A DNA stretch of 64,000 bases from Paracoccus sp. SCSIO 75233 (lineage in GTDB: Bacteria > Pseudomonadota > Alphaproteobacteria > Rhodobacterales > Rhodobacteraceae): positions 1,612,001-1,676,000 of the forward strand of contig NZ_CP115757.1 of the NCBI RefSeq assembly GCF_027912675.1, in the 5' to 3' direction. Positions within the stretch are counted from its first letter, which is position 1; each line of letters opens with the position of its first letter. Of the stretch, positions 1-64,000 are shown piece after piece. The position numbers were made by a program, and so were the translations under genes. The notes beneath the pieces are model-generated. The model was not told the DNA's origin. It worked only from the letters and a program-made list of their open reading frames with translations, and ran no database searches.

Positions 1-142
1 CCCATGTCCGCCGCCCCATGATCAGCGCGCCGCCAAGGGTCTCCCGCTTGAAGAACGCCAAGTCTTCGGGGATGTGCCACGGAATATTCCCGTCCCGGCC
101 AATCGCCCCGTTCCGGTCGCGCGCGACGATCAGGCTGAGCAT
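1..142 (-). CDS. folA: Dihydrofolate reductase, N-terminal part (cut by window edge)
   Basis: Reduces dihydrofolate to tetrahydrofolate with NADPH and so regenerates the cofactor oxidised by ThyA. Only the first 47 codons lie in the window. They read as the classic DHFR start: [15 protein letters not shown], then [13 protein letters not shown] with the substrate-site W and D/E region, then [11 protein letters not shown] at the NADPH-binding start. The ATG (142-140) shares its A with the thyA stop (TGATG), so translation is probably coupled. The thyA-folA order is common. The C-terminal two thirds lie off the left edge. Confidence 0.93.
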
Positions 143-975
143 CAGACCGCCACCGGGGCCTTGATCGCCGGGTCGGGATCGTAGTTCAGAAACTCGAAAT
201 CCTCATAACGGAAATCGAAGATGGAGCCGACCTCACGGGCGATCCGCAACTCCGGCAGCGGCTTGGGTTGGCGCGCAAGCTGGGTTTTCACCTGATCCAT
301 ATGGTTGGAATAGATATGCGCGTCCCCGATGGTATGGACGAAATCCCCCGCCTCGTAGCCGGTGACATGGGCCAGCATCGCCAGCAGCAGCGCGTAAGAT
401 GCGATATTGAACGGCACGCCGAGGAACATATCGGCCGACCGCTGATAAAGCTGGAGATGCATTTTCCGCCCGATGATCCGCACCTGCCAGAGCGTGTGGC
501 AGGGCGGCAGCGCCATATCCGGCACCTCGCCCGGGTTCCAGGCGGAGACGATCAGGCGGCGGCTGTCGGGGCTTTTGCGGATATTTTCCACCAGATCGGC
601 AATCTGATCGACGGAGCGGGCAAAGAACAGGGGGCGTCCGTCCCTGACCTCGCCACTCGGTTCAAGCGCCGGGAAACGCCGCCACTGATGGCCGTAGACG
701 GGACCGAGATCGCCGTTCTCATCCGCCCATTCATCCCAGATCGAGACCTTGTTGTCCTTCAGATAGCCGATATTCGTGTCCCCGGCGAGGAACCACAGCA
801 ATTCATGGATGATGGAGCGCAGATGCAGCTTCTTCGTCGTCACCAGCGGAAACCCGTCGGCCAGCGGATAGCGGCACTGCATCCCGAAATAGGACAGCGT
901 GCCGGTGCCGGTGCGGTCGGTCGAGTCTTCGCCATGTTCGAGGATCGTCCTCAGCGCATCGTGATATTGCTGCAT
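142..975 (-). CDS. thyA: Thymidylate synthase
   Basis: Methylates dUMP to dTMP using methylene-tetrahydrofolate and yields dihydrofolate. The protein has 277 residues, the usual bacterial length. The N-terminus carries the phosphate-binding RTGTGTLS segment (around residues 21-28). The catalytic cysteine is C159 in [10 protein letters not shown], and the folate-binding FNIASYALL stretch and C-terminal KAPVAV tail are present. An AGGACAGGGCC purine stretch precedes the ATG. The gene is translationally coupled to folA downstream, which recycles its product. Several long plus-strand open frames across it are shadows. Confidence 0.98.
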
Positions 976-1099
976 GATCTGGCCCTGTCCTGTGCTTCTA
1001 TCTTCTTACCGTGCCGGTCTGCGGTTGCAACCTCGACCGGGATGGCGGAGTTTGCCTAGCTGAAACGACCACAGTTTTCCCGCGATGAAAGGATATTCC

Positions 1100-1528
1100 A
1101 TGCCGCTACGCTATCTGCATACGATGGTCCGGGTGAAGGATCTTGAGAAATCAATGGAATTCTACCGGCTTCTGGGGCTGGAGGAGACGCGCCGGATCGA
1201 GAATGAAAAGGGCCGGTTCTCGCTCATCTTCATGGCCCCTCCCGGTCAGGAGGAATGCCCGGTCGAACTGACCTATAACTGGGACGGCGATGACGGGCTG
1301 CCGTCGGACAGCCGCCATTTCGGTCATCTCGCCTACCGGGTCGATAATATCTACGAGGCTTGCCAGAAGCTGATGGATGCCGGCGTGACCATCAACCGCC
1401 CGCCGCGCGACGGTCACATGGCATTCGTGCGCAGCCCCGACAATATCTCGATCGAGTTGCTGCAGGAGGGCGAACACCTGCCCCCGCAGGAGCCCTGGGC
1501 CAGCATGGAAAATACCGGCCACTGGTAA
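1100..1528 (+). CDS. gloA: Lactoylglutathione lyase (glyoxalase I)
   Basis: Isomerises the hemithioacetal of methylglyoxal and glutathione to S-lactoylglutathione in the cytoplasm. The 142-residue protein is a single VOC-fold domain. The expected metal ligands are visible: His in YLHTMVRV, Glu in PVELTYNW, His in FGHLAYRV and Glu in ISIELLQ. The GLEETRRIENEKGRFSLIFM stretch is typical of GloA. An ATG lies 15 bases upstream at 1085, but AAGGA sits 7 bases before the ATG at 1100 and the family begins at MPLRYLHT. A terminator follows, so it is probably monocistronic. Confidence 0.95.
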   Translation: MPLRYLHTMVRVKDLEKSMEFYRLLGLEETRRIENEKGRFSLIFMAPPGQEECPVELTYNWDGDDGLPSDSRHFGHLAYRVDNIYEACQKLMDAGVTINRPPRDGHMAFVRSPDNISIELLQEGEHLPPQEPWASMENTGHW

Positions 1529-1554
1529 GGCGGTTTCGCCACGACAGGCAACGA

Positions 1555-1593
1555 AACCCGACCGCGCCGGTTCATGCTGCGGCCGGGTTTTTC
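1555..1593 (+). terminator. Rho-independent terminator after gloA
   Basis: An 11-bp stem (1555-1565 with 1579-1589, one A/C mismatch) closes a 13-base loop and runs into a T-tract at 1588-1592. It lies 27 bases after the gloA stop and just before the end of the convergent MarR gene. Confidence 0.65.
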
Positions 1594-1603
1594 GTCAGCG
1601 ATG

Positions 1604-2104
1604 TCAGTAGATATACCGGATCTGTTCGGTCCAGTAGCGTTCGACCCGCTGCCATTGACGGTTCACCCGGTCCAGCGGCGGATCGTCCAGCACCCCGCCC
1701 ATCGACAGCGCCTCTGCATGGCGGGCGAAGAGCTGCCGGATCACCGCCCGCATCTCCTGCCCTTCCGGGGTCAGCCGCACGCGGATGGCGCGCCGGTCCT
1801 GATCGCTGCGCTCATGATGGACATAGCCCATCGTGACGAGCTTCTTCAGGTTATAAGACACGTTGGAACCCTGATACATGCCGCGCGATCGCAACTCCCC
1901 CGCGGACACCTCCGCCTCGCCCAGATGGTAGAGCAGCAACCCCTGCACCGGGGTCAGGTCGCATTTTCCCACACGTTCAAACTCGTCCTTGACCAGATCG
2001 AGCATCAGCCGGTGCAACCGCTCCAGCAATTGCAGCGACTGGAAATAAGCATCGGTCTGATCGCGCTCCATCTCGCGATCCGCTATGGGCATAAGAGCTT
2101 TCAT
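1604..2104 (-). CDS. MarR-family winged-helix transcriptional regulator
   Basis: DNA-binding repressor or activator of 166 residues. The N-terminal helix (LERLHRLMLDLVKDEFER) leads into a winged helix. The segment CDLTPVQGLLLYHLGEAEVSAGELRSRGMYQGSNVSYNLKKLVTMGYV holds the recognition helix, followed by the wing HERSDQDRRAIRVRLTPEGQEM. The GSNVSYNLKKLV recognition helix resembles the LdtR/PetP-like branch of alphaproteobacterial MarR proteins (resemblance from memory). The open frame extends upstream to 2212, but the ATG at 2104 has AAGGGG eight bases before it, and the extra upstream residues look unlike MarR sequence. The ligand and targets cannot be read from the context. Confidence 0.88.
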   Translation of the reverse strand: MKALMPIADREMERDQTDAYFQSLQLLERLHRLMLDLVKDEFERVGKCDLTPVQGLLLYHLGEAEVSAGELRSRGMYQGSNVSYNLKKLVTMGYVHHERSDQDRRAIRVRLTPEGQEMRAVIRQLFARHAEALSMGGVLDDPPLDRVNRQWQRVERYWTEQIRYIY

Positions 2105-2156
2105 GTCATCATCCCCTTGGTTAGGAGGACGATGACCGCGAAAGCCGAATTTCGGG

Positions 2157-2480
2157 TTAACTCCGCCGTGAATCCAGCGGTTTATTGTTAAAATGCTCGC
2201 TATCTTCGGCAAAATGCCCGAAGGCGGCGGCGGCGATCACGTCCAGCACCGCCGAAATCTCCGCCGGGCCTTCGCTGTCGCCGCGCGAGCGGGCGACGAT
2301 CCAGCGATAAAGATCCTGATCGTTCTCGCCCATCACCTGCTCATACTGGGCCATCAACTCGTCCGGCAGATCGGCCAGCTTCCTGTCCGCGAACGGGCCA
2401 AGGATCAGGTCCATTTCCTTCATCCCGCGCCGCCAGCTTCGCATCCGCAGCCGTTTCAGACGGGTTTCCTGAGTTTCCAT
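2157..2480 (-). CDS. sdhE: Succinate dehydrogenase assembly factor (SdhE/DUF339 family)
   Basis: Small cytosolic factor that promotes covalent flavinylation of succinate dehydrogenase (family knowledge). The product is 107 residues, slightly long because of an extra C-terminal stretch after the core. The diagnostic RGxxE motif appears in SWRRGMKEMD, followed by the DLPDELMAQYEQVMGENDQDLYRWIV segment typical of DUF339. The open frame runs upstream to 2720 inside the aminotransferase gene, but homology begins at METQETRLKRL (2480). It is divergent from aspartate aminotransferase, with 70 bases between the two start codons. Confidence 0.93.
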   Translation of the reverse strand: METQETRLKRLRMRSWRRGMKEMDLILGPFADRKLADLPDELMAQYEQVMGENDQDLYRWIVARSRGDSEGPAEISAVLDVIAAAAFGHFAEDSEHFNNKPLDSRRS

Positions 2481-2520
2481 GACGTGCCTCGCTTGTCGCC
2501 GGTCCGCGCGCAACCTATGA

Positions 2521-3753
<1,233 letters not shown>

Positions 3754-3760
3754 CGATGGA

Positions 3761-3793
3761 AAGCGGCCCGCGATGAACGGGCCGCCGCTTTTA
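3761..3793 (+). terminator. Terminator after aspartate aminotransferase
   Basis: AAGCGG pairs with CCGCTT and CCCG with CGGG, with a 3-base bulge on the 3' arm, followed by TTTT. It overlaps the last codon of the convergent DUF1127-like gene. Confidence 0.6.
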
Positions 3794-4051
3794 CCAGTAA
3801 AGTGAGCTTTGCGCCGATCCGGGTTTCTCATCGGTGACGAAGCTGCGCCCCGATGGCCGGTGCCGTGTAACCGGCGCGCCACCATCCAGCCCCACATCCC
3901 AGCGGAGATGCTCAGGCACCGCGCCCGCGCTTTTGCGGCAGATCCGCTTCTGGTGGCGTGCCTCGCTCCACGCCGCGAGGCGGTTCAGCATCCGGGCCAG
4001 CGGCGATCCGAGGTCGCAGCCTGCACGTTGTTCAATCGGCATGATCGTCAT
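3791..4051 (-). CDS. Small DUF1127-like protein with C-terminal extension
   Basis: Hypothetical protein of 86 residues. The segment LNRLAAWSEARHQKRICRKSAGAVPEHLRWDVGLDGG resembles the DUF1127 core (basic helix, then a turn like LPDHLLRDIGL). DUF1127 proteins are small Arg-rich proteins that have been linked to RNA turnover and phosphate responses in some alphaproteobacteria. A strong AAGGAGG lies 6 bases before the ATG at 4051, which decides the start. It is divergent from the GcvA-type regulator at 4261. The roughly 30-residue tail after the core is unusual, so assignment to the family is tentative. Confidence 0.7.
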   Translation of the reverse strand: MTIMPIEQRAGCDLGSPLARMLNRLAAWSEARHQKRICRKSAGAVPEHLRWDVGLDGGAPVTRHRPSGRSFVTDEKPGSAQSSLYW

Positions 4052-4182
4052 CCTCAACCTCCTTCATTCAGTGACACGTTCACACTCACCCTCATAAAGC
4101 GGGCTTCTGCCGCCAGAGGCGCGGGAACGGGCGTTTCATTTTTCATGTCAGCGTCAGGGGCGGCGTTTGCGGCGGCTCTGCT

Positions 4183-4210
4183 TTGCTGCATGGGGAAAGA
4201 ATGCTACGCT
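4183..4210 (+). promoter_or_regulatory. Candidate sigma70 promoter for the LysR gene
   Basis: TTGCTG (4183-4188), a 16-base spacer and TACGCT (4205-4210) lie about 50 bases before the LysR start. This is a match by eye only. Confidence 0.35.
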
Positions 4211-4260
4211 GCGCCTCCGAAAGCCAACAAAACGCCGGCAAGCGCACATAAGGACAGCTT

Positions 4261-5172
4261 ATGGACATCCCGCCCCTCGCCGCCTTGCGCGTGTTCGACG
4301 CCGCCAGCCGACAGCTCAGCTTTACGCAGGCGGCGGAAACGCTCGGCATGACGCAGGCGGCGGTCAGCTATCAGATCAAGCTGCTGGAGGAACGGTTGGG
4401 CGGGCAGCTTTTCCTGCGCAACCCGAAAGGGCTGGAACTGACAGAGATGGGCCGCCGCTATGCCGGACCGACGGCGGAGGCGTTTGCGCTTCTGCGCGAC
4501 ACCTATGCCGGTCAGAACGGCCAGCAGGAAACGCTGGCGATCTCCACCATGATGACCGTCGCGGGCAACTGGCTGTCACACCGGCTGGGACGGTTCCAGA
4601 TGGCGCATGCGAATCTGGCCGTTCGGCTGGACACGAATGACAAGCTGGTCGATTTCAACCGTCAGGACATCGACGTCGCCATCCGCAAGGGGCGTGGATC
4701 ATGGGATGGAATGGTCAGTCACAAACTGTTCGAGGCCAGGCTGACGCCGATGTATTCCCCGGCTCTGGTCGAGAAATACGGCCCCGCCACCCGGCCCGAA
4801 GATGTGGTCGACCTGCCGTGGCTGAACAACCATGACAAGAACTGGGATGCGTGGCTTGTCCTTGCCGGGGTCGATGAACTGTCCTGCGCGCCCACAAGAC
4901 GGTTCGAGATGGACAGCCAGCTTCAACTCAGCCGCGCGGCGATTGCCGGGGAAGGGATCGCGCTGCTCGACCCGCGTTTCTTCCGCAGCGAGTTGACGAC
5001 GGGGGCACTGATCCAGCCCTTCGATCTGTGCTGGCAGGATGATCTGGCCTATTGGGTGGTCTACCCTCATGCGCGCCGCAACCGCCCGATGATCAAGTCG
5101 TTCCTGCGCTTCGTGCTGAACGAGGCGGCAGCGGAGGACGCGGCGAACATGCCGCAACAGGGCGCGGCATAG
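4261..5172 (+). CDS. LysR-family regulator (GcvA-like)
   Basis: Transcription factor of 303 residues. The N-terminal winged helix (residues about 4-63: LAALRVFDAASRQLSFTQAAETLGMTQAAVSYQIKLLEERLG) is the GcvA/AmpR type. It is followed by a periplasmic-binding-like effector domain, beginning LAISTMMTVAGNWLSHRLGRFQ and including RQDIDVAIRKGRG and GIALLDPRFFRSEL. An AGGACAG purine stretch precedes the ATG. The divergent partner is the DUF1127-like gene, a pairing that may indicate regulation of that neighbour (inference). The ligand is unknown. Confidence 0.92.
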   Translation: MDIPPLAALRVFDAASRQLSFTQAAETLGMTQAAVSYQIKLLEERLGGQLFLRNPKGLELTEMGRRYAGPTAEAFALLRDTYAGQNGQQETLAISTMMTVAGNWLSHRLGRFQMAHANLAVRLDTNDKLVDFNRQDIDVAIRKGRGSWDGMVSHKLFEARLTPMYSPALVEKYGPATRPEDVVDLPWLNNHDKNWDAWLVLAGVDELSCAPTRRFEMDSQLQLSRAAIAGEGIALLDPRFFRSELTTGALIQPFDLCWQDDLAYWVVYPHARRNRPMIKSFLRFVLNEAAAEDAANMPQQGAA

Positions 5173-5180
5173 GCCCGGCG

Positions 5181-5357
5181 TCAGCCCTTGCCACCCCGCG
5201 TCGTCTGGTGGTTCTGGTCATCCGCCCTGCCCGGTTTGACCCCAAGGTGACAGGGGATCTTGAAGCGGCGGTTCTTCTCCGCCCGCCGCTTCGACCAGCG
5301 GTCGAACCAGGCCGCGAAACGGCCCGGCCCGCGCTTACAATGCGGTCCAGCCGCCAT
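5181..5357 (-). CDS. Possible small basic protein (58 aa), overlapping the bdhA end
   Basis: Unrecognised open frame of 58 codons. Its ATG lies inside the last codons of bdhA in another frame and it ends at a TGA at 5183-5181. The middle is strikingly basic and amphipathic (RFAAWFDRWSKRRAEKNRRF), followed by KIPCHLGVKPGR. It fills the whole gap between bdhA and the convergent LysR gene. No clear ribosome binding site is visible, so it may be expressed by coupling to bdhA or not at all. It could also be the decayed 3' end of a longer gene. Confidence 0.35.
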   Translation of the reverse strand: MAAGPHCKRGPGRFAAWFDRWSKRRAEKNRRFKIPCHLGVKPGRADDQNHQTTRGGKG

Positions 5358-6117
5358 CGACGCTGATCGTCGTGCCGGTGATCTGGGCCGCCGCGTCGCT
5401 GCACAGGAAAATCGCCGTGCCGCCCATCTGTTCGACCGTGGCGAATTCCTTCGACGGCTGACGCTCCAGCAGGACGTTCTTCACCACGTCCTCGCGCGAC
5501 ATATTGTATTCCTTCATCGTGTCCGGGATCTGCGCCTCGACCAGCGGGGTCAGCACATAGCCGGGGCAGATCGCGTTGGCGGTGATGGGTTCCTGCGCGG
5601 TTTCAAGCGCCGTCACCTTGGTCAGCCCGACGACACCGTGTTTTGCGGCGACATAGGCGGATTTGAACGGCGAGGCGGTCAGCCCGTGGGCAGAGGCGAT
5701 ATTGATGACCCGGCCCCAGCCGGATTTGCGCATCATCGGCAGCGCCGCCGCCGTGGTGTGAAAGGCGGAGGACAGGTTGATCGCAATGATCGCATCCCAT
5801 TTGCCTTGCGGGAATTCCGGGATCGGCGCGACATGCTGGATGCCGGCATTGTTGATCAGGATGTCGCAGGTCCCGGCCTTCTCGATTAGGGCACGGCACT
5901 GATCGGCCTTGGACATATCGGCCTGAATATAGCGCGCGGTGACGCCGAACTCCGCCCCGATTTCGTCGGCCAGCTTATGATCTGCCTCGTCATCGGTGTA
6001 GCTGTTCAGCACGACCGAGGCCCCGGCCTTCGCCAGTTCACGCGCGATGCCAAGCCCGATACCGGAGTTTGACCCCGTCACGACCGCCGTTTTACCATTC
6101 AGAACATTCTCGAACAT
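5335..6117 (-). CDS. bdhA: 3-hydroxybutyrate dehydrogenase
   Basis: Short-chain dehydrogenase that oxidises D-3-hydroxybutyrate to acetoacetate with NAD, the step that lets the cell use polyhydroxybutyrate breakdown products. The 260-residue protein has the Rossmann motif TGSNSGIGLG, NNAG at 89-92, and the catalytic residues S142, Y155 and K159. The stretches GIQHVAPIPEFPQGKWDAI and SAHGLTASPFKSAYVAAKHG are characteristic of the BDH subfamily rather than FabG. The frame is open to 6186, but GAGGGA precedes the ATG at 6117 and the family starts there. A terminator-like hairpin lies only 40 bases upstream of the start (see 6157-6230). Confidence 0.93.
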   Translation of the reverse strand: MFENVLNGKTAVVTGSNSGIGLGIARELAKAGASVVLNSYTDDEADHKLADEIGAEFGVTARYIQADMSKADQCRALIEKAGTCDILINNAGIQHVAPIPEFPQGKWDAIIAINLSSAFHTTAAALPMMRKSGWGRVINIASAHGLTASPFKSAYVAAKHGVVGLTKVTALETAQEPITANAICPGYVLTPLVEAQIPDTMKEYNMSREDVVKNVLLERQPSKEFATVEQMGGTAIFLCSDAAAQITGTTISVDGGWTAL

Positions 6118-6156
6118 AGGGAATCCCTCACCTTGTTTCCGCCGGGACCGGAACAC

Positions 6157-6184
6157 AAAAAAAGCGCCCGCACAAGGCGGGCGC
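6157..6184 (-). terminator. Strong rho-independent terminator upstream of bdhA
   Basis: A perfect 8-bp GC stem (6164-6171 with 6177-6184), a 5-base loop, then seven U residues when read on the minus strand (6163-6157). It points toward bdhA and ends 40 bases before its ATG, so it cannot be the end of any annotated coding gene. Confidence 0.85.
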
Positions 6185-6230
6185 AAGTCATGAGGCAGGT
6201 TTCATACAGGCAAGAAACCTATCGAGCAGT
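6157..6230 (-). ncRNA. Candidate small RNA (about 74 nt) or bdhA leader attenuator
   Basis: The unit has all the parts of a free-standing bacterial sRNA. A consensus-like promoter (6237-6265) predicts a start near 6230. A first stem-loop pairs AGGTTTC with GAAACCT (arms 6197-6203 and 6214-6220) around a 10-base loop, a short linker follows, and the terminator hairpin ends in U7 at 6157. No open frame of note lies within it. It could instead be a conditional terminator in the bdhA 5' leader, since bdhA begins 40 bases downstream on the same strand. No Rfam family is recognised by eye. Confidence 0.6.
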
Positions 6231-6236
6231 AAGTCA

Positions 6237-6265
6237 TATATAGGCGAAACCGCGCGTGAGTCCAA
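6237..6265 (-). promoter_or_regulatory. Sigma70 promoter of the sRNA/bdhA leader
   Basis: On the minus strand TTGGAC (6265-6260), exactly 17 bases, then TATATA (6242-6237). This is the best consensus promoter noticed in the window. Confidence 0.7.
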
Positions 6266-6274
6266 GGCTGTTGT

Positions 6275-6303
6275 TTGTCAGGGCAAAGTCGGTCGGCTAG
6301 TCT
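6275..6303 (+). promoter_or_regulatory. Candidate promoter of the peptide-binding protein gene
   Basis: TTGTCA (6275-6280), 17 bases, TAGTCT (6298-6303), about 40 bases before the ATG at 6350. It is back-to-back with the sRNA promoter at 6237-6265. Confidence 0.45.
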
Positions 6304-6349
6304 GCGGCTTGAAATTACTGGCCTTTGCCGCAGGGGAGCTCACGCAAAG

Positions 6350-8224
6350 ATGCGAATCTTCAAGAATCCTAACGAATCCTGGATCAGAACCGCTTTTTTC
6401 GCCGGTCTGGTGAGCTTTGCAACTGTTGCAGCGATGCCGCTGACAACCCTCGCTGAACCGTCCCACGCTATTGCAATGTATGGCGAACCCGCCCTGCCGG
6501 ATGGTTTCACCGCCCTGCCATACGCCAACCCCGACGCCCCGAAAGGGGGGGCGATTCGGCTGGGTGAATCGGGCAGTTTCGATTCGCTTAAACCGTGGGT
6601 GCTGCGCGGCAACCCGGCCTGGCCGATCTTCACCATGCCCGGTGTGCTGGCCGAAACGCTTATGCTGCGCTCGATGGATGAGCCGTTTACGCTTTATGGC
6701 CTGCTGGCCGAATCTGTCGAGACTGATCCCGAACGGACATGGGTCGAATTCACCCTGCGTCCGGAGGCAAAATTCTCCGACGGCACCCCGGTCACGGTCG
6801 AGGATGTGATGTGGTCCTATGAGATCCTCGGCACGCAGGGCCATCCCCGTTATCGCGGCGCATGGTCCAAGGTCGAGAAGATGGAACAGACCGGCGAGAA
6901 CAAAATCCGCTTTACATTCAATGTCGAAGACCGCGAACTTGCCATGCTGATGGGCATGCGCCCGATCCTGAAGAAAGCGCAGTGGGAGGGGCAGGACTTT
7001 GCCAATCCCGGACTTGAAGTTCCGATCGGCTCCGGCCCCTATGTCATCGAAAATGTCGATCCCGGCCGCAGCTTTACCTTCCGCCGCAACCCCGATTGGT
7101 GGGGCGCGGATCTGCCGGTCAATCAGGGGCTGCATAATTTCGATCAGGTGATCTACGAATATTTTGGCGACAGCAACGCCATGTCCGAAGCCTTCCGCGC
7201 CGGAGATATCGACGTCTGGCGCGAGCTTGATCCTAACCGCTGGGAAAACGATTATGACTTCGCCCGCGCCACCTCCGGCGAGGTGGTGAAATCCGAAATT
7301 CCGAACGAGCGCCCCTCCGGCATTATGGGGCTGGTGATGAACACGCGGAACCCGATCTTTCAGGACTGGCGCGTCCGTCAGGCGATGATCGAGGCATTCA
7401 ACTGGCAGTTCATCAACGCCACGCTGTCGAACGGCGCGGAAACCCGCATCTCCTCCTATTTCGCGAATTCCGATCTGGCGATGATCCCCGGCACACCCGC
7501 CGAAGGGCGCGTGCTGGAATTGCTGGAACCGTTCGTGGATGAGTTGCCCCCCGGCACCATCGAAGGCTACGCCCTGCCCGAAGGCTCCGCCCAGCCGATG
7601 GACCGCCGCGCCATGCGCAGCGCGACGAAGCTGCTGAACGAAGCCGGCTGGACGGTAGAGAACGGCGTGCTGACCAACGAGGCCGGTGAGAGCTTCACCT
7701 TTGAAATCCTGCTCAACCAGTCGGGCAGCGCCATGAGCAGCGCGACCGAGATGAAGCAGATCGCGGAGATCTATATCCAGTCGCTGCGCCAGCTTGGCAT
7801 GCAGCCCACCATCACCACGCTCGACAGCGCGCAATATATCGAGCGCACGAATAATTACAGCTTCGACATGACATGGTATGACCGCGCCCTGTCGCTGTCG
7901 CCGGGCAATGAACAGATGCTCTACTGGGGCTCTGACGGGGTGACACAGGACGGCACGCGGAACTTCATGGGCATGAACTCCCCCGCTGCCGAAGCCATGA
8001 TTGCGGAGATGCTGAATGCCGGATCGCGCGAGGATTTCATCGCCGCCGTGCGCGCCCTCGACCGCATCCTGACCGCCGGGCGCTATGTCATTCCCGCCGG
8101 ATATTCCCCGGTCAGCCGCCTTGCGCATGATGCGGCGCTGAAATATCCGGACGAAATCCCGGTCTATGGCGACTATCCCGGATTTCTTCCCGAAACCTGG
8201 TGGCGCGACAGCGGGTCGCAATAG
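6350..8224 (+). CDS. Peptide ABC transporter substrate-binding protein (family 5, YejA-like)
   Basis: Periplasmic solute-binding protein of 624 residues for oligopeptide-type ABC importers. A Sec signal peptide is visible (basic start MRIFKNPNESWIR, hydrophobic stretch to about residue 36, cut near the LAEPSHA region). SBP_bac_5 features follow: PDGFTALPYANPDAPKGG typical of YejA, GLLAESVETDPERTWVEFTLRPEAKFSDGTPVTVEDV, and YEYFGDSNAMSEAFRAGDIDVWRE. The length fits YejA rather than DppA. The start is placed at 6350, with GGGGAG 13 bases before it; the open frame runs further upstream. No permease or ATPase genes adjoin it, so this is an orphan binding protein here. Confidence 0.9.
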   Translation: MRIFKNPNESWIRTAFFAGLVSFATVAAMPLTTLAEPSHAIAMYGEPALPDGFTALPYANPDAPKGGAIRLGESGSFDSLKPWVLRGNPAWPIFTMPGVLAETLMLRSMDEPFTLYGLLAESVETDPERTWVEFTLRPEAKFSDGTPVTVEDVMWSYEILGTQGHPRYRGAWSKVEKMEQTGENKIRFTFNVEDRELAMLMGMRPILKKAQWEGQDFANPGLEVPIGSGPYVIENVDPGRSFTFRRNPDWWGADLPVNQGLHNFDQVIYEYFGDSNAMSEAFRAGDIDVWRELDPNRWENDYDFARATSGEVVKSEIPNERPSGIMGLVMNTRNPIFQDWRVRQAMIEAFNWQFINATLSNGAETRISSYFANSDLAMIPGTPAEGRVLELLEPFVDELPPGTIEGYALPEGSAQPMDRRAMRSATKLLNEAGWTVENGVLTNEAGESFTFEILLNQSGSAMSSATEMKQIAEIYIQSLRQLGMQPTITTLDSAQYIERTNNYSFDMTWYDRALSLSPGNEQMLYWGSDGVTQDGTRNFMGMNSPAAEAMIAEMLNAGSREDFIAAVRALDRILTAGRYVIPAGYSPVSRLAHDAALKYPDEIPVYGDYPGFLPETWWRDSGSQ

Positions 8225-8295
8225 GGAACCATCCGCACTTTCACGATGTTTCAGAACATAAATCCCGCACAACGCCTCATGGAAAGGAGTCGCGC

Positions 8296-8625
8296 ATGAA
8301 ATGGCATCACGTCGCCGAAAACTGGCCCGCTTTCTATGAGGCGATCATCGATAAATGGCCCGCCGCTGACGAGGCCGAGCTTGACGAAATCGACGGCGAT
8401 CAGCGCCGCTTCCTGCGCTACATCGCCGAAATCGAAGGCATGGAACGCGACGAAGCGCGCGAGGATATTCGCGAATGGCTGGCGGGCGAGATTCCCTCGG
8501 ACGTGGTCATGGACGAGATGCATGACGGCGTCTCGATCCGCAATTCGTCGAAATATGTCGGCGAGGGCGAGGACGAATATGACGACGACGCCCGGTTCGG
8601 CGATGACGATCAGGACGACGATTAA
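8296..8625 (+). CDS. Small acidic CsbD-like protein
   Basis: Hypothetical protein of 109 residues. The first 70 follow the CsbD/YjbJ spacing: W and F in ENWPAFYEAIIDKWP, an acidic ELDEIDGDQRRFLRYI block, then EGMERDEAREDIREWL. CsbD proteins are small stress-induced proteins of unknown mechanism. The C-terminal 25 residues are almost pure Asp/Glu (EGEDEYDDDARFGDDDQDDD). AAGGAG stands 6 bases before the ATG. It follows the binding-protein gene by about 70 bases on the same strand. The CsbD assignment rests on pattern only. Confidence 0.75.
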   Translation: MKWHHVAENWPAFYEAIIDKWPAADEAELDEIDGDQRRFLRYIAEIEGMERDEAREDIREWLAGEIPSDVVMDEMHDGVSIRNSSKYVGEGEDEYDDDARFGDDDQDDD

Positions 8626-8633
8626 GCCCGGGA

Positions 8634-9710
8634 TCAGCCTGTCAGCTTGCTGATCCGCACGAGGTGATTGTCCCATGACAGATCGTGCCGGGCCAGCAGC
8701 GTCAGCCCGTCCGGGTCCGCAGCCCAGATCGCCCCGCCACCATCGGTCAGCGCAAAGCCGGACCCATCCCTTGCCGCCGCGCCGCAAATATCGGCCCGGT
8801 TCAGCGTCGCAAGATGCCCGCCATCCGCATCGTGTATCATCGCCACACCCCCACGCGGGGAGGTCAGCGCGATCATCCCGCCCGTCGCCGCGATAGACCC
8901 GGCATAGCCGCGCATCGCATATTCCTGACCCGGTGCGGGGGCATAAGCCTGCAAAGCGCTGTCGCCGCGCGCGATGCCCAGAAGCGGCACCGCCTCCCCC
9001 TCGCTGCCCTGCCATTGCATCGCGAAGCCAACGCCGTCGGGCAAAAGCGCCAGATGGCGGATCGAGTTCTGCGCCAGCCCGGACGGCAATTCACGGCGCG
9101 ACACCAGCCCGCCGCCTGTATCGAGGATCGCCAGATTGGGCCGCATCCTGTCGAGGTTCAGCTTGGTCCGGTCCGCCGGGTCCGTCTCGATCCCGCCATT
9201 TGCAACCACGATGCCGCCATCCGGCAGCAGGCGCAGCTCATGCGGTCCGATGCCGAAACTGTCCCACTCTCCCACGCGGCGATAACCCGCCTTCACATCC
9301 CAGATGCCGACGCGCCCGGCCGATCCTTCCGCGACAACCTCCGACGTGTAGAGCAGCGCGCCATCGGCGGAAAACGCGCCATGCCCGTTGAAATGCCGCG
9401 CCTCGGGCGGGGACAGCCTGCGGATCACATCGCCGCTGCGGCAATCGATGACCAGCCCGAACAGGCCGGGACGGCGGGCAAACGCCACCGCCTCGGCCCG
9501 GTATGGATGCGCCGCAGCCGCATGGCCGCGATCCGGCATCGGCACGGAAAACACGATGCCACCCGCCGCGTCGATCCCGTGCAGCGAATAGCTGCCATCG
9601 GCGGCGCGCGCCGCAGCCACCCAGTCGGGCGCACCCGCCGCCGCCCAGCCACGCACCGGCAGCACCGCCGCCGCGACCAGCCCTTTCAGAAGCGTCCGCC
9701 GATCCGCCAT
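8634..9710 (-). CDS. DUF1513 domain protein, Tat-exported
   Basis: Periplasmic beta-propeller-like protein of 358 residues found with imelysins in iron-regulated operons; its biochemical role is unknown. The N-terminus MADRRTLLKGLVAAAVLP is a Tat-like signal (RR followed by a hydrophobic stretch). Core DUF1513 motifs are visible: ARHFNGHGAFSADGALLYTSE, DSFGIGPHELRLLPDGGIVVANGGIETDP and NSIRHLALLPDG. Its ATG overlaps the imelysin stop (TGATG), showing coupling. It is the last gene of the unit. The usual di-haem oxidoreductase and first imelysin of such operons are absent upstream. Confidence 0.9.
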   Translation of the reverse strand: MADRRTLLKGLVAAAVLPVRGWAAAGAPDWVAAARAADGSYSLHGIDAAGGIVFSVPMPDRGHAAAAHPYRAEAVAFARRPGLFGLVIDCRSGDVIRRLSPPEARHFNGHGAFSADGALLYTSEVVAEGSAGRVGIWDVKAGYRRVGEWDSFGIGPHELRLLPDGGIVVANGGIETDPADRTKLNLDRMRPNLAILDTGGGLVSRRELPSGLAQNSIRHLALLPDGVGFAMQWQGSEGEAVPLLGIARGDSALQAYAPAPGQEYAMRGYAGSIAATGGMIALTSPRGGVAMIHDADGGHLATLNRADICGAAARDGSGFALTDGGGAIWAADPDGLTLLARHDLSWDNHLVRISKLTG

Positions 9711-10693
9711 CAGTCGCCGTCCAGCGAATTGAACCCCAGATCGACGCCAAGCCCGCCGCCGATTTCCTGCTGCGCAATCGGATGGATCGCCTTCACCGCC
9801 GCCTTCAGCGCCGCCACCTTCGCCCAGCCTTCCGGTGTCGCGACACCGGCTAGCACCGGATCGTCCAGCCCTTCCGCCAGTTCGATGGCCTGATCGAAGG
9901 CAGCGACGGTTTCGGGCGCATCGGGGTAAAGCGCCAGCGCCAGATCACGCAAACCCGCCAGCGACAGGGCGATATTGCGCTGGCTACGGCCCGCCAGCCG
10001 TGCCTCTGCCCGCTCCGGTCGTGGTTTCTCCTCGCTGCCAAGGGGGCGGCCGATCCGTTTGTCGGCGAGATACTCGATTCCGGTCAGCAGCTGTGTGAAC
10101 AGCGCCTGCTGCGCCTCCTTCCGGCTGAGATAGAGCGTATTTCCGTCCTCGCCCGCAGTCAGCAGAAGCTGTGCGAAAGCGGGCCATTCATCGCTGACAG
10201 CGGCGGTTGTGGATGCGAGATCCGCTGTCGTTGCCTGCCTTAACCTGCACAGGACGGCTTCGTCACCCGTCAGGTCCGAAGGGTAGATCAACCGCTCCAG
10301 CCCGGTCAGCCCGCGCATGGCGACCGAGGCGTGGGCGAAGGCCGCCGCGTCGTCAATGGCCGGGGAATTCGTGTCGATCATCTCCTGCTGGGAACGGATG
10401 CCGGAGGATTTCGGGTCGGGCCAGAAACTGATCGCAAAGCTGCGCCCTTCCGTTTCGACCGGCCCGAGATGGAACCCGCCAAGCCGCGCCCAGATATCCC
10501 ATACCTGCTGATATGGTTCGCGCAGCGCATCCGGCGAGCAATCATTGCGGGCAATATCGGCGAGCGAGGCAGCCGCCCCGGCCAGTTCGACATATCCCGG
10601 CCCGATCAGGTCATTCGCGACCTCCTCGATATCCGCGAAGGCCGGTTGGACCAGAAGCCCAAATCCGAATGCGATTGCCAAAGTTTTCGTCAT
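9710..10693 (-). CDS. Imelysin-family protein (peptidase M75/IrpA-like)
   Basis: Periplasmic protein of 327 residues associated with iron uptake; related proteins include IrpA and ICMP, and proteolysis is not established for most of them. A short signal peptide is visible (MTKTLAIAFGFGLLVQPAFA). The imelysin signature lies in WARLGGFHLGPVE (GxHxxxE-like), followed by FWPDPKSS and a long alpha-helical repeat. The GTG at 10696 is also in frame, but the ATG at 10693 gives a normal signal peptide. It is coupled to the DUF1513 gene. This corresponds to the second imelysin of the usual imelysin-DHOR-imelysin-DUF1513 set. Confidence 0.88.
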   Translation of the reverse strand: MTKTLAIAFGFGLLVQPAFADIEEVANDLIGPGYVELAGAAASLADIARNDCSPDALREPYQQVWDIWARLGGFHLGPVETEGRSFAISFWPDPKSSGIRSQQEMIDTNSPAIDDAAAFAHASVAMRGLTGLERLIYPSDLTGDEAVLCRLRQATTADLASTTAAVSDEWPAFAQLLLTAGEDGNTLYLSRKEAQQALFTQLLTGIEYLADKRIGRPLGSEEKPRPERAEARLAGRSQRNIALSLAGLRDLALALYPDAPETVAAFDQAIELAEGLDDPVLAGVATPEGWAKVAALKAAVKAIHPIAQQEIGGGLGVDLGFNSLDGD

Positions 10694-10950
10694 CACCCAC
10701 CACTCTTATCCGACCGGCCCAGAGCAAACCCCGGAGATTGCGCGTCACGCCGGTCACAGGCGGGCATATGGCATGGCTGGCAACTAACCCGACGAAATCG
10801 CTGATGAAACAATGCCAGAGCGTGTTTCGGAAGGCAATATCAGGCCCGGTTCAGACAGCCGAAAAGAACGCTTATTTGAAACGCATTTTAACGAACCAAG
10901 GCTGCGCAGCAGATACATCCCCCTGGCGTTGTCCCGGCAATGCAGCAATC
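10694..10950. other. Intergenic region between imelysin and recA terminator
   Basis: About 257 bases with no convincing gene. It should hold the promoter of the imelysin/DUF1513 unit. No obvious Fur, Irr or iron-rhodo palindrome was found by eye. Confidence 0.6.
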
Positions 10951-10990
10951 AAAAAGGCCCGCCACGGGAAAAATGGCAGGCCTTCTTTTT
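10951..10990 (-). terminator. recA terminator, possibly bidirectional
   Basis: GGCC(C/T)GCCA arms at about 10956-10965 and 10975-10984 are flanked by A5 on one side and T5 on the other. Read on the minus strand it follows the recA stop by 13 bases and ends in a U-run. Confidence 0.8.
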
Positions 10991-11003
10991 CAACAAACGG
11001 GGA

Positions 11004-12062
11004 TCACTCCTCCGCGAGCACGTCATCCTCGCCGGTTGCGGCATCGAATTCCAGCCCGTGACTGGCCCGGATCTTGTCCTCGATCTCATGTGCCATCGCC
11101 GCGTTTTCGCGCAGGAACTGCTTGGCGTTTTCCCGGCCCTGCCCGATACGCTCGTCACCATAAGAGTACCAGGCACCGGATTTATCGACCACGCCAGCCT
11201 TGACGCCCAGATCGACCAGCTCGCCCATCTTGGAGATGCCTTCGCCATACATGATGTCGAATTCCACCTGCCGGAAGGGCGGCGCGACCTTGTTCTTGAC
11301 CACCTTGACGCGGGTGGTGTTGCCGACCACCTCGTCCCGGTCCTTGATGGAGCCGATACGGCGGATGTCCAGCCGCACCGAGGCGTAGAATTTCAGCGCG
11401 TTCCCGCCCGAGGTGGTCTCAGGGCTGCCGAACATCACCCCGATCTTCATGCGGATCTGGTTGATGAAAATCACCATGCAGTTCGACCGCCCGATCGAGG
11501 CGGTCAGCTTGCGCATCGCCTGGCTCATCAGCCGGGCCTGTGCGCCGACCTGATGGTCGCCCATATCGCCTTCGATTTCCGATTTCGGGGTCAGCGCCGC
11601 GACCGAATCCACAACCACCATATTGACCGCGCCGGACCGCACCAGCGTGTCCACGATCTCCAGCGCCTGCTCGCCCGTATCCGGCTGGGAGATCAGCAAT
11701 TCATCGAGATTCACACCCAGCTTGCGCGCATAATGCGGATCGAGCGCGTGTTCCGCGTCGACAAACGCACAGACCCCGCCCTTCTTCTGCTCTTCCGCAA
11801 CGGCATGCAGCGTCAGCGTCGTCTTGCCGGAGCTTTCCGGGCCGTAAATTTCGATAATCCGGCCCTTCGGCAAACCGCCAATGCCAAGCGCGATATCCAG
11901 GCCCAGCGAACCCGTCGACGTCGCCTCGATCTCCGCCACGGGATTATCCGCGCCGAGCTTCATGATCGAGCCCTTGCCGAACTGCCGTTCAATCTGTGCC
12001 AACGCGCTGTCGAGCGCCTTTTGCTTGTCGGCCGATCTTTTATCCATGTCTAATTCGCTCAT
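11004..12062 (-). CDS. recA: RecA recombinase
   Basis: DNA strand-exchange ATPase and LexA co-protease, 352 residues. Walker [10 protein letters not shown] lies at 74-82, Walker B in [10 protein letters not shown], the MAW region [14 protein letters not shown] and the [16 protein letters not shown]2 segment are intact. The start at 12062 ([10 protein letters not shown]) is chosen because AAGGAG lies 10 bases upstream; a second ATG is at 12047, and the open frame extends to 12110 without a site. Regulation is readable: the promoter -10 overlaps a GTTC-N7-GTTC box (12126-12140). A terminator follows. It is divergent from the sulfotransferase-like gene. Confidence 0.98.
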
Positions 12063-12125
12063 CCTGCCCAAACTCCTTGCCCTTATGTCAGAACCCTGCC
12101 CGTGGCTCAATCGGCGCGGATCAAT

Positions 12126-12140
12126 GTTCCTTTAATGTTC
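12126..12140 (-). promoter_or_regulatory. LexA (SOS) box of recA
   Basis: Plus strand reads GTTC-CTTTAAT-GTTC, an exact match to the alphaproteobacterial SOS direct repeat GTTC-N7-GTTC (GAAC-N7-GAAC in the recA direction). Its upstream end touches the recA -10 hexamer, so LexA would cover the start point. Confidence 0.85.
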
Positions 12141-12168
12141 TCATACGCGAACAGCTTCCGCATGGCAA
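12140..12168 (-). promoter_or_regulatory. recA promoter
   Basis: Minus strand TTGCCA (12168-12163), 17 bases, TATGAG (12145-12140). Transcription would begin near 12133, inside the LexA box, about 70 bases before the ATG. Confidence 0.6.
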
Positions 12169-12266
12169 GTCTTCTGCGGTTATAGCCGGAATTTCCTGCA
12201 AATTGGTTTACACCGGCCCGGCACCGGCTTAGGTCCGGCATCCGATAAGACGACGGGATTATTTTT

Positions 12267-12851
12267 ATGCTCATTTTCTGGGAGCAGCGGCTGGTATTTC
12301 TGGCAACGCCCAAAGCCGGATCAACCGCGGTCGAGGTGGCGCTGGAACCGCTGGCCAGCCTGGCCGTCCAGCACCCGCCACAGATGAAACATGCGGATGC
12401 GGCGCGGTTCAACCGCCATATCCACCCCTGGCTTCAGGACATGACCGAGGATCGCTTCACCACGGTCGCCCTGATGCGCGAGCCGGTCGAGTGGCTGCGA
12501 AGCTGGTACAGGTTCCATCTGCGCGACTACCATGACGGGCCGGAGGACATCCCGGCAGGCGGGTTCGAGGGCTTCGTCGGGCGCTATATCGAACAGCCGA
12601 AAGAGGTCACGATGGGGATCGGGACGCAATCCGGCTTTCTGGGCATCGGCAGCGCACCGCCCGACCGGATTTTCCGCTATGAGGATATGCAGAGCTTCAC
12701 CCGGTTTCTGGAGGACCGGCTGGGCTGCGAAATCAACCTGCCGCGGATCAACGTGCCGCCAGCCGCCGATGTCACGCTTTCTGATGCGGCGACGGAGACG
12801 CTGCATAAGACCCTTGAGCCGGATTTTACCCTTTACGCATCATTGCCCTGA
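12267..12851 (+). CDS. Sulfotransferase-like protein
   Basis: Probable PAPS-dependent sulfotransferase-fold protein of 194 residues. The N-terminal VFLATPKAGSTAVE resembles the 5'-phosphosulfate-binding loop (PKAGT/S). The segment VALMREPVEWLRSWYRF matches the 3'-phosphate-binding R-P-x-x-R-xxSxY region. RIFRYEDMQSFTRFLEDRLG is also family-like. It is short, about two thirds of a typical sulfotransferase. Relatives in this group are often mislabelled gamma-glutamyl kinase. The acceptor is unknown. It diverges from recA, with the SOS box in the shared 204-base gap, and its 3' end overlaps the end of cckA by 12 bases. Confidence 0.75.
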   Translation: MLIFWEQRLVFLATPKAGSTAVEVALEPLASLAVQHPPQMKHADAARFNRHIHPWLQDMTEDRFTTVALMREPVEWLRSWYRFHLRDYHDGPEDIPAGGFEGFVGRYIEQPKEVTMGIGTQSGFLGIGSAPPDRIFRYEDMQSFTRFLEDRLGCEINLPRINVPPAADVTLSDAATETLHKTLEPDFTLYASLP

Positions 12852-14891
12852 CTCGTCCGCCGCTTCGAGTGCCTCTCCCACGACGGCAACAAGATCATTC
12901 AGCGCGAAGGGCTTTTGCAGGAACCTCGCGCCCTCTACAGCCGCCTGTTGTCCCTGCACGACCTCCTCGGCATAGCCGGACATGAACACCACGCGGGCCA
13001 CAGGACGGGCTGCCAATGCACGCTGGACCCAGGCCGGCCCGCCCATGCCCGGCATGACCACATCGGAGAGGAAAAGATCGATGCGCAGTTCCTCATTTGC
13101 GAGCAGCGACAAGGCTTCCTCGCCCGAACCGGCCTCGGTCACCTGATAACCGTTCATCTTGAGCGCCCTTGCCGCGAACGCCCTGACTGGTGCTTCGTCC
13201 TCGACCAGCAGGACCGACTTGCCCGCATGGGTCGGCCTGACGGGTGCGGCCTCCGCCTCATGCGCGTCGTCACTTTCTTCTTCAGCATTGCCGGTATGAA
13301 CCGGCAGATAGATGGTGAACTGTGTCCCCTCCCCCAGACGGCTTTCGCAGGTGATGTAGCCGCCCGTCTGCTTGACGATGCCGTAGACCGTCGACAACCC
13401 CAGCCCGGTGCCGCGACCGGCGCTTTTGGTGGTGAAGAACGGTTCGAAAATCCGGTCCAGAACATCCGGCGCGATGCCGCAGCCCTGATCGCGCACCACG
13501 ACCCTGACATAGCGGCCACGCGGAACGGCGAAGCGGCCATGACGTTCCGGCTCCGTCAGGTCGATATTTTCGGTGACGATTTCGACCGTCCCGCCCTGCG
13601 GCATGGCGTCGCGTGCGTTGACGACCAGATTCATGACGACCTGCTCGACTTTGCTGCGATCCGCACGGACCGGGTTCAACCCGGGATCGTGGCGATAATC
13701 TATCGCGATACCGTTGCCGACAAGCCTGCGCAGCAGATGCGACAGATCCGACAGGGTTTCGCGCATATCCACACGCTGAGGCTTCAGCTTCTGCTTTCGG
13801 GAAAATGCGAGCAGATGATTGACGAGATTTGCCGCACGGTTGGCGTTCTGGCTGATCTGGGCAAGATCGGCATAGTCCGGATCGCCGCTGTCGCGACGCA
13901 GCATCAGCAGATCGCAATGGCCGCTGATCGCGGTCAGAAGATTGTTGAAATCATGCGCAATCCCCCCGGCGAGCTTGCCGATCGCCTGCATCTTCTGGCT
14001 TTGAACGAACTGCGCCTCAAGCGTCTTGAGCGCGCGCGCATCGGTCAGCACCGCCACCAGCGTCTTGCCATGCGCCCGCTCCGGGTAAAGCGAGACCTGC
14101 ACGAAACGGTCCTGCCCGGCAAAGGGCGCGCGCATCACTTCGGGCGCCGCCGGTCCGGGGCTGGATTTCGCCTCCGACAACCAGACCTCATAAGGCCGCC
14201 CCAACCCCTCCAGCAATTGCGAAACATGCGGCCTGTCCGGCGCGCCGCTTCGATACGGCTCAGCCGCGCGGTTGACCTGAATGACCGTCCCGTCTGCGTC
14301 GAGCCGCAGCACCCCGATGGGCAAAAGATCGTAATCCAGCACCGGCAAATTATCGTCTTCCCGGTCAGCGGGAATAAGGTGCAGATGCAGCAGGCACTCC
14401 CTCTTGGTCGCATTCATGACATTGCCGCCCGCATATTCCAGCTTCGCCTGACCCCGGCTCTGCGCGCGCAGCAGCAACCGTGCCGCCTGCCGTTCGGCAT
14501 CGGCACATCGGGTCGCAAGAAACTGCGCCAGTGAACGCTGCTTCTGATCGCCGTAGCGTTCCAGCGCGGCAGGCGACTGGGCGAGGATGACACCTTCCGG
14601 ATCGGCCAGCCACGCCTCCGCCTCCGAGTTGTCCAGCTCCCCCCGCAGATGACGAAGCGCCCGGCGCCGCGCATAGGCTTCGCTCAGCCGCACCAGCACC
14701 ACGCCGCCGCCAAGGAACGACCAGCCCAGCACCAGCCCGCTCGCACCCAGCGTCAACAGATCGTCATGACGAAGCTGCGGATCAACCGCCAGTTCCCAGA
14801 TCCGCGTGACCACCATCGGCGCAACCAGAAGCGGCAACCAAAGCCCAAGGTTTCGCGAAACCCTGCTCAGAAATGCACCCATCTGCGTCAC
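12840..14891 (-). CDS. cckA: Hybrid sensor histidine kinase CckA
   Basis: Membrane hybrid kinase of 683 residues that in alphaproteobacteria phosphorylates CtrA and CpdR through ChpT. Two membrane segments (about 13-33 and 48-68) and a PAS-like region (about 185-290) precede the HisKA helix with H313 in [11 protein letters not shown]. The ATPase domain follows with [32 protein letters not shown] and [13 protein letters not shown]. The C-terminal receiver has D610 in [12 protein letters not shown] and K in FLQKPF. The frame starts with GTG at 14891; an ATG at 14882 is an equally possible start. Its 3' end overlaps the convergent sulfotransferase-like gene. Confidence 0.92.
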
Positions 14892-14940
14892 GGCCTTCCG
14901 TCTTTTTTCAGACGGTTAGCCGGCAGCTCTTAAAAAAGAC

Positions 14941-16107
14941 TTAATCTGAGCCGTTACGCCTCAAAAGCGACAGAAAAAAACCGTCCGAGCCGTTTATCGG
15001 GGTCCAGAATCGGCGCTGCGTCTCGGTATATTCGGGCTGCACGGACAGAAAACGGTCGATCTGCCCGGCATTTTCCGCCTCCAGCAGCGAGCAGGTCATA
15101 TAGGCGAGATGCCCGCCGGGACGCACCACCGGCGCGACCTCTGCCAATATCCCCGCCTGCGTGGCGATCAGGGCGTCAAGCCCGGCCCGGTCCAGCCGCC
15201 ATTTCGCATCCGGGCTGCGCCGCCAGGTGCCGGACCCCGAGCAGGGAACATCCGCCACAACCAGATCATAGCCGGACCCCGGCTGACCGGGCCGTGCAAG
15301 ATCGACGCGGACGCCGGCCCGCCTCGCGCGCTCCGGCAGGTCGGCCATACGCCCCGGATCGGCGTCATGCGCCGTGATCTGCACATCCTCCCGCGCCGCA
15401 AGCGCCAGCGATTTCCCGCCACCACCCGCGCAGTAATCCAGCACAAGCGCGCCCTTTGACAGTGGCAACGCCACACAGGCGAGTTGCGGGGACAAATCCT
15501 GCAATTCGACCAGCCCGTCCCGATAGGCAGCGGAGCCGTTGATCCGCCGCTCGCCCGAGATGACACGCAGCGCATTGGGATGATCGTCCGCCTCGGTCTC
15601 GACCCCGTCGCGGCTCAGCGCGGCCCGCGCCTCCACCACCCCGCCCCGGCGGGGGTTCACCCGCAGCCAGACCGGCGCGCGCTCCCGCATCGCATGGGCC
15701 AGCGGCAGGGCGTCCGCGCCCAGCGAGGCGACCCAGTCGGGCCACAGCCAGTCCGGCAGATCGCTGATCCTCTCCGCCTCGCTCAGGGTCACGCCCCCTG
15801 CCCGCTCCGTCCCTGACAGCGGCAGCGGCGCGTGGCCCTCGCCCGAAAATACCGTATCGGGATCGCTTCCTTCGGCGCGGATCAGGCCCAGCATCAGCGC
15901 CCGCCCGCTCAGCCCGCCGCCAAGGGCCGCGAGGCTGTCACGCCGCCGCAATGCCCCGAACACCAGATCGCGCACAGCGGCGCGGTCACCGGACCCGGCA
16001 TAGCGGCTGGCCCGCGCCCAGCCGATCAGCGCAGGCTCTGCCGGGCTGCCCGCCAAAATCCGGTCCAGTATCTCAATCGCCGCCGCGACGCGCGCCGCCG
16101 GGGTCAC
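14941..16107 (-). CDS. RsmB-type rRNA (cytosine-5)-methyltransferase
   Basis: SAM-dependent m5C methyltransferase of the RsmB/Fmu (Sun) family, 388 residues, expected to modify 16S rRNA. The N-terminal NusB-like helical domain (1-80) and the insertion LPDWLWPDWVASLG lead to the SAM-binding VLDYCAGGGGKSLALA. Both catalytic-loop cysteines are present: DVPCSGSGTWRR and TCSLLEAEN. Its start overlaps the end of the RND gene by 4 bases (ATGA type), so the pump and methyltransferase are co-translated although functionally unrelated. Exact target not determinable. Confidence 0.88.
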   Translation of the reverse strand: MTPAARVAAAIEILDRILAGSPAEPALIGWARASRYAGSGDRAAVRDLVFGALRRRDSLAALGGGLSGRALMLGLIRAEGSDPDTVFSGEGHAPLPLSGTERAGGVTLSEAERISDLPDWLWPDWVASLGADALPLAHAMRERAPVWLRVNPRRGGVVEARAALSRDGVETEADDHPNALRVISGERRINGSAAYRDGLVELQDLSPQLACVALPLSKGALVLDYCAGGGGKSLALAAREDVQITAHDADPGRMADLPERARRAGVRVDLARPGQPGSGYDLVVADVPCSGSGTWRRSPDAKWRLDRAGLDALIATQAGILAEVAPVVRPGGHLAYMTCSLLEAENAGQIDRFLSVQPEYTETQRRFWTPINGSDGFFLSLLRRNGSD

Positions 16108-19100
16108 GATACCGCATCCGCGTGAGTGGCCTTGTTGATGCCCATGCGCCGCGACATCCAGCCGCCGATCCGGGTCTGCCCGCCATGAATGACGGAGAAC
16201 AGCGACGGCACGAACAGCAGCGACAGCAGCGTCGACAGCAGCAGCCCCCCGATCACGGCAATCGCCATGGGCGAGCGGAACTCACCCCCCGCACCCGAGC
16301 CGATGGCAGACGGCACCATGCCCGCCGTCATGGCAATCGTGGTCATCACAATCGGGCGCGCCCGCTTATGCACGGCATCCAGCAGCGCCTGCCGTTTCGG
16401 CACCCCCTCTGCCATCGAACTCAGCGCGAATTCGACCAGCATGATCGCGTTCTTGGTGACGATCCCCATCAGCATCAGAAACCCGATCAGCACCGGCAGG
16501 CTCATCGCGAAGCCGAAGAAATACAGCCCGAAAATCGCCCCGCCAATTGCCAGCGGCAGCGACAGCAGGATCGAGACCGGGGTGATGAAGCTGCGGAACA
16601 GCAGCACCAGCACGACATAGACCAGCATGATCCCAGCAGCCATGGCGGTGCCGAACGCCTCGAAAATATCGGCCATGATCTCCAGATCGCCGGAGGCCTG
16701 AATTTCCGCGCCTTCGGGGAAATCTATCGTCAGCGCCTCGGCCTGCACGATGGCATCGGCTTCGCCCAGCCGGGTATCCCCGGCGAGGTTCGCAGATACC
16801 GAGGTCTGGAAGCGCCGGTCATACCGGTTGATCTCCGTCGCGCCGGCGCTCAGCCCGACCTCGGCCACGGTTTCCAGCGGCACTTGCCCCACGGAGCTCG
16901 GGACGCGCAGATTGCGGATATTCTCCAGATCCGCCCGCGCCGCCTCGTTCAGCCGCACCATAATCGGCAACTGGCTGTCACCGGCGTTGAACTTCGCCAG
17001 ATTCGCCTCGACATCGCCAATCGTCGCCACCCGCAGCGTGGTGGCCAGATCGACGGAGGTCACGCCAAGCTGCGCCGCCAGATCGGGGCGCGGCTTCACC
17101 GTGATCTCCGGGCGGCGAAGATTGGCGGAGCTGGTCACATCCTCAAGCTGCGGAAGCTGCTTCATCCGCGCGGCAATGCGCTGTGCGGCCACCGTCGCGG
17201 CCTCTTCCGTGTCGCCCAGAACGCTGATCGACAGGTCGTTCGCGCCCTCCTCGTTCAGGAAGCTCAGCCGCATATCAGGCGTCCCGGACAGCGCCGCCCG
17301 CACCTCTTCCTCAAGGACGAATTGCGATTTCTCGCGATCCTCCTTCTGGCCGTAATCCACGAAAAGCTGGGCTGAGGTCACCGCCTGCCCGCCCCCCTCG
17401 ACAAAGACCGAGGCAACCTCGGGGAACTGGTCGAGCGCACGGGTGATCTGGCGCGCCGCATCCTCCGTATCGCTGACGGTGGAGCCGGGCGGCAGTTCCA
17501 GTTCGATGGTGGAGCGGCCGACATCCTGCGGCGGCATGAACTCATTGGGCAGCAGCGTGGCCGAATAGATCGACCCGGCAAAGACCAGAAAACCCGCGAT
17601 CAGCGTCAGCAAACGGTGCCGCAGCGTCCAGCCGGACACGCGCATCAACACCCGCATGATGAACCCGTCGCCCTGCTCCACATGTTTGGCGTCTTTCAGG
17701 AAATAGGCCGCCATCATCGGCGTGATGATCCGCGCCACCAGCAGCGAAAACAGCACCGACACGGCGACGGTCAGACCGAATTGCTTGAAATACTGCCCGG
17801 CGATCCCGGACATGAAACTGACCGGGGCAAAAACCGCGACAATGGAAAAGCTGATCGCGATGACCGTCGTGCCGATCTCCGTCGCGGCCTCCTCCGACGC
17901 CTGATAGGCGGGCACGCCCATATTGATATGGCGGACGATATTCTCGATTTCGACAATGGCGTCATCGACCAGAATGCCCGTCACCAGCGTGATCCCCAGC
18001 AGGCTGATCGTATTGAGCGTGAACCCCATCAGGTCCATGACCAGAAAGGTCGGGATGATCGACAGCGGCAGCGCCACCGCCGCGATCAGCGTCGCCCGCC
18101 AGTTCCGCAGAAACAGGAACACCACGATAATCGCCAGCGCCGCGCCCTCGTACAGCGTTTCCATCGCACGATGGAAATTCGACTCGGTATAGATCGTGGT
18201 GTCGTTGATGAGATAAATCTCGGTCGAGGGATAGGTCTCGGCCAGTTCCGCCAGCTTCTCCTTGCTGCCCTCGGAGGCTTCCAGATCGGATTCGCCGCTG
18301 GCCCGGAAAATCCCGAACGCCACGACCGGATTGCCGTCATACAGCGCGAAGCTGCGCTCCTCGGACGGGCCGTCGATGATCTCACCAAGCTGATCCAGCC
18401 GGATCGTGGCACCGCCCGCAGCCTGAATGACCGTCGCGCCGAGTTGCTCCAGCGTGTCGGCGGCACCGAGCGCGCGGATGGAGAACTCCGTCCCCGCCAC
18501 ATCGCCGCGCCCGCCGCCGAGGTCGATATTGCGCGCGCCAAGCTGCTGCGACACGCTCGCCGCCGTCAGCCCATGCGCCAGCAGACGGTCGGGGTCCAAC
18601 TCGACCTTGATCTCCCGGTCCGCGCCGCCCAGACGGCTGACCTTGCCGACCGCATCGACCGTCGCCAACTCGCGCGACACCACGTCATCGACGAAATCCG
18701 ACAGCTCCTCGATAGAGCGTGAATCGTCGCGCACCGCATAGGTCAGGATCGGCATCCCGGTCACATCCAGACGCCGCACAACGGGTTCGGTGATCCCCTC
18801 CGGCAGATCGCCCCTGATCCCGGCGACGGCGTCCTTGACGTCGTTCACCGCACGGTCGCTATCGGTCTCCAGCTCGAACTCGACCAGAACGGACAGCAGG
18901 CCATCCGTCGCCGTGGTCGTCGTGTGCCGCACCCCGGTGATCGAGGCAATCGAATCCTCCAAGGGCTGCGCCACCTGCGTGACCAGTTCCGAAGGCGCCG
19001 CGCCGGGCTGGCCGATGGAGATGGTGACAAGCGGCAGGTCAATATTCGGAAACGCCGTGACAGCAAGGCTGCGAAAGCTGAACAACCCCGCCAGCACCAG

Positions 19101-19160
19101 CATCAGAAACAGTGCAATCGGCGGGACCGGGTTGCGGATGGACCAGGTCGATAGGTTCAT
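16104..19160 (-). CDS. RND-family efflux permease (HAE1/AcrB type)
   Basis: Proton-driven inner-membrane exporter of 1018 residues, with twelve predicted membrane segments in two repeats. The start NLSTWSIRNPVPPIALFLMLVLAG is typical of this clade. The proton-relay region VTGILVDDAIVEIENI carries paired acidic residues in TM4, and the mirrored second half has LMLMGIVTKNAIMLVEF. Large periplasmic loops (about 35-330 and 550-840) carry the porter and docking domains. It overlaps the adaptor gene upstream by 4 bases and rsmB downstream by 4 bases. No outer-membrane TolC-type gene is adjacent. Substrates cannot be inferred. Confidence 0.93.
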   Translation of the reverse strand: MNLSTWSIRNPVPPIALFLMLVLAGLFSFRSLAVTAFPNIDLPLVTISIGQPGAAPSELVTQVAQPLEDSIASITGVRHTTTTATDGLLSVLVEFELETDSDRAVNDVKDAVAGIRGDLPEGITEPVVRRLDVTGMPILTYAVRDDSRSIEELSDFVDDVVSRELATVDAVGKVSRLGGADREIKVELDPDRLLAHGLTAASVSQQLGARNIDLGGGRGDVAGTEFSIRALGAADTLEQLGATVIQAAGGATIRLDQLGEIIDGPSEERSFALYDGNPVVAFGIFRASGESDLEASEGSKEKLAELAETYPSTEIYLINDTTIYTESNFHRAMETLYEGAALAIIVVFLFLRNWRATLIAAVALPLSIIPTFLVMDLMGFTLNTISLLGITLVTGILVDDAIVEIENIVRHINMGVPAYQASEEAATEIGTTVIAISFSIVAVFAPVSFMSGIAGQYFKQFGLTVAVSVLFSLLVARIITPMMAAYFLKDAKHVEQGDGFIMRVLMRVSGWTLRHRLLTLIAGFLVFAGSIYSATLLPNEFMPPQDVGRSTIELELPPGSTVSDTEDAARQITRALDQFPEVASVFVEGGGQAVTSAQLFVDYGQKEDREKSQFVLEEEVRAALSGTPDMRLSFLNEEGANDLSISVLGDTEEAATVAAQRIAARMKQLPQLEDVTSSANLRRPEITVKPRPDLAAQLGVTSVDLATTLRVATIGDVEANLAKFNAGDSQLPIMVRLNEAARADLENIRNLRVPSSVGQVPLETVAEVGLSAGATEINRYDRRFQTSVSANLAGDTRLGEADAIVQAEALTIDFPEGAEIQASGDLEIMADIFEAFGTAMAAGIMLVYVVLVLLFRSFITPVSILLSLPLAIGGAIFGLYFFGFAMSLPVLIGFLMLMGIVTKNAIMLVEFALSSMAEGVPKRQALLDAVHKRARPIVMTTIAMTAGMVPSAIGSGAGGEFRSPMAIAVIGGLLLSTLLSLLFVPSLFSVIHGGQTRIGGWMSRRMGINKATHADAVS

Positions 19161-20467
19161 CGCCCTGCCCCCGCAACCGCCCTCATTGCGCCGCCATCTT
19201 CGCCGGCATCGGCCGATTCCTGCGGCGCATCGGCCTCGTCCGCGACCGCAGCCCCGTCATCGTCGCCTTCGGCATCTTCAACGACCGCATTGACCCGGTC
19301 GCCATCACGGAAGAACGCACCGGCACGGGACACGACCATCTCGCCCTCTTCCAGCCCGGACAGGATTTCCCGCCGGCCCTGCCAGATCGCGCCCGCGACC
19401 ACCTCCCGCGTTTCGATGATCCCGTCCCTGGCGACCTGTACCACCTCGACATCGCCGGAGGACAGCACAGCGGCCATCGGCACGCTCAGCCCCTCATGCC
19501 GGTCGACCACGACCCAGCCGGAGGCGAACAGGCCGCTGCGCAGACCGGGCACCTGCTCCAGCGAGACCCGCAACTCACCCAGACGCGTGACCGGGTCCAC
19601 GGCGGCAGGCAAGCGCCGCACCACGCCCTGAACCTCGCCCAGCCCGGCGACGCTCGCCACCGCCGGATCATCGACCGCCAGCCGCTCCAGCGCGGTCTCG
19701 ATAATCTCCGCGCTCCATTCGATCTCGCCGCCTGCGACAATGGTGAACATCGGCTCGCCTGCGGCGCTGCCGACCGCGCCGATCTGCGCGTTGCGGTCGG
19801 TCACGATGCCGTCGACGGGTGCCGTGATCTCCGTCCGGGCCAGATTGAGGCGGGCGATTTCGACAGCAGCATCCGCCGTCGCCTTCGCGGCCTCCGCCAC
19901 GGCGAGACCATCCGTCGCAGAGGCCGAGGCCGCGCGCGCCGCCGCCTCATTCGCGACAACCTGATCAAGCGCCGCCTGCGTGGCCGTTCCGCCGCGCTGC
20001 AAACGCCGGGTTCGCTCCAAGGCCGCCGCCGCCTGAACAAGTGCCGCCTCCGCCCGGTCGATCTCGCTGCGCGCCTGTCCGACCGCAGCCCCTGCCCGCT
20101 GCGCCTCCGCCTCTGCCTGCGCAAGCTGGGCGCGCACCGTCAGATCGGACAGCCTCGCCAGAACCTGCCCGCGCGAGACCTGATCGCCCGGCTCCGCCAG
20201 CAGTTCCATGATTTCATAGCCGGAGAGCTGCGGATAAACGAGCGCCTCCTGCCGCGGCACCAGCGAACCCGACATCGGCACCCGAATCTCGATCGGGGCC
20301 ATGCGGGCGGCGGATACGGTCGCGGCCTGAGCCTGCACCTCCTGAGCCTGAGCCTCCGCCTCCGCATCCTGCGCGACTGCCGGCATCGCAAACGCGAATA
20401 TCACGGCAAAAACTGCCGATACAAAAATAGAAAAACACCGTTCTGAGAATAGAAAAATCGGTTTCAT
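19157..20467 (-). CDS. RND efflux periplasmic adaptor (membrane fusion protein)
   Basis: HlyD/AcrA-type adaptor of 436 residues that links the permease to an outer-membrane channel. A signal or membrane anchor runs over residues 8-32 (ending MPAVAQDA). A barrel-sandwich half motif SGSLVPRQEALVYPQLSGYE and a long alpha-hairpin rich in Ala, Glu and Arg (about 110-200) follow, then LARTEITAPVDGIVTDRNAQIG. An acidic tail (DAEGDDDGAAVADEADAPQES) closes the protein. The open frame begins at 20542, but the signal peptide sets the start at 20467. It is translationally coupled to the permease. Confidence 0.9.
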   Translation of the reverse strand: MKPIFLFSERCFSIFVSAVFAVIFAFAMPAVAQDAEAEAQAQEVQAQAATVSAARMAPIEIRVPMSGSLVPRQEALVYPQLSGYEIMELLAEPGDQVSRGQVLARLSDLTVRAQLAQAEAEAQRAGAAVGQARSEIDRAEAALVQAAAALERTRRLQRGGTATQAALDQVVANEAAARAASASATDGLAVAEAAKATADAAVEIARLNLARTEITAPVDGIVTDRNAQIGAVGSAAGEPMFTIVAGGEIEWSAEIIETALERLAVDDPAVASVAGLGEVQGVVRRLPAAVDPVTRLGELRVSLEQVPGLRSGLFASGWVVVDRHEGLSVPMAAVLSSGDVEVVQVARDGIIETREVVAGAIWQGRREILSGLEEGEMVVSRAGAFFRDGDRVNAVVEDAEGDDDGAAVADEADAPQESADAGEDGGAMRAVAGAGR

Positions 20468-20741
20468 CCGGAAAATGCTCGTCCCCTGCGGCCCGCCGGT
20501 CCGTCGCGCGAATTCAGGCGACAATGGCGGACTCCTCGTCATCTGTCAGGCTAGCCGATGCGCTGCCCCGAGGGAATAGGCAGGACCCTGCGTCAGCCTT
20601 CACAAAAGCAACAGGAATCTGCGATGTCCCGGCCTGACATCGCGCGGCTTTCGCATCAATCCGCGCATGGCGGACCGGGATAAGCTTGCGCAATCCGCCG
20701 CGAGCCGCCATCAACGGGCTTGCCGCGACCGAGAGGGACTG

Positions 20742-21965
20742 ATGGACAAGATCGACCTGCCTGAGCGCCCGGGCTGGCGCGACCGCGCCGCCGAGCTGGG
20801 TTTCACCTTCGCCGATATGGGGGGCGAACCCTATTGGGACGAAAGCACCGCATACCGCTTCACCCTGCGTGAGATCGAGGACAATATCGAAGACCCCGCG
20901 ACAGAGCTTCACGCCATGACGCGCGAGGCCGTCGCCACGGCGCTGGCCAGCGACGACTGGCTGACCCGCATGGCGATCCCCGAAGCACATTGGGATTTCA
21001 TCGCCGATAGCTGGAAAAACGGCGAGCCCGAGCTTTATGGGAGGATGGATTTTTCCTATTCCGGCGACGGTCCGGCCAAGCTGTTGGAATACAACGCCGA
21101 CACGCCCACATCGCTTTACGAATCTGCCTCCTTCCAGTGGCTCTGGCTGGAGGAGCAGCAAAAACTGGGGGTGATCTCGCCCGATACCGACCAGTTCAAC
21201 GGCATCTACGAGGCACTCGTCACCCGCTGGGCCGCCATCGCCGCAACGGGCGAGGACATCCATTTCGCCGCCGACAAGGACAACCCCGAGGATTATGCCA
21301 CGGTCGAAACCCTTGCCTACGCGGCCCGCGAGGCAGGGCTGGGCGCGCATTTCACCGACCTCGCCGGGATCGGGCTGACCGATGAGGGGCAGTTCGCGGA
21401 TGACGAGGACCGGGTGATCGGCACGCTATTCAAGCTTTACCCGTGGGAGGACATGCTGCGCGACGATTTCGCCCGGCATCTCGCCGCGTCGGGTGCGCGC
21501 TTCATCGAGCCGCCTTGGAAAGCGGTCCTGTCCAACAAGGCCATCCTGCCGCTGCTCTGGCAGATGTTCCCCGGCCATCCGAACCTGCTTCCCGCGTTTT
21601 TCGAAGCCGACATCGCCGATGCGCTTCAGGGCGGCATTCCGCCGCGCAGCGTCTCGCAAGCCTTCGCGAAGGCCGAAGACGCGCTTTTGCAGGGCCATGT
21701 CAGCAAACCGATCTTTTCGCGCGAAGGTGCCGGGGTTATCATCCGTGAGGCCGGGCGCGAAACCGACCGCGCCCCGGATGACAGCTATGACGACCACCCA
21801 CGCATCATTCAGGCGCTCGCGCCGCTGCCCGATTTCGGCGGCTTTCACCCGGTGATCGGCGCGTGGATCATCGGCGACGCCTGTGTCGGCATGGGTCTGC
21901 GCGAAGACACCAGCCGCATCACGCATAATATGTCGCGGTTCAAGCCGCATTATATCGAGGACTGA
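20742..21965 (+). CDS. Glutathionylspermidine synthase family protein (YgiC-like)
   Basis: ATP-grasp ligase-like protein of 407 residues related to the synthetase half of glutathionylspermidine synthetase; YgiC itself has no proven reaction. Family motifs are visible: GEPYWDESTAYRFTLREIEDN, RMDFSYSGDGPAKLLEYNADTPTSLYE, LFKLYPWEDM, WKAVLSNKAILPLLW and FSREGAGVIIRE, ending IGDACVGMGLREDTSRITHNMSRFKPHYI. Metal and ATP residues of the grasp fold therefore look intact. The start at 20742 follows GAGAGGGACTG. The next gene, 2 bases later, is the ygiB-type partner, the same pair as in E. coli ygiBC. Confidence 0.9.
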   Translation: MDKIDLPERPGWRDRAAELGFTFADMGGEPYWDESTAYRFTLREIEDNIEDPATELHAMTREAVATALASDDWLTRMAIPEAHWDFIADSWKNGEPELYGRMDFSYSGDGPAKLLEYNADTPTSLYESASFQWLWLEEQQKLGVISPDTDQFNGIYEALVTRWAAIAATGEDIHFAADKDNPEDYATVETLAYAAREAGLGAHFTDLAGIGLTDEGQFADDEDRVIGTLFKLYPWEDMLRDDFARHLAASGARFIEPPWKAVLSNKAILPLLWQMFPGHPNLLPAFFEADIADALQGGIPPRSVSQAFAKAEDALLQGHVSKPIFSREGAGVIIREAGRETDRAPDDSYDDHPRIIQALAPLPDFGGFHPVIGAWIIGDACVGMGLREDTSRITHNMSRFKPHYIED

Positions 21966-21967
21966 CC

Positions 21968-22573
21968 ATGACCGCACCGATCCGCAAACGCTCGCGCCAC
22001 GTCGCCCTGTTTCTGGCCGGAACCGCCGTGATGGGGCTGGCGGCGTGTGAGGAGGAAAAGACCGACGCCGCCGCCTTCCCCGATCTGCAAAGCTGCATTG
22101 CCGAGGCCGAGAAAGGCTCGCTGTTCTTCACCGCCGAGGATTGCGAAACCCAGTTCGCCGAAGCCCAGCAGACCCATCTGGAGACCGCGCCCCGCTACGA
22201 TTCCAAGGAGCTTTGCGAACAGGAGCACGGGGCCGGCAATTGCGAAACCGATCCGGCGGCGCAGAATCAGTCCGGCGGCGGCTCGATCTTCATGCCGCTG
22301 TTCATGGGCTATATGCTCGGCTCGATGCTGGGCGGCGGTCGCGGCGTGACCTCTCAACCGATGGTGCGCACGGCGTCGGGCAATTATGCGACCCCGGACG
22401 GCAAGCAGAGCTTCGCGACGAATCGCGGCACCGGCCGGGTCTCCAGCTCCGCCTTCACCAAGGCCCCGACCACAATGGGCAAGGCACCGATGACCCCCGC
22501 ACAGGTCAGCCAGCGTGGCGGCTTCGGCGCATCCTCCACCTCGCGCGGCGGCGCGGCGCGCAGTGGTGGCTGA
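21968..22573 (+). CDS. DUF1190 lipoprotein (YgiB-like)
   Basis: Predicted lipoprotein of 201 residues. A basic start and hydrophobic stretch end in the lipobox GLAAC with C27. The DUF1190 core shows paired cysteines in DLQSCIAEAEKG, FFTAEDCETQFAEAQ, SKELCEQEHGAGNCE, then a Gly/Ser-rich half with a short hydrophobic GSIFMPLFMGYMLGSMLGGG and a disordered tail ending in Gly-rich repeats. It is 2 bases behind the YgiC-like gene, so the two form an operon. Function unknown; the conserved pairing suggests an envelope process with the ligase-like protein. Confidence 0.88.
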   Translation: MTAPIRKRSRHVALFLAGTAVMGLAACEEEKTDAAAFPDLQSCIAEAEKGSLFFTAEDCETQFAEAQQTHLETAPRYDSKELCEQEHGAGNCETDPAAQNQSGGGSIFMPLFMGYMLGSMLGGGRGVTSQPMVRTASGNYATPDGKQSFATNRGTGRVSSSAFTKAPTTMGKAPMTPAQVSQRGGFGASSTSRGGAARSGG

Positions 22574-22813
22574 ACACCGCATCATGCCGGCTATCATCAG
22601 TCAGATATTTCTGGCTTTCCGTCAAATTTCTGAGCCAATGTCAATGCAGACTTTCGATCGCGGTGCGGCGAAGGCCGGGTTTGAGCCCTTAGCAACTGAT
22701 GCTGCAATGTGTATGAATGTCCGGGTTCACGGCTTTGGGCGCAAGTAACATACAAGGGCTTATGCGCCCATGCTCACGATATGAACCGATAAGGCTCTCT
22801 ATGTAAGCCTTGC
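22574..22813. other. Non-coding left flank of the AT-rich cassette
   Basis: 240 bases without a supported gene. A weak hairpin (AAGGCT at 22791-22796 with AGCCTT at 22806-22811) lies just downstream of the cassette's last stop but lacks a U-run. Confidence 0.5.
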
Positions 22814-23509
22814 CTAGATCAACTTGAATTGCCCAACGTCACTCACTCCATCGCGCAAAGAATTGAAATCAACTGACCTACCACCACATTGTCCAGGCAA
22901 ATACTGCTCTATTTCATATCGATCAGCAGCCAAAGCATCCTTGGAACCAACAAATCCATGGGAATGGGAAAGCCAGCGCAGTGTGATGAGGTCCGATGTT
23001 TTGAGTACGCGCAACGCCTCGCCAGACCCATACGCACCAATTCTGTACTTTCCGCCATCGGCCTCGAAAACCTTATTTATTTCAGAGAAGTAGCCAACTA
23101 CCTCCTTGGTATAAAATTTAATTCCAGGAATTGATCCGACAAAGTCACCATCCACACCGAAATAAATCGCGCTACCGCTTGGTTGGCGCAGTTCAGTGGC
23201 CATTTTCAAGGCCCGTTCAGCGTCATTTAGACCTCGATTTTTCCAGTCTTCGAAGGTTTCTGATTTATTGTTGTTATGCTGAAAAACAACTAAAATAGAC
23301 ATTCCAGCTTTAGAAATTATTGGTATTTCATATTCTCTAAGGCGCTTTCCCGGCAATGTTTCATTTTCGTAATCATAGTAGCGGGCAACAATGGAAACGC
23401 CGACGTCTTTCATGTGGTCAACAAAGGAATCTGTAGCCTGAAAGGATGTATCGACCATCTGTACGCCACTAGCGATACGACAGTAATCTTTCGATTTTTT
23501 GGCGGCCAT
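22814..23509 (-). CDS. DUF1906 (Rv2525c-like) glycoside-hydrolase-like protein
   Basis: Predicted TIM-barrel protein of 231 residues of the DUF1906 group, which is related to GH25 lysozymes and found in peptidoglycan-acting proteins and phage lysins. Typical features are the start GVQMVDTSFQATDSFVDHMKDVGVSIVARYYDY, the strand SGSAIYFGVDGDF, an EINKVF helix, KYRIGAYGSGEALRVL, and a final YEIEQYLPGQCGG...VDFNSLRDG where this family ends with D-x-N. No signal peptide or membrane segment is present. Base composition is very different from the rest of the window (23281-23340 has 15 G+C of 60). It lies 6 bases after the M15 peptidase gene and is surely co-transcribed. Hydrolase activity is inferred only. 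Confidence 0.85.
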   Translation of the reverse strand: MAAKKSKDYCRIASGVQMVDTSFQATDSFVDHMKDVGVSIVARYYDYENETLPGKRLREYEIPIISKAGMSILVVFQHNNNKSETFEDWKNRGLNDAERALKMATELRQPSGSAIYFGVDGDFVGSIPGIKFYTKEVVGYFSEINKVFEADGGKYRIGAYGSGEALRVLKTSDLITLRWLSHSHGFVGSKDALAADRYEIEQYLPGQCGGRSVDFNSLRDGVSDVGQFKLI

Positions 23510-23515
23510 GGTACT

Positions 23516-24187
23516 CTATGAAGTTAAAGGTGAGCGCTCAGAAGATTTACCAAATTTTTCAACCATTAGGTTGTTAATTTGCTTTGCGGAATACATCTTG
23601 CCTGGCGACGAAGGCCCGGCGGCTTGGATGTGGCCACAGTCTTTGAATGACCAGAAATACCCTGAGGTCAGACCGAGATCGCGCGCGGTTTCCGCATAGA
23701 CCTTGTAGTGCGGATCACATGACCATGCGGCTGCTCCACCAACTGATCTATAGACGTCAACCGCGTTTCCATATTGATGCCAGCTATACCCAGGAAGGGC
23801 GTTTGTGACCCTTTGGTCTGGCCCCTGCGGGCCGACATCCCGAAGAACAGCAGCTAGAAAATCCGCCCCTTGAGATTTCAGTTTTGCTATTGCTTCGTTG
23901 ACAACAGTTGTAGATCTCGATTGGCGCCAAAGTCTAGCTTGCTCCCATGGATCGCGAAGGCCAAAATAGGGCACCATTAAATATCCCTGCTCTTCACAAA
24001 TGCCGAGAACTTTTTGAACCTTATCAGCAAAGTCCTTCTCTAGATCACCAAAACTAAAACGAAGCCCAAAGCGCGCCGTTTTATTTATTGAGAACGAGTT
24101 TTCATCGAGCGGGACATCAAACAGGCCATCATCGTCGTCGGAGTTGGTCAACGCTTCAAATTCGGTTTCAAATTCTTCAAGTGACAT
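23516..24187 (-). CDS. M15-family peptidase (D-Ala-D-Ala carboxypeptidase / L-Ala-D-Glu endopeptidase type)
   Basis: Predicted zinc peptidase of 223 residues acting on peptidoglycan peptides. The VanY/endolysin motifs are complete: GLRDPWEQARLW (R78), SWHQYGNAVDV with zinc ligands H137 and D144, and GHIQ with H186. A 45-residue acidic N-terminal segment (FETEFEALTNSDDDDGLFDVP) precedes the domain and there is no signal peptide. AAGGGG lies 8 bases before the ATG at 24187; the frame is open to 24250. Like its partner it is AT-rich and rich in rare codons for this genome, so recent acquisition is likely. No immunity-like gene is visible beside it. Confidence 0.88.
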   Translation of the reverse strand: MSLEEFETEFEALTNSDDDDGLFDVPLDENSFSINKTARFGLRFSFGDLEKDFADKVQKVLGICEEQGYLMVPYFGLRDPWEQARLWRQSRSTTVVNEAIAKLKSQGADFLAAVLRDVGPQGPDQRVTNALPGYSWHQYGNAVDVYRSVGGAAAWSCDPHYKVYAETARDLGLTSGYFWSFKDCGHIQAAGPSSPGKMYSAKQINNLMVEKFGKSSERSPLTS

Positions 24188-24600
24188 GAAGTTCACCCCT
24201 TCACTTAACCTTACCCAAGAAATGATACCACATGCTGTCCGATGAGTCACTTCGGATGCTCAGGGGTTGTGAGGGAAGGAAGCATCGAAATTTTACCCCT
24301 GTTTTTTGACCTCGTTGGCCCCATGTGTACCATATGAACGACCGTTCACACCGGACACAGTGCGACTGGTGCACAAGTCATGAGCTTTGGGCCTTATTCA
24401 GAAGCTCAAGAAACCAGACTGTGTAAATGGCGCACAGATCCGGTGCGGGGTTCGGCAGCTTCGCAGCCCCTTGTTTGAGCAGACCTTGGATCGTCGTCAC
24501 CGAACGGCAGCTTCGTCCCGCTTACCAGCTCCCTTGAGGGGCCGGTGTCTAAGGTCCGGTTTGGGAAAGAGCTGCATGACGTTCCGCACAGGCGGGAAAC
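24188..24600. other. Non-coding right flank of the AT-rich cassette
   Basis: About 410 bases with no supported gene. It should carry the cassette promoter at its left end. A short inverted repeat GAACG-AC-CGTTC stands near 24334. The right part returns to high GC. No integrase, IS end or direct repeat matching the left flank was found. Confidence 0.5.
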
Positions 24601-24629
24601 GAAAAACGGCGCCCGAGAGGGCGCCGTTC
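24601..24629 (-). terminator. acpP terminator
   Basis: A perfect 10-bp stem (24605-24614 with 24619-24628) with loop GAGA, then U-rich tail on the minus strand. It is 27 bases after the acpP stop. Confidence 0.9.
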
Positions 24630-24655
24630 AGCATTCCATCATCAATCGGACCGGA

Positions 24656-24889
24656 TCAGACCGCGCCCTTGATGAAGTTCACAGCATCACCGAAAGTCTG
24701 GATGGTTTCGGCTGCGTCATCCGGGATCTCGATGCCGAATTCTTCTTCGAATGCCATGACCAGCTCAACGGTGTCGAGGCTGTCTGCACCCAGATCGTCG
24801 ATGAACGAAGCGGATTCGACCACCTTGTCCTCTTCAACGCCGAGATGCTCGACAACGATTTTTTTCACGCGATCAGCAATATCGCTCAT
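24656..24889 (-). CDS. acpP: Acyl carrier protein
   Basis: Carrier of growing acyl chains in fatty-acid synthesis, 77 residues and strongly acidic. The phosphopantetheine site is S37 in [21 protein letters not shown], and the [20 protein letters not shown] helix is canonical. It has its own promoter (24974-25001) and terminator and is separated from fabG by a terminator and 235 bases, which fits the much higher expression ACP needs. The Kdo and lipid enzymes in this window depend on it indirectly. Confidence 0.98.
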
Positions 24890-24973
24890 GTTTTTCCCTC
24901 ATGTTCGCGGGCACATGCCCAAGGTTAGCGGCCATGCCGCGATGCCGGGGTAATCCCCTTTGCGTCAATCCCG

Positions 24974-25001
24974 CATATAGCAGCGGAATGGCCCCATGCA
25001 A
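24974..25001 (-). promoter_or_regulatory. acpP promoter
   Basis: Minus strand TTGCAT (25001-24996), 16 bases, TATATG (24979-24974); the predicted start near 24967 leaves a leader of about 78 bases. Confidence 0.55.
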
Positions 25002-25092
25002 CCGCTTTCGCCGGAAAATCATGGCTGACAGGCGGCAAATCGCGGTCGGTTCCGCTCTGCAAACCCTGCGCCAGACCCCGCCGAAAGCGAGT

Positions 25093-25117
25093 AAAACCGG
25101 GCGTTTCAGCCGCCCGG
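25093..25117 (-). terminator. fabG terminator
   Basis: CCGGGCG/CGCCCGG stem (25097-25103 with 25111-25117), 7-base loop, UUUU on the minus strand, 8 bases after the fabG stop. It insulates fabD-racemase-fabG from acpP. Confidence 0.8.
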
Positions 25118-25124
25118 ACGCCCG

Positions 25125-25862
25125 TCAGACCATTGCCATGCCGCCATTGACATGCAGCGTTGCGCCGGTGACGTAGCCCGCCTCTGCACTGGCGAGATAA
25201 AGTGCCGCAGAGGCAATATCTTCGGGCTTACCCATGCTGCCCGCCGGGATCTGGGCCAGAATCTTGCCCTTCTGATCGTCGTTCAGCTTGTCGGTCATCG
25301 CCGTGGCGATAAAGCCCGGTGCGATGCAGTTCACGGTGATATTGCGGCTCGCGACCTCATAGGCCAGCGATTTCGACATGCCGACCAGACCGGCCTTTGC
25401 AGCGGCATAGTTGCCCTGCCCCGGATTGCCCGTGGTCCCGACGACGGAGGTGATGTTCACGATCCGGCCCCAGCGGGATTTCATCATCCCCCGCAGCACC
25501 GCGCGGCAGAGGCGGAAGCTGGAGGTCAGGTTGACATCGATCACCTGCGCCCATTCCTCGTCCGACATGCGCATGAAGATATTGTCGCGGGTAATGCCAG
25601 CGTTGTTGACCAGAATATCCACCCCGCCCATTGCCTCGGCAGCGGCTTTGGGCAGCGCCTCGACCGCCTCGGCATCGCCCAGATTGGCGGTCACGACATG
25701 CGCCCGCTCGCCCAGCTTTCCCGCCAGATCGTTCAGCGGCGCCTCTCGCGTGCCTGACAAGGCGACCGTCGCCCCGGCGGCATGCAGCGCCTCGGCAACC
25801 GCGCCGCCAATGCCGCCCGACGCGCCGGTGATCAGGGCGCGTTTTCCTGTCAGATCAAACAT
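25125..25862 (-). CDS. fabG: 3-oxoacyl-[acyl-carrier-protein] reductase
   Basis: NADPH-dependent reductase of the second step of the fatty-acid elongation cycle, 245 residues. Rossmann motif TGASGGIGGAV, NNAG at 86-89, and catalytic S139, Y152, K156 (SVVGTTGNPGQGNYAAAKAG) match FabG, as does the C-terminal GYVTGATLHVNGGM. It overlaps the 3' end of the racemase-like gene by 8 bases and belongs to the fabD-racemase-fabG transcript. The open frame extends further upstream, but the family begins at MFDLTGK. Confidence 0.97.
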   Translation of the reverse strand: MFDLTGKRALITGASGGIGGAVAEALHAAGATVALSGTREAPLNDLAGKLGERAHVVTANLGDAEAVEALPKAAAEAMGGVDILVNNAGITRDNIFMRMSDEEWAQVIDVNLTSSFRLCRAVLRGMMKSRWGRIVNITSVVGTTGNPGQGNYAAAKAGLVGMSKSLAYEVASRNITVNCIAPGFIATAMTDKLNDDQKGKILAQIPAGSMGKPEDIASAALYLASAEAGYVTGATLHVNGGMAMV

Positions 25863-26565
25863 ATTTCTCTCCTGTCTCGAAAGAGGCGGCATTGAGCGCC
25901 GCCCGGCAGTGAATTTCGACCGTGTCGAACACGGGCGCAGCGACATTGTCCTGATTGAGCAGCAGGCCAACCTCGGTGCAGCCCAGAATGACGCAATCCG
26001 CGCCCTCCGCGATCATCGCAGCAGCGGCGTCCTGATAGATGCGCCGGCTGTCCTCGCGCACCTCCCCGCGGACCAGCTCGTCAAAGATGATCCGATGAAT
26101 TTCGCCGCGCGTCCCGGCATCCGGCAGGACGGGTTTCAGGCCGCTGGCGACCAGCCGGTCAACGTAGAAACGCCGCTCCATCGTGTAGGCGGTGCCGATC
26201 AAGGCGGGGCGGCGGAAGCCTGCGGCGTTGATTTTGTCGGCGGTCGCGTCAGCGATGTGGATCAGCGGCAATTTCGTCGCGGCTGCCACCTGATCGGCGA
26301 CCAGATGCATGGTGTTCGCGGCGATCACGATCACCCCGGCACCGGCCCGCTCCAGCCCCTGTGCCGCATCGACCAGAAGTGCCGCGGCACCGTCCCAGTC
26401 GTCGTCCTTCTGCATCTGTGCAATGGATGCGAAATCGACCGAATGCAGCAATATCCGCGCCGAGTGCAGCCCGCCCATGCGTTCCGCGACCATCTGGTTG
26501 AGCCGCGCATAATAATGGGCCGTCGAGACCCATGACATGCCGCCCAGAATACCGATCGGGCGCAT
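25855..26565 (-). CDS. Asp/Glu racemase-family protein lacking the first catalytic residue
   Basis: Cofactor-independent amino-acid racemase fold (YgeA/RacX branch), 236 residues. The family start MRPIGILGGMSWVSTAHYYARLN and the second catalytic motif ILGCTEVGLLL are intact. The first catalytic motif, normally C/T-N-T-x-H, reads AANTMH, with alanine at the first catalytic position (codon GCG near 26313). The protein may thus be a one-sided isomerase, a hydrolase-like variant or inactive. It sits 3 bases after fabD and overlaps fabG, an unusual insertion in the fab cluster. The substrate is unknown. Confidence 0.85.
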   Translation of the reverse strand: MRPIGILGGMSWVSTAHYYARLNQMVAERMGGLHSARILLHSVDFASIAQMQKDDDWDGAAALLVDAAQGLERAGAGVIVIAANTMHLVADQVAAATKLPLIHIADATADKINAAGFRRPALIGTAYTMERRFYVDRLVASGLKPVLPDAGTRGEIHRIIFDELVRGEVREDSRRIYQDAAAAMIAEGADCVILGCTEVGLLLNQDNVAAPVFDTVEIHCRAALNAASFETGEKYV

Positions 26566-26568
26566 GGT

Positions 26569-27498
26569 TCAGCTTTCTTTGAGTGCAATAATATCCGCAG
26601 GCACACCGATGGCACGGGTTTCCGCGCCTTTGGCGATGCGCTTGATCATGCCCGACAGCGCCTTGCCGGCACCGATTTCCCAATATTCACCGACGCCCGC
26701 CCCGGCGAGAAACTCAACGGATTCGCGCCAGCGGACGGAGCCGGTGACCTGTTCGACCAGAAGGCGGCGGATCGCACCCGGCTCGATCACCGGCTCGGCG
26801 CGGACATTGGCGATGACCGGCACGGCGGGGGGCTGAATCTCCACCCCGGCCAGCGCATCCGCCATTGCAGCGGCGGCGGGCTGCATCAGCACGCAATGGA
26901 ACGGGGCCGAGACCGGCAGCATAAGCGCGCGCTTCGCCCCGCGTTCCTTGGCGAGCGCCGCCGCACGTTCCACGGCATCCTTGTGACCCGAGATCACCAC
27001 CTGTGCAGGATCGTTGTCATTGGCGGCCTGACAGACCTCGTCCCCTGCAGCCTCTCGCGCGATTTCATCCACGGTGGCGAAATCCAGCCCTAGAATCGCG
27101 GCCATAGCACCGATCCCGACCGGCACGGCATCCTGCATGGCCTGCCCGCGCAGCCGCAGCAGACGGGCCGTGTCCTCAAGGCTCAGCGCCCCTGCCGCGC
27201 AGAGCGCCGAATATTCGCCGAGCGAGTGACCGGCGACGTAATCCGCATCCGCGATATTGATCCCCTCGCTTTCCAGCGCCCGGAACGCCGCCATCGAGGT
27301 TGCCATAAGTGCTGGCTGGGCATTGCGGGTCAGGGTCAGCTCCTCCGCATCCCCCTCCCAGATCAGTTTCGACAGCTCTTCGTCCAGAGCCTCGTCAACC
27401 TCGCGGAACACATCCATTGCGGCGGGATAGGCTTCGGCCAGTTCACGGCCCATGCCGATGGATTGGGCGCCCTGACCGGGAAAAACGAATGCGCGCAT
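26569..27498 (-). CDS. fabD: Malonyl-CoA-ACP transacylase
   Basis: Loads malonate from CoA onto ACP for fatty-acid synthesis, 309 residues. The start MRAFVFPGQGAQSIGMG and the nucleophile elbow GHSLGEYSAL with S92 are diagnostic. The catalytic histidine lies in SAPFHCVLMQPAAAAM, and the Gln of GQGAQ is present. GAGGGCAAG precedes the ATG at 27498; the open frame starts further upstream. It is the first gene of fabD-racemase-fabG. Confidence 0.97.
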   Translation of the reverse strand: MRAFVFPGQGAQSIGMGRELAEAYPAAMDVFREVDEALDEELSKLIWEGDAEELTLTRNAQPALMATSMAAFRALESEGINIADADYVAGHSLGEYSALCAAGALSLEDTARLLRLRGQAMQDAVPVGIGAMAAILGLDFATVDEIAREAAGDEVCQAANDNDPAQVVISGHKDAVERAAALAKERGAKRALMLPVSAPFHCVLMQPAAAAMADALAGVEIQPPAVPVIANVRAEPVIEPGAIRRLLVEQVTGSVRWRESVEFLAGAGVGEYWEIGAGKALSGMIKRIAKGAETRAIGVPADIIALKES

Positions 27499-27561
27499 GA
27501 TCTTGCCCTCATATCTGGTTTCACCTGTCCTAGCGCGGCAGTGAGGGCGCGGCAATGTCAA

Positions 27562-27592
27562 AGGGGCGCGGATCGTGATGACCGCGCCCCTT
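27562..27592 (-). terminator. ndk terminator
   Basis: GGGGCGCGG/CCGCGCCCC 9-bp stem with a 10-base loop, then UUU on the minus strand, about 20 bases after the ndk stop and before fabD. Confidence 0.75.
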
Positions 27593-27613
27593 CAAAAGAT
27601 CATTCAGACCGGA

Positions 27614-28036
27614 TCAGCCGACCAGTTCGAGGCCCGAGAAAAAGAATGCAATCTCACGCGCCGCCGATTCCGGGCTGTCGGAGCCGTGAACCGAGTTTTC
27701 GCCCTTCGACAGCGCGAATTCCTTGCGGATGGTGCCTTCAGCGGCTTCCGCCGGATCGGTCGCACCCATCACTTCGCGGTTCTTCGCGATGGCGTTTTCG
27801 CCCTGCAAAACCTGCACGACAACCGGCTCGGACGACATGAATTCGACCAGCTCGCCATAGAACGGACGCTCGCTGTGCTCGGCATAGAAGGCACCGGCCT
27901 GAGCGGGCGACAAATGGATGCGTTTCGAGGCGACGACACGCAGGCCGGCATCCTCGAATTTCGCCACGACCTTGCCGGTCAGGTTGCGTTTGGTGGCATC
28001 GGGTTTGATGATGGAAAGGGTCAGTTCGGTCGCCAT
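27614..28036 (-). CDS. ndk: Nucleoside diphosphate kinase
   Basis: Balances nucleoside triphosphate pools through a phospho-histidine intermediate, 140 residues. The start [19 protein letters not shown], the [15 protein letters not shown] loop and the active-site H117 in [18 protein letters not shown] are canonical. The start is MATELTLS at 28036, five residues inside the open frame. It has its own terminator. A tandem 11-bp repeat lies about 110-160 bases upstream of the start and might influence it. Confidence 0.97.
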
Positions 28037-28143
28037 TTTATACTCCGTCATTCAGGGCGCGGGAGCGCCCCGCGCGGAAAATATGCGCGGCTCGTATCAC
28101 GCTGGCGGGAGGTTGAAAACCCGGCTTGAGTGCCGCACAGCGC

Positions 28144-28198
28144 GTACACCGGCTGTACACAGGGCGTACACAGCCCGTGCACCGCTTGGGTGTACAGG
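28144..28198. repeat. 11-bp tandem repeat (GTACAC array)
   Basis: GTACAC-type hexamers start at 28144, 28155, 28166 and 28177 (last one GTGCAC), exactly 11 bases apart, with a fifth (GTACAG) at 28192 after a 15-base step. Units are GTACACCGGCT, GTACACAGGGC, GTACACAGCCC, GTGCACCGCTT. They lie in the 289-base gap between ndk and the small coiled-coil operon. One-turn spacing would put every hexamer on the same face of the helix. Confidence 0.8.
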
Positions 28199-28325
28199 GC
28201 TGGGTTAACCGACTGGAAAAGGGATGGAAATAGGGCGGCGGTCACTCGTGACGCTCATGCCCACACTTCAAGTCCCGAAAACTGGGAAGGAAGCGAGTTG
28301 TTCAGCAGCGCCCGATCACGTCAGC

Positions 28326-28589
28326 CTAGAGAAACAGCTTGGCGATAGCGACGATCGCCAGCGTCGCGCCCGATCCGACAACCAGCAGATACCAACGCGT
28401 CTCGCCTGCCAGTTTCTTGCTCTCCACATCGAGCTTGGAGGCTTCATTTGCGAGTTTTCTAGTCTCGGCATCGAGCTTTGAGGCCTCCGACATCAACTTG
28501 CGGGTTTCCTGATTCAGCTTATGTACCTCGGCCAGTTCGCGCTCATACTCCGCACGGGTGAGCATGCCATCCGTAATTGCCTCGTTCAT
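28326..28589 (-). CDS. Small coiled-coil protein with C-terminal membrane anchor
   Basis: Unrecognised protein of 87 residues. Residues about 27-65 form a coiled coil built from a 14-residue (double heptad) repeat: RKLMSEASKLDAET, RKLANEASKLDVES, KKLAGET. It is followed by a single membrane segment WYLLVVGSGATLAIVAIAKLFL ending the protein. The predicted topology is a cytosolic rod anchored at its C-terminus. GGTGAG, overlapping the previous stop, is a good ribosome site. It is the third gene of a compact minus-strand operon with two paralogous soluble coiled-coil proteins upstream. Function unknown. Confidence 0.75.
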   Translation of the reverse strand: MNEAITDGMLTRAEYERELAEVHKLNQETRKLMSEASKLDAETRKLANEASKLDVESKKLAGETRWYLLVVGSGATLAIVAIAKLFL

Positions 28590-28592
28590 GTC

Positions 28593-28820
28593 TCACCCGC
28601 CGTCAGATACGAGACGCCGCTCGATCCGGTCCAGGCGCGCCTGCAAGGATGCAATCGCCGCATCCTGATGCAGTTCCGCCTGCATGAAGCCCGCCAAATG
28701 GCCCTTGATGACTCGTGTGTCACCTTCGATATGGCCGATCCGTTCGTCTGTCCTGACCAGCTTTGACTGAATGGCCTTCAGATGCTCCAGAAGCAATTCA
28801 TTGGTCACGATCATGACCAT
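28593..28820 (-). CDS. Small coiled-coil protein, paralogue of the upstream gene
   Basis: Unrecognised soluble protein of 75 residues (73 if the second ATG at 28814 is used). The N-terminal VTNELLLEHLKAIQ is nearly the same as VTNELILEHLKAM in the preceding gene, and both end with a xLxARxxRIERRLxx helix (LQARLDRIERRLVS here, LTARVERIERRLEL there). The middle differs (IGHIEGDTRVIKGHLAGFMQAELHQD). Its start overlaps the end of the preceding gene by 10 bases and its stop lies within the ribosome site of the next gene, so all three are coupled. Confidence 0.7.
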   Translation of the reverse strand: MVMIVTNELLLEHLKAIQSKLVRTDERIGHIEGDTRVIKGHLAGFMQAELHQDAAIASLQARLDRIERRLVSDGG

Positions 28821-29050
28821 GCCTCACCCTCGCTGAGTTCAAGGCGGCGCTCGATCCGTTCAACACGCGCTGTCAACGCCACGAGACCGGCGTCATGCCG
28901 GTTAAGGGAGCCTATCGCGCCATGCATGTGATCGTTCAGTTCAGCGATGCGCGCGTTGGTCTCGTCCGCCTTGTGGGCAAGGTCATCCATGCGACGATGC
29001 ATCGCCTTCAGATGCTCAAGGATCAGTTCGTTGGTCACGTTATCGCTCAT
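28811..29050 (-). CDS. Small coiled-coil protein, first gene of the operon
   Basis: Unrecognised protein of 79 residues if started at MSDNVTNELILEHLK (29050); the frame is open to 29101. It is helical throughout, with RRMDDLAHKADETNARIAELNDHMHGAIGSLNRHD as the central coil and a basic C-terminal ALTARVERIERRLEL. It is a tandem duplicate of the 75-residue gene that follows. The size and heptad-like layout suggest a structural or adaptor role; no catalytic motif is present. Confidence 0.7.
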   Translation of the reverse strand: MSDNVTNELILEHLKAMHRRMDDLAHKADETNARIAELNDHMHGAIGSLNRHDAGLVALTARVERIERRLELSEGEAWS

Positions 29051-29276
29051 GGCGTTGCGTCTTATCCTTTCAACATAGTGCATTTCGGGCGGTTTCGCCA
29101 CTGACAGTGCCGCGACGACGATCCGCGCCGCGACGAATCTGGCGAGCTTTGAAACATGATAACGCCACGGCAGGAATTAAGAATAGAATAATGAATAAAA
29201 AGCAAATTTCAGTATCGGGCCGGGCGTCTGCATTTCGCCCGATTGACAAGCTTCGCCGGGCGGGCGATGCGGGGCC

Positions 29277-31124
29277 ATGCTGCGTATTGACGATATATCC
29301 TATTCCATTGCCGGACGCCCGCTGCTGGAGCATGCCTCGGCAACGATCCCGGACGGCCATAAGGTCGGGCTGGTCGGGCCGAACGGGGCTGGCAAGACGA
29401 CGCTGTTCCGGCTGATCCGGGGCGAACTCGCGATTGACGGCGGTACGATTTCGCTGCCGCCGCGGGCGCGGATCGGGGGCGTGGCGCAGGAGGCACCGGG
29501 GACCGCGCGCAGCGTTCTGGACACGGTGCTGGACGCCGATACCGAACGCGCGGCGCTGATGACGGAGGCGGAGACCGCGACCGACCCGGCCCGGATTGCA
29601 GAGATCCAGACCCGGCTGGCCGATATAGACGCCTGGTCGGCGGAGGCGCGGGCGTCGACGATCCTCAAGGGGCTGGGGTTCGGGGACGCCGATCAGCAAC
29701 GACCGAGCGCGGATTTCTCGGGCGGGTGGCGGATGCGGATCGCGCTGGCCGGCGTGCTGTTTGCCCAGCCGGACCTGCTGCTGCTGGACGAGCCGACCAA
29801 CTATCTGGACCTTGAAGGCGCGCTGTGGCTGGAAAGCTATCTGGCGCGTTACCCGCATACGGTGATCGTCATCAGCCACGACCGGGGGCTCCTGAACCGG
29901 GCGGTCAGCCATATCCTGCATCTGGAGGAGCGGCGGCTGGTGCTGTATTCCGGCGGCTACGACGTGTTTGCCCGCACCCGTGCGGAGCGGCGTGCCGTGC
30001 AGGCGGCGGAGGCGCGCAAGCAGGATGCACGGCGCGCACATCTGCAAAGCTTCGTCGACCGGTTCCGCGCCAAGGCCAGCAAGGCCAAGCAGGCGCAGGC
30101 CCGCATCAAGATGATCGAGAAGATGGAGCCGATCACCGCCCCGGAGGAGGCGAAGTTCCACCGTTTCACCTTCCCCGCACCGGAGCAGCTTTCCCCGCCC
30201 ATCATCGCGATGGAGGGGGTCAGCGTCGGTTATGGCGAACGCGAGGTGCTGCGGCGGCTGAACCTGCGGATAGATCAGGACGACCGGATCGCGCTTCTGG
30301 GCCGGAACGGTCAGGGGAAATCGACGCTCTCGAAGCTGCTGGCCGAGAAACTGGCCCCGATGGCCGGGCAGATCACCCGGTCGGGCAAGCTGCGGGTCGG
30401 GTATTTCGCGCAGCATCAGGTGGATGAGCTGGTGCTGGCGGACACGCCGCTCGACCATGTCAGGCGGTTGCGGCCGGACGAGGCGCAGGCGAAGCAGCGG
30501 GCGCGGTTGGCCGGGTTCGGGCTGATGGAGGCGCAGGCGGAGACGCCGGTCGGCAAGCTGTCGGGCGGGCAGAAGGCGCGGCTCTCGCTGCTGATCGCCA
30601 CCATCGACGCGCCGCATCTTCTGGTGCTGGACGAGCCGACGAACCATCTGGACATTGAAAGCCGCGAGGCGCTGACGCAGGCGCTGAACGAATATTCCGG
30701 CGCCGTTGTGCTGGTCAGCCACGATATGCATCTGCTGTCACTGGTCGCCGACCGGCTGTGGCTGGTCGATCAGGGCGGCGTTACGCCGTGGCAGGGCGAT
30801 CTGGACGATTACCGCGCCATGTTGTTGCAGACGCCCGACGACAAGCCCGCGAAACCCGCCCCGGCCCCGAAACCGAAACGGGCGAGCCGGGACGAAATTC
30901 TGGTCATGCGGGCCGAGGTGCGCAAGGCCGAAGAGCGGGTCGAGAAGCTGACCGAGATGCTGGACAAGCTGGGCGCGAAAATGGCCGATCCGGCGATTTA
31001 CGACCAACCGGCGGAGGTCGAGAAATGGGGCCGCAAACATGCCGAGGCGTCAGAGGCGATGATTCGCGCCGAAGACCTGTGGACGGCAGCGATGGAGCGG
31101 CTGGAGCAGGCGGAACGGGGCTGA
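29277..31124 (+). CDS. ABC-F family ATPase (Uup/YheS type)
   Basis: Soluble tandem ABC ATPase of 615 residues acting on ribosomes or related particles, without membrane domains. First cassette: Walker A GPNGAGKTT (about 34-42), signature FSGGWRMRIALA, Walker B LLLLDEPTNYLD. Linker: Arg/Lys-rich helical segment AARKQ...FRAKASKAKQAQARIKM. Second cassette: GRNGQGKST, LSGGQKARLSLL, LLVLDEPTNHLD. The C-terminal extension (about 530-615) is a Lys-rich coiled coil, DEILVMRAEVRKAEERVEKLTEMLDKLG. It is transcribed alone; an AT-rich 226-base gap precedes it. Confidence 0.94.
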   Translation: MLRIDDISYSIAGRPLLEHASATIPDGHKVGLVGPNGAGKTTLFRLIRGELAIDGGTISLPPRARIGGVAQEAPGTARSVLDTVLDADTERAALMTEAETATDPARIAEIQTRLADIDAWSAEARASTILKGLGFGDADQQRPSADFSGGWRMRIALAGVLFAQPDLLLLDEPTNYLDLEGALWLESYLARYPHTVIVISHDRGLLNRAVSHILHLEERRLVLYSGGYDVFARTRAERRAVQAAEARKQDARRAHLQSFVDRFRAKASKAKQAQARIKMIEKMEPITAPEEAKFHRFTFPAPEQLSPPIIAMEGVSVGYGEREVLRRLNLRIDQDDRIALLGRNGQGKSTLSKLLAEKLAPMAGQITRSGKLRVGYFAQHQVDELVLADTPLDHVRRLRPDEAQAKQRARLAGFGLMEAQAETPVGKLSGGQKARLSLLIATIDAPHLLVLDEPTNHLDIESREALTQALNEYSGAVVLVSHDMHLLSLVADRLWLVDQGGVTPWQGDLDDYRAMLLQTPDDKPAKPAPAPKPKRASRDEILVMRAEVRKAEERVEKLTEMLDKLGAKMADPAIYDQPAEVEKWGRKHAEASEAMIRAEDLWTAAMERLEQAERG

Positions 31125-31270
31125 ACGCCTCGATGCCGGAAACGTGATGTTGCGCTGCGGCAACCCGGTCCGCAAAATGGGCCCCGCCCGATGCGTATGG
31201 GTTGAATTTCATGCGGCGATTGGCGAGTTTGCAGTCTCGTATCAATCACCCAAGTTTCAGGATTCGCCCG

Positions 31271-32014
31271 ATGAAGATCGCTCTGCCGCTGATCGTCGCC
31301 CTTACCACTGCCGCGCCCGTCATGGCGCAGGACACGATCATTAACCCGGCCCAGTCCATCACGGTCGATCTGGGGATCGGGGCAAATTACAAGCCGACCT
31401 ATCAGGGCTCCGACGATCAGGATACCTCGGCCTGGTTCATCTTCCGCAATTTCAGCTATAGCGGCCGCGAAAACGCGGGCCGGGCCTTTTCGCTGACCCC
31501 AAGCCTCGGCTATGTCGGGGAGCGCGACAGCGGCGATGACGACCGGCTGGAAGGCATGGACAAGATCAACCGCGCCTATGAGCTGGGGCTTAAAGCAAGC
31601 TGGCGTGCCGGCGCGACGGAAGGCTATGTCACCGCGCGCAAGGGCTTCGGCGGCCATAAGGGCATCACCGGCGAGTTCGGGACGCGCTACCGGATCGAAG
31701 CCAGCGATCAGCTGACCCTGTGGGCCGGGCTGGAAGCGGGCTACGGCGACGACACCTATAACGAGACCTATTTCGGCGTCACCGCCACAGAGGCACGGCG
31801 GAGCGCATACACGGAATATCAGCCCAGCGGCGGCATCAACATGGCCGGTGCATCGCTGGAGGCGCGTTATGAGCTGGCCCCGAACACCGCCGTTCTGGGT
31901 GAGCTGAAATATTCGCGCATCATCGGTGACGCGGCGGACAGCCCGCTGGTGATGGAAGAAAACCAGCCCTCGGTGAAACTGGGCATCGTGCGGACGCTGA
32001 ATTTCGCGTTCTGA
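31271..32014 (+). CDS. MipA/OmpV family outer-membrane protein
   Basis: Predicted outer-membrane beta-barrel of 247 residues. A signal peptide MKIALPLIVALTTAAPVMAQ ends at AQA-like residues, and the mature chain alternates strand-like segments (SITVDLGIGANYKPTYQGSDDQ, YELGLKASWRAGATEGYVTARKG, LTLWAGLEAGYGD) and ends in the aromatic residue F typical of BamA substrates. GIGANYKPTYQGSDD is the OmpV family start. The start at 31271 follows AGGA with 9-base spacing; the frame is open further upstream. A terminator follows. Confidence 0.9.
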   Translation: MKIALPLIVALTTAAPVMAQDTIINPAQSITVDLGIGANYKPTYQGSDDQDTSAWFIFRNFSYSGRENAGRAFSLTPSLGYVGERDSGDDDRLEGMDKINRAYELGLKASWRAGATEGYVTARKGFGGHKGITGEFGTRYRIEASDQLTLWAGLEAGYGDDTYNETYFGVTATEARRSAYTEYQPSGGINMAGASLEARYELAPNTAVLGELKYSRIIGDAADSPLVMEENQPSVKLGIVRTLNFAF

Positions 32015-32036
32015 TCGTCGATCAGGGTGACGAGCA

Positions 32037-32062
32037 GGGGGGCGGCAGGACCGCCCCTTTTT
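32037..32062 (+). terminator. Terminator after the MipA/OmpV gene
   Basis: Perfect 7-bp stem GGGGCGG/CCGCCCC (32039-32045, 32051-32057), 5-base loop, TTTTT. Confidence 0.9.
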
Positions 32063-32088
32063 CATGCGCAGACGCAGGGGTTCCGGTG

Positions 32089-32841
32089 CTATCCCGCCAC
32101 GCCGCGCAGCAATTTCTGGCGCGCGGGCGGGATGGCGGCGATTTCTAGGCCGGTAAAGACATGCAGCGTGCCGAGTTGCTCGTCCACCACGGCATGATCG
32201 CTGACCCAGCCGCCCATCAGCAGGTAGCTGCGCAGAAGCGGCGGCAGACCGGCCTGCGCACGGCGGGGATCGGGCTTCATCAGCCGCAAGGCGCGGGCGA
32301 AGCGGAACACTTTCGGAGCCTTGACGCGGGGCAGCCAGCGGCGGGGGGCGAGGTGGCGTTCCTTCAGCATGGCGAAAGCGTCGGCATAGCCCTGCGCATC
32401 CGTGCCCATGAAGGACGAGCAGCCGAACAGCAGCCCGACTTTGTTGTCATCGACAAAGCGGGTCATCGCACCCCATGCCACCCGCAGAATATCCGGGTCG
32501 GCATGTTCGGGGTGGATGCAGAACCGGCCCATTTCCACCATCGGGCCTTCAAATTCGCGCAGCCGGCCGAGATCGTAATGGCTGGCGGAATAGCTCCGCT
32601 CGATCTCCGTGCCGCTTTCCAGCAGCATGAAGCGGAAGGTGGCGACGAGGATGCCACTGCGCTGATCCTCGATCAGGACATGGTGGCAGGCATCGTCATA
32701 CTGGTCGGCGTCGATTGCCGCGCCGTCATCGACGACCCCACGCTTGCCGATGAAAGCCAGCCAGCGCAAACGCTGGGCTGCGCGCAGATCATCGGCGTTC
32801 CCGGCCAGCCGCGCGTGATAGCGCCCCCGTTTCAGCATCAT
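32089..32841 (-). CDS. olsB: Ornithine-acyl-ACP N-acyltransferase (OlsB-like)
   Basis: GNAT-fold acyltransferase of 250 residues that forms lyso-ornithine lipid from ornithine and 3-hydroxyacyl-ACP. Family motifs: RYHARLAGNADDLRAAQRLRWLAF, a DACHHVLIEDQRSGILVATFRFM strand pair, SYSASHYDLGRL, MVEMGRFCIHPEHADPDILRVAW, LLFGCSSFMGTDAQGYADAF, and LPPLLRSYLLMGGWVSDHAVVD. The first two codons are both Met. The usual olsA partner is not adjacent, so ornithine-lipid synthesis would need olsA elsewhere. It is convergent with the OmpV gene and divergent from msrB. Confidence 0.85.
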   Translation of the reverse strand: MMLKRGRYHARLAGNADDLRAAQRLRWLAFIGKRGVVDDGAAIDADQYDDACHHVLIEDQRSGILVATFRFMLLESGTEIERSYSASHYDLGRLREFEGPMVEMGRFCIHPEHADPDILRVAWGAMTRFVDDNKVGLLFGCSSFMGTDAQGYADAFAMLKERHLAPRRWLPRVKAPKVFRFARALRLMKPDPRRAQAGLPPLLRSYLLMGGWVSDHAVVDEQLGTLHVFTGLEIAAIPPARQKLLRGVAG

Positions 32842-32925
32842 CTTGCCGCATCCTCACGCGTGACACATACTTGTTCCGCATCTGCATAATCCTATCTTGT
32901 AACGGCGTTGCAACAGGAGATTGAA

Positions 32926-33318
32926 ATGGCAAATGTTCAGAAATCCGATGCGGAATGGCGGGCACAGCTGTCTGACGAGGAATATCGCATCACCCGTCAG
33001 GCCGGAACCGAGCGACCGTTTTCACATCCCGGATTTCCCAAGGATGCAGGGTATTTCGCCTGTGTCTGCTGCGGCGCGCCGCTGTTCGAGCAGGATGCGA
33101 AATTCGAAAGCCATTGCGGCTGGCCAAGCTTTTCCGCCCCCGGCGGCAAGATCGACGAGCATCGCGACGCCACGCATGGCATGATCCGGACCGAGGTTCG
33201 GTGTCATGAATGTGACGCACATCTGGGCCATGTCTTCCCGGATGGCCCGCCCCCGACCGGGCTGCGCTATTGCATCAACGGGGTGGCGATCAAATTCGTG
33301 CCGGCGAAGGAAGGCTGA
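32926..33318 (+). CDS. msrB: Peptide-methionine (R)-S-oxide reductase
   Basis: Repairs methionine-R-sulfoxide, 130 residues, cytosolic (no signal peptide). Zinc cysteines are C46/C49 (CVCCG) and C93/C96 (CHEC). The catalytic cysteine is C116 in [11 protein letters not shown], and C64 in SHCGWPSF is positioned as the resolving cysteine. AGGAGATTGAA precedes the ATG at 32926; an earlier ATG at 32908 lacks a site. Its stop codon lies inside a bidirectional terminator hairpin shared with the TetR gene. Confidence 0.96.
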
Positions 33319-33335
33319 GCAGTCTCAGCCTTTTT
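33311..33335. terminator. Bidirectional terminator containing both stop codons
   Basis: AAGGCTGAG (33311-33319), loop CAGT, CTCAGCCTT (33324-33332), followed by TTT. The TGA of msrB (33316-33318) and the TGA of the tetR gene (complement of 33325-33327) sit opposite each other in the two arms, so one 25-base palindrome ends both genes and both transcripts. Confidence 0.85.
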
Positions 33336-33945
33336 CATCCAGCAGGAAACGGTCGAGCATGGCGGGCAGCATCACGTCCGCCATCATCTCCGGCTCGCCC
33401 AGAACGCCTTCGTTGAGCAGCATCGAAAACCCATGCACCAATGACCACCACCCGATAGAGGGCGCCAGCGCGGGATCGCTGTTCTTGCAGATATCCGCAT
33501 CTTCGCCGCGAATGATCCTGTCGAGTTGCTGGAAGGTCTCATTCGCGGTCTTGACGAAATCGGGATCCTCGGGATCGAGCACGCCGCGCCGCCACATCAG
33601 GTCGAATCTCGCCTGTTCGCTATAGGCGAAGGTTACATAAGCGCGCGCTTGGGCGCGGATCGCCGCATCGCGATCCGGCCCGGCATCCTCCGTCGCCTGC
33701 CGCAGCCGCTCACCAAGATCCCGGAATGCCCTGACCGCAATCGCGGTCAGAATGGCGCGGGTGTCCTTGAAGTAATAGGCATGTGCAGCGGGTGAGACCC
33801 CGGCACGGCGCGCGGTTTCGCGCAGGCTGAAGCCGTCAACGCCACGCTCCGCGAGAAGCGCCTCCGCAACCTCCAGCAGCACGGGACGCAGATTGCCCCA
33901 TTTATGCGCCCGCACCTTCTTGACAGAGTCAGGGATTACACTCAT
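33325..33945 (-). CDS. TetR-family transcriptional regulator
   Basis: Repressor-type protein of 206 residues. The N-terminal helix-turn-helix is clear: LRPVLLEVAEALLAERGVDGFSLRETARRAGVSPAAHAYYFKDTRAILTAI. The C-terminal helical domain contains SLVHGFSMLLNEGVLG, similar to TetR_C_33/WHG-type domains. It diverges from an NAD-dependent reductase gene across only 45 bases, and a palindromic AT-rich site lies there, so it probably controls itself and that reductase (inference). Confidence 0.9.
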   Translation of the reverse strand: MSVIPDSVKKVRAHKWGNLRPVLLEVAEALLAERGVDGFSLRETARRAGVSPAAHAYYFKDTRAILTAIAVRAFRDLGERLRQATEDAGPDRDAAIRAQARAYVTFAYSEQARFDLMWRRGVLDPEDPDFVKTANETFQQLDRIIRGEDADICKNSDPALAPSIGWWSLVHGFSMLLNEGVLGEPEMMADVMLPAMLDRFLLDEKG

Positions 33946-33956
33946 ATCGATTTTAT

Positions 33957-33980
33957 CACTGTTAAAATTTTACCGTTAAG
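33957..33980. promoter_or_regulatory. Candidate TetR operator between divergent genes
   Basis: The perfect palindrome TAAAATTTTA (33963-33972) is flanked by repeats TGTTAA and CGTTAA in the 45-base gap between the tetR and reductase genes. The operator role is inferred from position. Confidence 0.4.
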
Positions 33981-33990
33981 GCTGGTTTTC

Positions 33991-35052
33991 ATGTCGGGCG
34001 ATCAGGTTTTTCTGACCGGGGCCTCCGGGTTTCTGGGGGGTCATGTTGCATTGCAGTTGCTGCAAAAAGGGTATCGGGTTCTGGGTTCGGTCCGCAGTCC
34101 CGAAAAAGCGGAGATGGCGCGCAAGGCGATTGCGCTTGCCCGCGGGGATACCTCCAGACTGTCCTTCGTGACGCTGGATCTGCTGGACGGCGACGGATGG
34201 GGGGAGGCGGCGGCGCAATGCCGGTTTCTTATCCACACGGCCTCGCCCTTCGTGACCGTGATGCCGAAAAACCCGGACATGCTGATCCGGCCCGCAGTTG
34301 ACGGAACGGAACATGCGCTGAATGCCGCGCTTCGGGCCGGGCATAAACGCATCGTACTCACATCCTCCGTCGCTGCGATAGATTCGGCACCGTTAACGTA
34401 TAACAAAGTTTATAGTGAAAGCGATTGGACCGACCCTGATGACAAAACTGTGACCGCCTATGCGGCGTCAAAGACACTGGCGGAGCGCGCGGCGTGGCAG
34501 ATCATGTCGCGTGCCGGGCTGGCGGAGCGGCTGGTTACGATCAACCCGTCCGCAATTCTCGGCCCGCTGCTGGATCGCGACCCCGGCACATCACCGGCGA
34601 TGCTGCTACCGATGCTGACGGGGAAAATGCCGTTGGCACCGGAGATCCGGCTTGAATATGCGGATGTGCGGGACGTGGCCGCCGCCCATGTCGCGGCGCT
34701 CAGCGCACCGGAGGCGGGCGGGCATCGGCATATCGTGTCGGGCCCGAACCTGTCGCTTCTGGAGATCGCAAATTTCATCCGCGAGGATTTCCCGGAATTC
34801 GCCGGGCAGCTTCCACGCCGTCAGATGCCCGGCTGGATGGCCGCGCTGATCGCACCGTTTCAGCCCGCGCTGCGCGATGCGAAACCGTTTCTGGGCGTGC
34901 GCAAGATCACCGATGGCGGGCGCGGTCGGGCGCTGATCGGGCGGGACCCCTATCCGGTGCGGGAAACCATCCGGGCCACGGTCACCTCGATGATAAGGCA
35001 GGGATTGGTCGGGGACGATCAGCCGTCTTCGCTGGTTGCATCGTCCTTATAG
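33991..35052 (+). CDS. NAD(P)-dependent reductase of the dihydroflavonol reductase-like group
   Basis: Extended short-chain dehydrogenase of 353 residues, aldehyde/ketone reductase type with unknown substrate. Nucleotide-binding VFLTGASGFLGGHVALQLL, the phosphate-binding RSPEKAE, active-site TSSVAAID and YAASKTLAERAAW (Y-x3-K), then NPSAILGPLL and VRDVAAAHVAAL fit the DFR/aldehyde reductase group. The start at 33991 follows an AT-rich spacer; the frame also runs upstream into the divergent tetR gene. Its 3' end overlaps the convergent permease gene by 34 bases. Regulation by the adjacent TetR protein is likely. Confidence 0.88.
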   Translation: MSGDQVFLTGASGFLGGHVALQLLQKGYRVLGSVRSPEKAEMARKAIALARGDTSRLSFVTLDLLDGDGWGEAAAQCRFLIHTASPFVTVMPKNPDMLIRPAVDGTEHALNAALRAGHKRIVLTSSVAAIDSAPLTYNKVYSESDWTDPDDKTVTAYAASKTLAERAAWQIMSRAGLAERLVTINPSAILGPLLDRDPGTSPAMLLPMLTGKMPLAPEIRLEYADVRDVAAAHVAALSAPEAGGHRHIVSGPNLSLLEIANFIREDFPEFAGQLPRRQMPGWMAALIAPFQPALRDAKPFLGVRKITDGGRGRALIGRDPYPVRETIRATVTSMIRQGLVGDDQPSSLVASSL

Positions 35053-36194
35053 GGGACGTGATCGGGAAGATCGTCGCCCAGCACGCCCTCGATATAAAGC
35101 CGCTGGACCAGCACCATTGCCACGACCATCAGCGGTGCCGCGACAAGGATGCCGGGCAGGCCGAACAGCACGCCGAAGCCGATGACGCCGAAAATCGTCA
35201 TCACCGGCGGCAGCCCGGCCGCCCGGCGCTGGATCAACGGCATGATGACATTGCCCTCCAACTGCTGCACGGCAACGAACAACAGCAGCACATAAAGCGC
35301 ATCACGCGGACCCTGCGTCAGCGAGAACAGCACGGCAGGAATACCGGAGAGGAACGGGCCGATATAGGGGATCGCATTCGTCAGGCCCGCGATGATCCCA
35401 AGGACGAGCGCCAGCGGAATGTCCAGCAACCACAGCCCGCCGCCGGTCAGGATCGCCACGATCAGCATGTCGAGCGATTGCCCGGCCAGCCAACTCCACA
35501 GCTTGTCGCCGATTTCGCGGAGGATTTCGGCGGCGTGCTCGCGATGCGCGATCGGAACCATCCGCAGCATGCCCTGCACATAAGTTTCCGGGTGAAGCGC
35601 CAGAAAAATCGCCACGGTCAGCACAAGCACCAGATTGGCGATCCCGCCGATGACCGCGTTGACCGTACCGCGCACGACGCCGAACAGGCCGGTAAAGGAC
35701 TCCATCGCCGCGCGCGCCGCATTCCGGCCCCCGCCACTGCCGCTGCCGGATTGCCCGTTGGCGGCAGCCGCGGCCTCGGCATTGCGCTCAAAGATGAAAT
35801 TGCCAAGGGCCGAGCTGTTGATCCAGTCCAGCACTTGCCCCCATGCCCGCGGAATCGCTGCAACAAGCTGGCGCATCTGTTCGGATATCTGCGGCCCGGC
35901 ATTCAGGAACAACCCGATCACAGCCAGCAACCCGAGCGCCAGCACGGTGAACACCGCCAGCGATGGCGACAGCCCGGTCCAGCGCACAAGGTAATTCGCG
36001 GTCTTGCGGATCGCGATGCCAAACAGCACAGCCGCAAAGCCCATAAGCAGAACGAAGGACAGCTCCCAGATCAGCAGCAGCGTCAGGGCCACGGCGAATG
36101 TGGTCAGGATGGTCGGGACCGGCACCGGGCGGCGAGAGATTTTCAGCGCGCCGTCATCGGCTTCGGGGTCGGGCAGTTCCGGCTGTCTCGGCAT
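35019..36194 (-). CDS. AI-2E family transporter (PerM-like permease)
   Basis: Polytopic membrane protein of 391 residues, about 7-8 membrane segments. Early pair TILTTFAVALTLLLIWELSFVLLMGFAAVLFGIAI, a soluble loop (about 95-185) with a Gly/Ser-rich insert GQSGSGSGGG, then the C-terminal family core ALVLGIIAGLTNAIPYIGPFLSG, VQQLEGNVIMPLIQRRA, LPPVMTIFGVIGFGVLFGLPGILVAAP. The family name is historical; most members do not export AI-2, and several are ion antiporters. A GTG at 36215 is in frame, but GGAG at 7-base spacing favours the ATG at 36194. Confidence 0.9.
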   Translation of the reverse strand: MPRQPELPDPEADDGALKISRRPVPVPTILTTFAVALTLLLIWELSFVLLMGFAAVLFGIAIRKTANYLVRWTGLSPSLAVFTVLALGLLAVIGLFLNAGPQISEQMRQLVAAIPRAWGQVLDWINSSALGNFIFERNAEAAAAANGQSGSGSGGGRNAARAAMESFTGLFGVVRGTVNAVIGGIANLVLVLTVAIFLALHPETYVQGMLRMVPIAHREHAAEILREIGDKLWSWLAGQSLDMLIVAILTGGGLWLLDIPLALVLGIIAGLTNAIPYIGPFLSGIPAVLFSLTQGPRDALYVLLLFVAVQQLEGNVIMPLIQRRAAGLPPVMTIFGVIGFGVLFGLPGILVAAPLMVVAMVLVQRLYIEGVLGDDLPDHVPYKDDATSEDG

Positions 36195-36307
36195 GCGGCT
36201 GCTCCACCTGCTCACATGGCGCTGGCCCGCTGCGCCTCAGGTTTCACATGGGCCGGGTCGAAAGAAACGGATCTGGCGCCGCGCAGTTGCACGGCAGATC
36301 GCGGATA

Positions 36308-36751
36308 TTATTCGTCGAAGATATTCGAAGCGTCGAAATTGCCAAGATTGCCGAGGATCTGGCGAATCACGCTGATCGAAGTGATGTTCGAATCGGTGAC
36401 GCGACGCGACAACACCACGATGCGCCCCTGCTCCAGCCCAAATCTCTCGATATTCGCGACCGTCCCGTCGGGTGTGAAATTGATCGCCACGACCTCGCGG
36501 TTGATCTCCGCCGGGCGGCGCGCGCCGTAGTAACGCCAGCGGGAGCCGACATAATACCAGCCGGAGCCTTCCAGCAGCCCCATTGCGGAGGGTTCGCCGA
36601 TCATGCCCTCAAGCTCTACCTGGCTGGTCTGTCCGACCTGCACCAGCGCCAGATCTTCCTCGGGCGGGATATAGCCGTGATGGCGATATACCGGGACACA
36701 TGCGGTCACGGTCAGGGCCAGAACGACCAAGAGGCTGCGGATCGGTATCAT
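36308..36751 (-). CDS. bamE: Outer-membrane assembly lipoprotein BamE
   Basis: SmpA/OmlA-type lipoprotein of 147 residues that helps the Bam complex insert outer-membrane proteins. Lipobox LTVTAC gives a lipidated cysteine near residue 18. The VQVGQTSQVELEGMIGEPS segment is the typical BamE start (GxTxxxVxxxLGxP), followed by WYYVGSRWRYYG and the strand VVAINFTPDGTVANIERFG. It is divergent from the DUF177 gene with 121 bases between the starts, the arrangement seen in many Rhodobacteraceae. Confidence 0.93.
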   Translation of the reverse strand: MIPIRSLLVVLALTVTACVPVYRHHGYIPPEEDLALVQVGQTSQVELEGMIGEPSAMGLLEGSGWYYVGSRWRYYGARRPAEINREVVAINFTPDGTVANIERFGLEQGRIVVLSRRVTDSNITSISVIRQILGNLGNFDASNIFDE

Positions 36752-36872
36752 ATATCAGTCTTTCCCGCCGTTTAAACGGCCCCGGTTGACGCCGCCCGCA
36801 AGGCTTAGCAAACTCCGTCAGCCCGCTCAAGAAGATCACGGGCAAGTGTCGCTGCTCATTGGATAAGGTCTT

Positions 36873-37400
36873 ATGTCGGAACGCAACCCCCTGCCCGAAC
36901 GGCTGCGCGTGGCGCATCTGTCGCCAAACCGCCCGAACCCGTTCGATCTGCAACCGGCGGAAGACCGGCTTCAGGCGCTGGCCGGGCAGCTTGATCTGAC
37001 CGCCCTGCCCGCGATGCGTTTCAAGGGCGAGGTCAGGGCGTCGGGGTCGGATGAATGGGCGCTGGACGGCAGGCTGACCGCGCGCGTGGTCCAGCCTTGC
37101 GTTATCACGCTGGAGCCGGTCGAGACGGACATCACCGAGGATGTTTCGCTGATCTTCTCCCCCCATGTCACCGACCCGGAGGAAGAGGAGGTCGAGATGG
37201 GCGATGAAACCGTCGAGCCTCTGGGTCAGTCGATCATGCTGGGCGAAATCGCCATCGAGGCGCTGACACTGGCCCTGCCGGTCAATCCGCGCGCACCGGG
37301 CGCGGAGATGCCTGCGCCCGCTGAGGAGGTCGATATGACTGGGGATGACGGGCGCAAACCCTTCGCCGGGCTGGCCGATCTGCTGAAAAAGGACGGCTAG
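36873..37400 (+). CDS. DUF177 protein (YceD-like)
   Basis: Protein of 175 residues of the YceD family, proposed to take part in 23S rRNA or ribosome maturation. The features are [47 protein letters not shown] with the family cysteine, and an acidic block [17 protein letters not shown]. YceD is normally followed by rpmF (L32); here the next gene is the convergent rnhA, overlapping by 4 bases, so the usual linkage is broken at this locus. Confidence 0.9.
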
Positions 37401-37849
37401 GCCTTATAGGGTTTCATTCCCTCGCGGGCGAGTTCGTCGGCGCGTTCATTCTCCGGGTGACCGGCATGGCCCTTGATCCATTCCCATGTCACCCGATGCC
37501 GCCCCTGCGCCGCATCCAGACGTTGCCACAGATCGACATTCTTCACCGGCTTTTTCGCCGCCGTCTTCCAGCCGTTTTTCTTCCAGCCGTGAATCCAGCC
37601 GGTGACGCCGTTTTTGACATAAGCAGAATCGGTGGTGATGGTGATCGCGGACGGTCGGGTCAGGGTTTCGAGCGCCGAAATCGCCGCCATCAGCTCCATG
37701 CGATTATTCGTGGTCTCCGGCTCGCCGCCGTTCAACGTGCGTTCCTTGACGATCTCATCGCCACGCATGGCGCGCATCAGAACCCCCCAGCCTCCGGGGC
37801 CGGGATTTCCGCTGCAGGCGCCGTCCGTCCAGGCGTAAAGTTCGGTCAC
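37397..37849 (-). CDS. rnhA: Ribonuclease HI
   Basis: Degrades the RNA strand of RNA-DNA hybrids, 150 residues. The acidic catalytic residues are in place: D9 in [13 protein letters not shown]52 in [11 protein letters not shown]74 in [10 protein letters not shown] and the final D in [10 protein letters not shown], with the basic handle [20 protein letters not shown]. The start is GTG at 37849, overlapping the LysE-family stop (GTGA). The larger open frame upstream has no support. It is part of the gst-lysE-rnhA coupled string. Confidence 0.96.
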
Positions 37850-38448
37850 GCCCGCTCCGTCGCGAGTTTCAGGCCAAGGGCCGCGAAGCTGGCGGCAAAG
37901 ATGCGGCGCATCCAGTTCATCGCCGTCTCGCTGGCCAGCACACGCTGTCGGCCGGTCGCGGCAAGGGCGACATAACCCATGAACACGGCGAAGGTCATCG
38001 CCGTGAAGCCCGCACCCAGTTGCATGAGCATGGCGGTTCCGGCACCTTCCGGCATGAATTGCGGGATGAACGCCATGAAGAACAGCGGCAGTTTCGGGTT
38101 CAGGATATTCAGCAGAATGCCACGACGGACCAGACGCCACGCCGGTTCCGGCTCTGACGGGCGCACCGACAGCCCGCCGCGATCCTTCAGCACCGCCCAG
38201 GCCATCCACAGCAGATAGGCCACCCCGGCGAATTTGATGATCTGGAACAGCACCGCGCTGGTGTGCAGCACCGCCGCCAGCCCGGCCATGGCGACGATCA
38301 TGTGAACCACGGTCGCAATGGTGCAGCCAAGCGCAGCCCAGAACCCGGCCCGAAAGCCGCCGCCGAGCGTGACCGACAGCGTATAAACCACACCGATCCC
38401 CGGTGCGAGGCAGACGATGAACGCCGTCAGCAGATAATCCCAGCTCAT
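37846..38448 (-). CDS. LysE/RhtB family amino-acid exporter
   Basis: Membrane exporter of 200 residues with six predicted segments. The start [43 protein letters not shown] carries the family PGP-like signature and Gly-rich first loop. [23 protein letters not shown] is the typical N-P-K motif of the RhtB core. It overlaps gst upstream (ATGA) and rnhA downstream (GTGA). The exported amino acid is unknown; homologues move threonine, homoserine, lysine or related compounds. Confidence 0.92.
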
Positions 38449-39050
38449 GCGCCTGACCCCTTATATCCCGGCAGCGCGGCGATCCGCGCGATCCAGCGAT
38501 TGATGCCGGGGAAACGGGTCATGTCAAACCCGCCTTTCGTCCCGGCGGAATGGGTGTAGCCGTAAAGGCAAAGATCGGCCAGAGTCACGCTGTCGCCGAC
38601 CAGCCAGTCACGATCCGCGAGCCGGTTCTCCATGATCTGCAAAAGCGCATGCCCACGTTCCAGCAACTCCGCCATCCGTTCCGGCGTAGCGAGGTGACGG
38701 CGATTCTCATAACTCCGAAGCGATGCGCGCACGGCGATCACCCCCTCATGCTGGTTCTGCTCCCAGAACATCCAGCCGAGCATGGACGCACGGTCACCCG
38801 CATCCCCCGGCACGAAATCCGTCCCCTCACCCAGATAGGTCAGGATCGCGTTCGATTCCGGCAGCAGCCGCCCGTCATCCAGTTCCAGCACCGGGGCCTT
38901 GCCAAAGGGCAGCCGCCCGGCCTGTTTCGCGGCCGCAATCTCGGGCGAGCTATCCTCGACATCGACAATCTCCAGCTCGCGCCCCAGAAGCGCCAGCAGC
39001 AGCCTGACCTTGTAGCTGTTGCCCGATGACGGCATGGAATAAAGCTTCAT
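38445..39050 (-). CDS. Glutathione S-transferase family protein
   Basis: GST of 201 residues. The thioredoxin-like N-terminal domain has [22 protein letters not shown] with a Ser in the active-site position, [28 protein letters not shown] with the glutathione-binding PES motif, then an all-helical domain ending [19 protein letters not shown], which includes the N-cap box. Beta-type and fungal-like GSTs of this form are common and their substrates are mostly unknown. It is the first gene of the coupled gst-lysE-rnhA string. Confidence 0.93.
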
Positions 39051-39115
39051 CTCATCTCACCCTGGCAAAATATCCTCTGGGGGTCCGGGGGGCGACGCGC
39101 CCCCGGTCCGGCATC

Positions 39116-40072
39116 TCAGGCAGGCTGACGCAGCACCCGAGGAACCTTGAATTCGACATTTTCCTGCGCGGTTTCAACGATCTCGACGTCGACTTTAAAG
39201 CGCGAACGAAAAGCGTCGATCACCTCATTCACCAGCACCTCCGGCGCGCTCGCCCCGGCGGTGACGCCGACTGCAGTGACCCCCTCCATCGCGCGCCAGT
39301 CGATCTGATCGGCGCGCATCACAAGCTGCGAATAGGCGCAGCCGGCGGATTTGCCGACCTCGACCAGACGGCGGGAATTGGACGAGTTCGGCGCGCCGAT
39401 GACCAGCAGCGCGTCGATCTTCGGCGCAACGGATTTCACGGCGGCCTGACGGTTGGTGGTGGCGTAGCAGATATCTTCCTTGGCCGGACCGATAATCGCC
39501 GGAAACCGGGCCTGAAGGGCGGCGACAATGGCGGCGGTGTCATCGACCGACAGCGTGGTCTGGGTGATGAAGGCAAGCCTGTCCGGGTCGCGCGGTTCGA
39601 TCCCGGCGACGTCGTCGACGGTTTCGACCAGCAGCACCTCGCCCGGTGGCAACTGGCCCATCGTGCCCAGCACCTCCGGGTGACCGGCATGGCCGATCAT
39701 CACCATCTGCAAACCGTCGGCATGGTGCCGTTCCGCCTCGACATGGACCTTGGAGACCAGCGGACAGGTCGCGTCGACATAGATCATCTCGCGCCGCTGC
39801 GCCTCTGCCGGGACCGATTTCGGCACGCCGTGGGCGGAAAAAATCACCGGGCGGTCATCGGGGCATTCGTCCAGCTCCTCGACAAAGACCGCACCTTTTT
39901 CGCGCAGCCCGTCGACGACGAATTTATTGTGGACGATCTCATGGCGGACATAGACCGGCGCGCCCCATTTCTGAAGCGCCATCTCGACGATCTTGATCGC
40001 CCGGTCGACACCGGCACAGAAGCCGCGCGGCGCGGCGAGATAGAGCTTCAGCGGGGGCAGCGCGTTTTCCAT
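39116..40072 (-). CDS. ispH: 4-hydroxy-3-methylbut-2-enyl diphosphate reductase
   Basis: Last enzyme of the MEP isoprenoid pathway, making IPP and DMAPP, 318 residues with a [4Fe-4S] cluster. The three cluster cysteines are in [11 protein letters not shown] (C19), [11 protein letters not shown] and [20 protein letters not shown]-type motif appears as [13 protein letters not shown], and NSSNSRRL near the C-terminus binds substrate. The start at MENALPPLK (40072) fits homologues; the frame continues far upstream without support. It diverges from the sugar-dehydrogenase gene. Confidence 0.96.
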
Positions 40073-40171
40073 AGAACGCAGGTAACCCGCCCTTGAAGGA
40101 AAATCCAGTGGACCCGAACAAGGCGCCGGACGTTGTACGGTCAGGCGCAACTTTTTGAGTGGAGCTTTCTC

Positions 40172-41356
40172 ATGAAATTTCTTTTGACGGGCACGACAGC
40201 AGCCATCCTGATCTCTGGCGCTGCATTTGCCGATCCGTGGCCTCAGGGTGCCGCGAATGCCGGTTTCCAGCCAGCTTTTCCGCAGCAAACCCGCGCCGAA
40301 GCAATGAACAGCGGCGTCAATCTGGAGGTCGAACCGGTCGTCGAAGGTCTGGCCCACCCCTGGGCGGTCGCGCTTCTGCCCGGCGGCGGCGCGCTGATCA
40401 CCGAACGGCCCGGCCGGCTGAAACATTACGCCACAGACGGCAGCATCCGCGACGTCAGCGGCATCCCGGCGGTCGATGCGCGCGGTCAGGGCGGGCTGCT
40501 GGACGTGGCGCTGTCGCCTGATTTCGAACAAAATCGCGTGATCTTCCTGTCCTATGCCGAGCCGCGCGACGGCGGCAACGGCACCACGGTGGCGCGGATG
40601 GTACTGTCAGACGATGGCACATCGGTCAGCGATGTGCAGGTGATCTTCCGCCAGTCACCGACCTATAACGGGACAAGGCATTTCGGCAGCCGGATCGTCC
40701 CCGCCCCCGATGGCACATTGTTCATCACGCTGGGCGAGCGGTCGGACGTGCCGATCCGCGACACAGCGCAGGATATGCAGAACCATCTGGGCAAGCTGGT
40801 CCGCATCACGCCGGAGGGGAATATCCCCTCCAACAACCCCTATGCCAGCGGCGAAGGCGGGCGGCAGGAGATTTATGCCAGCGGGCTGCGCAATGTGCAG
40901 GCGGCGACGCTCGACGCCTCCGGTCAGATCTGGACGGTCGAACACGGACCGCGCGGCGGAGATGAGCTGAACCGGCCCGAGCCGGGGAAAAACTACGGCT
41001 GGCCGGTGGTGTCCTACGGGATCGATTATTCAGGCGGCCCGATCAATGAGGGCATCAGCCGCCGCGACGGGTTTGAGGAGCCGGTTTATTACTGGGACCC
41101 GGTCATCGCGCCCTCGGGCGCCGATTTCTATGACGGCAATCTGTTCGGCGCCTGGCGAGGCGATTTGCTGATCGGCGCGATGAGCCCGCCCGGTCTGGTG
41201 CGCCTGTCGCTGGAGAATGGCCGCGTCACCGGCGAGGAACGCTTCGACCTTGGCGTCGGTCGCGTCCGCGATGTGCAGGTCGCGGATGACGGCACGGTCT
41301 GGGTGGTCACGGATGAAAATCGCGGCGGGCTGTATCGCCTGTCGCCACGCGGCTGA
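40172..41356 (+). CDS. PQQ-dependent sugar dehydrogenase (YliI/glucose-sorbosone type)
   Basis: Periplasmic six-bladed beta-propeller of 394 residues; homologues are PQQ- and calcium-binding aldose dehydrogenases. A signal peptide ends at GAAFADP. Motifs include [98 protein letters not shown] and [17 protein letters not shown] 7 bases before the ATG at 40172 decides the start over 40133. No PQQ-synthesis genes are nearby. Substrate unknown. Confidence 0.92.
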
Positions 41357-41401
41357 GCCTGCGTCTTCCGGATCGGGGCGGGTCGCCGCCCCCTGCCCGG
41401 C

Positions 41402-41968
41402 TCAGGTTTCCAGCGCCGGTTCTTCCCGCAGATTGGTTTCGCGTGGCGGGCGTCCGATGACATCGCGCAGCGCGTCGAGTTCGATGAAATTATCGGCCTG
41501 ACGACGCAACTCATCCGCGATCATCGGCTGCTGGCTGCGGGTCGTGGACACGACGGAGACGCGCACACCCTGCCGTTGCAGCGCATCGACCAGCGGGCGA
41601 AAATCGCCATCACCTGAGAACAGCACCGCATGATCCAGCCGCGGCGCGAGTTCCATCGCGTTCACGGTCAGCTCAATATCCATATTGCCCTTGATCTTGC
41701 GGCGACCGAGCGCGTCGGTATATTCCTTCGCTGCCTTGGTCACCAGCGCGAAGCCGTTATATTGCAGCCAGTCGACAAGGGGGCGGATCGGGGAATATTC
41801 CTCGTTCTCCAGCAGCGCTGTGTAATAATAAGCTCTCAACAATTTGCCGCGTCGTTCGAACTCCTGCCGAAGCAATTTGTAATCAATATCGAAGCCAAGG
41901 GATTTTGCGGCTGCGTAGAGGTTGGCCCCGTCAATAAACAATGCGAGACGGTCATCTTTATAGAACAC
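41402..41968 (-). CDS. NYN-domain (LabA/DUF88) putative ribonuclease
   Basis: PIN-like NYN protein of 188 residues. The acidic active-site pattern is visible: ALFIDGANLYAAAKSLGFDID at the start, KGNMDIELTVNAMELA in the middle and HAVLFSGDGDFRPLVDAL, ending with RQADNFIELDALRDVIG. NYN proteins cleave RNA in several systems, and LabA-type members affect gene output in cyanobacteria; no partner is visible here. It diverges from folK across a short gap. Confidence 0.92.
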   Translation of the reverse strand: MFYKDDRLALFIDGANLYAAAKSLGFDIDYKLLRQEFERRGKLLRAYYYTALLENEEYSPIRPLVDWLQYNGFALVTKAAKEYTDALGRRKIKGNMDIELTVNAMELAPRLDHAVLFSGDGDFRPLVDALQRQGVRVSVVSTTRSQQPMIADELRRQADNFIELDALRDVIGRPPRETNLREEPALET

Positions 41969-42044
41969 TGATACTCCTCGACACGGCCAGCCAGCCGCGT
42001 CACATTATACTGGTAAAATGCTGGAAACGTACAACGAAGCCAGA

Positions 42045-42677
42045 ATGCTATACAAATTAGCTTTTATTGCCTTGGGGGCAAACTTGTCTTCTTTGTCAGG
42101 TCGCCCGCAATCGAGCCTTTCTGCCGCGCTCCGATCCGTTTCCAATCTTCGGAACGTCAATATTGCTGCCGTTTCTCGATTCTACAAGACCCCTGCTTTC
42201 CCCGTGGGCAGCGGTCCTGATTTTGTGAACGCCTGTGCGGCAATTATGACAACATTGAGCCCGGATGATTTGTTAACCGCCTTGCACCGGATCGAGGCGG
42301 ATCTGGGCCGGGTCCGTGACGGCACAAGATGGGGCGCACGGGCGATTGATCTGGATTTGCTGGGGTATGAGCAGGAAGTCGCGCCGGACCGGCAGGGTTA
42401 CGCGGCCTGGCGCGACCTCGACCCCGCCCAGCAGATGCGCCGCGCGCCCGAACAACTTGTTCTGCCCCACCCAAGACTGCAGGACCGCAGCTTCGTGCTT
42501 GTTCCGATGGCAGAAATCGCCGCGAACTGGGTGCATCCGGTCAGCGGTTTGCGCGTCGCGGAAATGTTATCGGCGCTGCCGGAAAGCGACCGCCGTTCGG
42601 TAAGGGTTTTGCTTGACACCGCTTGCGAAACTGACGAGAAAGCCCCTTCCGCATTTGCATCTGATTCGAACCAATAG
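42045..42677 (+). CDS. folK: 2-amino-4-hydroxy-6-hydroxymethyldihydropteridine pyrophosphokinase
   Basis: Pyrophosphorylates hydroxymethyl-dihydropterin in folate synthesis. The product has 210 residues, longer than the 160-residue E. coli enzyme because of an insert (YEQEVAPDRQGYAAWRDLDPAQQMRRAPEQL) and a tail. The key motifs are FIALGANLSS, SRFYKTPAFPVGSGPDFVNACA, LHRIEADLGRVRDGTRWGARAIDLDLL and LVLPHPRLQDRSFVLVPM. The start is uncertain: an ATG at 42018 lacks a ribosome site, and that at 42045 has a weak GAAG. It directly precedes rpoZ by 9 bases. Confidence 0.93.
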   Translation: MLYKLAFIALGANLSSLSGRPQSSLSAALRSVSNLRNVNIAAVSRFYKTPAFPVGSGPDFVNACAAIMTTLSPDDLLTALHRIEADLGRVRDGTRWGARAIDLDLLGYEQEVAPDRQGYAAWRDLDPAQQMRRAPEQLVLPHPRLQDRSFVLVPMAEIAANWVHPVSGLRVAEMLSALPESDRRSVRVLLDTACETDEKAPSAFASDSNQ

Positions 42678-42686
42678 GTGATTCCA

Positions 42687-43043
42687 ATGGCTCGCGTGAC
42701 CGTCGAAGACTGCGTTGACAAGGTTCCGAACCGCTTCGACCTGGTAATGCTGTCCGCCCATCGTGCCCGCGAGATTGCGACCGGCAGCCCGCTGAGCGTC
42801 GAGCGCGACAACGACAAGAACCCCGTCGTCGCCCTGCGCGAAATCGCCGAGGAAACCCAGCAGGTCGACGATCTGCGCGAGCGCATGATCGAGGCCAGCC
42901 AGACCCAGATCGAGGTTGACGAGCCGGAAGAGGACGCGATGGCGCTTCTGCTGGGTGCGGAAACCGACCGCCCGACCCCGACCGACGAGGAGTCGGAAGA
43001 AAAAATGCTCCGCATGATGCTGGAAGCAAACGAACGGAAGTGA
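42687..43043 (+). CDS. rpoZ: RNA polymerase omega subunit
   Basis: Small subunit that stabilises RNA polymerase, 118 residues. [56 protein letters not shown] is the canonical omega fold, and the acidic C-terminal extension is typical of alphaproteobacteria. AGGTGA lies about 6 bases before the ATG at 42687. It is followed within 20 bases by the RelA/SpoT homologue, the usual rpoZ-rsh order linking polymerase to (p)ppGpp. Confidence 0.96.
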
Positions 43044-43062
43044 GTGCAGGCAGGGTCTTCGA

Positions 43063-45189
43063 TTGGAAAAGTTCGACGTCGAAGACCTTCTGGCGCTGAT
43101 CCGCAACTACAATCCGCGCACTGACGAAACCCTGATCCGCAAGGCCTTCGATTACGGCCAGCGTATGCATGAGGGGCAGGTTCGCCATTCGGGCGAGCCC
43201 TATTTCACCCATCCCGTCGCCGTCGCCGCAATCCTGACGGAGATGCGGCTGGACGATGCGACCATCGTAACGGCACTGTTGCACGACACGATCGAGGACA
43301 CGCGCTCCACCTGGGCGGATGTGGCGGAGAAATTCGGTCGCGAGATTGCCGATCTGGTCGACGGTGTGACCAAGCTGACCAATCTCCAGCTTTCCGGCAG
43401 CCATTCCAAGCAGGCGGAGAATTTCCGCAAGCTGTTCATGGCGATGACCCGCGACCTGCGCGTGATCCTCGTCAAGCTGGCTGACCGGCTGCATAATATG
43501 CGCACCATCCGCGCCATGCGTCCCGACAAACAGGCGACGAAAGCGCGCGAGACGATGGACATCTATGCGCCGCTCGCCGGGCGCATGGGGATGCAGTGGA
43601 TGCGGGAGGAGTTGGAAGACCTCGCCTTCAAGGTCATCAACCCCGAGGCCCGCAACTCCATCATCCGCCGCTTCCTGACGCTGCAAAAGGAATCCGGCGA
43701 CATTATCGCGAAGATCACTGCCGATATCCGCGCCGAGTTGGACCGGGAGGAGATCGAGGCGAATGTCTATGGCCGCGCCAAGCGCCCGTTCAGCGTCTGG
43801 CGCAAGATGCAGGAAAAGCAGCTCACCTTCTCGCGGCTGTCGGATATTTACGGCTTCCGCATCATCGTCGGGACCGAGGCGGAATGTTATCGCGCACTTG
43901 GCCTGATCCATCACCGCTGGCGGGCCGTGCCGGGGCGGTTCAAGGATTATATCAGCCAGCCCAAGGCCAACGGTTACCGGTCCATTCACACCACGGTCAC
44001 GGGCCGCGACGGCAAGCGGGTGGAGGTGCAGATCCGCACCCGCCAGATGCACGAGGTGGCGGAGGCCGGGGTGGCCGCGCATTGGGCCTATCGCGACGGT
44101 GTGCGGTCGACCAACCCCTTCGCCGTCGATCCGGCGGAGTGGATTTCGCAGCTGAACGAACGTCTGGGCGGCGAGGATCACGACGAGTTTCTTGAGCATG
44201 TGAAGCTTGAGATGTACTCCGATCAGGTTTTCATCTTCACCCCCAAGGGCGACGTGATCCAGTTGCCGAAGGGCGCGACGCCGATTGATTTCGCCTATGC
44301 GATTCACACAAGGATCGGGCACAGCACTGTCGGCGCGAAGGTCGACGGCATCCGGGTGCCGCTGTGGACGCGGCTGAAAAACGGTCAGGTGGTGGAGATC
44401 ATCACCGCCGCCGGGCAGCGCCCGCAGGCGGCGTGGCTGGAGATCGTGCAGACCGGGCGCGCGAAATCCGCCATCCGCCGCTCGCTCCGGGAAGAGGATC
44501 GCGCGCGGCTGATCCGGCTCGGCTCGGAACTGGTGCGGATTTCCTTTGAGCATCACGGGCGCCGGGTCACCGACAAGGCCCTGCGGACGGCGGCATCGAA
44601 ACTCGCCCTGCCAAGCGCCGATGAATTGCTGGCCCGGATCGGCTGCGCGGAGACCTCTGCCCAGGATGTACTGACGACGCTTTACCCGGAACTGGCCGTG
44701 GGCGAGGAGACCGTCGACCCCAAGCGCCCCGTCGCCGGGCTGGAAGCCGATCAGACGCTGGGCCGCGCGAATTGCTGCCAGCCCTTGCCGGGGGAGCGGA
44801 TCGTCGGCATCACCTATCGCGGACGCGGGATCATCATCCACGCCATCGACTGCCCCGCCCTCGCCGCGCTGGAGAGCGAGGAGGACATGAAGCGCTGGAT
44901 CGACCTGCAATGGCGCGATGGCCGCCACCCGTCCGCCTATGCGGTCACGCTGTCGGTCACCATACGCCATGACGCGGGCGTGCTGGGCCGGATCTGCACG
45001 CTGATCGGGGCGCAAGGGGCGAATATCTCCGATCTCGTCTTCGCGGACCGAAAGCCGGATTTCTATCGACTGCAAGTTGAGGTAGAGTTGCACGGTACCG
45101 ATCAGCTTCACGCGCTGTTAACCTCGCTTGAGGCAGAATCGGATGTGGCGCAGGTCAGCCGGCTTCTCAGGCCGGAACTTGCGCCTTAG
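43063..45189 (+). CDS. rsh: Bifunctional (p)ppGpp synthetase/hydrolase (Rsh)
   Basis: Makes and degrades the alarmone (p)ppGpp, 708 residues. HD hydrolase domain: RHSGEPYFTHPVAVA and ALLHDTIEDT (HD at 74-75), then VKLADRLHNMRTI. Synthetase domain: GRAKRPFSVWRKM, RLSDIYGFRIIV, YISQPKANGYRSIHTTV and VEVQIRT. Regulatory part: TGS domain (VFIFTPKGDVIQLPKGATPIDFAYAIHTRIG), a Cys/His-containing region, and a C-terminal ACT domain. Both catalytic halves look intact. The start is TTG at 43063 with AGGCAGGG upstream; the next in-frame ATG would remove the N-terminal helix. It is in an operon with rpoZ. Confidence 0.95.
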   Translation: MEKFDVEDLLALIRNYNPRTDETLIRKAFDYGQRMHEGQVRHSGEPYFTHPVAVAAILTEMRLDDATIVTALLHDTIEDTRSTWADVAEKFGREIADLVDGVTKLTNLQLSGSHSKQAENFRKLFMAMTRDLRVILVKLADRLHNMRTIRAMRPDKQATKARETMDIYAPLAGRMGMQWMREELEDLAFKVINPEARNSIIRRFLTLQKESGDIIAKITADIRAELDREEIEANVYGRAKRPFSVWRKMQEKQLTFSRLSDIYGFRIIVGTEAECYRALGLIHHRWRAVPGRFKDYISQPKANGYRSIHTTVTGRDGKRVEVQIRTRQMHEVAEAGVAAHWAYRDGVRSTNPFAVDPAEWISQLNERLGGEDHDEFLEHVKLEMYSDQVFIFTPKGDVIQLPKGATPIDFAYAIHTRIGHSTVGAKVDGIRVPLWTRLKNGQVVEIITAAGQRPQAAWLEIVQTGRAKSAIRRSLREEDRARLIRLGSELVRISFEHHGRRVTDKALRTAASKLALPSADELLARIGCAETSAQDVLTTLYPELAVGEETVDPKRPVAGLEADQTLGRANCCQPLPGERIVGITYRGRGIIIHAIDCPALAALESEEDMKRWIDLQWRDGRHPSAYAVTLSVTIRHDAGVLGRICTLIGAQGANISDLVFADRKPDFYRLQVEVELHGTDQLHALLTSLEAESDVAQVSRLLRPELAP

Positions 45190-45232
45190 ACCGGCGTTCA
45201 AGCAGCTTCGTGGATGGAAATAGCCAGTAAAG

Positions 45233-45925
45233 ATGTTCAAACGCCGCAAGCCTCGAAGCTACTCGCAAATGGCGACCGAGCTGATTTACCCGCGCGGCGG
45301 CTGGTTCCGCGCCGGGCAATATGTGCTGCACCGCCTGCGCCGCCTGCCCGATCAGCCGCACCGGATCGCGCGCGGCATGGCGGCGGGCGTCTTCGCGTCG
45401 TTTACGCCGTTGTTCGGGCTTCATTTTCTGGCAGCCGCCTCGGCGGCTTGGGTGATCGGCGGGAATATTCTGGCGGCCCTGCTGGCGACCTTCGTCGGCA
45501 ACCCGCTGACATTTCCGTTCATCGCCTATAGCTCGACCTGGCTTGGCCGCAGGATTCTGGGCACCGATGGCAAGTTGTCGCCGCGTCTGATCCTGAACGA
45601 GTTCGCGGATGCGGGCGGGCAGATCTGGCAGAATATCCGCGCCATGTTCGGGCCGGAGCAGGTGCATTGGGACAGGTTGCATTCCTTTTTCCAGGATATT
45701 TTCCTGCCCTATCTGGTGGGCGGCATCATCATGGGCATTCTGGCGGGCATCGCCACGCATTACATGACGGTGCCGGTCATCCGCGCCTATCACCGCCGCC
45801 GTGCGCGTCGCCTCGCCAAGCGGGTGGAGAAGATGCGCGATGCCGGTGCGGGAAAACGGGCGCAGCGGGCCCTGCCCGATCAGGATGACGGCCAAGCCGG
45901 GTCATCCGAAGGAAAACCGGACTGA
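45233..45925 (+). CDS. DUF2062 membrane protein
   Basis: Membrane protein of 230 residues with the DUF2062 core: PDQPHRIARGMAAGVFASFTPLFGLHFLAAASAAWVIGGNILAALLATFVGNPLTFPFIAYSSTWLGRRIL, with the F-x-G-x-x-P-x-x-G-like and GNP-T motifs, and three to four membrane segments, the last FLPYLVGGIIMGILAGIATHY. The basic C-terminal helix RAYHRRRARRLAKRVEKM faces the cytosol. It follows rsh by 43 bases on the same strand. In relatives it sits next to rsh, pdxJ or acpS genes. Function unknown. Confidence 0.88.
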   Translation: MFKRRKPRSYSQMATELIYPRGGWFRAGQYVLHRLRRLPDQPHRIARGMAAGVFASFTPLFGLHFLAAASAAWVIGGNILAALLATFVGNPLTFPFIAYSSTWLGRRILGTDGKLSPRLILNEFADAGGQIWQNIRAMFGPEQVHWDRLHSFFQDIFLPYLVGGIIMGILAGIATHYMTVPVIRAYHRRRARRLAKRVEKMRDAGAGKRAQRALPDQDDGQAGSSEGKPD

Positions 45926-45941
45926 GCCCTGAATTTTGGGG

Positions 45942-45969
45942 TTTTCATCGCGTCTGACCTTTGTATAGT
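45942..45969 (+). promoter_or_regulatory. leuA leader promoter
   Basis: TTTTCA (45942-45947), 16 bases, TATAGT (45964-45969). The predicted start, 6-8 bases later, falls on or beside the ATG of the leader peptide (45977), so the leader mRNA may be leaderless. Confidence 0.5.
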
Positions 45970-45976
45970 CGCGAAC

Positions 45977-46075
45977 ATGACCGGGACACGACATATCATA
46001 TCCGAGTTGAACGCGCAGATTTGCGCGCGTTCTGCCGTGAGGCTCTGCGGTCTTCTGCTTCTTACGCTGCGCTGA
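45977..46075 (+). CDS. leuL: leuA leader peptide (leucine-rich attenuator peptide)
   Basis: A 32-codon open frame immediately upstream of leuA. It carries seven leucine codons, five of them clustered near the end (CTT CTG CTT CTT ACG CTG; residues 26-29 and 31 in GLLLLTLR), followed by the stop. This is the hallmark of an amino-acid attenuation leader: ribosomes would stall at the leucine run when leucyl-tRNA is scarce. No Shine-Dalgarno precedes the ATG, and the promoter -10 ends only 7 bases before it, so it may be translated as a leaderless message, as known for the trp leader of Sinorhizobium meliloti. Confidence 0.8.
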   Translation: MTGTRHIISELNAQICARSAVRLCGLLLLTLR

Positions 46076-46127
46076 GCGGGTCCAGCCGGGCCGCCGCTCA
46101 GCCGGTCCCGTGCCCGGCACCTGACCC
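46071..46127 (+). promoter_or_regulatory. Alternative RNA hairpins of the leuA attenuator
   Basis: Two competing structures can form. One pairs GCTGAGCGG (46071-46079, over the leader stop) with CCGCTCAGC (46094-46102). The other pairs GGGTC/GACCC (46078-46082 with 46123-46127) and CCGGGC/GCCCGG (46086-46091 with 46112-46117). They share bases, so ribosome position on leuL would choose between them. The second lacks a long U-run, so control could act on leuA translation or through rho instead of intrinsic termination. Confidence 0.6.
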
Positions 46128-46147
46128 ATTCAAGCATGAGAAGCAAA

Positions 46148-47710
46148 ATGTCCGACAAGAACCGCGTTTATATTTTCGACACCACCCTGCGTGACGGTGA
46201 ACAATCCCCCGGCGCCACCATGTCCCATTCCGAAAAGCTGGAGATCGCCTCCATGCTGGACGAGATGAAGGTGGATATTATCGAAGCCGGGTTCCCGATT
46301 GCCTCCGAAGGCGATTTCAAGGCCGTCTCCGAGATTGCCAGGCAATCGCAGAACAGCGTGATCTGCGGCCTCGCGCGCGCGCAGATCCCCGATATCGACC
46401 GTTGCTGGGAGGCGATCCGGCACGCGAAACGCCCGCGCATTCATACTTTCATCGGCACCTCGCCCCTGCACCGCGCGATCCCCAATCTGGATATGGACCA
46501 GATGGCGGAGCGGATTGAGCAGACCGTGACCCATGCCCGCAATCTGTGCGACAATGTGCAGTGGTCACCAATGGACGCCACACGGACCGAGCATGATTAC
46601 CTGTGCCGGGTCGTCGAGATCGCGATCAAATGCGGGGCGACCACGATCAACATCCCCGATACGGTCGGCTATACCGCGCCGCTGGAATCGGCGGCCCTGA
46701 TCCGCATGTTGCTGGAGCGGGTGCCGGGCGCGGATGAGGTGATCTTCTCCACCCATTGCCATAACGATCTGGGCATGGCGACGGCGAACTCCCTCGCTGC
46801 GGTCGAGGCCGGGGCGCGTCAGATCGAATGCACGATCAACGGACTGGGCGAACGCGCGGGCAATACCGCATTGGAAGAGGTGGTGATGGCGCTGCGGGTG
46901 CGTCACGACATCATGCCGTTTACGACCGGCATCGACACCACGAAGATCATGGGCATCAGCCGCCGCGTCTCGCAGGTCTCGGGCTTTCCGGTGCAGTTCA
47001 ACAAGGCCATCGTCGGCAAGAACGCCTTCCTGCATGAAAGCGGCATTCATCAGGACGGCGTGCTGAAAAACGTCGAGACGTTCGAGATCATGAAGCCCGC
47101 CGATATCGGCCTGAACGAGGCGAATATCGTCATGGGCAAGCATTCCGGCCGCGCTGCCTTGCGCGCGAAGCTGAAGGATCTGGGCTATGAGGTCGGCGAC
47201 AACCAGTTGAAGGACGTGTTCGTCCGCTTCAAGGGCCTCGCCGACCGCAAGAAGGAGGTCTATGACGAAGACCTGATCGCGCTGATGCAGGACAGCGCCG
47301 CGAATACCGGCGACGATTACATGCAGGTCAAGCATCTGCGCGTCGTCTGCGGATCGGACGGGCAAAGCGCCGATCTGACGCTGATCGTGGACGGCGCGGA
47401 AAAAACCGCCTCAACCAGCGGCGACGGGCCGGTCGATGCCGTGTTCAACGCGGTCAAGGAAATCTATCCGCATCACGCGCGCTTGCAGCTTTATCAGGTT
47501 CATGCCGTGACCGAGGGCACGGATGCGCAGGCAACCGTATCTGTCAGGATGGAGGAGGAAGGCCGGATCGCCACCGGGCAGGCCGCCGATACCGACACCA
47601 TCCTCGCCAGCGTCAAAGCCTATGTCGGCGCACTGAACCGGCTGAAGGTCCGCCGCGATCAGGTCGGCGAAGGCAGCGATGCGAAACAGGTGACCATGTA
47701 TTCGCATTGA
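46148..47710 (+). CDS. leuA: 2-isopropylmalate synthase
   Basis: First committed step of leucine synthesis, condensing acetyl-CoA and 2-oxoisovalerate, 520 residues. DTTLRDGEQSPGATMS with metal ligand D and catalytic R, EAGFPIASEGDF, HTFIGTSPLHR, STHCHNDLGMATANSLAAVEAGARQIECTINGLGERAGN with the H-x-H metal site, and NAFLHESGIHQDGVLKN are all present. The C-terminal LeuA regulatory dimer (about 390-515) binds leucine for feedback inhibition. A start at 46136 (MRSK) is also in frame, but MSDKN at 46148 fits the family. It is controlled by the upstream leader and ended by a strong terminator. Confidence 0.97.
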   Translation: MSDKNRVYIFDTTLRDGEQSPGATMSHSEKLEIASMLDEMKVDIIEAGFPIASEGDFKAVSEIARQSQNSVICGLARAQIPDIDRCWEAIRHAKRPRIHTFIGTSPLHRAIPNLDMDQMAERIEQTVTHARNLCDNVQWSPMDATRTEHDYLCRVVEIAIKCGATTINIPDTVGYTAPLESAALIRMLLERVPGADEVIFSTHCHNDLGMATANSLAAVEAGARQIECTINGLGERAGNTALEEVVMALRVRHDIMPFTTGIDTTKIMGISRRVSQVSGFPVQFNKAIVGKNAFLHESGIHQDGVLKNVETFEIMKPADIGLNEANIVMGKHSGRAALRAKLKDLGYEVGDNQLKDVFVRFKGLADRKKEVYDEDLIALMQDSAANTGDDYMQVKHLRVVCGSDGQSADLTLIVDGAEKTASTSGDGPVDAVFNAVKEIYPHHARLQLYQVHAVTEGTDAQATVSVRMEEEGRIATGQAADTDTILASVKAYVGALNRLKVRRDQVGEGSDAKQVTMYSH

Positions 47711-47735
47711 CGCAAACCAGCCGATGCACAGGACA

Positions 47736-47766
47736 GCGCCGCCCTTCGGGGCGGCGTTTTCTTTTT
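47736..47766 (+). terminator. leuA terminator
   Basis: CGCCGCCC/GGGCGGCG 8-bp stem (47737-47744, 47749-47756) closed by a UUCG tetraloop, then TTTTCTTTTT. Confidence 0.93.
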
Positions 47767-49085
<1,319 letters not shown>

Positions 49086-49100
49086 GGCAGGTAAGGCGCG

Positions 49101-50021
49101 ATGGCGCGCAAGGGTTATGATTTCGCCACCCCTGTCCGCCGGATCCTGATCGGTCTGCTTGGACTGTGCCTGCTTGCCCTGTTCCTGTTCTGGCGCATCG
49201 ACAGCCCCCGCGCCGAGGCAATGCGTTCCGATTTCATCGACCGCTTCGTGCCCAGTTTCGAATGGGCGATGACGCCAGTGACGCAGGTCAGCCGCATGGT
49301 GTCCGGCCTGCAAAGCTATTCGCGCATCTATCAGCAAAATCAGGAACTGCGCCGCGAGTTGCGGGAGATGGAGCGCTGGAAGGAAGCCGCCGTCCAGCTT
49401 GAGCAGGAAAACGCCAAGCTGCTGGCGCAGAACAACGTCCAGATCGACCCGTCGCTGACCTCGCTCACCGGGGTGGTGCTGACCGATTCCGGCACCGCGT
49501 TCCGGCAGTCGGTGCTGATCAATGTCGGTCGCCGCGACGGTGTGGTCGATGGCTGGGCCGTGATGGACGGGCTGGGGCTGGTGGGCCGGATTTCGGGCGT
49601 CGGCAACCAGACCAGCCGGGTCGTGCTGCTGACCGATCCGTCCTCGCGCATTCCGGTGCAGGTGCAGCCCTCCGGCGAAAATGCGCTGCTGAACGGCGAC
49701 AACTCGACCCTGCCGACACTGGATTTCATCGAGCGGCCCGAAAATGTCCGCCCCGGCGACCGGGTGGTCAGTTCGGGCGATGGCGGGGTGTTTCCGCCCG
49801 ATATCCTCATCGGTCAGGTCGTACAGGGCAGCGACGGGCGGTTGCGGCTGCGCATGGCCGCCGATTACGGGCGGCTGGAATTCCTGCGCGTCCTGCGCTC
49901 TCACCCGTCCGAGCGGCTGGAGGATGGCGGCGCGCTGATCCTGCCGCCGGAGCCGGGGCTGATCGGTCCGGCCATGCCCGCCGCACCCGCAGCACGGCCA
50001 GCTGACGGCGACGACGCATGA
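49101..50021 (+). CDS. mreC: Rod shape-determining protein MreC
   Basis: Bitopic periplasmic scaffold linking MreB to the elongation PBP, 306 residues. One membrane segment (about 15-35: LIGLLGLCLLALFLFWRI) is followed by a coiled coil (YSRIYQQNQELRRELREMERWKEAAVQLEQENAKL) and the beta-rich domain VVLTDSGTAFRQSVLINVGRRDGVVDGWAVMDGLGLVGRI...VVLLTDPSSRIPVQV. The tail after about 280 is Pro/Ala-rich. It follows mreB by 15 bases and overlaps mreD by 4. Confidence 0.96.
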   Translation: MARKGYDFATPVRRILIGLLGLCLLALFLFWRIDSPRAEAMRSDFIDRFVPSFEWAMTPVTQVSRMVSGLQSYSRIYQQNQELRRELREMERWKEAAVQLEQENAKLLAQNNVQIDPSLTSLTGVVLTDSGTAFRQSVLINVGRRDGVVDGWAVMDGLGLVGRISGVGNQTSRVVLLTDPSSRIPVQVQPSGENALLNGDNSTLPTLDFIERPENVRPGDRVVSSGDGGVFPPDILIGQVVQGSDGRLRLRMAADYGRLEFLRVLRSHPSERLEDGGALILPPEPGLIGPAMPAAPAARPADGDDA

Positions 50022-50548
50022 ACGGGCTGCTGACGCGGAAGGGGCTGATGGCCTCTCTCGGGTATATTGCCATCGGACTGGTGATCCTGTTCTTCCGGCT
50101 GATGCCGCTCAACCCCGGAGAGCCGAGCCTGCCGGGGCCGGAACTGACGCTCTGCCTGACCTTCGCCTGGGTGCTGCGCAGGCCCGATCAACTTCCCGCC
50201 ATCGCCATCGTCGCCCTGACCCTGACCGGCGATCTCATTCTGGGCCGGCCATTCGGGTTGTGGAGTTTCCTGGTCCTCGTCGGCTCCGAGATGCTGCGAT
50301 TGCGCTCGCAACGCTGGGCCGATCAAGCCTTCTTGTTCGAGTGGCTGCGAATTTCCGTCCTCATGGGCTTGATGATCATCGGCGAGAGGATGATTATGAT
50401 CCTGTTCCTTTTGCCGGTTCCGCCGCTGGGGCCGGTCCTGCTGAAACTGCTGGCAACGATTGCGGCTTATCCGCTGGTGGTGCTGGCCGTGCGGCTGATC
50501 GGTGTCAGGCGGTTGACGGCTGCGGAGCTTGAGATGGTAGGGCATTGA
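50018..50548 (+). CDS. mreD: Rod shape-determining protein MreD
   Basis: Integral membrane protein of 176 residues with five to six predicted segments (GLMASLGYIAIGLVILFFRLMPL, LPAIAIVALTLTGDLILGRPFGLWSFLVLVGSEML, VLMGLMIIGERMIMILFLLPV, LLATIAAYPLVVLAVRLIG). MreD sequences are poorly conserved; the identity rests on its place between mreC and mrdA plus DLILGRPFGLWSF. ATG overlaps the mreC stop and its TGA overlaps the mrdA ATG, so synthesis is coupled. Confidence 0.92.
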   Translation: MNGLLTRKGLMASLGYIAIGLVILFFRLMPLNPGEPSLPGPELTLCLTFAWVLRRPDQLPAIAIVALTLTGDLILGRPFGLWSFLVLVGSEMLRLRSQRWADQAFLFEWLRISVLMGLMIIGERMIMILFLLPVPPLGPVLLKLLATIAAYPLVVLAVRLIGVRRLTAAELEMVGH

Positions 50549-52494
50549 TGCGCAAATCGCCAAAGAACGTTATCGACAGCGCGCGGATGATCACGCGCCG
50601 CGGCATCATTCTGGGCATCGCCCAGGCTGCCGTGATCGGGACGCTGGCCTGGCGGCTGCGCTCGATGCAGATCGAACAGGCGGATGAATATCGCCTGCTG
50701 GCGGATGGCAACTCGATCAAGATCCGCCTGCTGCGCCCGGTGCGCGGGCTGATCCATGACCGCAACGGCATCGTCATCGCTGGGAACGAACAGAATTACC
50801 GCGCCACCATTACCCGCGAACTGGCAGGCGACGTCGATCAGGTTGTCGGCAAGCTGCGCCATCTGGTGCATATGTCCGACGAGGAAGCCAAGGAGCTTCT
50901 AGAGACGATCAAGAAGCGCAGCGCCATCACCCCGGTCAGCATCGGCGATCATCTGAGCTGGGAGGAGTTCAGCTCCATCGCCGTCAACGCCCCCGCCCTG
51001 CCCGGCGTGCAGCCGGAATCGGTCTTGTCACGCGTCTATCCGCGCGCCGGGGATTTCGCGCATGTGCTGGGATATGTCGGTCGGGTTTCCGATTACGACC
51101 TGTCGAAGATGGAAGACCCCGACCCGGTGCTGATGCTGCCGGAATTCCAGTTCGGCAAGGTCGGGGTAGAAAACAAGCTGGAGCCGATCCTGCGCGGCAA
51201 GGCCGGCACCCGCAAGGTGGAGGTGAACGCAGCCGGGCGCGAGATGCGCGAACTCAGCCGGCAGGAAGGCCAGCAAGGCGCGACGGTTCGCATGACACTG
51301 GATGCCGGGCTTCAGAATTACGCGACACAACGGCTGGGCGAGGAATCCGCTGCCGCCGTGGTGATCGACGTGACCAATGGCGACATCATGGCCATCGCCT
51401 CTTCCCCGGTGTTTGATCCCAATCTTTTCGTTCGTGGAATTTCCTCGGCGGATTACCGGGCGCTGATGGACCATGACCATAGACCGCTGGCCGACAAGAC
51501 GGTGCAGGGCGTCTATCCGCCCGGCTCCACCTTCAAGATGATTACCTTGCTGGCGGGGCTGGAAGCCGGTGCGATCAATGGCGGCTCCAGCTTTTTCTGC
51601 AATGGCGCGCTGGAAGTGGGGGGACGCAAATTCCACTGCTGGAGCCGGGGCGGCCACGGGTATGTCAACCCGATCGAAAGCCTGCAGAAATCCTGCGACG
51701 TGTATTATTACGAAACCGCCCGCGCAGTCGGCATCGACCGGATCGCGGAGATGGCCCGCAGGCTGGGCGTCGGTGTCGAACATGACCTGCCGATGTCAGC
51801 GGTCGCGACCGGGATCGCCCCGGACAAGGCATGGAAGATGGAGCGTTTTGAAAAACCCTGGGTGATCGGGGATTCGCTCAACGCTTCTATAGGTCAGGGC
51901 TTCGTGCTGGCCTCGCCCCTGCAACTCGCGGTCATGACGGCCCGCGTCGCGACCGGGCTGGAGGTCAAGCCGCGTCTGGTCCGTGCGATCGACGGCGTGG
52001 CAGAACCCGCGCCGGAGTTTTCCGACCTTGGCCTGCACCCCGCAAATCTGCGGATCGCGCAGCAGGGGATGGATGCCGTGATGAACAGCGCGGCAGGAAC
52101 GGCGCGCAAGGCCCGCATCGTGACCGAGGAATGGCGCATGGCTGGCAAGACCGGAACCAGCCAGGTCCGCAATATCACCGCCGCCGAGCGCGCGCGCGGC
52201 GTCATCCGCAACGACCAGCTGCCGTGGAACCGCCGTGACCACGCGCTGTTCGTCTGCTTCGCACCTTACAAAAACCCGAAATACGCGGTCTCCGTCGTCG
52301 TGGAACATGGCGGCGGCGGCGGCTCGGTCGCGGCCCCGATTGCGCGCGACATCCTGCTCTATGCACTCGCGGGCGGCGTTCCGCCCCTTGACGCCTATCC
52401 CGACGGGCAGCGCGGCGGCATCGAGGAAATGCACCGCAACATGCGCCTGTTTGCGCCGGTTGCGGAAAACACCACCAGCCGGACGCGCGCCTGA
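50548..52494 (+). CDS. mrdA: Peptidoglycan D,D-transpeptidase PBP2 (MrdA)
   Basis: Elongation-specific class B penicillin-binding protein of 648 residues. One N-terminal membrane segment (about 17-36) is followed by the dimerisation domain (RGLIHDRNGIVIAGN, YVGRVSDYDLSKMEDP) and the transpeptidase. The nucleophile is S327 in PPGSTFKM with K330, the second motif is SCDVYYYE (SxD, as usual in MrdA), and the third is KTGTSQV. The start ATG at 50548 shares a base with the mreD stop; a TTG one codon earlier is not needed. RodA follows with the same TGATG overlap. Confidence 0.96.
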   Translation: MRKSPKNVIDSARMITRRGIILGIAQAAVIGTLAWRLRSMQIEQADEYRLLADGNSIKIRLLRPVRGLIHDRNGIVIAGNEQNYRATITRELAGDVDQVVGKLRHLVHMSDEEAKELLETIKKRSAITPVSIGDHLSWEEFSSIAVNAPALPGVQPESVLSRVYPRAGDFAHVLGYVGRVSDYDLSKMEDPDPVLMLPEFQFGKVGVENKLEPILRGKAGTRKVEVNAAGREMRELSRQEGQQGATVRMTLDAGLQNYATQRLGEESAAAVVIDVTNGDIMAIASSPVFDPNLFVRGISSADYRALMDHDHRPLADKTVQGVYPPGSTFKMITLLAGLEAGAINGGSSFFCNGALEVGGRKFHCWSRGGHGYVNPIESLQKSCDVYYYETARAVGIDRIAEMARRLGVGVEHDLPMSAVATGIAPDKAWKMERFEKPWVIGDSLNASIGQGFVLASPLQLAVMTARVATGLEVKPRLVRAIDGVAEPAPEFSDLGLHPANLRIAQQGMDAVMNSAAGTARKARIVTEEWRMAGKTGTSQVRNITAAERARGVIRNDQLPWNRRDHALFVCFAPYKNPKYAVSVVVEHGGGGGSVAAPIARDILLYALAGGVPPLDAYPDGQRGGIEEMHRNMRLFAPVAENTTSRTRA

Positions 52495-53633
52495 TGAGCT
52501 ATCTCGATTACAAGGTCGCCGAGACCCCGCGCGGCTTCCGCAAGATTTTTTATCTCAACTGGCCGCTCGTGGTGCTGCTGGCGGCGGTCGCCTCGGTCGG
52601 GTTTCTGATGCTGTACTCGGTCGCGGGCGGCAATATCAACACATGGGCCCGCCCCCAGATGGAGCGTTTTGCCGTCGGCATGGTCGCCATGATCGGGCTT
52701 GCCTTCGTGCCGACATGGTTCTGGCGCGGGATCTCGATCTTTGCCTATCTGGGCTGCATCGCGCTGCTGATCGCGGTCGATCTGTTCGGCCATGTCGGCA
52801 TGGGCGCGCAACGCTGGATCAATCTCGGCCCGATCCGCCTGCAACCGTCAGAGCTGATGAAAATCGCCCTCGTGCTGGTACTGGCGGCTTATTACGCATG
52901 GCTCGACATCTCCAAGACCTCACGCCCGCTCTGGGTGCTGATCCCGGTCGTGCTGATCCTGATCCCGACCGGGCTGGTACTGCAACAGCCCGATCTCGGC
53001 ACCTCGCTTTTGCTGCTGATGGGCGGGGCCATCGTGATGTTCGCAGCCGGCGTCAGCCTGTGGTATTTCGGTGCCGTCTTCGCCGCCGGAGCGGGCCTCG
53101 TCTGGGCGGTGCTGGAAAGCCGCGGCACCTCATGGCAATTGCTGCGCGATTACCAATATCGCCGCATCGACACATTTCTTGACCCCTCATCCGATCCGCT
53201 CGGGGCCGGGTACAACATCACCCAGGCGCAGATCGCCCTTGGTTCCGGCGGCTGGTCGGGACGCGGCTTCATGCAGGGCAGCCAGTCGCGGCTGAACTTC
53301 CTGCCCGAGAAGGAAACCGATTTCATTTTCACCACGCTGGCCGAGGAATTCGGCTTCATCGGTGCCGGATCGCTGCTGCTTCTCTACACGCTGATCGTCG
53401 GTTTCTGCCTCTACTCGGCGCTGTCCAATCGCGACCGTTTTTCCAGCCTGATGACCATCGGTATCGCGGGTACGTTCTTCCTGTTCTTCTCGATCAATAT
53501 GGGCATGGTGATGGGACTGCTGCCGGTCGTCGGCGTACCCCTGCCACTGGTCAGCTATGGCGGGACGGCGATGATGATTCTGCTGATGGCCTTCGGGATG
53601 GTGCAATCGGCGCATGTTCACCGGCCGAGATAG
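52494..53633 (+). CDS. rodA: Peptidoglycan glycosyltransferase RodA (MrdB)
   Basis: SEDS-family lipid II polymerase that works with PBP2, 379 residues and ten predicted membrane segments. The diagnostic parts are GAQRWINLGPIRLQPSELMKIALVLVLAAYYAW, LVLQQPDLGTSLLLLMGG, the large loop GWSGRGFMQGSQSRLNFLPEKETDFIFTTLAEEFGFIGAG and the end VVGVPLPLVSYGGTAMMILLMAFG. The catalytic Asp (in QQPDLGTS or the E-K-ETDF loop) is preserved. It ends the mre/mrd cluster; no terminator is obvious within the short gap downstream. Confidence 0.96.
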   Translation: MSYLDYKVAETPRGFRKIFYLNWPLVVLLAAVASVGFLMLYSVAGGNINTWARPQMERFAVGMVAMIGLAFVPTWFWRGISIFAYLGCIALLIAVDLFGHVGMGAQRWINLGPIRLQPSELMKIALVLVLAAYYAWLDISKTSRPLWVLIPVVLILIPTGLVLQQPDLGTSLLLLMGGAIVMFAAGVSLWYFGAVFAAGAGLVWAVLESRGTSWQLLRDYQYRRIDTFLDPSSDPLGAGYNITQAQIALGSGGWSGRGFMQGSQSRLNFLPEKETDFIFTTLAEEFGFIGAGSLLLLYTLIVGFCLYSALSNRDRFSSLMTIGIAGTFFLFFSINMGMVMGLLPVVGVPLPLVSYGGTAMMILLMAFGMVQSAHVHRPR

Positions 53634-53775
53634 ACGGATCAGCATCGGCGCTTGCGCATAAGCCCGATCCAGACGCCGCGACAGGACCAGTTTTCCCAAC
53701 CCGCTTGCCAATCCCGCCGCTTCGATGCTTGATGATCCGCATCGGAAACCCCGATCCATTTTTCAGGGAGGCAGC

Positions 53776-54678
53776 ATGCGGGTACTCTTTGCGGCGAGTG
53801 ACTGGGAGGAATGGTCGGCGGCGCTGCGGACTGCCTGCCCGGAGATGGAATTGCTGCAAGCGGCAGCGCCGGACAGCGTCGACGCAATCCTGTACGCACC
53901 CAGCGGGCCGGGCTGCGATTTTGCCGCCTACCCGTCCGCCCGTCTGGTTCAGAGCCTGTGGGCCGGGGTCGAACGCATCGCGCCGGATCCAAGCCTGACC
54001 CAGCCCCTTGCCCGCATGGTCGATCCGGGGCTTGAGCAGGGCATGACCGAATATTGCACCGGCTGGGTGCTCAGGGCGCATCTGGGCATGGATCACTATG
54101 CGCAAGACGGCAAATGGCGTGGCAGAGAGGTGCCGCCGCTGGCGAAAAACCGGCGCGTGACGGTGCTGGGCGCAGGCGCGCTTGGCGGTGCGGTCGCAGG
54201 CGCGCTCGTCGGTCTGGGCTTCGATGTCGCGACATGGTCGCTGTCGGGCCGGGGCGTCGACGGTGCCACGGCATTTGCGGGCGACCAACTGGAACAGGCG
54301 CTGGCGCGCGCCGAAATTCTTGTTCTGCTGCTGCCGGATACGGCGGAGACGCGGGACATTCTTAATGGAGAAACGCTTGCCCTGCTGCCTCAGGGCTGCA
54401 CCATCATCAACCCCGGTCGTGGCACGCTGATCGACGACGACGCATTGCTGGCGTCACTGGATCGCGGCCATATCAGCCACGCCGTGCTGGACGTGTTCCG
54501 GACCGAGCCGCTGCCGCCCGATCACCCCTACTGGGCGCATCCGCAGGTCACGGTCACGCCGCATATCGCCTCCGACACCAGACCAGAGACCGCATCGCTG
54601 GTTGTGGCGGAGAATCTGCGCCGGGTCATGCGTGGGGAAAGCGCCCTGTATCTCGTGGATCGGGGCAAGGGTTACTAG
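53776..54678 (+). CDS. Glyoxylate/hydroxypyruvate reductase A-like dehydrogenase
   Basis: D-2-hydroxyacid dehydrogenase of 300 residues of the GhrA group, reducing glyoxylate or hydroxypyruvate with NADPH (substrate inferred). NAD-binding VTVLGAGALGGAVAGALVGLGFDVATWSLSGR, ILVLLLPDTAETRDILNGETLALLPQGCTIINPGRGTLIDDDAL with active-site R, then E in FRTEPLPPDHPYWAHPQVTVTPHIAS with catalytic H. GGGAGG is 5 bases before the ATG at 53776. Its 3' end overlaps the convergent SseB-domain gene by 4 bases. Confidence 0.9.
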   Translation: MRVLFAASDWEEWSAALRTACPEMELLQAAAPDSVDAILYAPSGPGCDFAAYPSARLVQSLWAGVERIAPDPSLTQPLARMVDPGLEQGMTEYCTGWVLRAHLGMDHYAQDGKWRGREVPPLAKNRRVTVLGAGALGGAVAGALVGLGFDVATWSLSGRGVDGATAFAGDQLEQALARAEILVLLLPDTAETRDILNGETLALLPQGCTIINPGRGTLIDDDALLASLDRGHISHAVLDVFRTEPLPPDHPYWAHPQVTVTPHIASDTRPETASLVVAENLRRVMRGESALYLVDRGKGY

Positions 54679-55439
54679 AAGCGCAGGATCGGCGGCTTCT
54701 CCGGGTCGCTGCCGGGCGCGACCGGGCCTGTGCCTGGCTGCCGGGCTTCGGTCTTTTCCAGCCGGATAATCAGCGCGTTTTCCGGCAAGGGCAGATCAAA
54801 GGCGACATCGCAGGCATCCGGCAGGGGCGGCAGGAAAGCGATCAGCTCCGCCAATGCCTTCGCCAACACGGCCCGGCGTGCCTCCGCAACGCCATGCACC
54901 ACGATCAGATGCCCCCGACCGCCATCCGGCCATTCCGCCGTCACCAGCGCCGCCGATTCGACCAGCCCCGACATATCCTCCAGCCGTGTGGCCAGAGGGC
55001 CTGCCAGCGCCGCGATCATCTGCGCAGACGGTGCCGACAAGCTGGCCGGGCCAACCTGATCCTCGTCCGGCGCATCAGACAGCGCCTCTGAAAGCCAACC
55101 CAGCGTCTCCGGCGACAGTAACATCTCCGAGGGTGCGGAAGGGTTAACCATCAGCGTGACATTTTCCGGCGCAAGCATCGCCGCCAGCACCCGCCCCGGC
55201 AGGGCTGCATAGGCGACCGGCGCATCGAAAAACGCCGACAGACGATCCTCCCGATCAGCGGCGACAGCCATCCGCCCCTCTGCCAGATCGAACAGTTTCA
55301 ACTCGACCCGGTCCCCCTCCGGCTCGTCGGCGAGAGCGACGACGATCTCCGTATCCGCCAGCCGGTTCAGCACACGGGCCCGCGCCGCATCGGGCAGTTC
55401 GTGAAACGGCGCTTCGCAAAGCGCATCAAGCGGGGTCAT
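54675..55439 (-). CDS. SseB-domain protein
   Basis: Cytosolic protein of 254 residues with an SseB N-terminal domain (about 1-120): PDAARARVLNRLADTEIVVALADEPEGDRVELKLFDLAEGRMAVAADREDRLSAFF then AYAALPGRVLAAMLAPENVTLMVNPSAPSEMLL. The rest (about 130-235) is Ala/Leu-rich and probably the SseB C-terminal domain, with a Pro-rich tail. The E. coli homologue has a proposed serine-sensitivity phenotype only, so the role is unknown. Its start lies 14 bases inside the UDG-family gene, making a two-gene unit. Confidence 0.8.
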   Translation of the reverse strand: MTPLDALCEAPFHELPDAARARVLNRLADTEIVVALADEPEGDRVELKLFDLAEGRMAVAADREDRLSAFFDAPVAYAALPGRVLAAMLAPENVTLMVNPSAPSEMLLSPETLGWLSEALSDAPDEDQVGPASLSAPSAQMIAALAGPLATRLEDMSGLVESAALVTAEWPDGGRGHLIVVHGVAEARRAVLAKALAELIAFLPPLPDACDVAFDLPLPENALIIRLEKTEARQPGTGPVAPGSDPEKPPILRF

Positions 55440-56025
55440 TCAGCACCTCCTGAATCCTTGCGCGCAACTCCGGCAGCAACTCAGCCTCAAACCACGGATT
55501 GCGCTTCAGCCACCCGGTATTGCGCCAGGACGGATGAGGCAAGGGGAAGACGGACGGGGCATGATCGCGCCAACCCGCCACCGCCGCCGTAACGCTCTGC
55601 CGAGACCCGAGATGCCAGCGATGCGCATAGCCGCCGATCAGCAGCGTCAGTTTGGGTTGCAGAAAATCCATGACCCGCGCCCGCCATGTCGCAGCACAGA
55701 TCGCAGGCGGCGGCAGATCGGCCCCGTTCTTGTCATATCCGGGAAAACAGAATGCCATCGGCACAATTGCGATCCGGCTTTTGTCATAGAACGTCGCCTC
55801 ATCGACACCCATCCATTCCCGCAGCCGTTTCCCGGAGGGATCATCGAACGGCTTGCCGCTTTCATGCACCCGCGCACCGGGCGCCTGCCCTGCGATCAGC
55901 AGCTTCGCACCCGGCGCAAACCAGACCACCGGGCGCGGGCGGTGATGCGTCTGCGTCCCCGCGAAGCGTTCCGCGCAGATCGTGCAGGCGCGGATTTCCG
56001 CGATCAGTTCGGCTGTGTCAGTCAT
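55426..56025 (-). CDS. Uracil-DNA glycosylase superfamily protein
   Basis: UDG-fold protein of 199 residues from a family of uncharacterised bacterial members. The family motif 1 region reads LLIAGQAPGARVHESGKPFDDPSGKRLREWMGV, a C-x2-C pair stands early (RACTICAERF) and motif 2-like VFPLPHPSWRNTGWLKRNPWF follows. It may excise damaged bases or be a non-glycosylase relative; related small proteins lack proven activity. It overlaps the SseB-domain gene by 14 bases. The 200-base gap to kpsT is not coding. Confidence 0.85.
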   Translation of the reverse strand: MTDTAELIAEIRACTICAERFAGTQTHHRPRPVVWFAPGAKLLIAGQAPGARVHESGKPFDDPSGKRLREWMGVDEATFYDKSRIAIVPMAFCFPGYDKNGADLPPPAICAATWRARVMDFLQPKLTLLIGGYAHRWHLGSRQSVTAAVAGWRDHAPSVFPLPHPSWRNTGWLKRNPWFEAELLPELRARIQEVLNDPA

Positions 56026-56163
56026 GCGCTACCTGTCATGCGCTAATATCTGTGCCCTTTCCATCGGTTATTGAAGATGTGGCGAGTTCAGCGTAAACCA
56101 TGACCGCAGAGAGCGAGTAGATTTTGTGAGGCCCGGCGCTTACCCTGACAACCATCAGTGCGT

Positions 56164-56191
56164 TTTGCGTCGATTCTGGAGTATTTATAGG
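56164..56191 (+). promoter_or_regulatory. Candidate kpsT promoter
   Basis: TTTGCG (56164-56169), 16 bases, TATAGG (56186-56191), about 36 bases before the kpsT ATG. The match is imperfect. Confidence 0.35.
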
Positions 56192-56226
56192 GCTTGATGG
56201 CGAAAATCGTCGCTCGGAATTGATGA

Positions 56227-56880
56227 ATGCTGGAATTCGATAACGTCTCAAAATCATTCTGGACCGGGACGCAGCGCAAGGTCATCCTCGATCGGGCGTC
56301 GTTCCGTGTCGATCTTGGGCAATCGCTGGGCATTCTGGCCCCGAACGGCACCGGCAAGACCACGGTCATCAATATGATGTGCGGGCTGGAAAAGCCTGAC
56401 GAGGGCAGCATCAGAAGCGAATGCCGGGTCTCATTTCCGCTGGGGTTCATGGGCGGGGTGGTTTCGATGCATTCCGCCAATGAAAATTCTCGTTTTATAG
56501 CAAGAATTTATGGCCTTGACCCGGATTATGTCGCCGCCTTCACCCGCTGGCTGACCGATATCGACGAATATTTCGACATGCCGGTCGCGACCTACTCCTC
56601 CGGGATGCGTCAGCGTTTCGTGTTTTCGCTGCTGCTGTCGCTGGAATTCGACATCTACCTGATCGACGAAGGCATGCCGAACGCCACCGACGCCGAATTC
56701 AACCGCAAGGCGGGACAGGTCCTGAAAGAGCGGCTGAAGAACTCCACCGTCGTCGTCGTTTCCCACAGCGCCCAGATTCTGGAAGAATTCTGCCAGCGCG
56801 CGGCCGTCCTGCGCGATGGCAAGCTTTATATGTTCGACACGCTTCAAGAGGCAAAACAATATTATGACTACTCCGCCTAA
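56227..56880 (+). CDS. kpsT: Capsular polysaccharide ABC transporter ATP-binding protein (KpsT-like)
   Basis: Energises export of group 2-type capsule or related polysaccharide across the inner membrane, 217 residues. Walker A is APNGTGKTT, the signature is YSSGMRQRFVFSLLLSLEF and Walker B LIDEGMPNATDAEF, in the short KpsT format without extra domains. No SD is obvious. The permease partner KpsM is not in the window; the next gene is KpsE-like, overlapping by 17 bases. The Kdo synthase kdsA is next, which fits poly-Kdo linked capsule. Confidence 0.9.
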   Translation: MLEFDNVSKSFWTGTQRKVILDRASFRVDLGQSLGILAPNGTGKTTVINMMCGLEKPDEGSIRSECRVSFPLGFMGGVVSMHSANENSRFIARIYGLDPDYVAAFTRWLTDIDEYFDMPVATYSSGMRQRFVFSLLLSLEFDIYLIDEGMPNATDAEFNRKAGQVLKERLKNSTVVVVSHSAQILEEFCQRAAVLRDGKLYMFDTLQEAKQYYDYSA

Positions 56881-58468
56881 GGTGCGCATCTACCGCCGGA
56901 AGCGCGGCGAATCGGCTCCCGACGAACAGGATACGGCGGCAGAACAGTCGGCCGATGAGGAACTGCCAGAGCCCGCGGATGACGGCGACCTGCAAGCCAG
57001 GATCGAGGCGGTCAAGGCCGAGGGGCTGACCTCTCGCCAGCTACGGCTGGCGCGACGCATCGCGGCGATGCATGGCGTTCCCGTCGAAAGCGACGAGGAA
57101 GCCGTGATCCGGCTGCGCGAACGCGGCGTCGACCCGTTCCACCGGTCCTCGCTCGGCTCGGCAATGGGCAATGCCGACGCGCAGGCGCAGCAAGGCAGCG
57201 GCATCAAGGAACTCGCGCTCAGAAAAGGCCCGCAATTGCCGGGCAGCGCAACCCCGCTGGGCCGCATCGCCAAGGGGCAGATCCCCGCCGATCAGATTTC
57301 GCCTCACGAAAAACTCAACGAGGAAAAACGCGCCGCCGAAATCATCCGCATCCAGCGCGACATCGCGCGGCGGCGGCGCAGCCGTCAATTCTGGCTCGCG
57401 GTCCGGTTATTGCTGCTGGTCGGCTTACCGACTTTCATCGCGGGATGGTATTATTTCACCGTCGCAACCCCGCTTTATGAAACCAAATCCCAGTTCCTGA
57501 TCCAGCAAGCGGACGCCGCCTCGACAGAGATGGGAACGTCGATCCTCAGCGGCATCCAGCTTAACCCCGATTCCGTGTCCGTGCAGAGCTATCTCACCTC
57601 CAAGAACGCCATGCTGCGGCTGGATGAGGAAATCGGCTTCAAGGAAGCCTTTCAGGATCCCTCCATCGATCCGCTTCTGCGCCTGCCGCCCGACGCAACG
57701 GAAGACGACGCTTTCAAGACATATGCCGACATGGTGAAGGTCGGATACGACCCGACGGAGGGCGTCTTGAACATGGATGTGGTCGCCCCCGATCCGGAAC
57801 TCAGCGAAAGATTCTCGCGCGCGCTTCTGGGTTATGCCGAGGGCATGGTGGACGAAATGACCGCACGGGTGCGCAACGACCAGATGTCGGGTGCGCAGGC
57901 CGGTTACGAAGCTGCGGAAAAGAAGCTCCGGGATGCTCAGATCGAAGTCCAGAAGCTTCAGGAACAGGTCGGGATGCTCGACGCCGAATCCGAATCCAGC
58001 CTGGTGATGAGCCAGGTCGGCCAGCTACAATCCCAGCTCATCGATAAGCAGCTTGAACTTTCACAATTGCTTTCGAACGCCAACCCCAATGCAAGCCGGG
58101 TCTCGGGGGTCCGGGGTGACATCAAGCGACTTCAGGAACTGATCGCCGAAACCCGTGCCGATCTGACCGAAAGCGGCGAGGATCACAGCTCGCTGGCGCA
58201 GATCGGCGGGCAATTGGCGATTGCGCAGGCGGATCTCGAGATTCGCCAGCAACTGCTTTTCACAGCCGCCGAACAGCTTGAAAGGGCGCGCGGCGAAGCC
58301 AACAAGCAGGTCCGCTATCTTTCGCTTTCAGTGTCGCCGGTGGCGCCCCAGGAAGCGAGCTATCCGAAAGCGGTCTTGAACACCATCGTCGCCTTCCTGA
58401 TATTCATGGGTATCTATCTCATGATGTCGCTGACGGCATCCATCTTGCGTGAACAGGTATCCACATGA
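56864..58468 (+). CDS. Capsule export inner-membrane protein (KpsE/CtrB-like, PCP-3 type)
   Basis: Polysaccharide co-polymerase of 534 residues. A long, charged, proline-poor cytosolic N-terminus (about 1-175, with LTSRQLRLARRIAAMHGVPVESDEEAVIRL) precedes the first membrane segment (about 177-198). A large periplasmic domain follows with ETKSQFLIQQADAASTEMG, SVQSYLTSKNAMLRLDEEIGF and a coiled coil from about 345 to 430, then the second membrane segment near the C-terminus. The PCP fold and the kpsT overlap support the call. The N-terminal extension is longer than in E. coli KpsE. Confidence 0.85.
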   Translation: MTTPPKVRIYRRKRGESAPDEQDTAAEQSADEELPEPADDGDLQARIEAVKAEGLTSRQLRLARRIAAMHGVPVESDEEAVIRLRERGVDPFHRSSLGSAMGNADAQAQQGSGIKELALRKGPQLPGSATPLGRIAKGQIPADQISPHEKLNEEKRAAEIIRIQRDIARRRRSRQFWLAVRLLLLVGLPTFIAGWYYFTVATPLYETKSQFLIQQADAASTEMGTSILSGIQLNPDSVSVQSYLTSKNAMLRLDEEIGFKEAFQDPSIDPLLRLPPDATEDDAFKTYADMVKVGYDPTEGVLNMDVVAPDPELSERFSRALLGYAEGMVDEMTARVRNDQMSGAQAGYEAAEKKLRDAQIEVQKLQEQVGMLDAESESSLVMSQVGQLQSQLIDKQLELSQLLSNANPNASRVSGVRGDIKRLQELIAETRADLTESGEDHSSLAQIGGQLAIAQADLEIRQQLLFTAAEQLERARGEANKQVRYLSLSVSPVAPQEASYPKAVLNTIVAFLIFMGIYLMMSLTASILREQVST

Positions 58469-59301
58469 CACAGGTCCGTATCGGCGATTTCAACTGCAGC
58501 AACGATCAGCCTTTGACGGTGATCGCCGGCCCCTGTCAGCTTGAGACGCTGGATCACGCCCTGATGATCGCCGAAACTGTCGCGAAAGCCTGTGCCGCTG
58601 CCGGTGCGCATTATGTGTTCAAGGCCAGCTACGACAAGGCCAACCGCACCTCGCTCAAGGGGCGGCGCGGCATTGGCATGGATGAGGGGCTGCGCATGCT
58701 GGAAACCGTGCGCGAACGGCTCGGCTGTCCGGTGCTGACGGATGTTCACGACATCGAACAGGCACGCGCGGCAGGCAGCGTGGTGGACGTGATCCAGATC
58801 CCGGCCTTTCTGTGCCGCCAGACCGATCTGTTGCTGGCAGCCGGGGAAACCGGGGCCGTGGTGAATATCAAGAAGGGCCAGTTCCTCGCGCCGTGGGATA
58901 TGCCGAATGTGGCGGACAAGGTCGCCTCGACCGGTAATCAGAAAATCCTGCTGACCGAACGCGGGGCGAGCTTCGGCTATAACACGCTGGTTGCGGATAT
59001 GCGCTCGATCCCGATCATGGCGCGCACCGGCTATCCGGTGATCATGGACGCCACACATTCGGTCCAGCAACCCGGCGGTCAGGGCGGCAGTTCCGGCGGG
59101 CAGCGCGAATTTGCGCCGGTGATGGCGCGTGCGGCGGTCGCGCTCGGGGTGGCGGGGGTGTTTATCGAAACCCATCAGGACCCCGACAACGCCCCCTCGG
59201 ACGGGCCGAATATGATCCATCTCGACCAGATGGCGGGGCTGATCGCCAGCCTGATGCGGTTTGACAAGCTGGCGAAAGCCGATCCGGTGATGGACGCGTG
59301 A
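58465..59301 (+). CDS. kdsA: 3-deoxy-8-phosphooctulonate synthase (Kdo-8-P synthase)
   Basis: Condenses phosphoenolpyruvate and arabinose-5-phosphate into Kdo-8-phosphate for LPS and capsule linkers, 278 residues. IAGPCQLETLDHALMIAET, FKASYDKANRTSLKGRRGIGMDEGLRML, DVHDIEQA, VVNIKKGQFLAPWDM, DATHSVQQPGGQGGSSGGQREFAPVMARAAVA and ETHQDPDNAPSDGPNM are typical. Metal-dependent and independent forms differ at one Cys/Asn position; the N-terminal loop reads FNCSNDQ, not decisive. It overlaps the KpsE-like gene by 4 bases (ATGA), placing Kdo synthesis in the capsule operon. Confidence 0.96.
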   Translation: MTQVRIGDFNCSNDQPLTVIAGPCQLETLDHALMIAETVAKACAAAGAHYVFKASYDKANRTSLKGRRGIGMDEGLRMLETVRERLGCPVLTDVHDIEQARAAGSVVDVIQIPAFLCRQTDLLLAAGETGAVVNIKKGQFLAPWDMPNVADKVASTGNQKILLTERGASFGYNTLVADMRSIPIMARTGYPVIMDATHSVQQPGGQGGSSGGQREFAPVMARAAVALGVAGVFIETHQDPDNAPSDGPNMIHLDQMAGLIASLMRFDKLAKADPVMDA

Positions 59302-59317
59302 AACGCCCCGGCGGGGC

Positions 59318-59677
59318 TCAGAGGATCTCCTCCAGCTTTTCAACCGGCCGCACCAGACGCACACCCTTTTCGGTGACGACAATCGGTCGCTCCAGCAGCA
59401 CCGGATGCGCCGCCATCGCATCCAGCAGCGCATCGTCGCTGAGGTCAGTATTACCGAGCCCCAACTCGTCATAGGGCGTGTTACGCCGCCTCAGCAATCC
59501 ACGCACACCCAGCCCTGACGCCTCTGCCAGCGCAATCAGATCCGCTCGCGACGGCGGGGTCTTGAGGTATTCGATCACCTCCGGCTCAACGCCCTTGTCG
59601 CGGATCGCCGCCAGAACCTTGCGGGAGGTCACGCATTTGGGGTTGTGGTAAATCTTCACGGTCATCTCGTCGCTCAT
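59318..59677 (-). CDS. ArsC-family arsenate reductase-like protein
   Basis: Thioredoxin-fold protein of 119 residues. The active-site Cys is in IYHNPKCVTSRKV (C-x-T-S-R), followed by EVIEYLKTPPSRADLIALAEASGLGVRGLLRRRNTPYDEL and the arginine region LLERPIVVTEKGVRLVRPVEKL, as in ArsC/YffB relatives. Starting codons at 59677 and 59665 are both possible. No other ars genes adjoin it, so a true arsenate role is uncertain; YffB/Spx relatives are alternatives. It is convergent with kdsA and divergent from the DUF59 gene. Confidence 0.82.
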   Translation of the reverse strand: MSDEMTVKIYHNPKCVTSRKVLAAIRDKGVEPEVIEYLKTPPSRADLIALAEASGLGVRGLLRRRNTPYDELGLGNTDLSDDALLDAMAAHPVLLERPIVVTEKGVRLVRPVEKLEEIL

Positions 59678-59746
59678 CCTGTTCCGGGTCTGGAAGCATT
59701 GCCGCGTTTCGCCTATATCAGGGATTGTCATCACGGGGTAACAGAT

Positions 59747-60103
59747 ATGCACGAAGAGCTTCAGGAAGGCGAACCTCTGATCCGGCCCTCCAGCACGGAT
59801 CATCCGCTTTACGATCAGGTGGTAGAGGCCTGCCGGACAGTCTATGACCCCGAAATCCCGGTGAATATCTACGATCTCGGGCTGATCTATACGCTGGTTA
59901 TTTCGGATGACGGCAAGGTGAATGTCACCATGACCCTGACCGCGCCCGGCTGTCCCGTGGCCGGCGAGATGCCCGGCTGGGTCGCCGATGCCGTCGAAGC
60001 CGTGCCCGGCGTGCGCGAGGTGGAGGTGGAAATGACCTTCCAGCCGCAATGGGGCATGGACATGATGTCCGAAGAGGCCCGGCTGGAGCTGGGGTTCATC
60101 TGA
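59747..60103 (+). CDS. DUF59/MIP18-type Fe-S assembly protein (SufT-like)
   Basis: Small Fe-S cluster maturation factor of 118 residues. DPEIPVNIYDLGLIYTLVI and MTLTAPGCPVAGEMPGWVADAVEAVPGVREVEVEMTFQPQWGMDMMSEEARLELG are the MIP18 signature, with the reactive cysteine in APGCP. An N-terminal extension of about 20 residues leads into the domain. The start at 59747 is chosen because the longer frame has no ribosome site. In many genomes this gene closes the suf operon; here it stands alone and is followed by a terminator and repeats. Confidence 0.9.
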   Translation: MHEELQEGEPLIRPSSTDHPLYDQVVEACRTVYDPEIPVNIYDLGLIYTLVISDDGKVNVTMTLTAPGCPVAGEMPGWVADAVEAVPGVREVEVEMTFQPQWGMDMMSEEARLELGFI

Positions 60104-60157
60104 GGGCGGTTTGCGGGCGCGCTGTCATGGCCGGGCTGGGCGGTTGTTTCGGGTGAT

Positions 60158-60515
60158 GGTGCGTTGAAACGCACCCTACGGGGTTTGCGGGGTTCGGTTC
60201 GTCAATTGCGCGCATCGCGCGGTTTTTTTTGCGTGGTGCGTTGAAACGCACGATGCGTGGTTTGGTCATTATTGGTGGGTGGGATGGTGCGGATCCCGTA
60301 TCGGTGTTTTCGGGGTGTCGGTTTGGTGCGCTAAAGCGCACCCTACGTGGATCGGGATGTTCCGGTGTTTTTCACGGTGCGTTGAAACGCACCCTACGCC
60401 GCATCGCATCTGTTTCCACAACCCGCGCCCCATTTCCACACCCCGTAGGGTGCGTTTCAACGCACCAAACCCCGGACCGCATTTCCACAACCCGTGGGCT
60501 GCATTTCAACGCACC
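60158..60515. repeat. Six copies of a 23-bp palindromic repeat (GGTGCGTT...CGCACCCTACG type)
   Basis: A unit close to GGTGCGTTGAAACGCACC followed by CTACG occurs at 60158-60180, 60235-60257, 60325-60347 and 60376-60398 on the plus strand, and at 60444-60466 and 60493-60515 in the opposite direction. Each forms a hairpin with GTGCGTT/AACGCAC-like arms; copy 3 has compensating changes (GCGCTAAAGCGC). Intervals vary from 27 to 67 bases, so it is not a CRISPR. It fills the gap between the DUF59 gene and slyX. Confidence 0.9.
60208..60230 (+). terminator. Terminator after the DUF59 gene
   Basis: GCGCG-CAT-CGCGC stem (60208-60220) followed by GG and eight T residues, about 105 bases after the stop. 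Confidence 0.7.
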
Positions 60516-60534
60516 ACCAACCCAAACACACCCA

Positions 60535-60738
60535 TCACCAATGCGGCGGCCGCTGATCCGCCAACGGAACCCCCGCGCCCGCATCGGCCTCCCGCTCCGC
60601 CTCGCGCTCCATCAACATGCCGACCCGCGATTTCAGCCGCACGATCTCCTGATCCTGGCGGGCGACCACGTCCGAAAGCTCCTCCACCACGCGCGCCAGA
60701 TGCGCAATCGTCTCTTCCACCCGCTGCAACTTGTCCAT
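60535..60738 (-). CDS. slyX: SlyX family protein
   Basis: Small coiled-coil protein of 67 residues, function unknown. [46 protein letters not shown] is the family coil, and the chain ends in PPHW, matching the SlyX C-terminal PPHY/W signature. A GGAGA lies about 9 bases before the ATG at 60738; the frame continues to 60810 without support. It diverges from hisS across a 47-base gap. Confidence 0.9.
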
Positions 60739-60785
60739 CTCGTCTATCTCCGTTAAGCCCGCTCCCGAGACTGGAGACAGGTTCC

Positions 60786-62273
60786 ATGCCGCAGGACAAG
60801 AAGAAATCACCCCGCCCCAAAGCCGCCACGCCCAAGGGGTTCCGCGACTATTTCGGCGCAGAAGTCACCGAGCGCAAGGCGATGCTCGACCGGATCGGCG
60901 AAATCTACCATCTCCACGGGTTCGAGCCGCTGGAAAGCTCCGCCGTCGAAACGGTGGAGGCACTTGGCAAATTTCTCCCCGATGTGGACCGCCCCAATGC
61001 CGGCGTCTTCGCCTGGCAGGAAGAGGACGTCCCCGGCGGCGGCTCCGGCGACTGGCTGGCGCTGCGCTATGACCTGACCGCGCCGCTGGCCCGTGTCGCG
61101 GCCCAATATCGCAACGATCTGCCGACGCCCTATCGCCGCTACGCCATGGGGCCGGTCTGGCGGAACGAAAAGCCGGGGCCGGGCCGGTTCCGGCAGTTCT
61201 ATCAATGCGACGCCGATACGGTCGGCAGCGCCTCAGTCGCGGCGGATGCGGAGATCTGCGCCATGCTCGCGGACGCGCTGGAAGCGGTCGGGATCGCGCG
61301 CGGCGATTACCTCGTGCGGATCAACAATCGCAAGGTGCTGAACGGCGTGCTTGAGGCGGCAGAGATCCGCGACGATCAGGCCGACGATGTGCTGCGCCAG
61401 ATAGATAAATTCGACAAGGTAGGCGAGGACGGCGTCCGTCAGCTGCTGACCGCCGGGCGCAAGGATGACAGCGGTGCCTTTATCGACGGTGTCGGGCTCA
61501 GCGATCAGCAGGCCGTGCCGGTGCTGGCGTTCCTGACGTCCAAGGGCCACGACAATGCCGCAACGCTGCATAATCTGCGCGCCGCCGTCGGCCCCTCGGC
61601 CACAGGCGCGGAAGGCGTGGAGGAACTGGCGAAGATGGCGGCCCTTCTGGCCAGCCTCGGTGTCGGCGAAGACCGCGCCGTCATCGACCCCTCCGTCGTG
61701 CGCGGCCTCGGCTATTACACCGGGCCGGTCTTCGAGGCGGAACTGACCTTCGAAATCCTAGACGAAAAAGGCCGCAGGCGGCAATTCGGCTCCGTCGCGG
61801 GGGGCGGGCGCTATGACGGGTTGGTCGAACGCTTCACCGGCCAGAAAGTACCTGCCACCGGCGTCTCCATCGGCGTCGACCGGCTGCTGGCCGCGCTGCG
61901 CGCCAAGGGGCTGACCGGCGGCGAGGCAACGGGCCCCGTCGTCGTCACCGTCATGGACCGCGACCGCATGGCCGATTATCACGCCATGGCTGCTGAACTC
62001 CGCGCCGCCGGGATCCGCGCGGAGGTCTATCTGGGCAACCCGAAGAACTTCGGCAACCAGCTCAAATACGCCGATAAGCGCAGCGCCCCGATTGCCATCA
62101 TTCAGGGCGGGGACGAGGCGGAACGCGGCATCGTCCAGATCAAGGATCTGATCCTCGGCGCAAAACTCGCCTCCGAGGTCAGCCATGAGGAATGGAAATC
62201 CCAGCCCGCCCAGACGGAGGCCGCGCGCGAAAACCTCGTCGCCGCCGTGCAGGAGATGCTGGCAAGATGGTAA
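60786..62273 (+). CDS. hisS: Histidyl-tRNA synthetase
   Basis: Charges tRNA-His, 495 residues, longer than the E. coli enzyme, as usual in alphaproteobacteria. Class II motifs are present: motif 1 in [41 protein letters not shown], motif 2 in [26 protein letters not shown] and motif 3 in [14 protein letters not shown]; the histidine-binding [13 protein letters not shown] is intact. The start [12 protein letters not shown] (60786) follows GGAGACAGG. The 5' open frame to 60279 runs through the repeat region and is not coding. It overlaps hisZ by 7 bases. Confidence 0.96.
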
Positions 62274-63328
62274 GCAAGGCCGCCAAGCAGGAGATCGGGC
62301 AGCGCCTGCTCTCCGCCTTCCGCGAGGCCGGGGCGGCTGAGGTCGCGCCGGATATACTGCTCAACGCCGCCACGCTGCTCGATCTTTACGGCGAGGATAT
62401 CCGCGCCCGCGCCTATGTCACCACCGATCCGGTGCGGGGCGAGGTGGTGCTGCGCCCGGATTTCACCGTTCCGGTCGTGCAGATGCATATGCAGGACGGG
62501 GCCGAGCCCGCCCGCTACTGCTATCTGGGCGAGATATTCCGCAAGCAGGATCACGGCGACACACGCCCCGACACGCCACGCGACAATGAATATCTGCAAG
62601 CAGGTTTCGAGATATTCGCACGTGATGAAGAGGCCGACGCCGAAATCTTCGCGCTGTTCCATAACCTGCTCGCCCCTTACGGGTTGCGCGCATCAATGGG
62701 CGATATGGACATCCTGCTGGATGCGATCCGCGCCCTGCCCGTTTCCGATGCCCGCCGTGCGGCACTGCTGCACCATGTCTGGCGGCCGATCCGGTTTTCC
62801 CGGCTGCTCGCCCGGTTCTCGGCCCCCGCCAGCCCGCGCGACCTGCCGGACAGCGATGCGCCCTGGACCGGCCTGCGCACCGGGTCCGAGATGGAAACCC
62901 GCATCGCCACGCTCAACGCCGAACCGCAGGAACCGCCGCTGCCAGCGGAATGGAGCGACCGGCTAACCCGGCTCTTTGCCATCGACGCCCCGGCCCCCGA
63001 TGCGCTTGCCCAATTGCGCGGCATCACGGATGAACTCCCGGCGATTGCCGAGGCTGTGGACCGCCTTGCCCGGCGCCTCGACCAGATCGCGGCGCGCGGC
63101 GTCGATCCGGCCTCGATCCGCTTCGCCGCCAGCCACGGGCGGGAGACGATGGAATATTACGACGGCATGACCTTCACCTTTGAAGCCCAAAACCCCGACT
63201 GGCCCCCGGTCGCCTCCGGCGGGCGCTATGACGCGCTGACCGCCCAGCTCGGTCAGGGCCGCGCCATCCCGGCGGTTGGCGGTATCATCCGCCCCGGTTT
63301 GCTGGCAGTGATGGAGGCCACATGCTGA
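62267..63328 (+). CDS. hisZ: ATP phosphoribosyltransferase regulatory subunit
   Basis: HisRS-like paralogue of 353 residues that partners with short-form HisG and does not aminoacylate. It keeps the synthetase fold ([58 protein letters not shown]) but lacks the histidyl motif 3. The C-terminal [13 protein letters not shown] is family-like. It is encoded between hisS and hisG with 7-base overlaps on both sides, the arrangement expected for the HisZ/HisG-S octamer. Confidence 0.94.
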
Positions 63329-63999
63329 AGCTCGGCGTGCCGTCCAAAGGGCGGCTGATGGAAAAAACCTTCCAGTGGTTCGCGGATCGCGGCATCACCC
63401 TGTCGCGCAGCGGTTCCGACCGCGAATATGCCGGACGGGTGGAGGGCGCGGAACTGTCGCTGCTGCTGCTTTCGGCCAGCGAAATCCCCCGCGAACTGGC
63501 CTCGGGCCGGATCGATCTGGGCGTCACCGGCTCTGATTTGGTGCGCGAGAAACTGGCCGGCTGGCGCTCCGATGTGCGCGAGGTGGCACCGATGGGGTTC
63601 GGCCATGCCGATCTGGTGCTGGCGGTTCCCGCTGCATGGCGCGATTGTGAGAACCTCGACGATTTCGCCGCCATCACCCGGCAGTTCCGCGAAAATCACG
63701 GCTTCCGCCTGCGGATCGCGACGAAATATCACCGCCTCGTCCGCGCCTTCCTGTCGGAACATGAGGTCGCGGATTATCAACTGACCGACAGTCAGGGCGC
63801 GACCGAAGGCACCGTCGCCAATCTGACGGCCGAGGCCATTGCCGATATCACCAGCACCGGCGAGACGCTGCGCGCCAACCACCTGAAGATTCTGCCCGAC
63901 GCGCTGATCCACGCGAGCCAGGCGACCCTGTTTGCCTCAACAAAAGCCGATCAGACGAAAGTGGACAACTTCGCCACCCGCCTCTCAGCAAACGCCTGA
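63322..63999 (+). CDS. hisG: ATP phosphoribosyltransferase, short form
   Basis: First step of histidine synthesis, joining ATP and PRPP, 225 residues. The start [23 protein letters not shown] and the periplasmic-binding-like core are typical. PRPP-binding residues lie in DSQGATEGTVANL (the E-G-T-V region), with GVTGSDLVREK near 72. It lacks the C-terminal regulatory domain of long HisG, which is supplied by HisZ. The stop is complete at 63997-63999, one base from the window end. Confidence 0.95.
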   Translation: MLKLGVPSKGRLMEKTFQWFADRGITLSRSGSDREYAGRVEGAELSLLLLSASEIPRELASGRIDLGVTGSDLVREKLAGWRSDVREVAPMGFGHADLVLAVPAAWRDCENLDDFAAITRQFRENHGFRLRIATKYHRLVRAFLSEHEVADYQLTDSQGATEGTVANLTAEAIADITSTGETLRANHLKILPDALIHASQATLFASTKADQTKVDNFATRLSANA

Positions 64000-64000
64000 G

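Follow-up and report, generated by a model that had tools for sequence, protein, structure and literature searches.

A leaderless M15 peptidase–DUF1906 gene pair in an AT-rich islet of Paracoccus sp. SCSIO 75233: a candidate endolysin-like module in two parts

The window analysed here is a stretch of 64,000 nucleotides from Paracoccus sp. SCSIO 75233, whose genome measures 3.89 Mb; the stretch belongs to its 3.27 Mb contig. An initial annotation of its sequence had pointed to two adjacent genes of wall-hydrolase families, and profile searches confirmed both: the product of one matches DUF1906 (PF08924, E 5.2e-23, 82.6 bits against a cut-off of 27.2) and that of the other VanY (PF02557, E 8.6e-8, 32.5 bits against a curated cut-off of 25). 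The two ORFs are separated, as first described, by 6 bases (23510–23515). To the left of the islet that holds them lie a glutathionylspermidine synthase-type gene and a DUF1190 gene, and to the right acpP. The features, in window coordinates, are:

21968..22573, plus strand: DUF1190 gene, left flank, outside the islet (profile and comparison with congeners)
22574..~24598, no strand: inserted AT-rich islet of about 2.02 kb, G+C 0.485 (comparison with congeners)
22814..23509, minus strand: DUF1906 gene (Rv2525c-like, PF08924), TIM-barrel glycoside-hydrolase-type, 231 aa, leaderless (profile, model and alignment)
23510..23518, minus strand: M15/DUF1906 junction of TAG, two sense codons and ATG (sequence)
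23516..24187, minus strand: M15/VanY-type (LAS) zinc peptidase gene, 223 aa, leaderless (profile, model and motif alignment)
24222..24250, minus strand: weak promoter-like site GTGACT-17-TATCAT with TG, just upstream of the M15 gene (sequence)
24604..24629, minus strand: acpP intrinsic terminator, intact, at the right edge of the islet (congener comparison and terminator scan)
24656..24889, minus strand: acpP, acyl carrier protein, right flank, outside the islet (profile and comparison with congeners)

The sharp shift in base composition reported at first sight holds at several scales. The 60-mer at 23281–23340 contains 15 G+C, and equally low 60-mers make up 8 of the 63,941 in the window; G+C in the 1374-bp two-gene stretch is 0.463, where the window averages 0.628 (sd 0.034), with 29 of 62,627 same-length stretches falling below it, the lowest of which overlaps it; and GC3 is 0.43–0.45 in the two genes versus 0.64–0.83 in seven measured neighbour genes. 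When the DNA of the region was searched against 101 genus genomes, its own included, DUF1190 and acpP were found adjacent in at least 10 congeners among the matches listed, and far apart in several others. The gap between them is 31–195 bp in six of those 10 and is filled with 0.76–3.67 kb of other, GC-rich DNA in the remaining four; the islet is absent from the site in all 10. Relative to the compact sites, the extra DNA amounts to about 2.02 kb; it starts at the DUF1190 stop (22573) and ends shortly ahead of the acpP terminator, a wider span than the 22814..24187 originally delimited. Because the flanks lie so close together in six of the 10 congeners, the islet is most simply explained as a gain by insertion, and its AT-rich composition makes a recent acquisition likely. 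No second copy of the islet DNA or of the M15 N-terminus was found elsewhere in the genome, and the islet DNA gave no match to plasmids.

An insertion hotspot was rejected as a description of the site: the other cargos of the gap (G422, G436, G472 and G426) are GC-rich, ordinary-looking genes, and the DUF1190–acpP interval is taken as a permissive convergent gap and nothing more. In the four congeners with other genes there (L120, L121, L123 and L124), a related-looking membrane protein is seen by eye in three, together with an Lrp-type regulator in two. Downstream of acpP, G469 carries a gene resembling, by eye, an RTX/serralysin-type secreted metalloprotease (L128:6788-8524). A flanking direct repeat (22767/24320, 16 of 20 positions) was discarded as an insertion mark, being near chance and reached in 1 of 30 shuffles.

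Ten further islet ORFs of 31–188 aa were compared with PHROG and Pfam at E 0.1, a screen that genes of unknown family or shorter than 30 aa would escape, and none matched; in agreement with the initial annotation, which had seen no holin, immunity gene or integrase, none of these was recognised among them, nor was a spanin, a regulator or a phage structural gene. The islet accordingly shows neither the holin or spanin beside an endolysin that makes a phage lysis cassette (a holin of unknown family is possible) nor the partner holin within the operon that marks ChiWXYZ-like type 10 secretion. The integrase or structural genes, att repeats and tRNA site of a prophage are likewise absent; no tRNA genes were found in the 64-kb window, and an Rfam scan of 22000–25200 matched no RNA element. 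A role in anti-phage defence was rejected, neither of the two proteins matching a family of PADLOC-DB. Elsewhere in the genome, about 1 Mb away, lies a member of DUF2460, which we take to be a gene-transfer-agent family (G000:C1:633204-633821; of 14 control genomes, Caulobacter matched). According to excerpts of a study on Rhodobacter capsulatus, such particles leave the cell by a regulated lysis, with an endolysin under induction by GafA (PMC6363796). Together, the DUF2460 gene and this mode of release suggest that a holin may exist elsewhere in the genome.

The M15 protein, whose score against Peptidase_M15_4 (21.7) is below the cut-off of 25, matches PHROG endolysin families, as does the DUF1906 protein; both stay below the cut-off of every NCBIfam model. 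Its AlphaFold model, built with 12 sequences (pLDDT 83), consists of an N-terminal helix (residues 3–14), a disordered acidic linker (16–41) and a catalytic domain with a well-modelled peptidase core. The best solved matches of this model are Ply500 and LysB4 (Foldseek E 4e-7 and 4e-6; 26% and 25% identity), which rank ahead of VanY-type carboxypeptidases; the model covers the best of them only partly (TM 0.47 by query). ChiX of Serratia (5opz) is also matched. Residues H137, D144, D183 and H186 align with the zinc-ligand and catalytic H...D / D..H motif common to Ply500 and LysB4, and the predicted cut site is the L-Ala-D-Glu bond of the stem peptide. Unlike these two enzymes, the window protein has no visible wall-binding partner domain, carrying the N-terminal helix and acidic linker instead, and lies outside any recognised phage genome.

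Relatives of the M15 protein, at 26–48% identity, occur in both phage and cellular contigs. Among the former, a terminase gene lies nearby in one (L035) and a tail-fibre gene adjoins in another (L039); the latter comprise a Photobacterium plasmid, a Bacteroidales MAG, another bacterial MAG, Desulfogranum and a gammaproteobacterial MAG (partial). On the Photobacterium plasmid (L014:5269-6576) the M15 gene, 45% identical, sits after a DNA-invertase-type recombinase. A hydrophobic leader is missing from the window protein, and a signal-peptide-like start was found in none of 12 aligned relatives (the top 12-residue mean, 1.8 in L041, lies inside the domain); the window protein extends beyond each of the 12 on either side, the starts of L032, L036, L037 and L039 having been set by eye. 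The protein is rare around its host, with matches in 2 of 394 family genomes (its own and a weak one) and in 7 of 398 phylum genomes, the other six being weak, short-stretch matches. In a tree of 13 rows it pairs weakly with phage contig L035 (88/82). Single-sequence searches returned no close viral relatives and none among genome contigs; phage records hold one distant M15 protein, of Bacillus phage Moonbeam (31%, two records). Among five small or membrane-type proteins beside the viral M15 relatives, PHROGs names no holin or spanin.

The DUF1906 protein was modelled with 15 sequences (pLDDT 91) as a TIM barrel for which chains of Rv2525c rank 1–4 among solved structures (TM 0.71 by query, E 5e-11), with the acidic residues aligned. 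The seven residues that never vary in a 55-row alignment (D20, Y44, P110, D120, Y160, Q202 and D214) are all present. Catalytic or invariant residues align in both proteins, a point on which the initial annotation could have failed. For cleavage of the wall by the DUF1906 domain, a prediction here, the source is a title on Rv2525c structural studies in a reference list. DUF1906 was found in 12 of 394 family, 3 of 101 genus and 3 of 385 class genomes, the own genome counted each time, and the other two genus members are different proteins of 39% and 37% identity. No close viral relatives were detected by single sequences or by the window/G346 pair; phage records contain one distant DUF1906 endolysin, of an Alicyclobacillus phage (26%), and excerpts of a phage lytic protein table list DUF1906 in 30 of its entries (PMC8310338).

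A tree of 25 DUF1906 domains joins the window protein with G346 (59% identity; 100/99) and then with G342 (40%; 95/95), so that this half groups with secreted cellular proteins: both branch mates carry Sec-type leaders, with hydrophobic maxima of 2.3 and 2.5 versus 0.8 in the window protein. As the initial annotation remarked, neither protein of the pair has a signal peptide. The window protein starts where the mature part of G346 starts, and in frame before its ATG there are two codons and then a stop, with no hydrophobic leader. Since both closest relatives have one, the leader was probably lost on the window lineage; its place in front of DUF1906 is occupied by the M15 gene. A cysteine near the N-terminus (C10) and one near residue 208 (C208) are common to the window protein, G346 and G342 and may form a disulfide. 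Several further DUF1906 genes were seen in passing. Two are apparently broken, one into two overlapping frames (G304, L029:8668-9800) and one by an internal stop (G421, L142:188-511). On Sinorhizobium/Mesorhizobium plasmids, solitary DUF1906 genes without an obvious leader occur in similar gene order (L015:4878-5627 and L016:4851-5612), the Mesorhizobium one adjoining a gene that bears a type III secretion annotation.

At the junction, the M15 stop TAG is followed by AGT ACC and then by the DUF1906 ATG, both ORFs thus lying in one frame, for which the chance is 1 in 3. By eye, a fair ribosome-binding site (GAAGGGGTGA) precedes the M15 start at 24187, with a longer GTG start possible at 24250, and none that is strong precedes the DUF1906 ATG. 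The M15 tail, a low-confidence part of the model, overhangs all 12 aligned relatives. The one frame, the overhanging tail, the missing leader and the weak second ribosome-binding site point to a two-domain lysin in two pieces, and suggest that translation of DUF1906 is coupled to that of M15. The pair probably needs its own promoter, as the acpP terminator is intact; promoter-like sites such as that at 24222..24250 are no commoner than chance in the region.

Does the pairing recur? A profile search of loci found M15 and DUF1906 together in none of 82 places outside the window; in this sample, then, the co-occurrence in other genomes that the initial annotation proposed to look for is absent. 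Of these places, 78 comprise 18 with M15 and 60 with DUF1906, several of them viral and near-identical, with unequal flanks and some cut by contig ends; the other four are G437, G421, G501 and G659, G501 and G659 having 1.5 kb flanks and G421 lying at a contig end. The M15 profile used was built from two sequences, so M15 proteins of other branches could escape it, and the weak M15 places L132–L138 were left out. Within proteins, a scan covered 55 DUF1906 sequences, that of the window among them (of 65; left out were seven near-duplicates, the cut copy L050 and the broken copies G304 and G421), and found no VanY/M15 domain; CHAP was present in four and glucosaminidase in four. Four other alphaproteobacteria encode leaderless DUF1906-SH3-CHAP fusions (G215, G437, which is a congener, G501 and G659); SH3 does not reach its cut-off in two of them (G501 and G659), and for G215 and G501 the start is probably internal to the longest frame. 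These proteins resemble the window pair in being leaderless and in joining a glycan-side to a peptide-side domain, with 33–39% identity over the matched DUF1906 part, but they are single polypeptides with CHAP rather than M15, with DUF1906 at the N-terminus and in another part of the DUF1906 tree. Phage contig L047, Mu-like by gene reading, also carries a leaderless DUF1906 gene, at a distance of about 1.6 kb from the genes for the small and large terminase subunits and the portal protein. The glycan-plus-peptide pairing therefore recurs and, over the 82 places, the exact M15/DUF1906 pair does not. The parts are known and the combination is new to the searches made here; searches of an open-access literature library listed no report of the pair, and DUF1906 and endolysin do co-occur in papers.

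The surroundings of the fusion genes share features of their own. In G437 (L126:5655-12584) the gene before DUF1906-SH3-CHAP matches winged-helix and TPR domains weakly, and after the fusion gene come membrane-type, secreted-type and PAP2 genes of the same direction; relatives of the winged-helix/TPR gene lie beside or near DUF1906 in G421 (L142) and G215 (L021), and a relative of the PAP2 gene is present in G215. This neighbourhood is possibly a conserved locus.

The best-supported comparison for a mode of action is with endolysins and ChiX. Excerpts of the work on ChiX (PMC5778951) describe a leaderless L-Ala-D-Glu endopeptidase that reportedly depends on its holin for entry into the periplasm; its zinc is bound by His68, Asp75 and His123, and its activity requires Asp120. 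The window M15 protein shares with it the LAS fold, the chromosomal setting, the missing leader and the zinc His/Asp/His set, in which a critical Asp precedes the last His by three residues; in contrast, the four-gene ChiX operon includes a partner holin, and none was recognised in the islet. Rv2525c differs from the window DUF1906 protein in being Tat-exported, as judged from PDB names; an export signal is common in this family, though some members do without one. The islet pair seems to unite known parts in a rare way and not to form a new system.

We read the pair as an orphan endolysin-like two-part module that acts only after a breach of the inner membrane, a reading to which we give an even chance. 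The islet would be a recently acquired lysin in two parts, probably co-transcribed. Its first gene would encode a Ply500-like M15 endopeptidase and its second an Rv2525c-type glycosidase-like protein whose ancestral signal peptide gave way to the M15 gene; both proteins would stay in the cytoplasm and be harmless there. A breach by a phage or gene-transfer-agent holin, or cell death, might then let the enzymes reach the wall, and its cutting on the peptide and glycan sides would help lysis or release. The Ply500/LysB4 fold, the PHROG endolysin families, the relatives on phage contigs (L035, L039 and L047), the compact congener site, the Rv2525c fold of DUF1906 and its Sec-leadered branch mates, the leaderless fusions, the one frame, the M15 tail and the ChiX precedent argue for it. 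Against it stand the want of a recognised holin, spanin or regulator in the islet, the frame that chance would give once in three, the partial cover of the best solved match by the M15 model, the slender source for wall cleavage by DUF1906, and M15 relatives that are also cellular and away from recognised phage genes; and the absence of the pair from the 82 other places gives no sign of selection for it as such. The earlier idea of a captured phage lysin split in two survives in part: the one frame, with TAG and two codons between the halves, and the fused, leaderless DUF1906-SH3-CHAP counterpart favour a split, while a phage origin suits the M15 half, whose relatives are part phage and part cellular, and not the DUF1906 half with its secreted cellular kin. 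A more specific form, which we hold improbable, is that a single two-domain gene, M15-linker-DUF1906, arose by fusion of a leaderless phage-type endopeptidase before a formerly secreted glycosidase-like domain, and that an amber codon in the linker now yields, through reinitiation, mainly two enzymes and perhaps small amounts of the full-length protein, awaiting in the cytoplasm the holin of a phage or gene transfer agent.

Second to the orphan-module reading, and possible if rather unlikely, is a passive relic of chance-acquired mobile or phage-derived DNA, functionless and decaying, in which both ORFs are still open by chance. The scatter of DUF1906 over three genus genomes with dissimilar proteins, the lack of paired conservation, the likely recent arrival indicated by AT-richness and the stop codon between the halves of one frame would suit such a remnant; both ORFs are, however, full length with conserved residues, and a plausible ribosome-binding site precedes M15. 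More doubtful than the split-gene form is a contact-dependent or diffusible antibacterial effector pair directed at rivals. Excerpts of an analysis of lipocone proteins (PMC12419801) describe putative actinobacterial (Actinomycetota) conflict systems with an Rv2525c-like barrel and VanY in one gene neighbourhood, TelC proteins with such a barrel, and also toxins without leader or immunity gene, these last with another domain; those systems have a TelC domain and a secreted peptidase, whereas the window pair has no TelC domain, no leader and no recognised immunity gene. A search of the genome for VipB, the sheath protein of the T6SS, came back empty (E. coli, of 14 control genomes, matched). 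With no immunity gene recognised in the islet, this speaks against a T6SS effector–immunity pair, and with the pair's absence from all 82 places it tells against the effector module with its own export route that was initially entertained. Still less probable is cytoplasmic salvage of muropeptides, both enzymes working inside the cell on recycled wall fragments: leaderless solitary M15 relatives do occur in cellular contigs L031–L033, by eye with no phage genes recognised beside them and in L033 with a transposase-like gene upstream, but the closest kin of the DUF1906 protein are secreted and share with it a cysteine pair that would fit an oxidising compartment, and no recycling genes were recognised nearby. 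Least probable of all is an accessory lysin of a resident gene transfer agent, for which DUF2460 and the GafA-induced endolysin of Rhodobacter speak, since the DUF2460 marker is so distant and at least 10 congeners with adjacent flanks carry no pair there.

Beyond the initial annotation, the analysis adds the islet of about 2.02 kb, the single frame, the position of M15 where a leader would stand and the recurring pairing of leaderless DUF1906 with a peptide-side domain. As a single occurrence the islet answers no long-standing question, and the leaderless DUF1906-SH3-CHAP proteins are flagged here as a class in alphaproteobacterial chromosomes. If the orphan endolysin-like reading is true, the islet would be a natural example of a secreted bacterial wall enzyme becoming a phage-type lysin, in which a lysin gene replaces the signal peptide, export then becoming the task of a holin.
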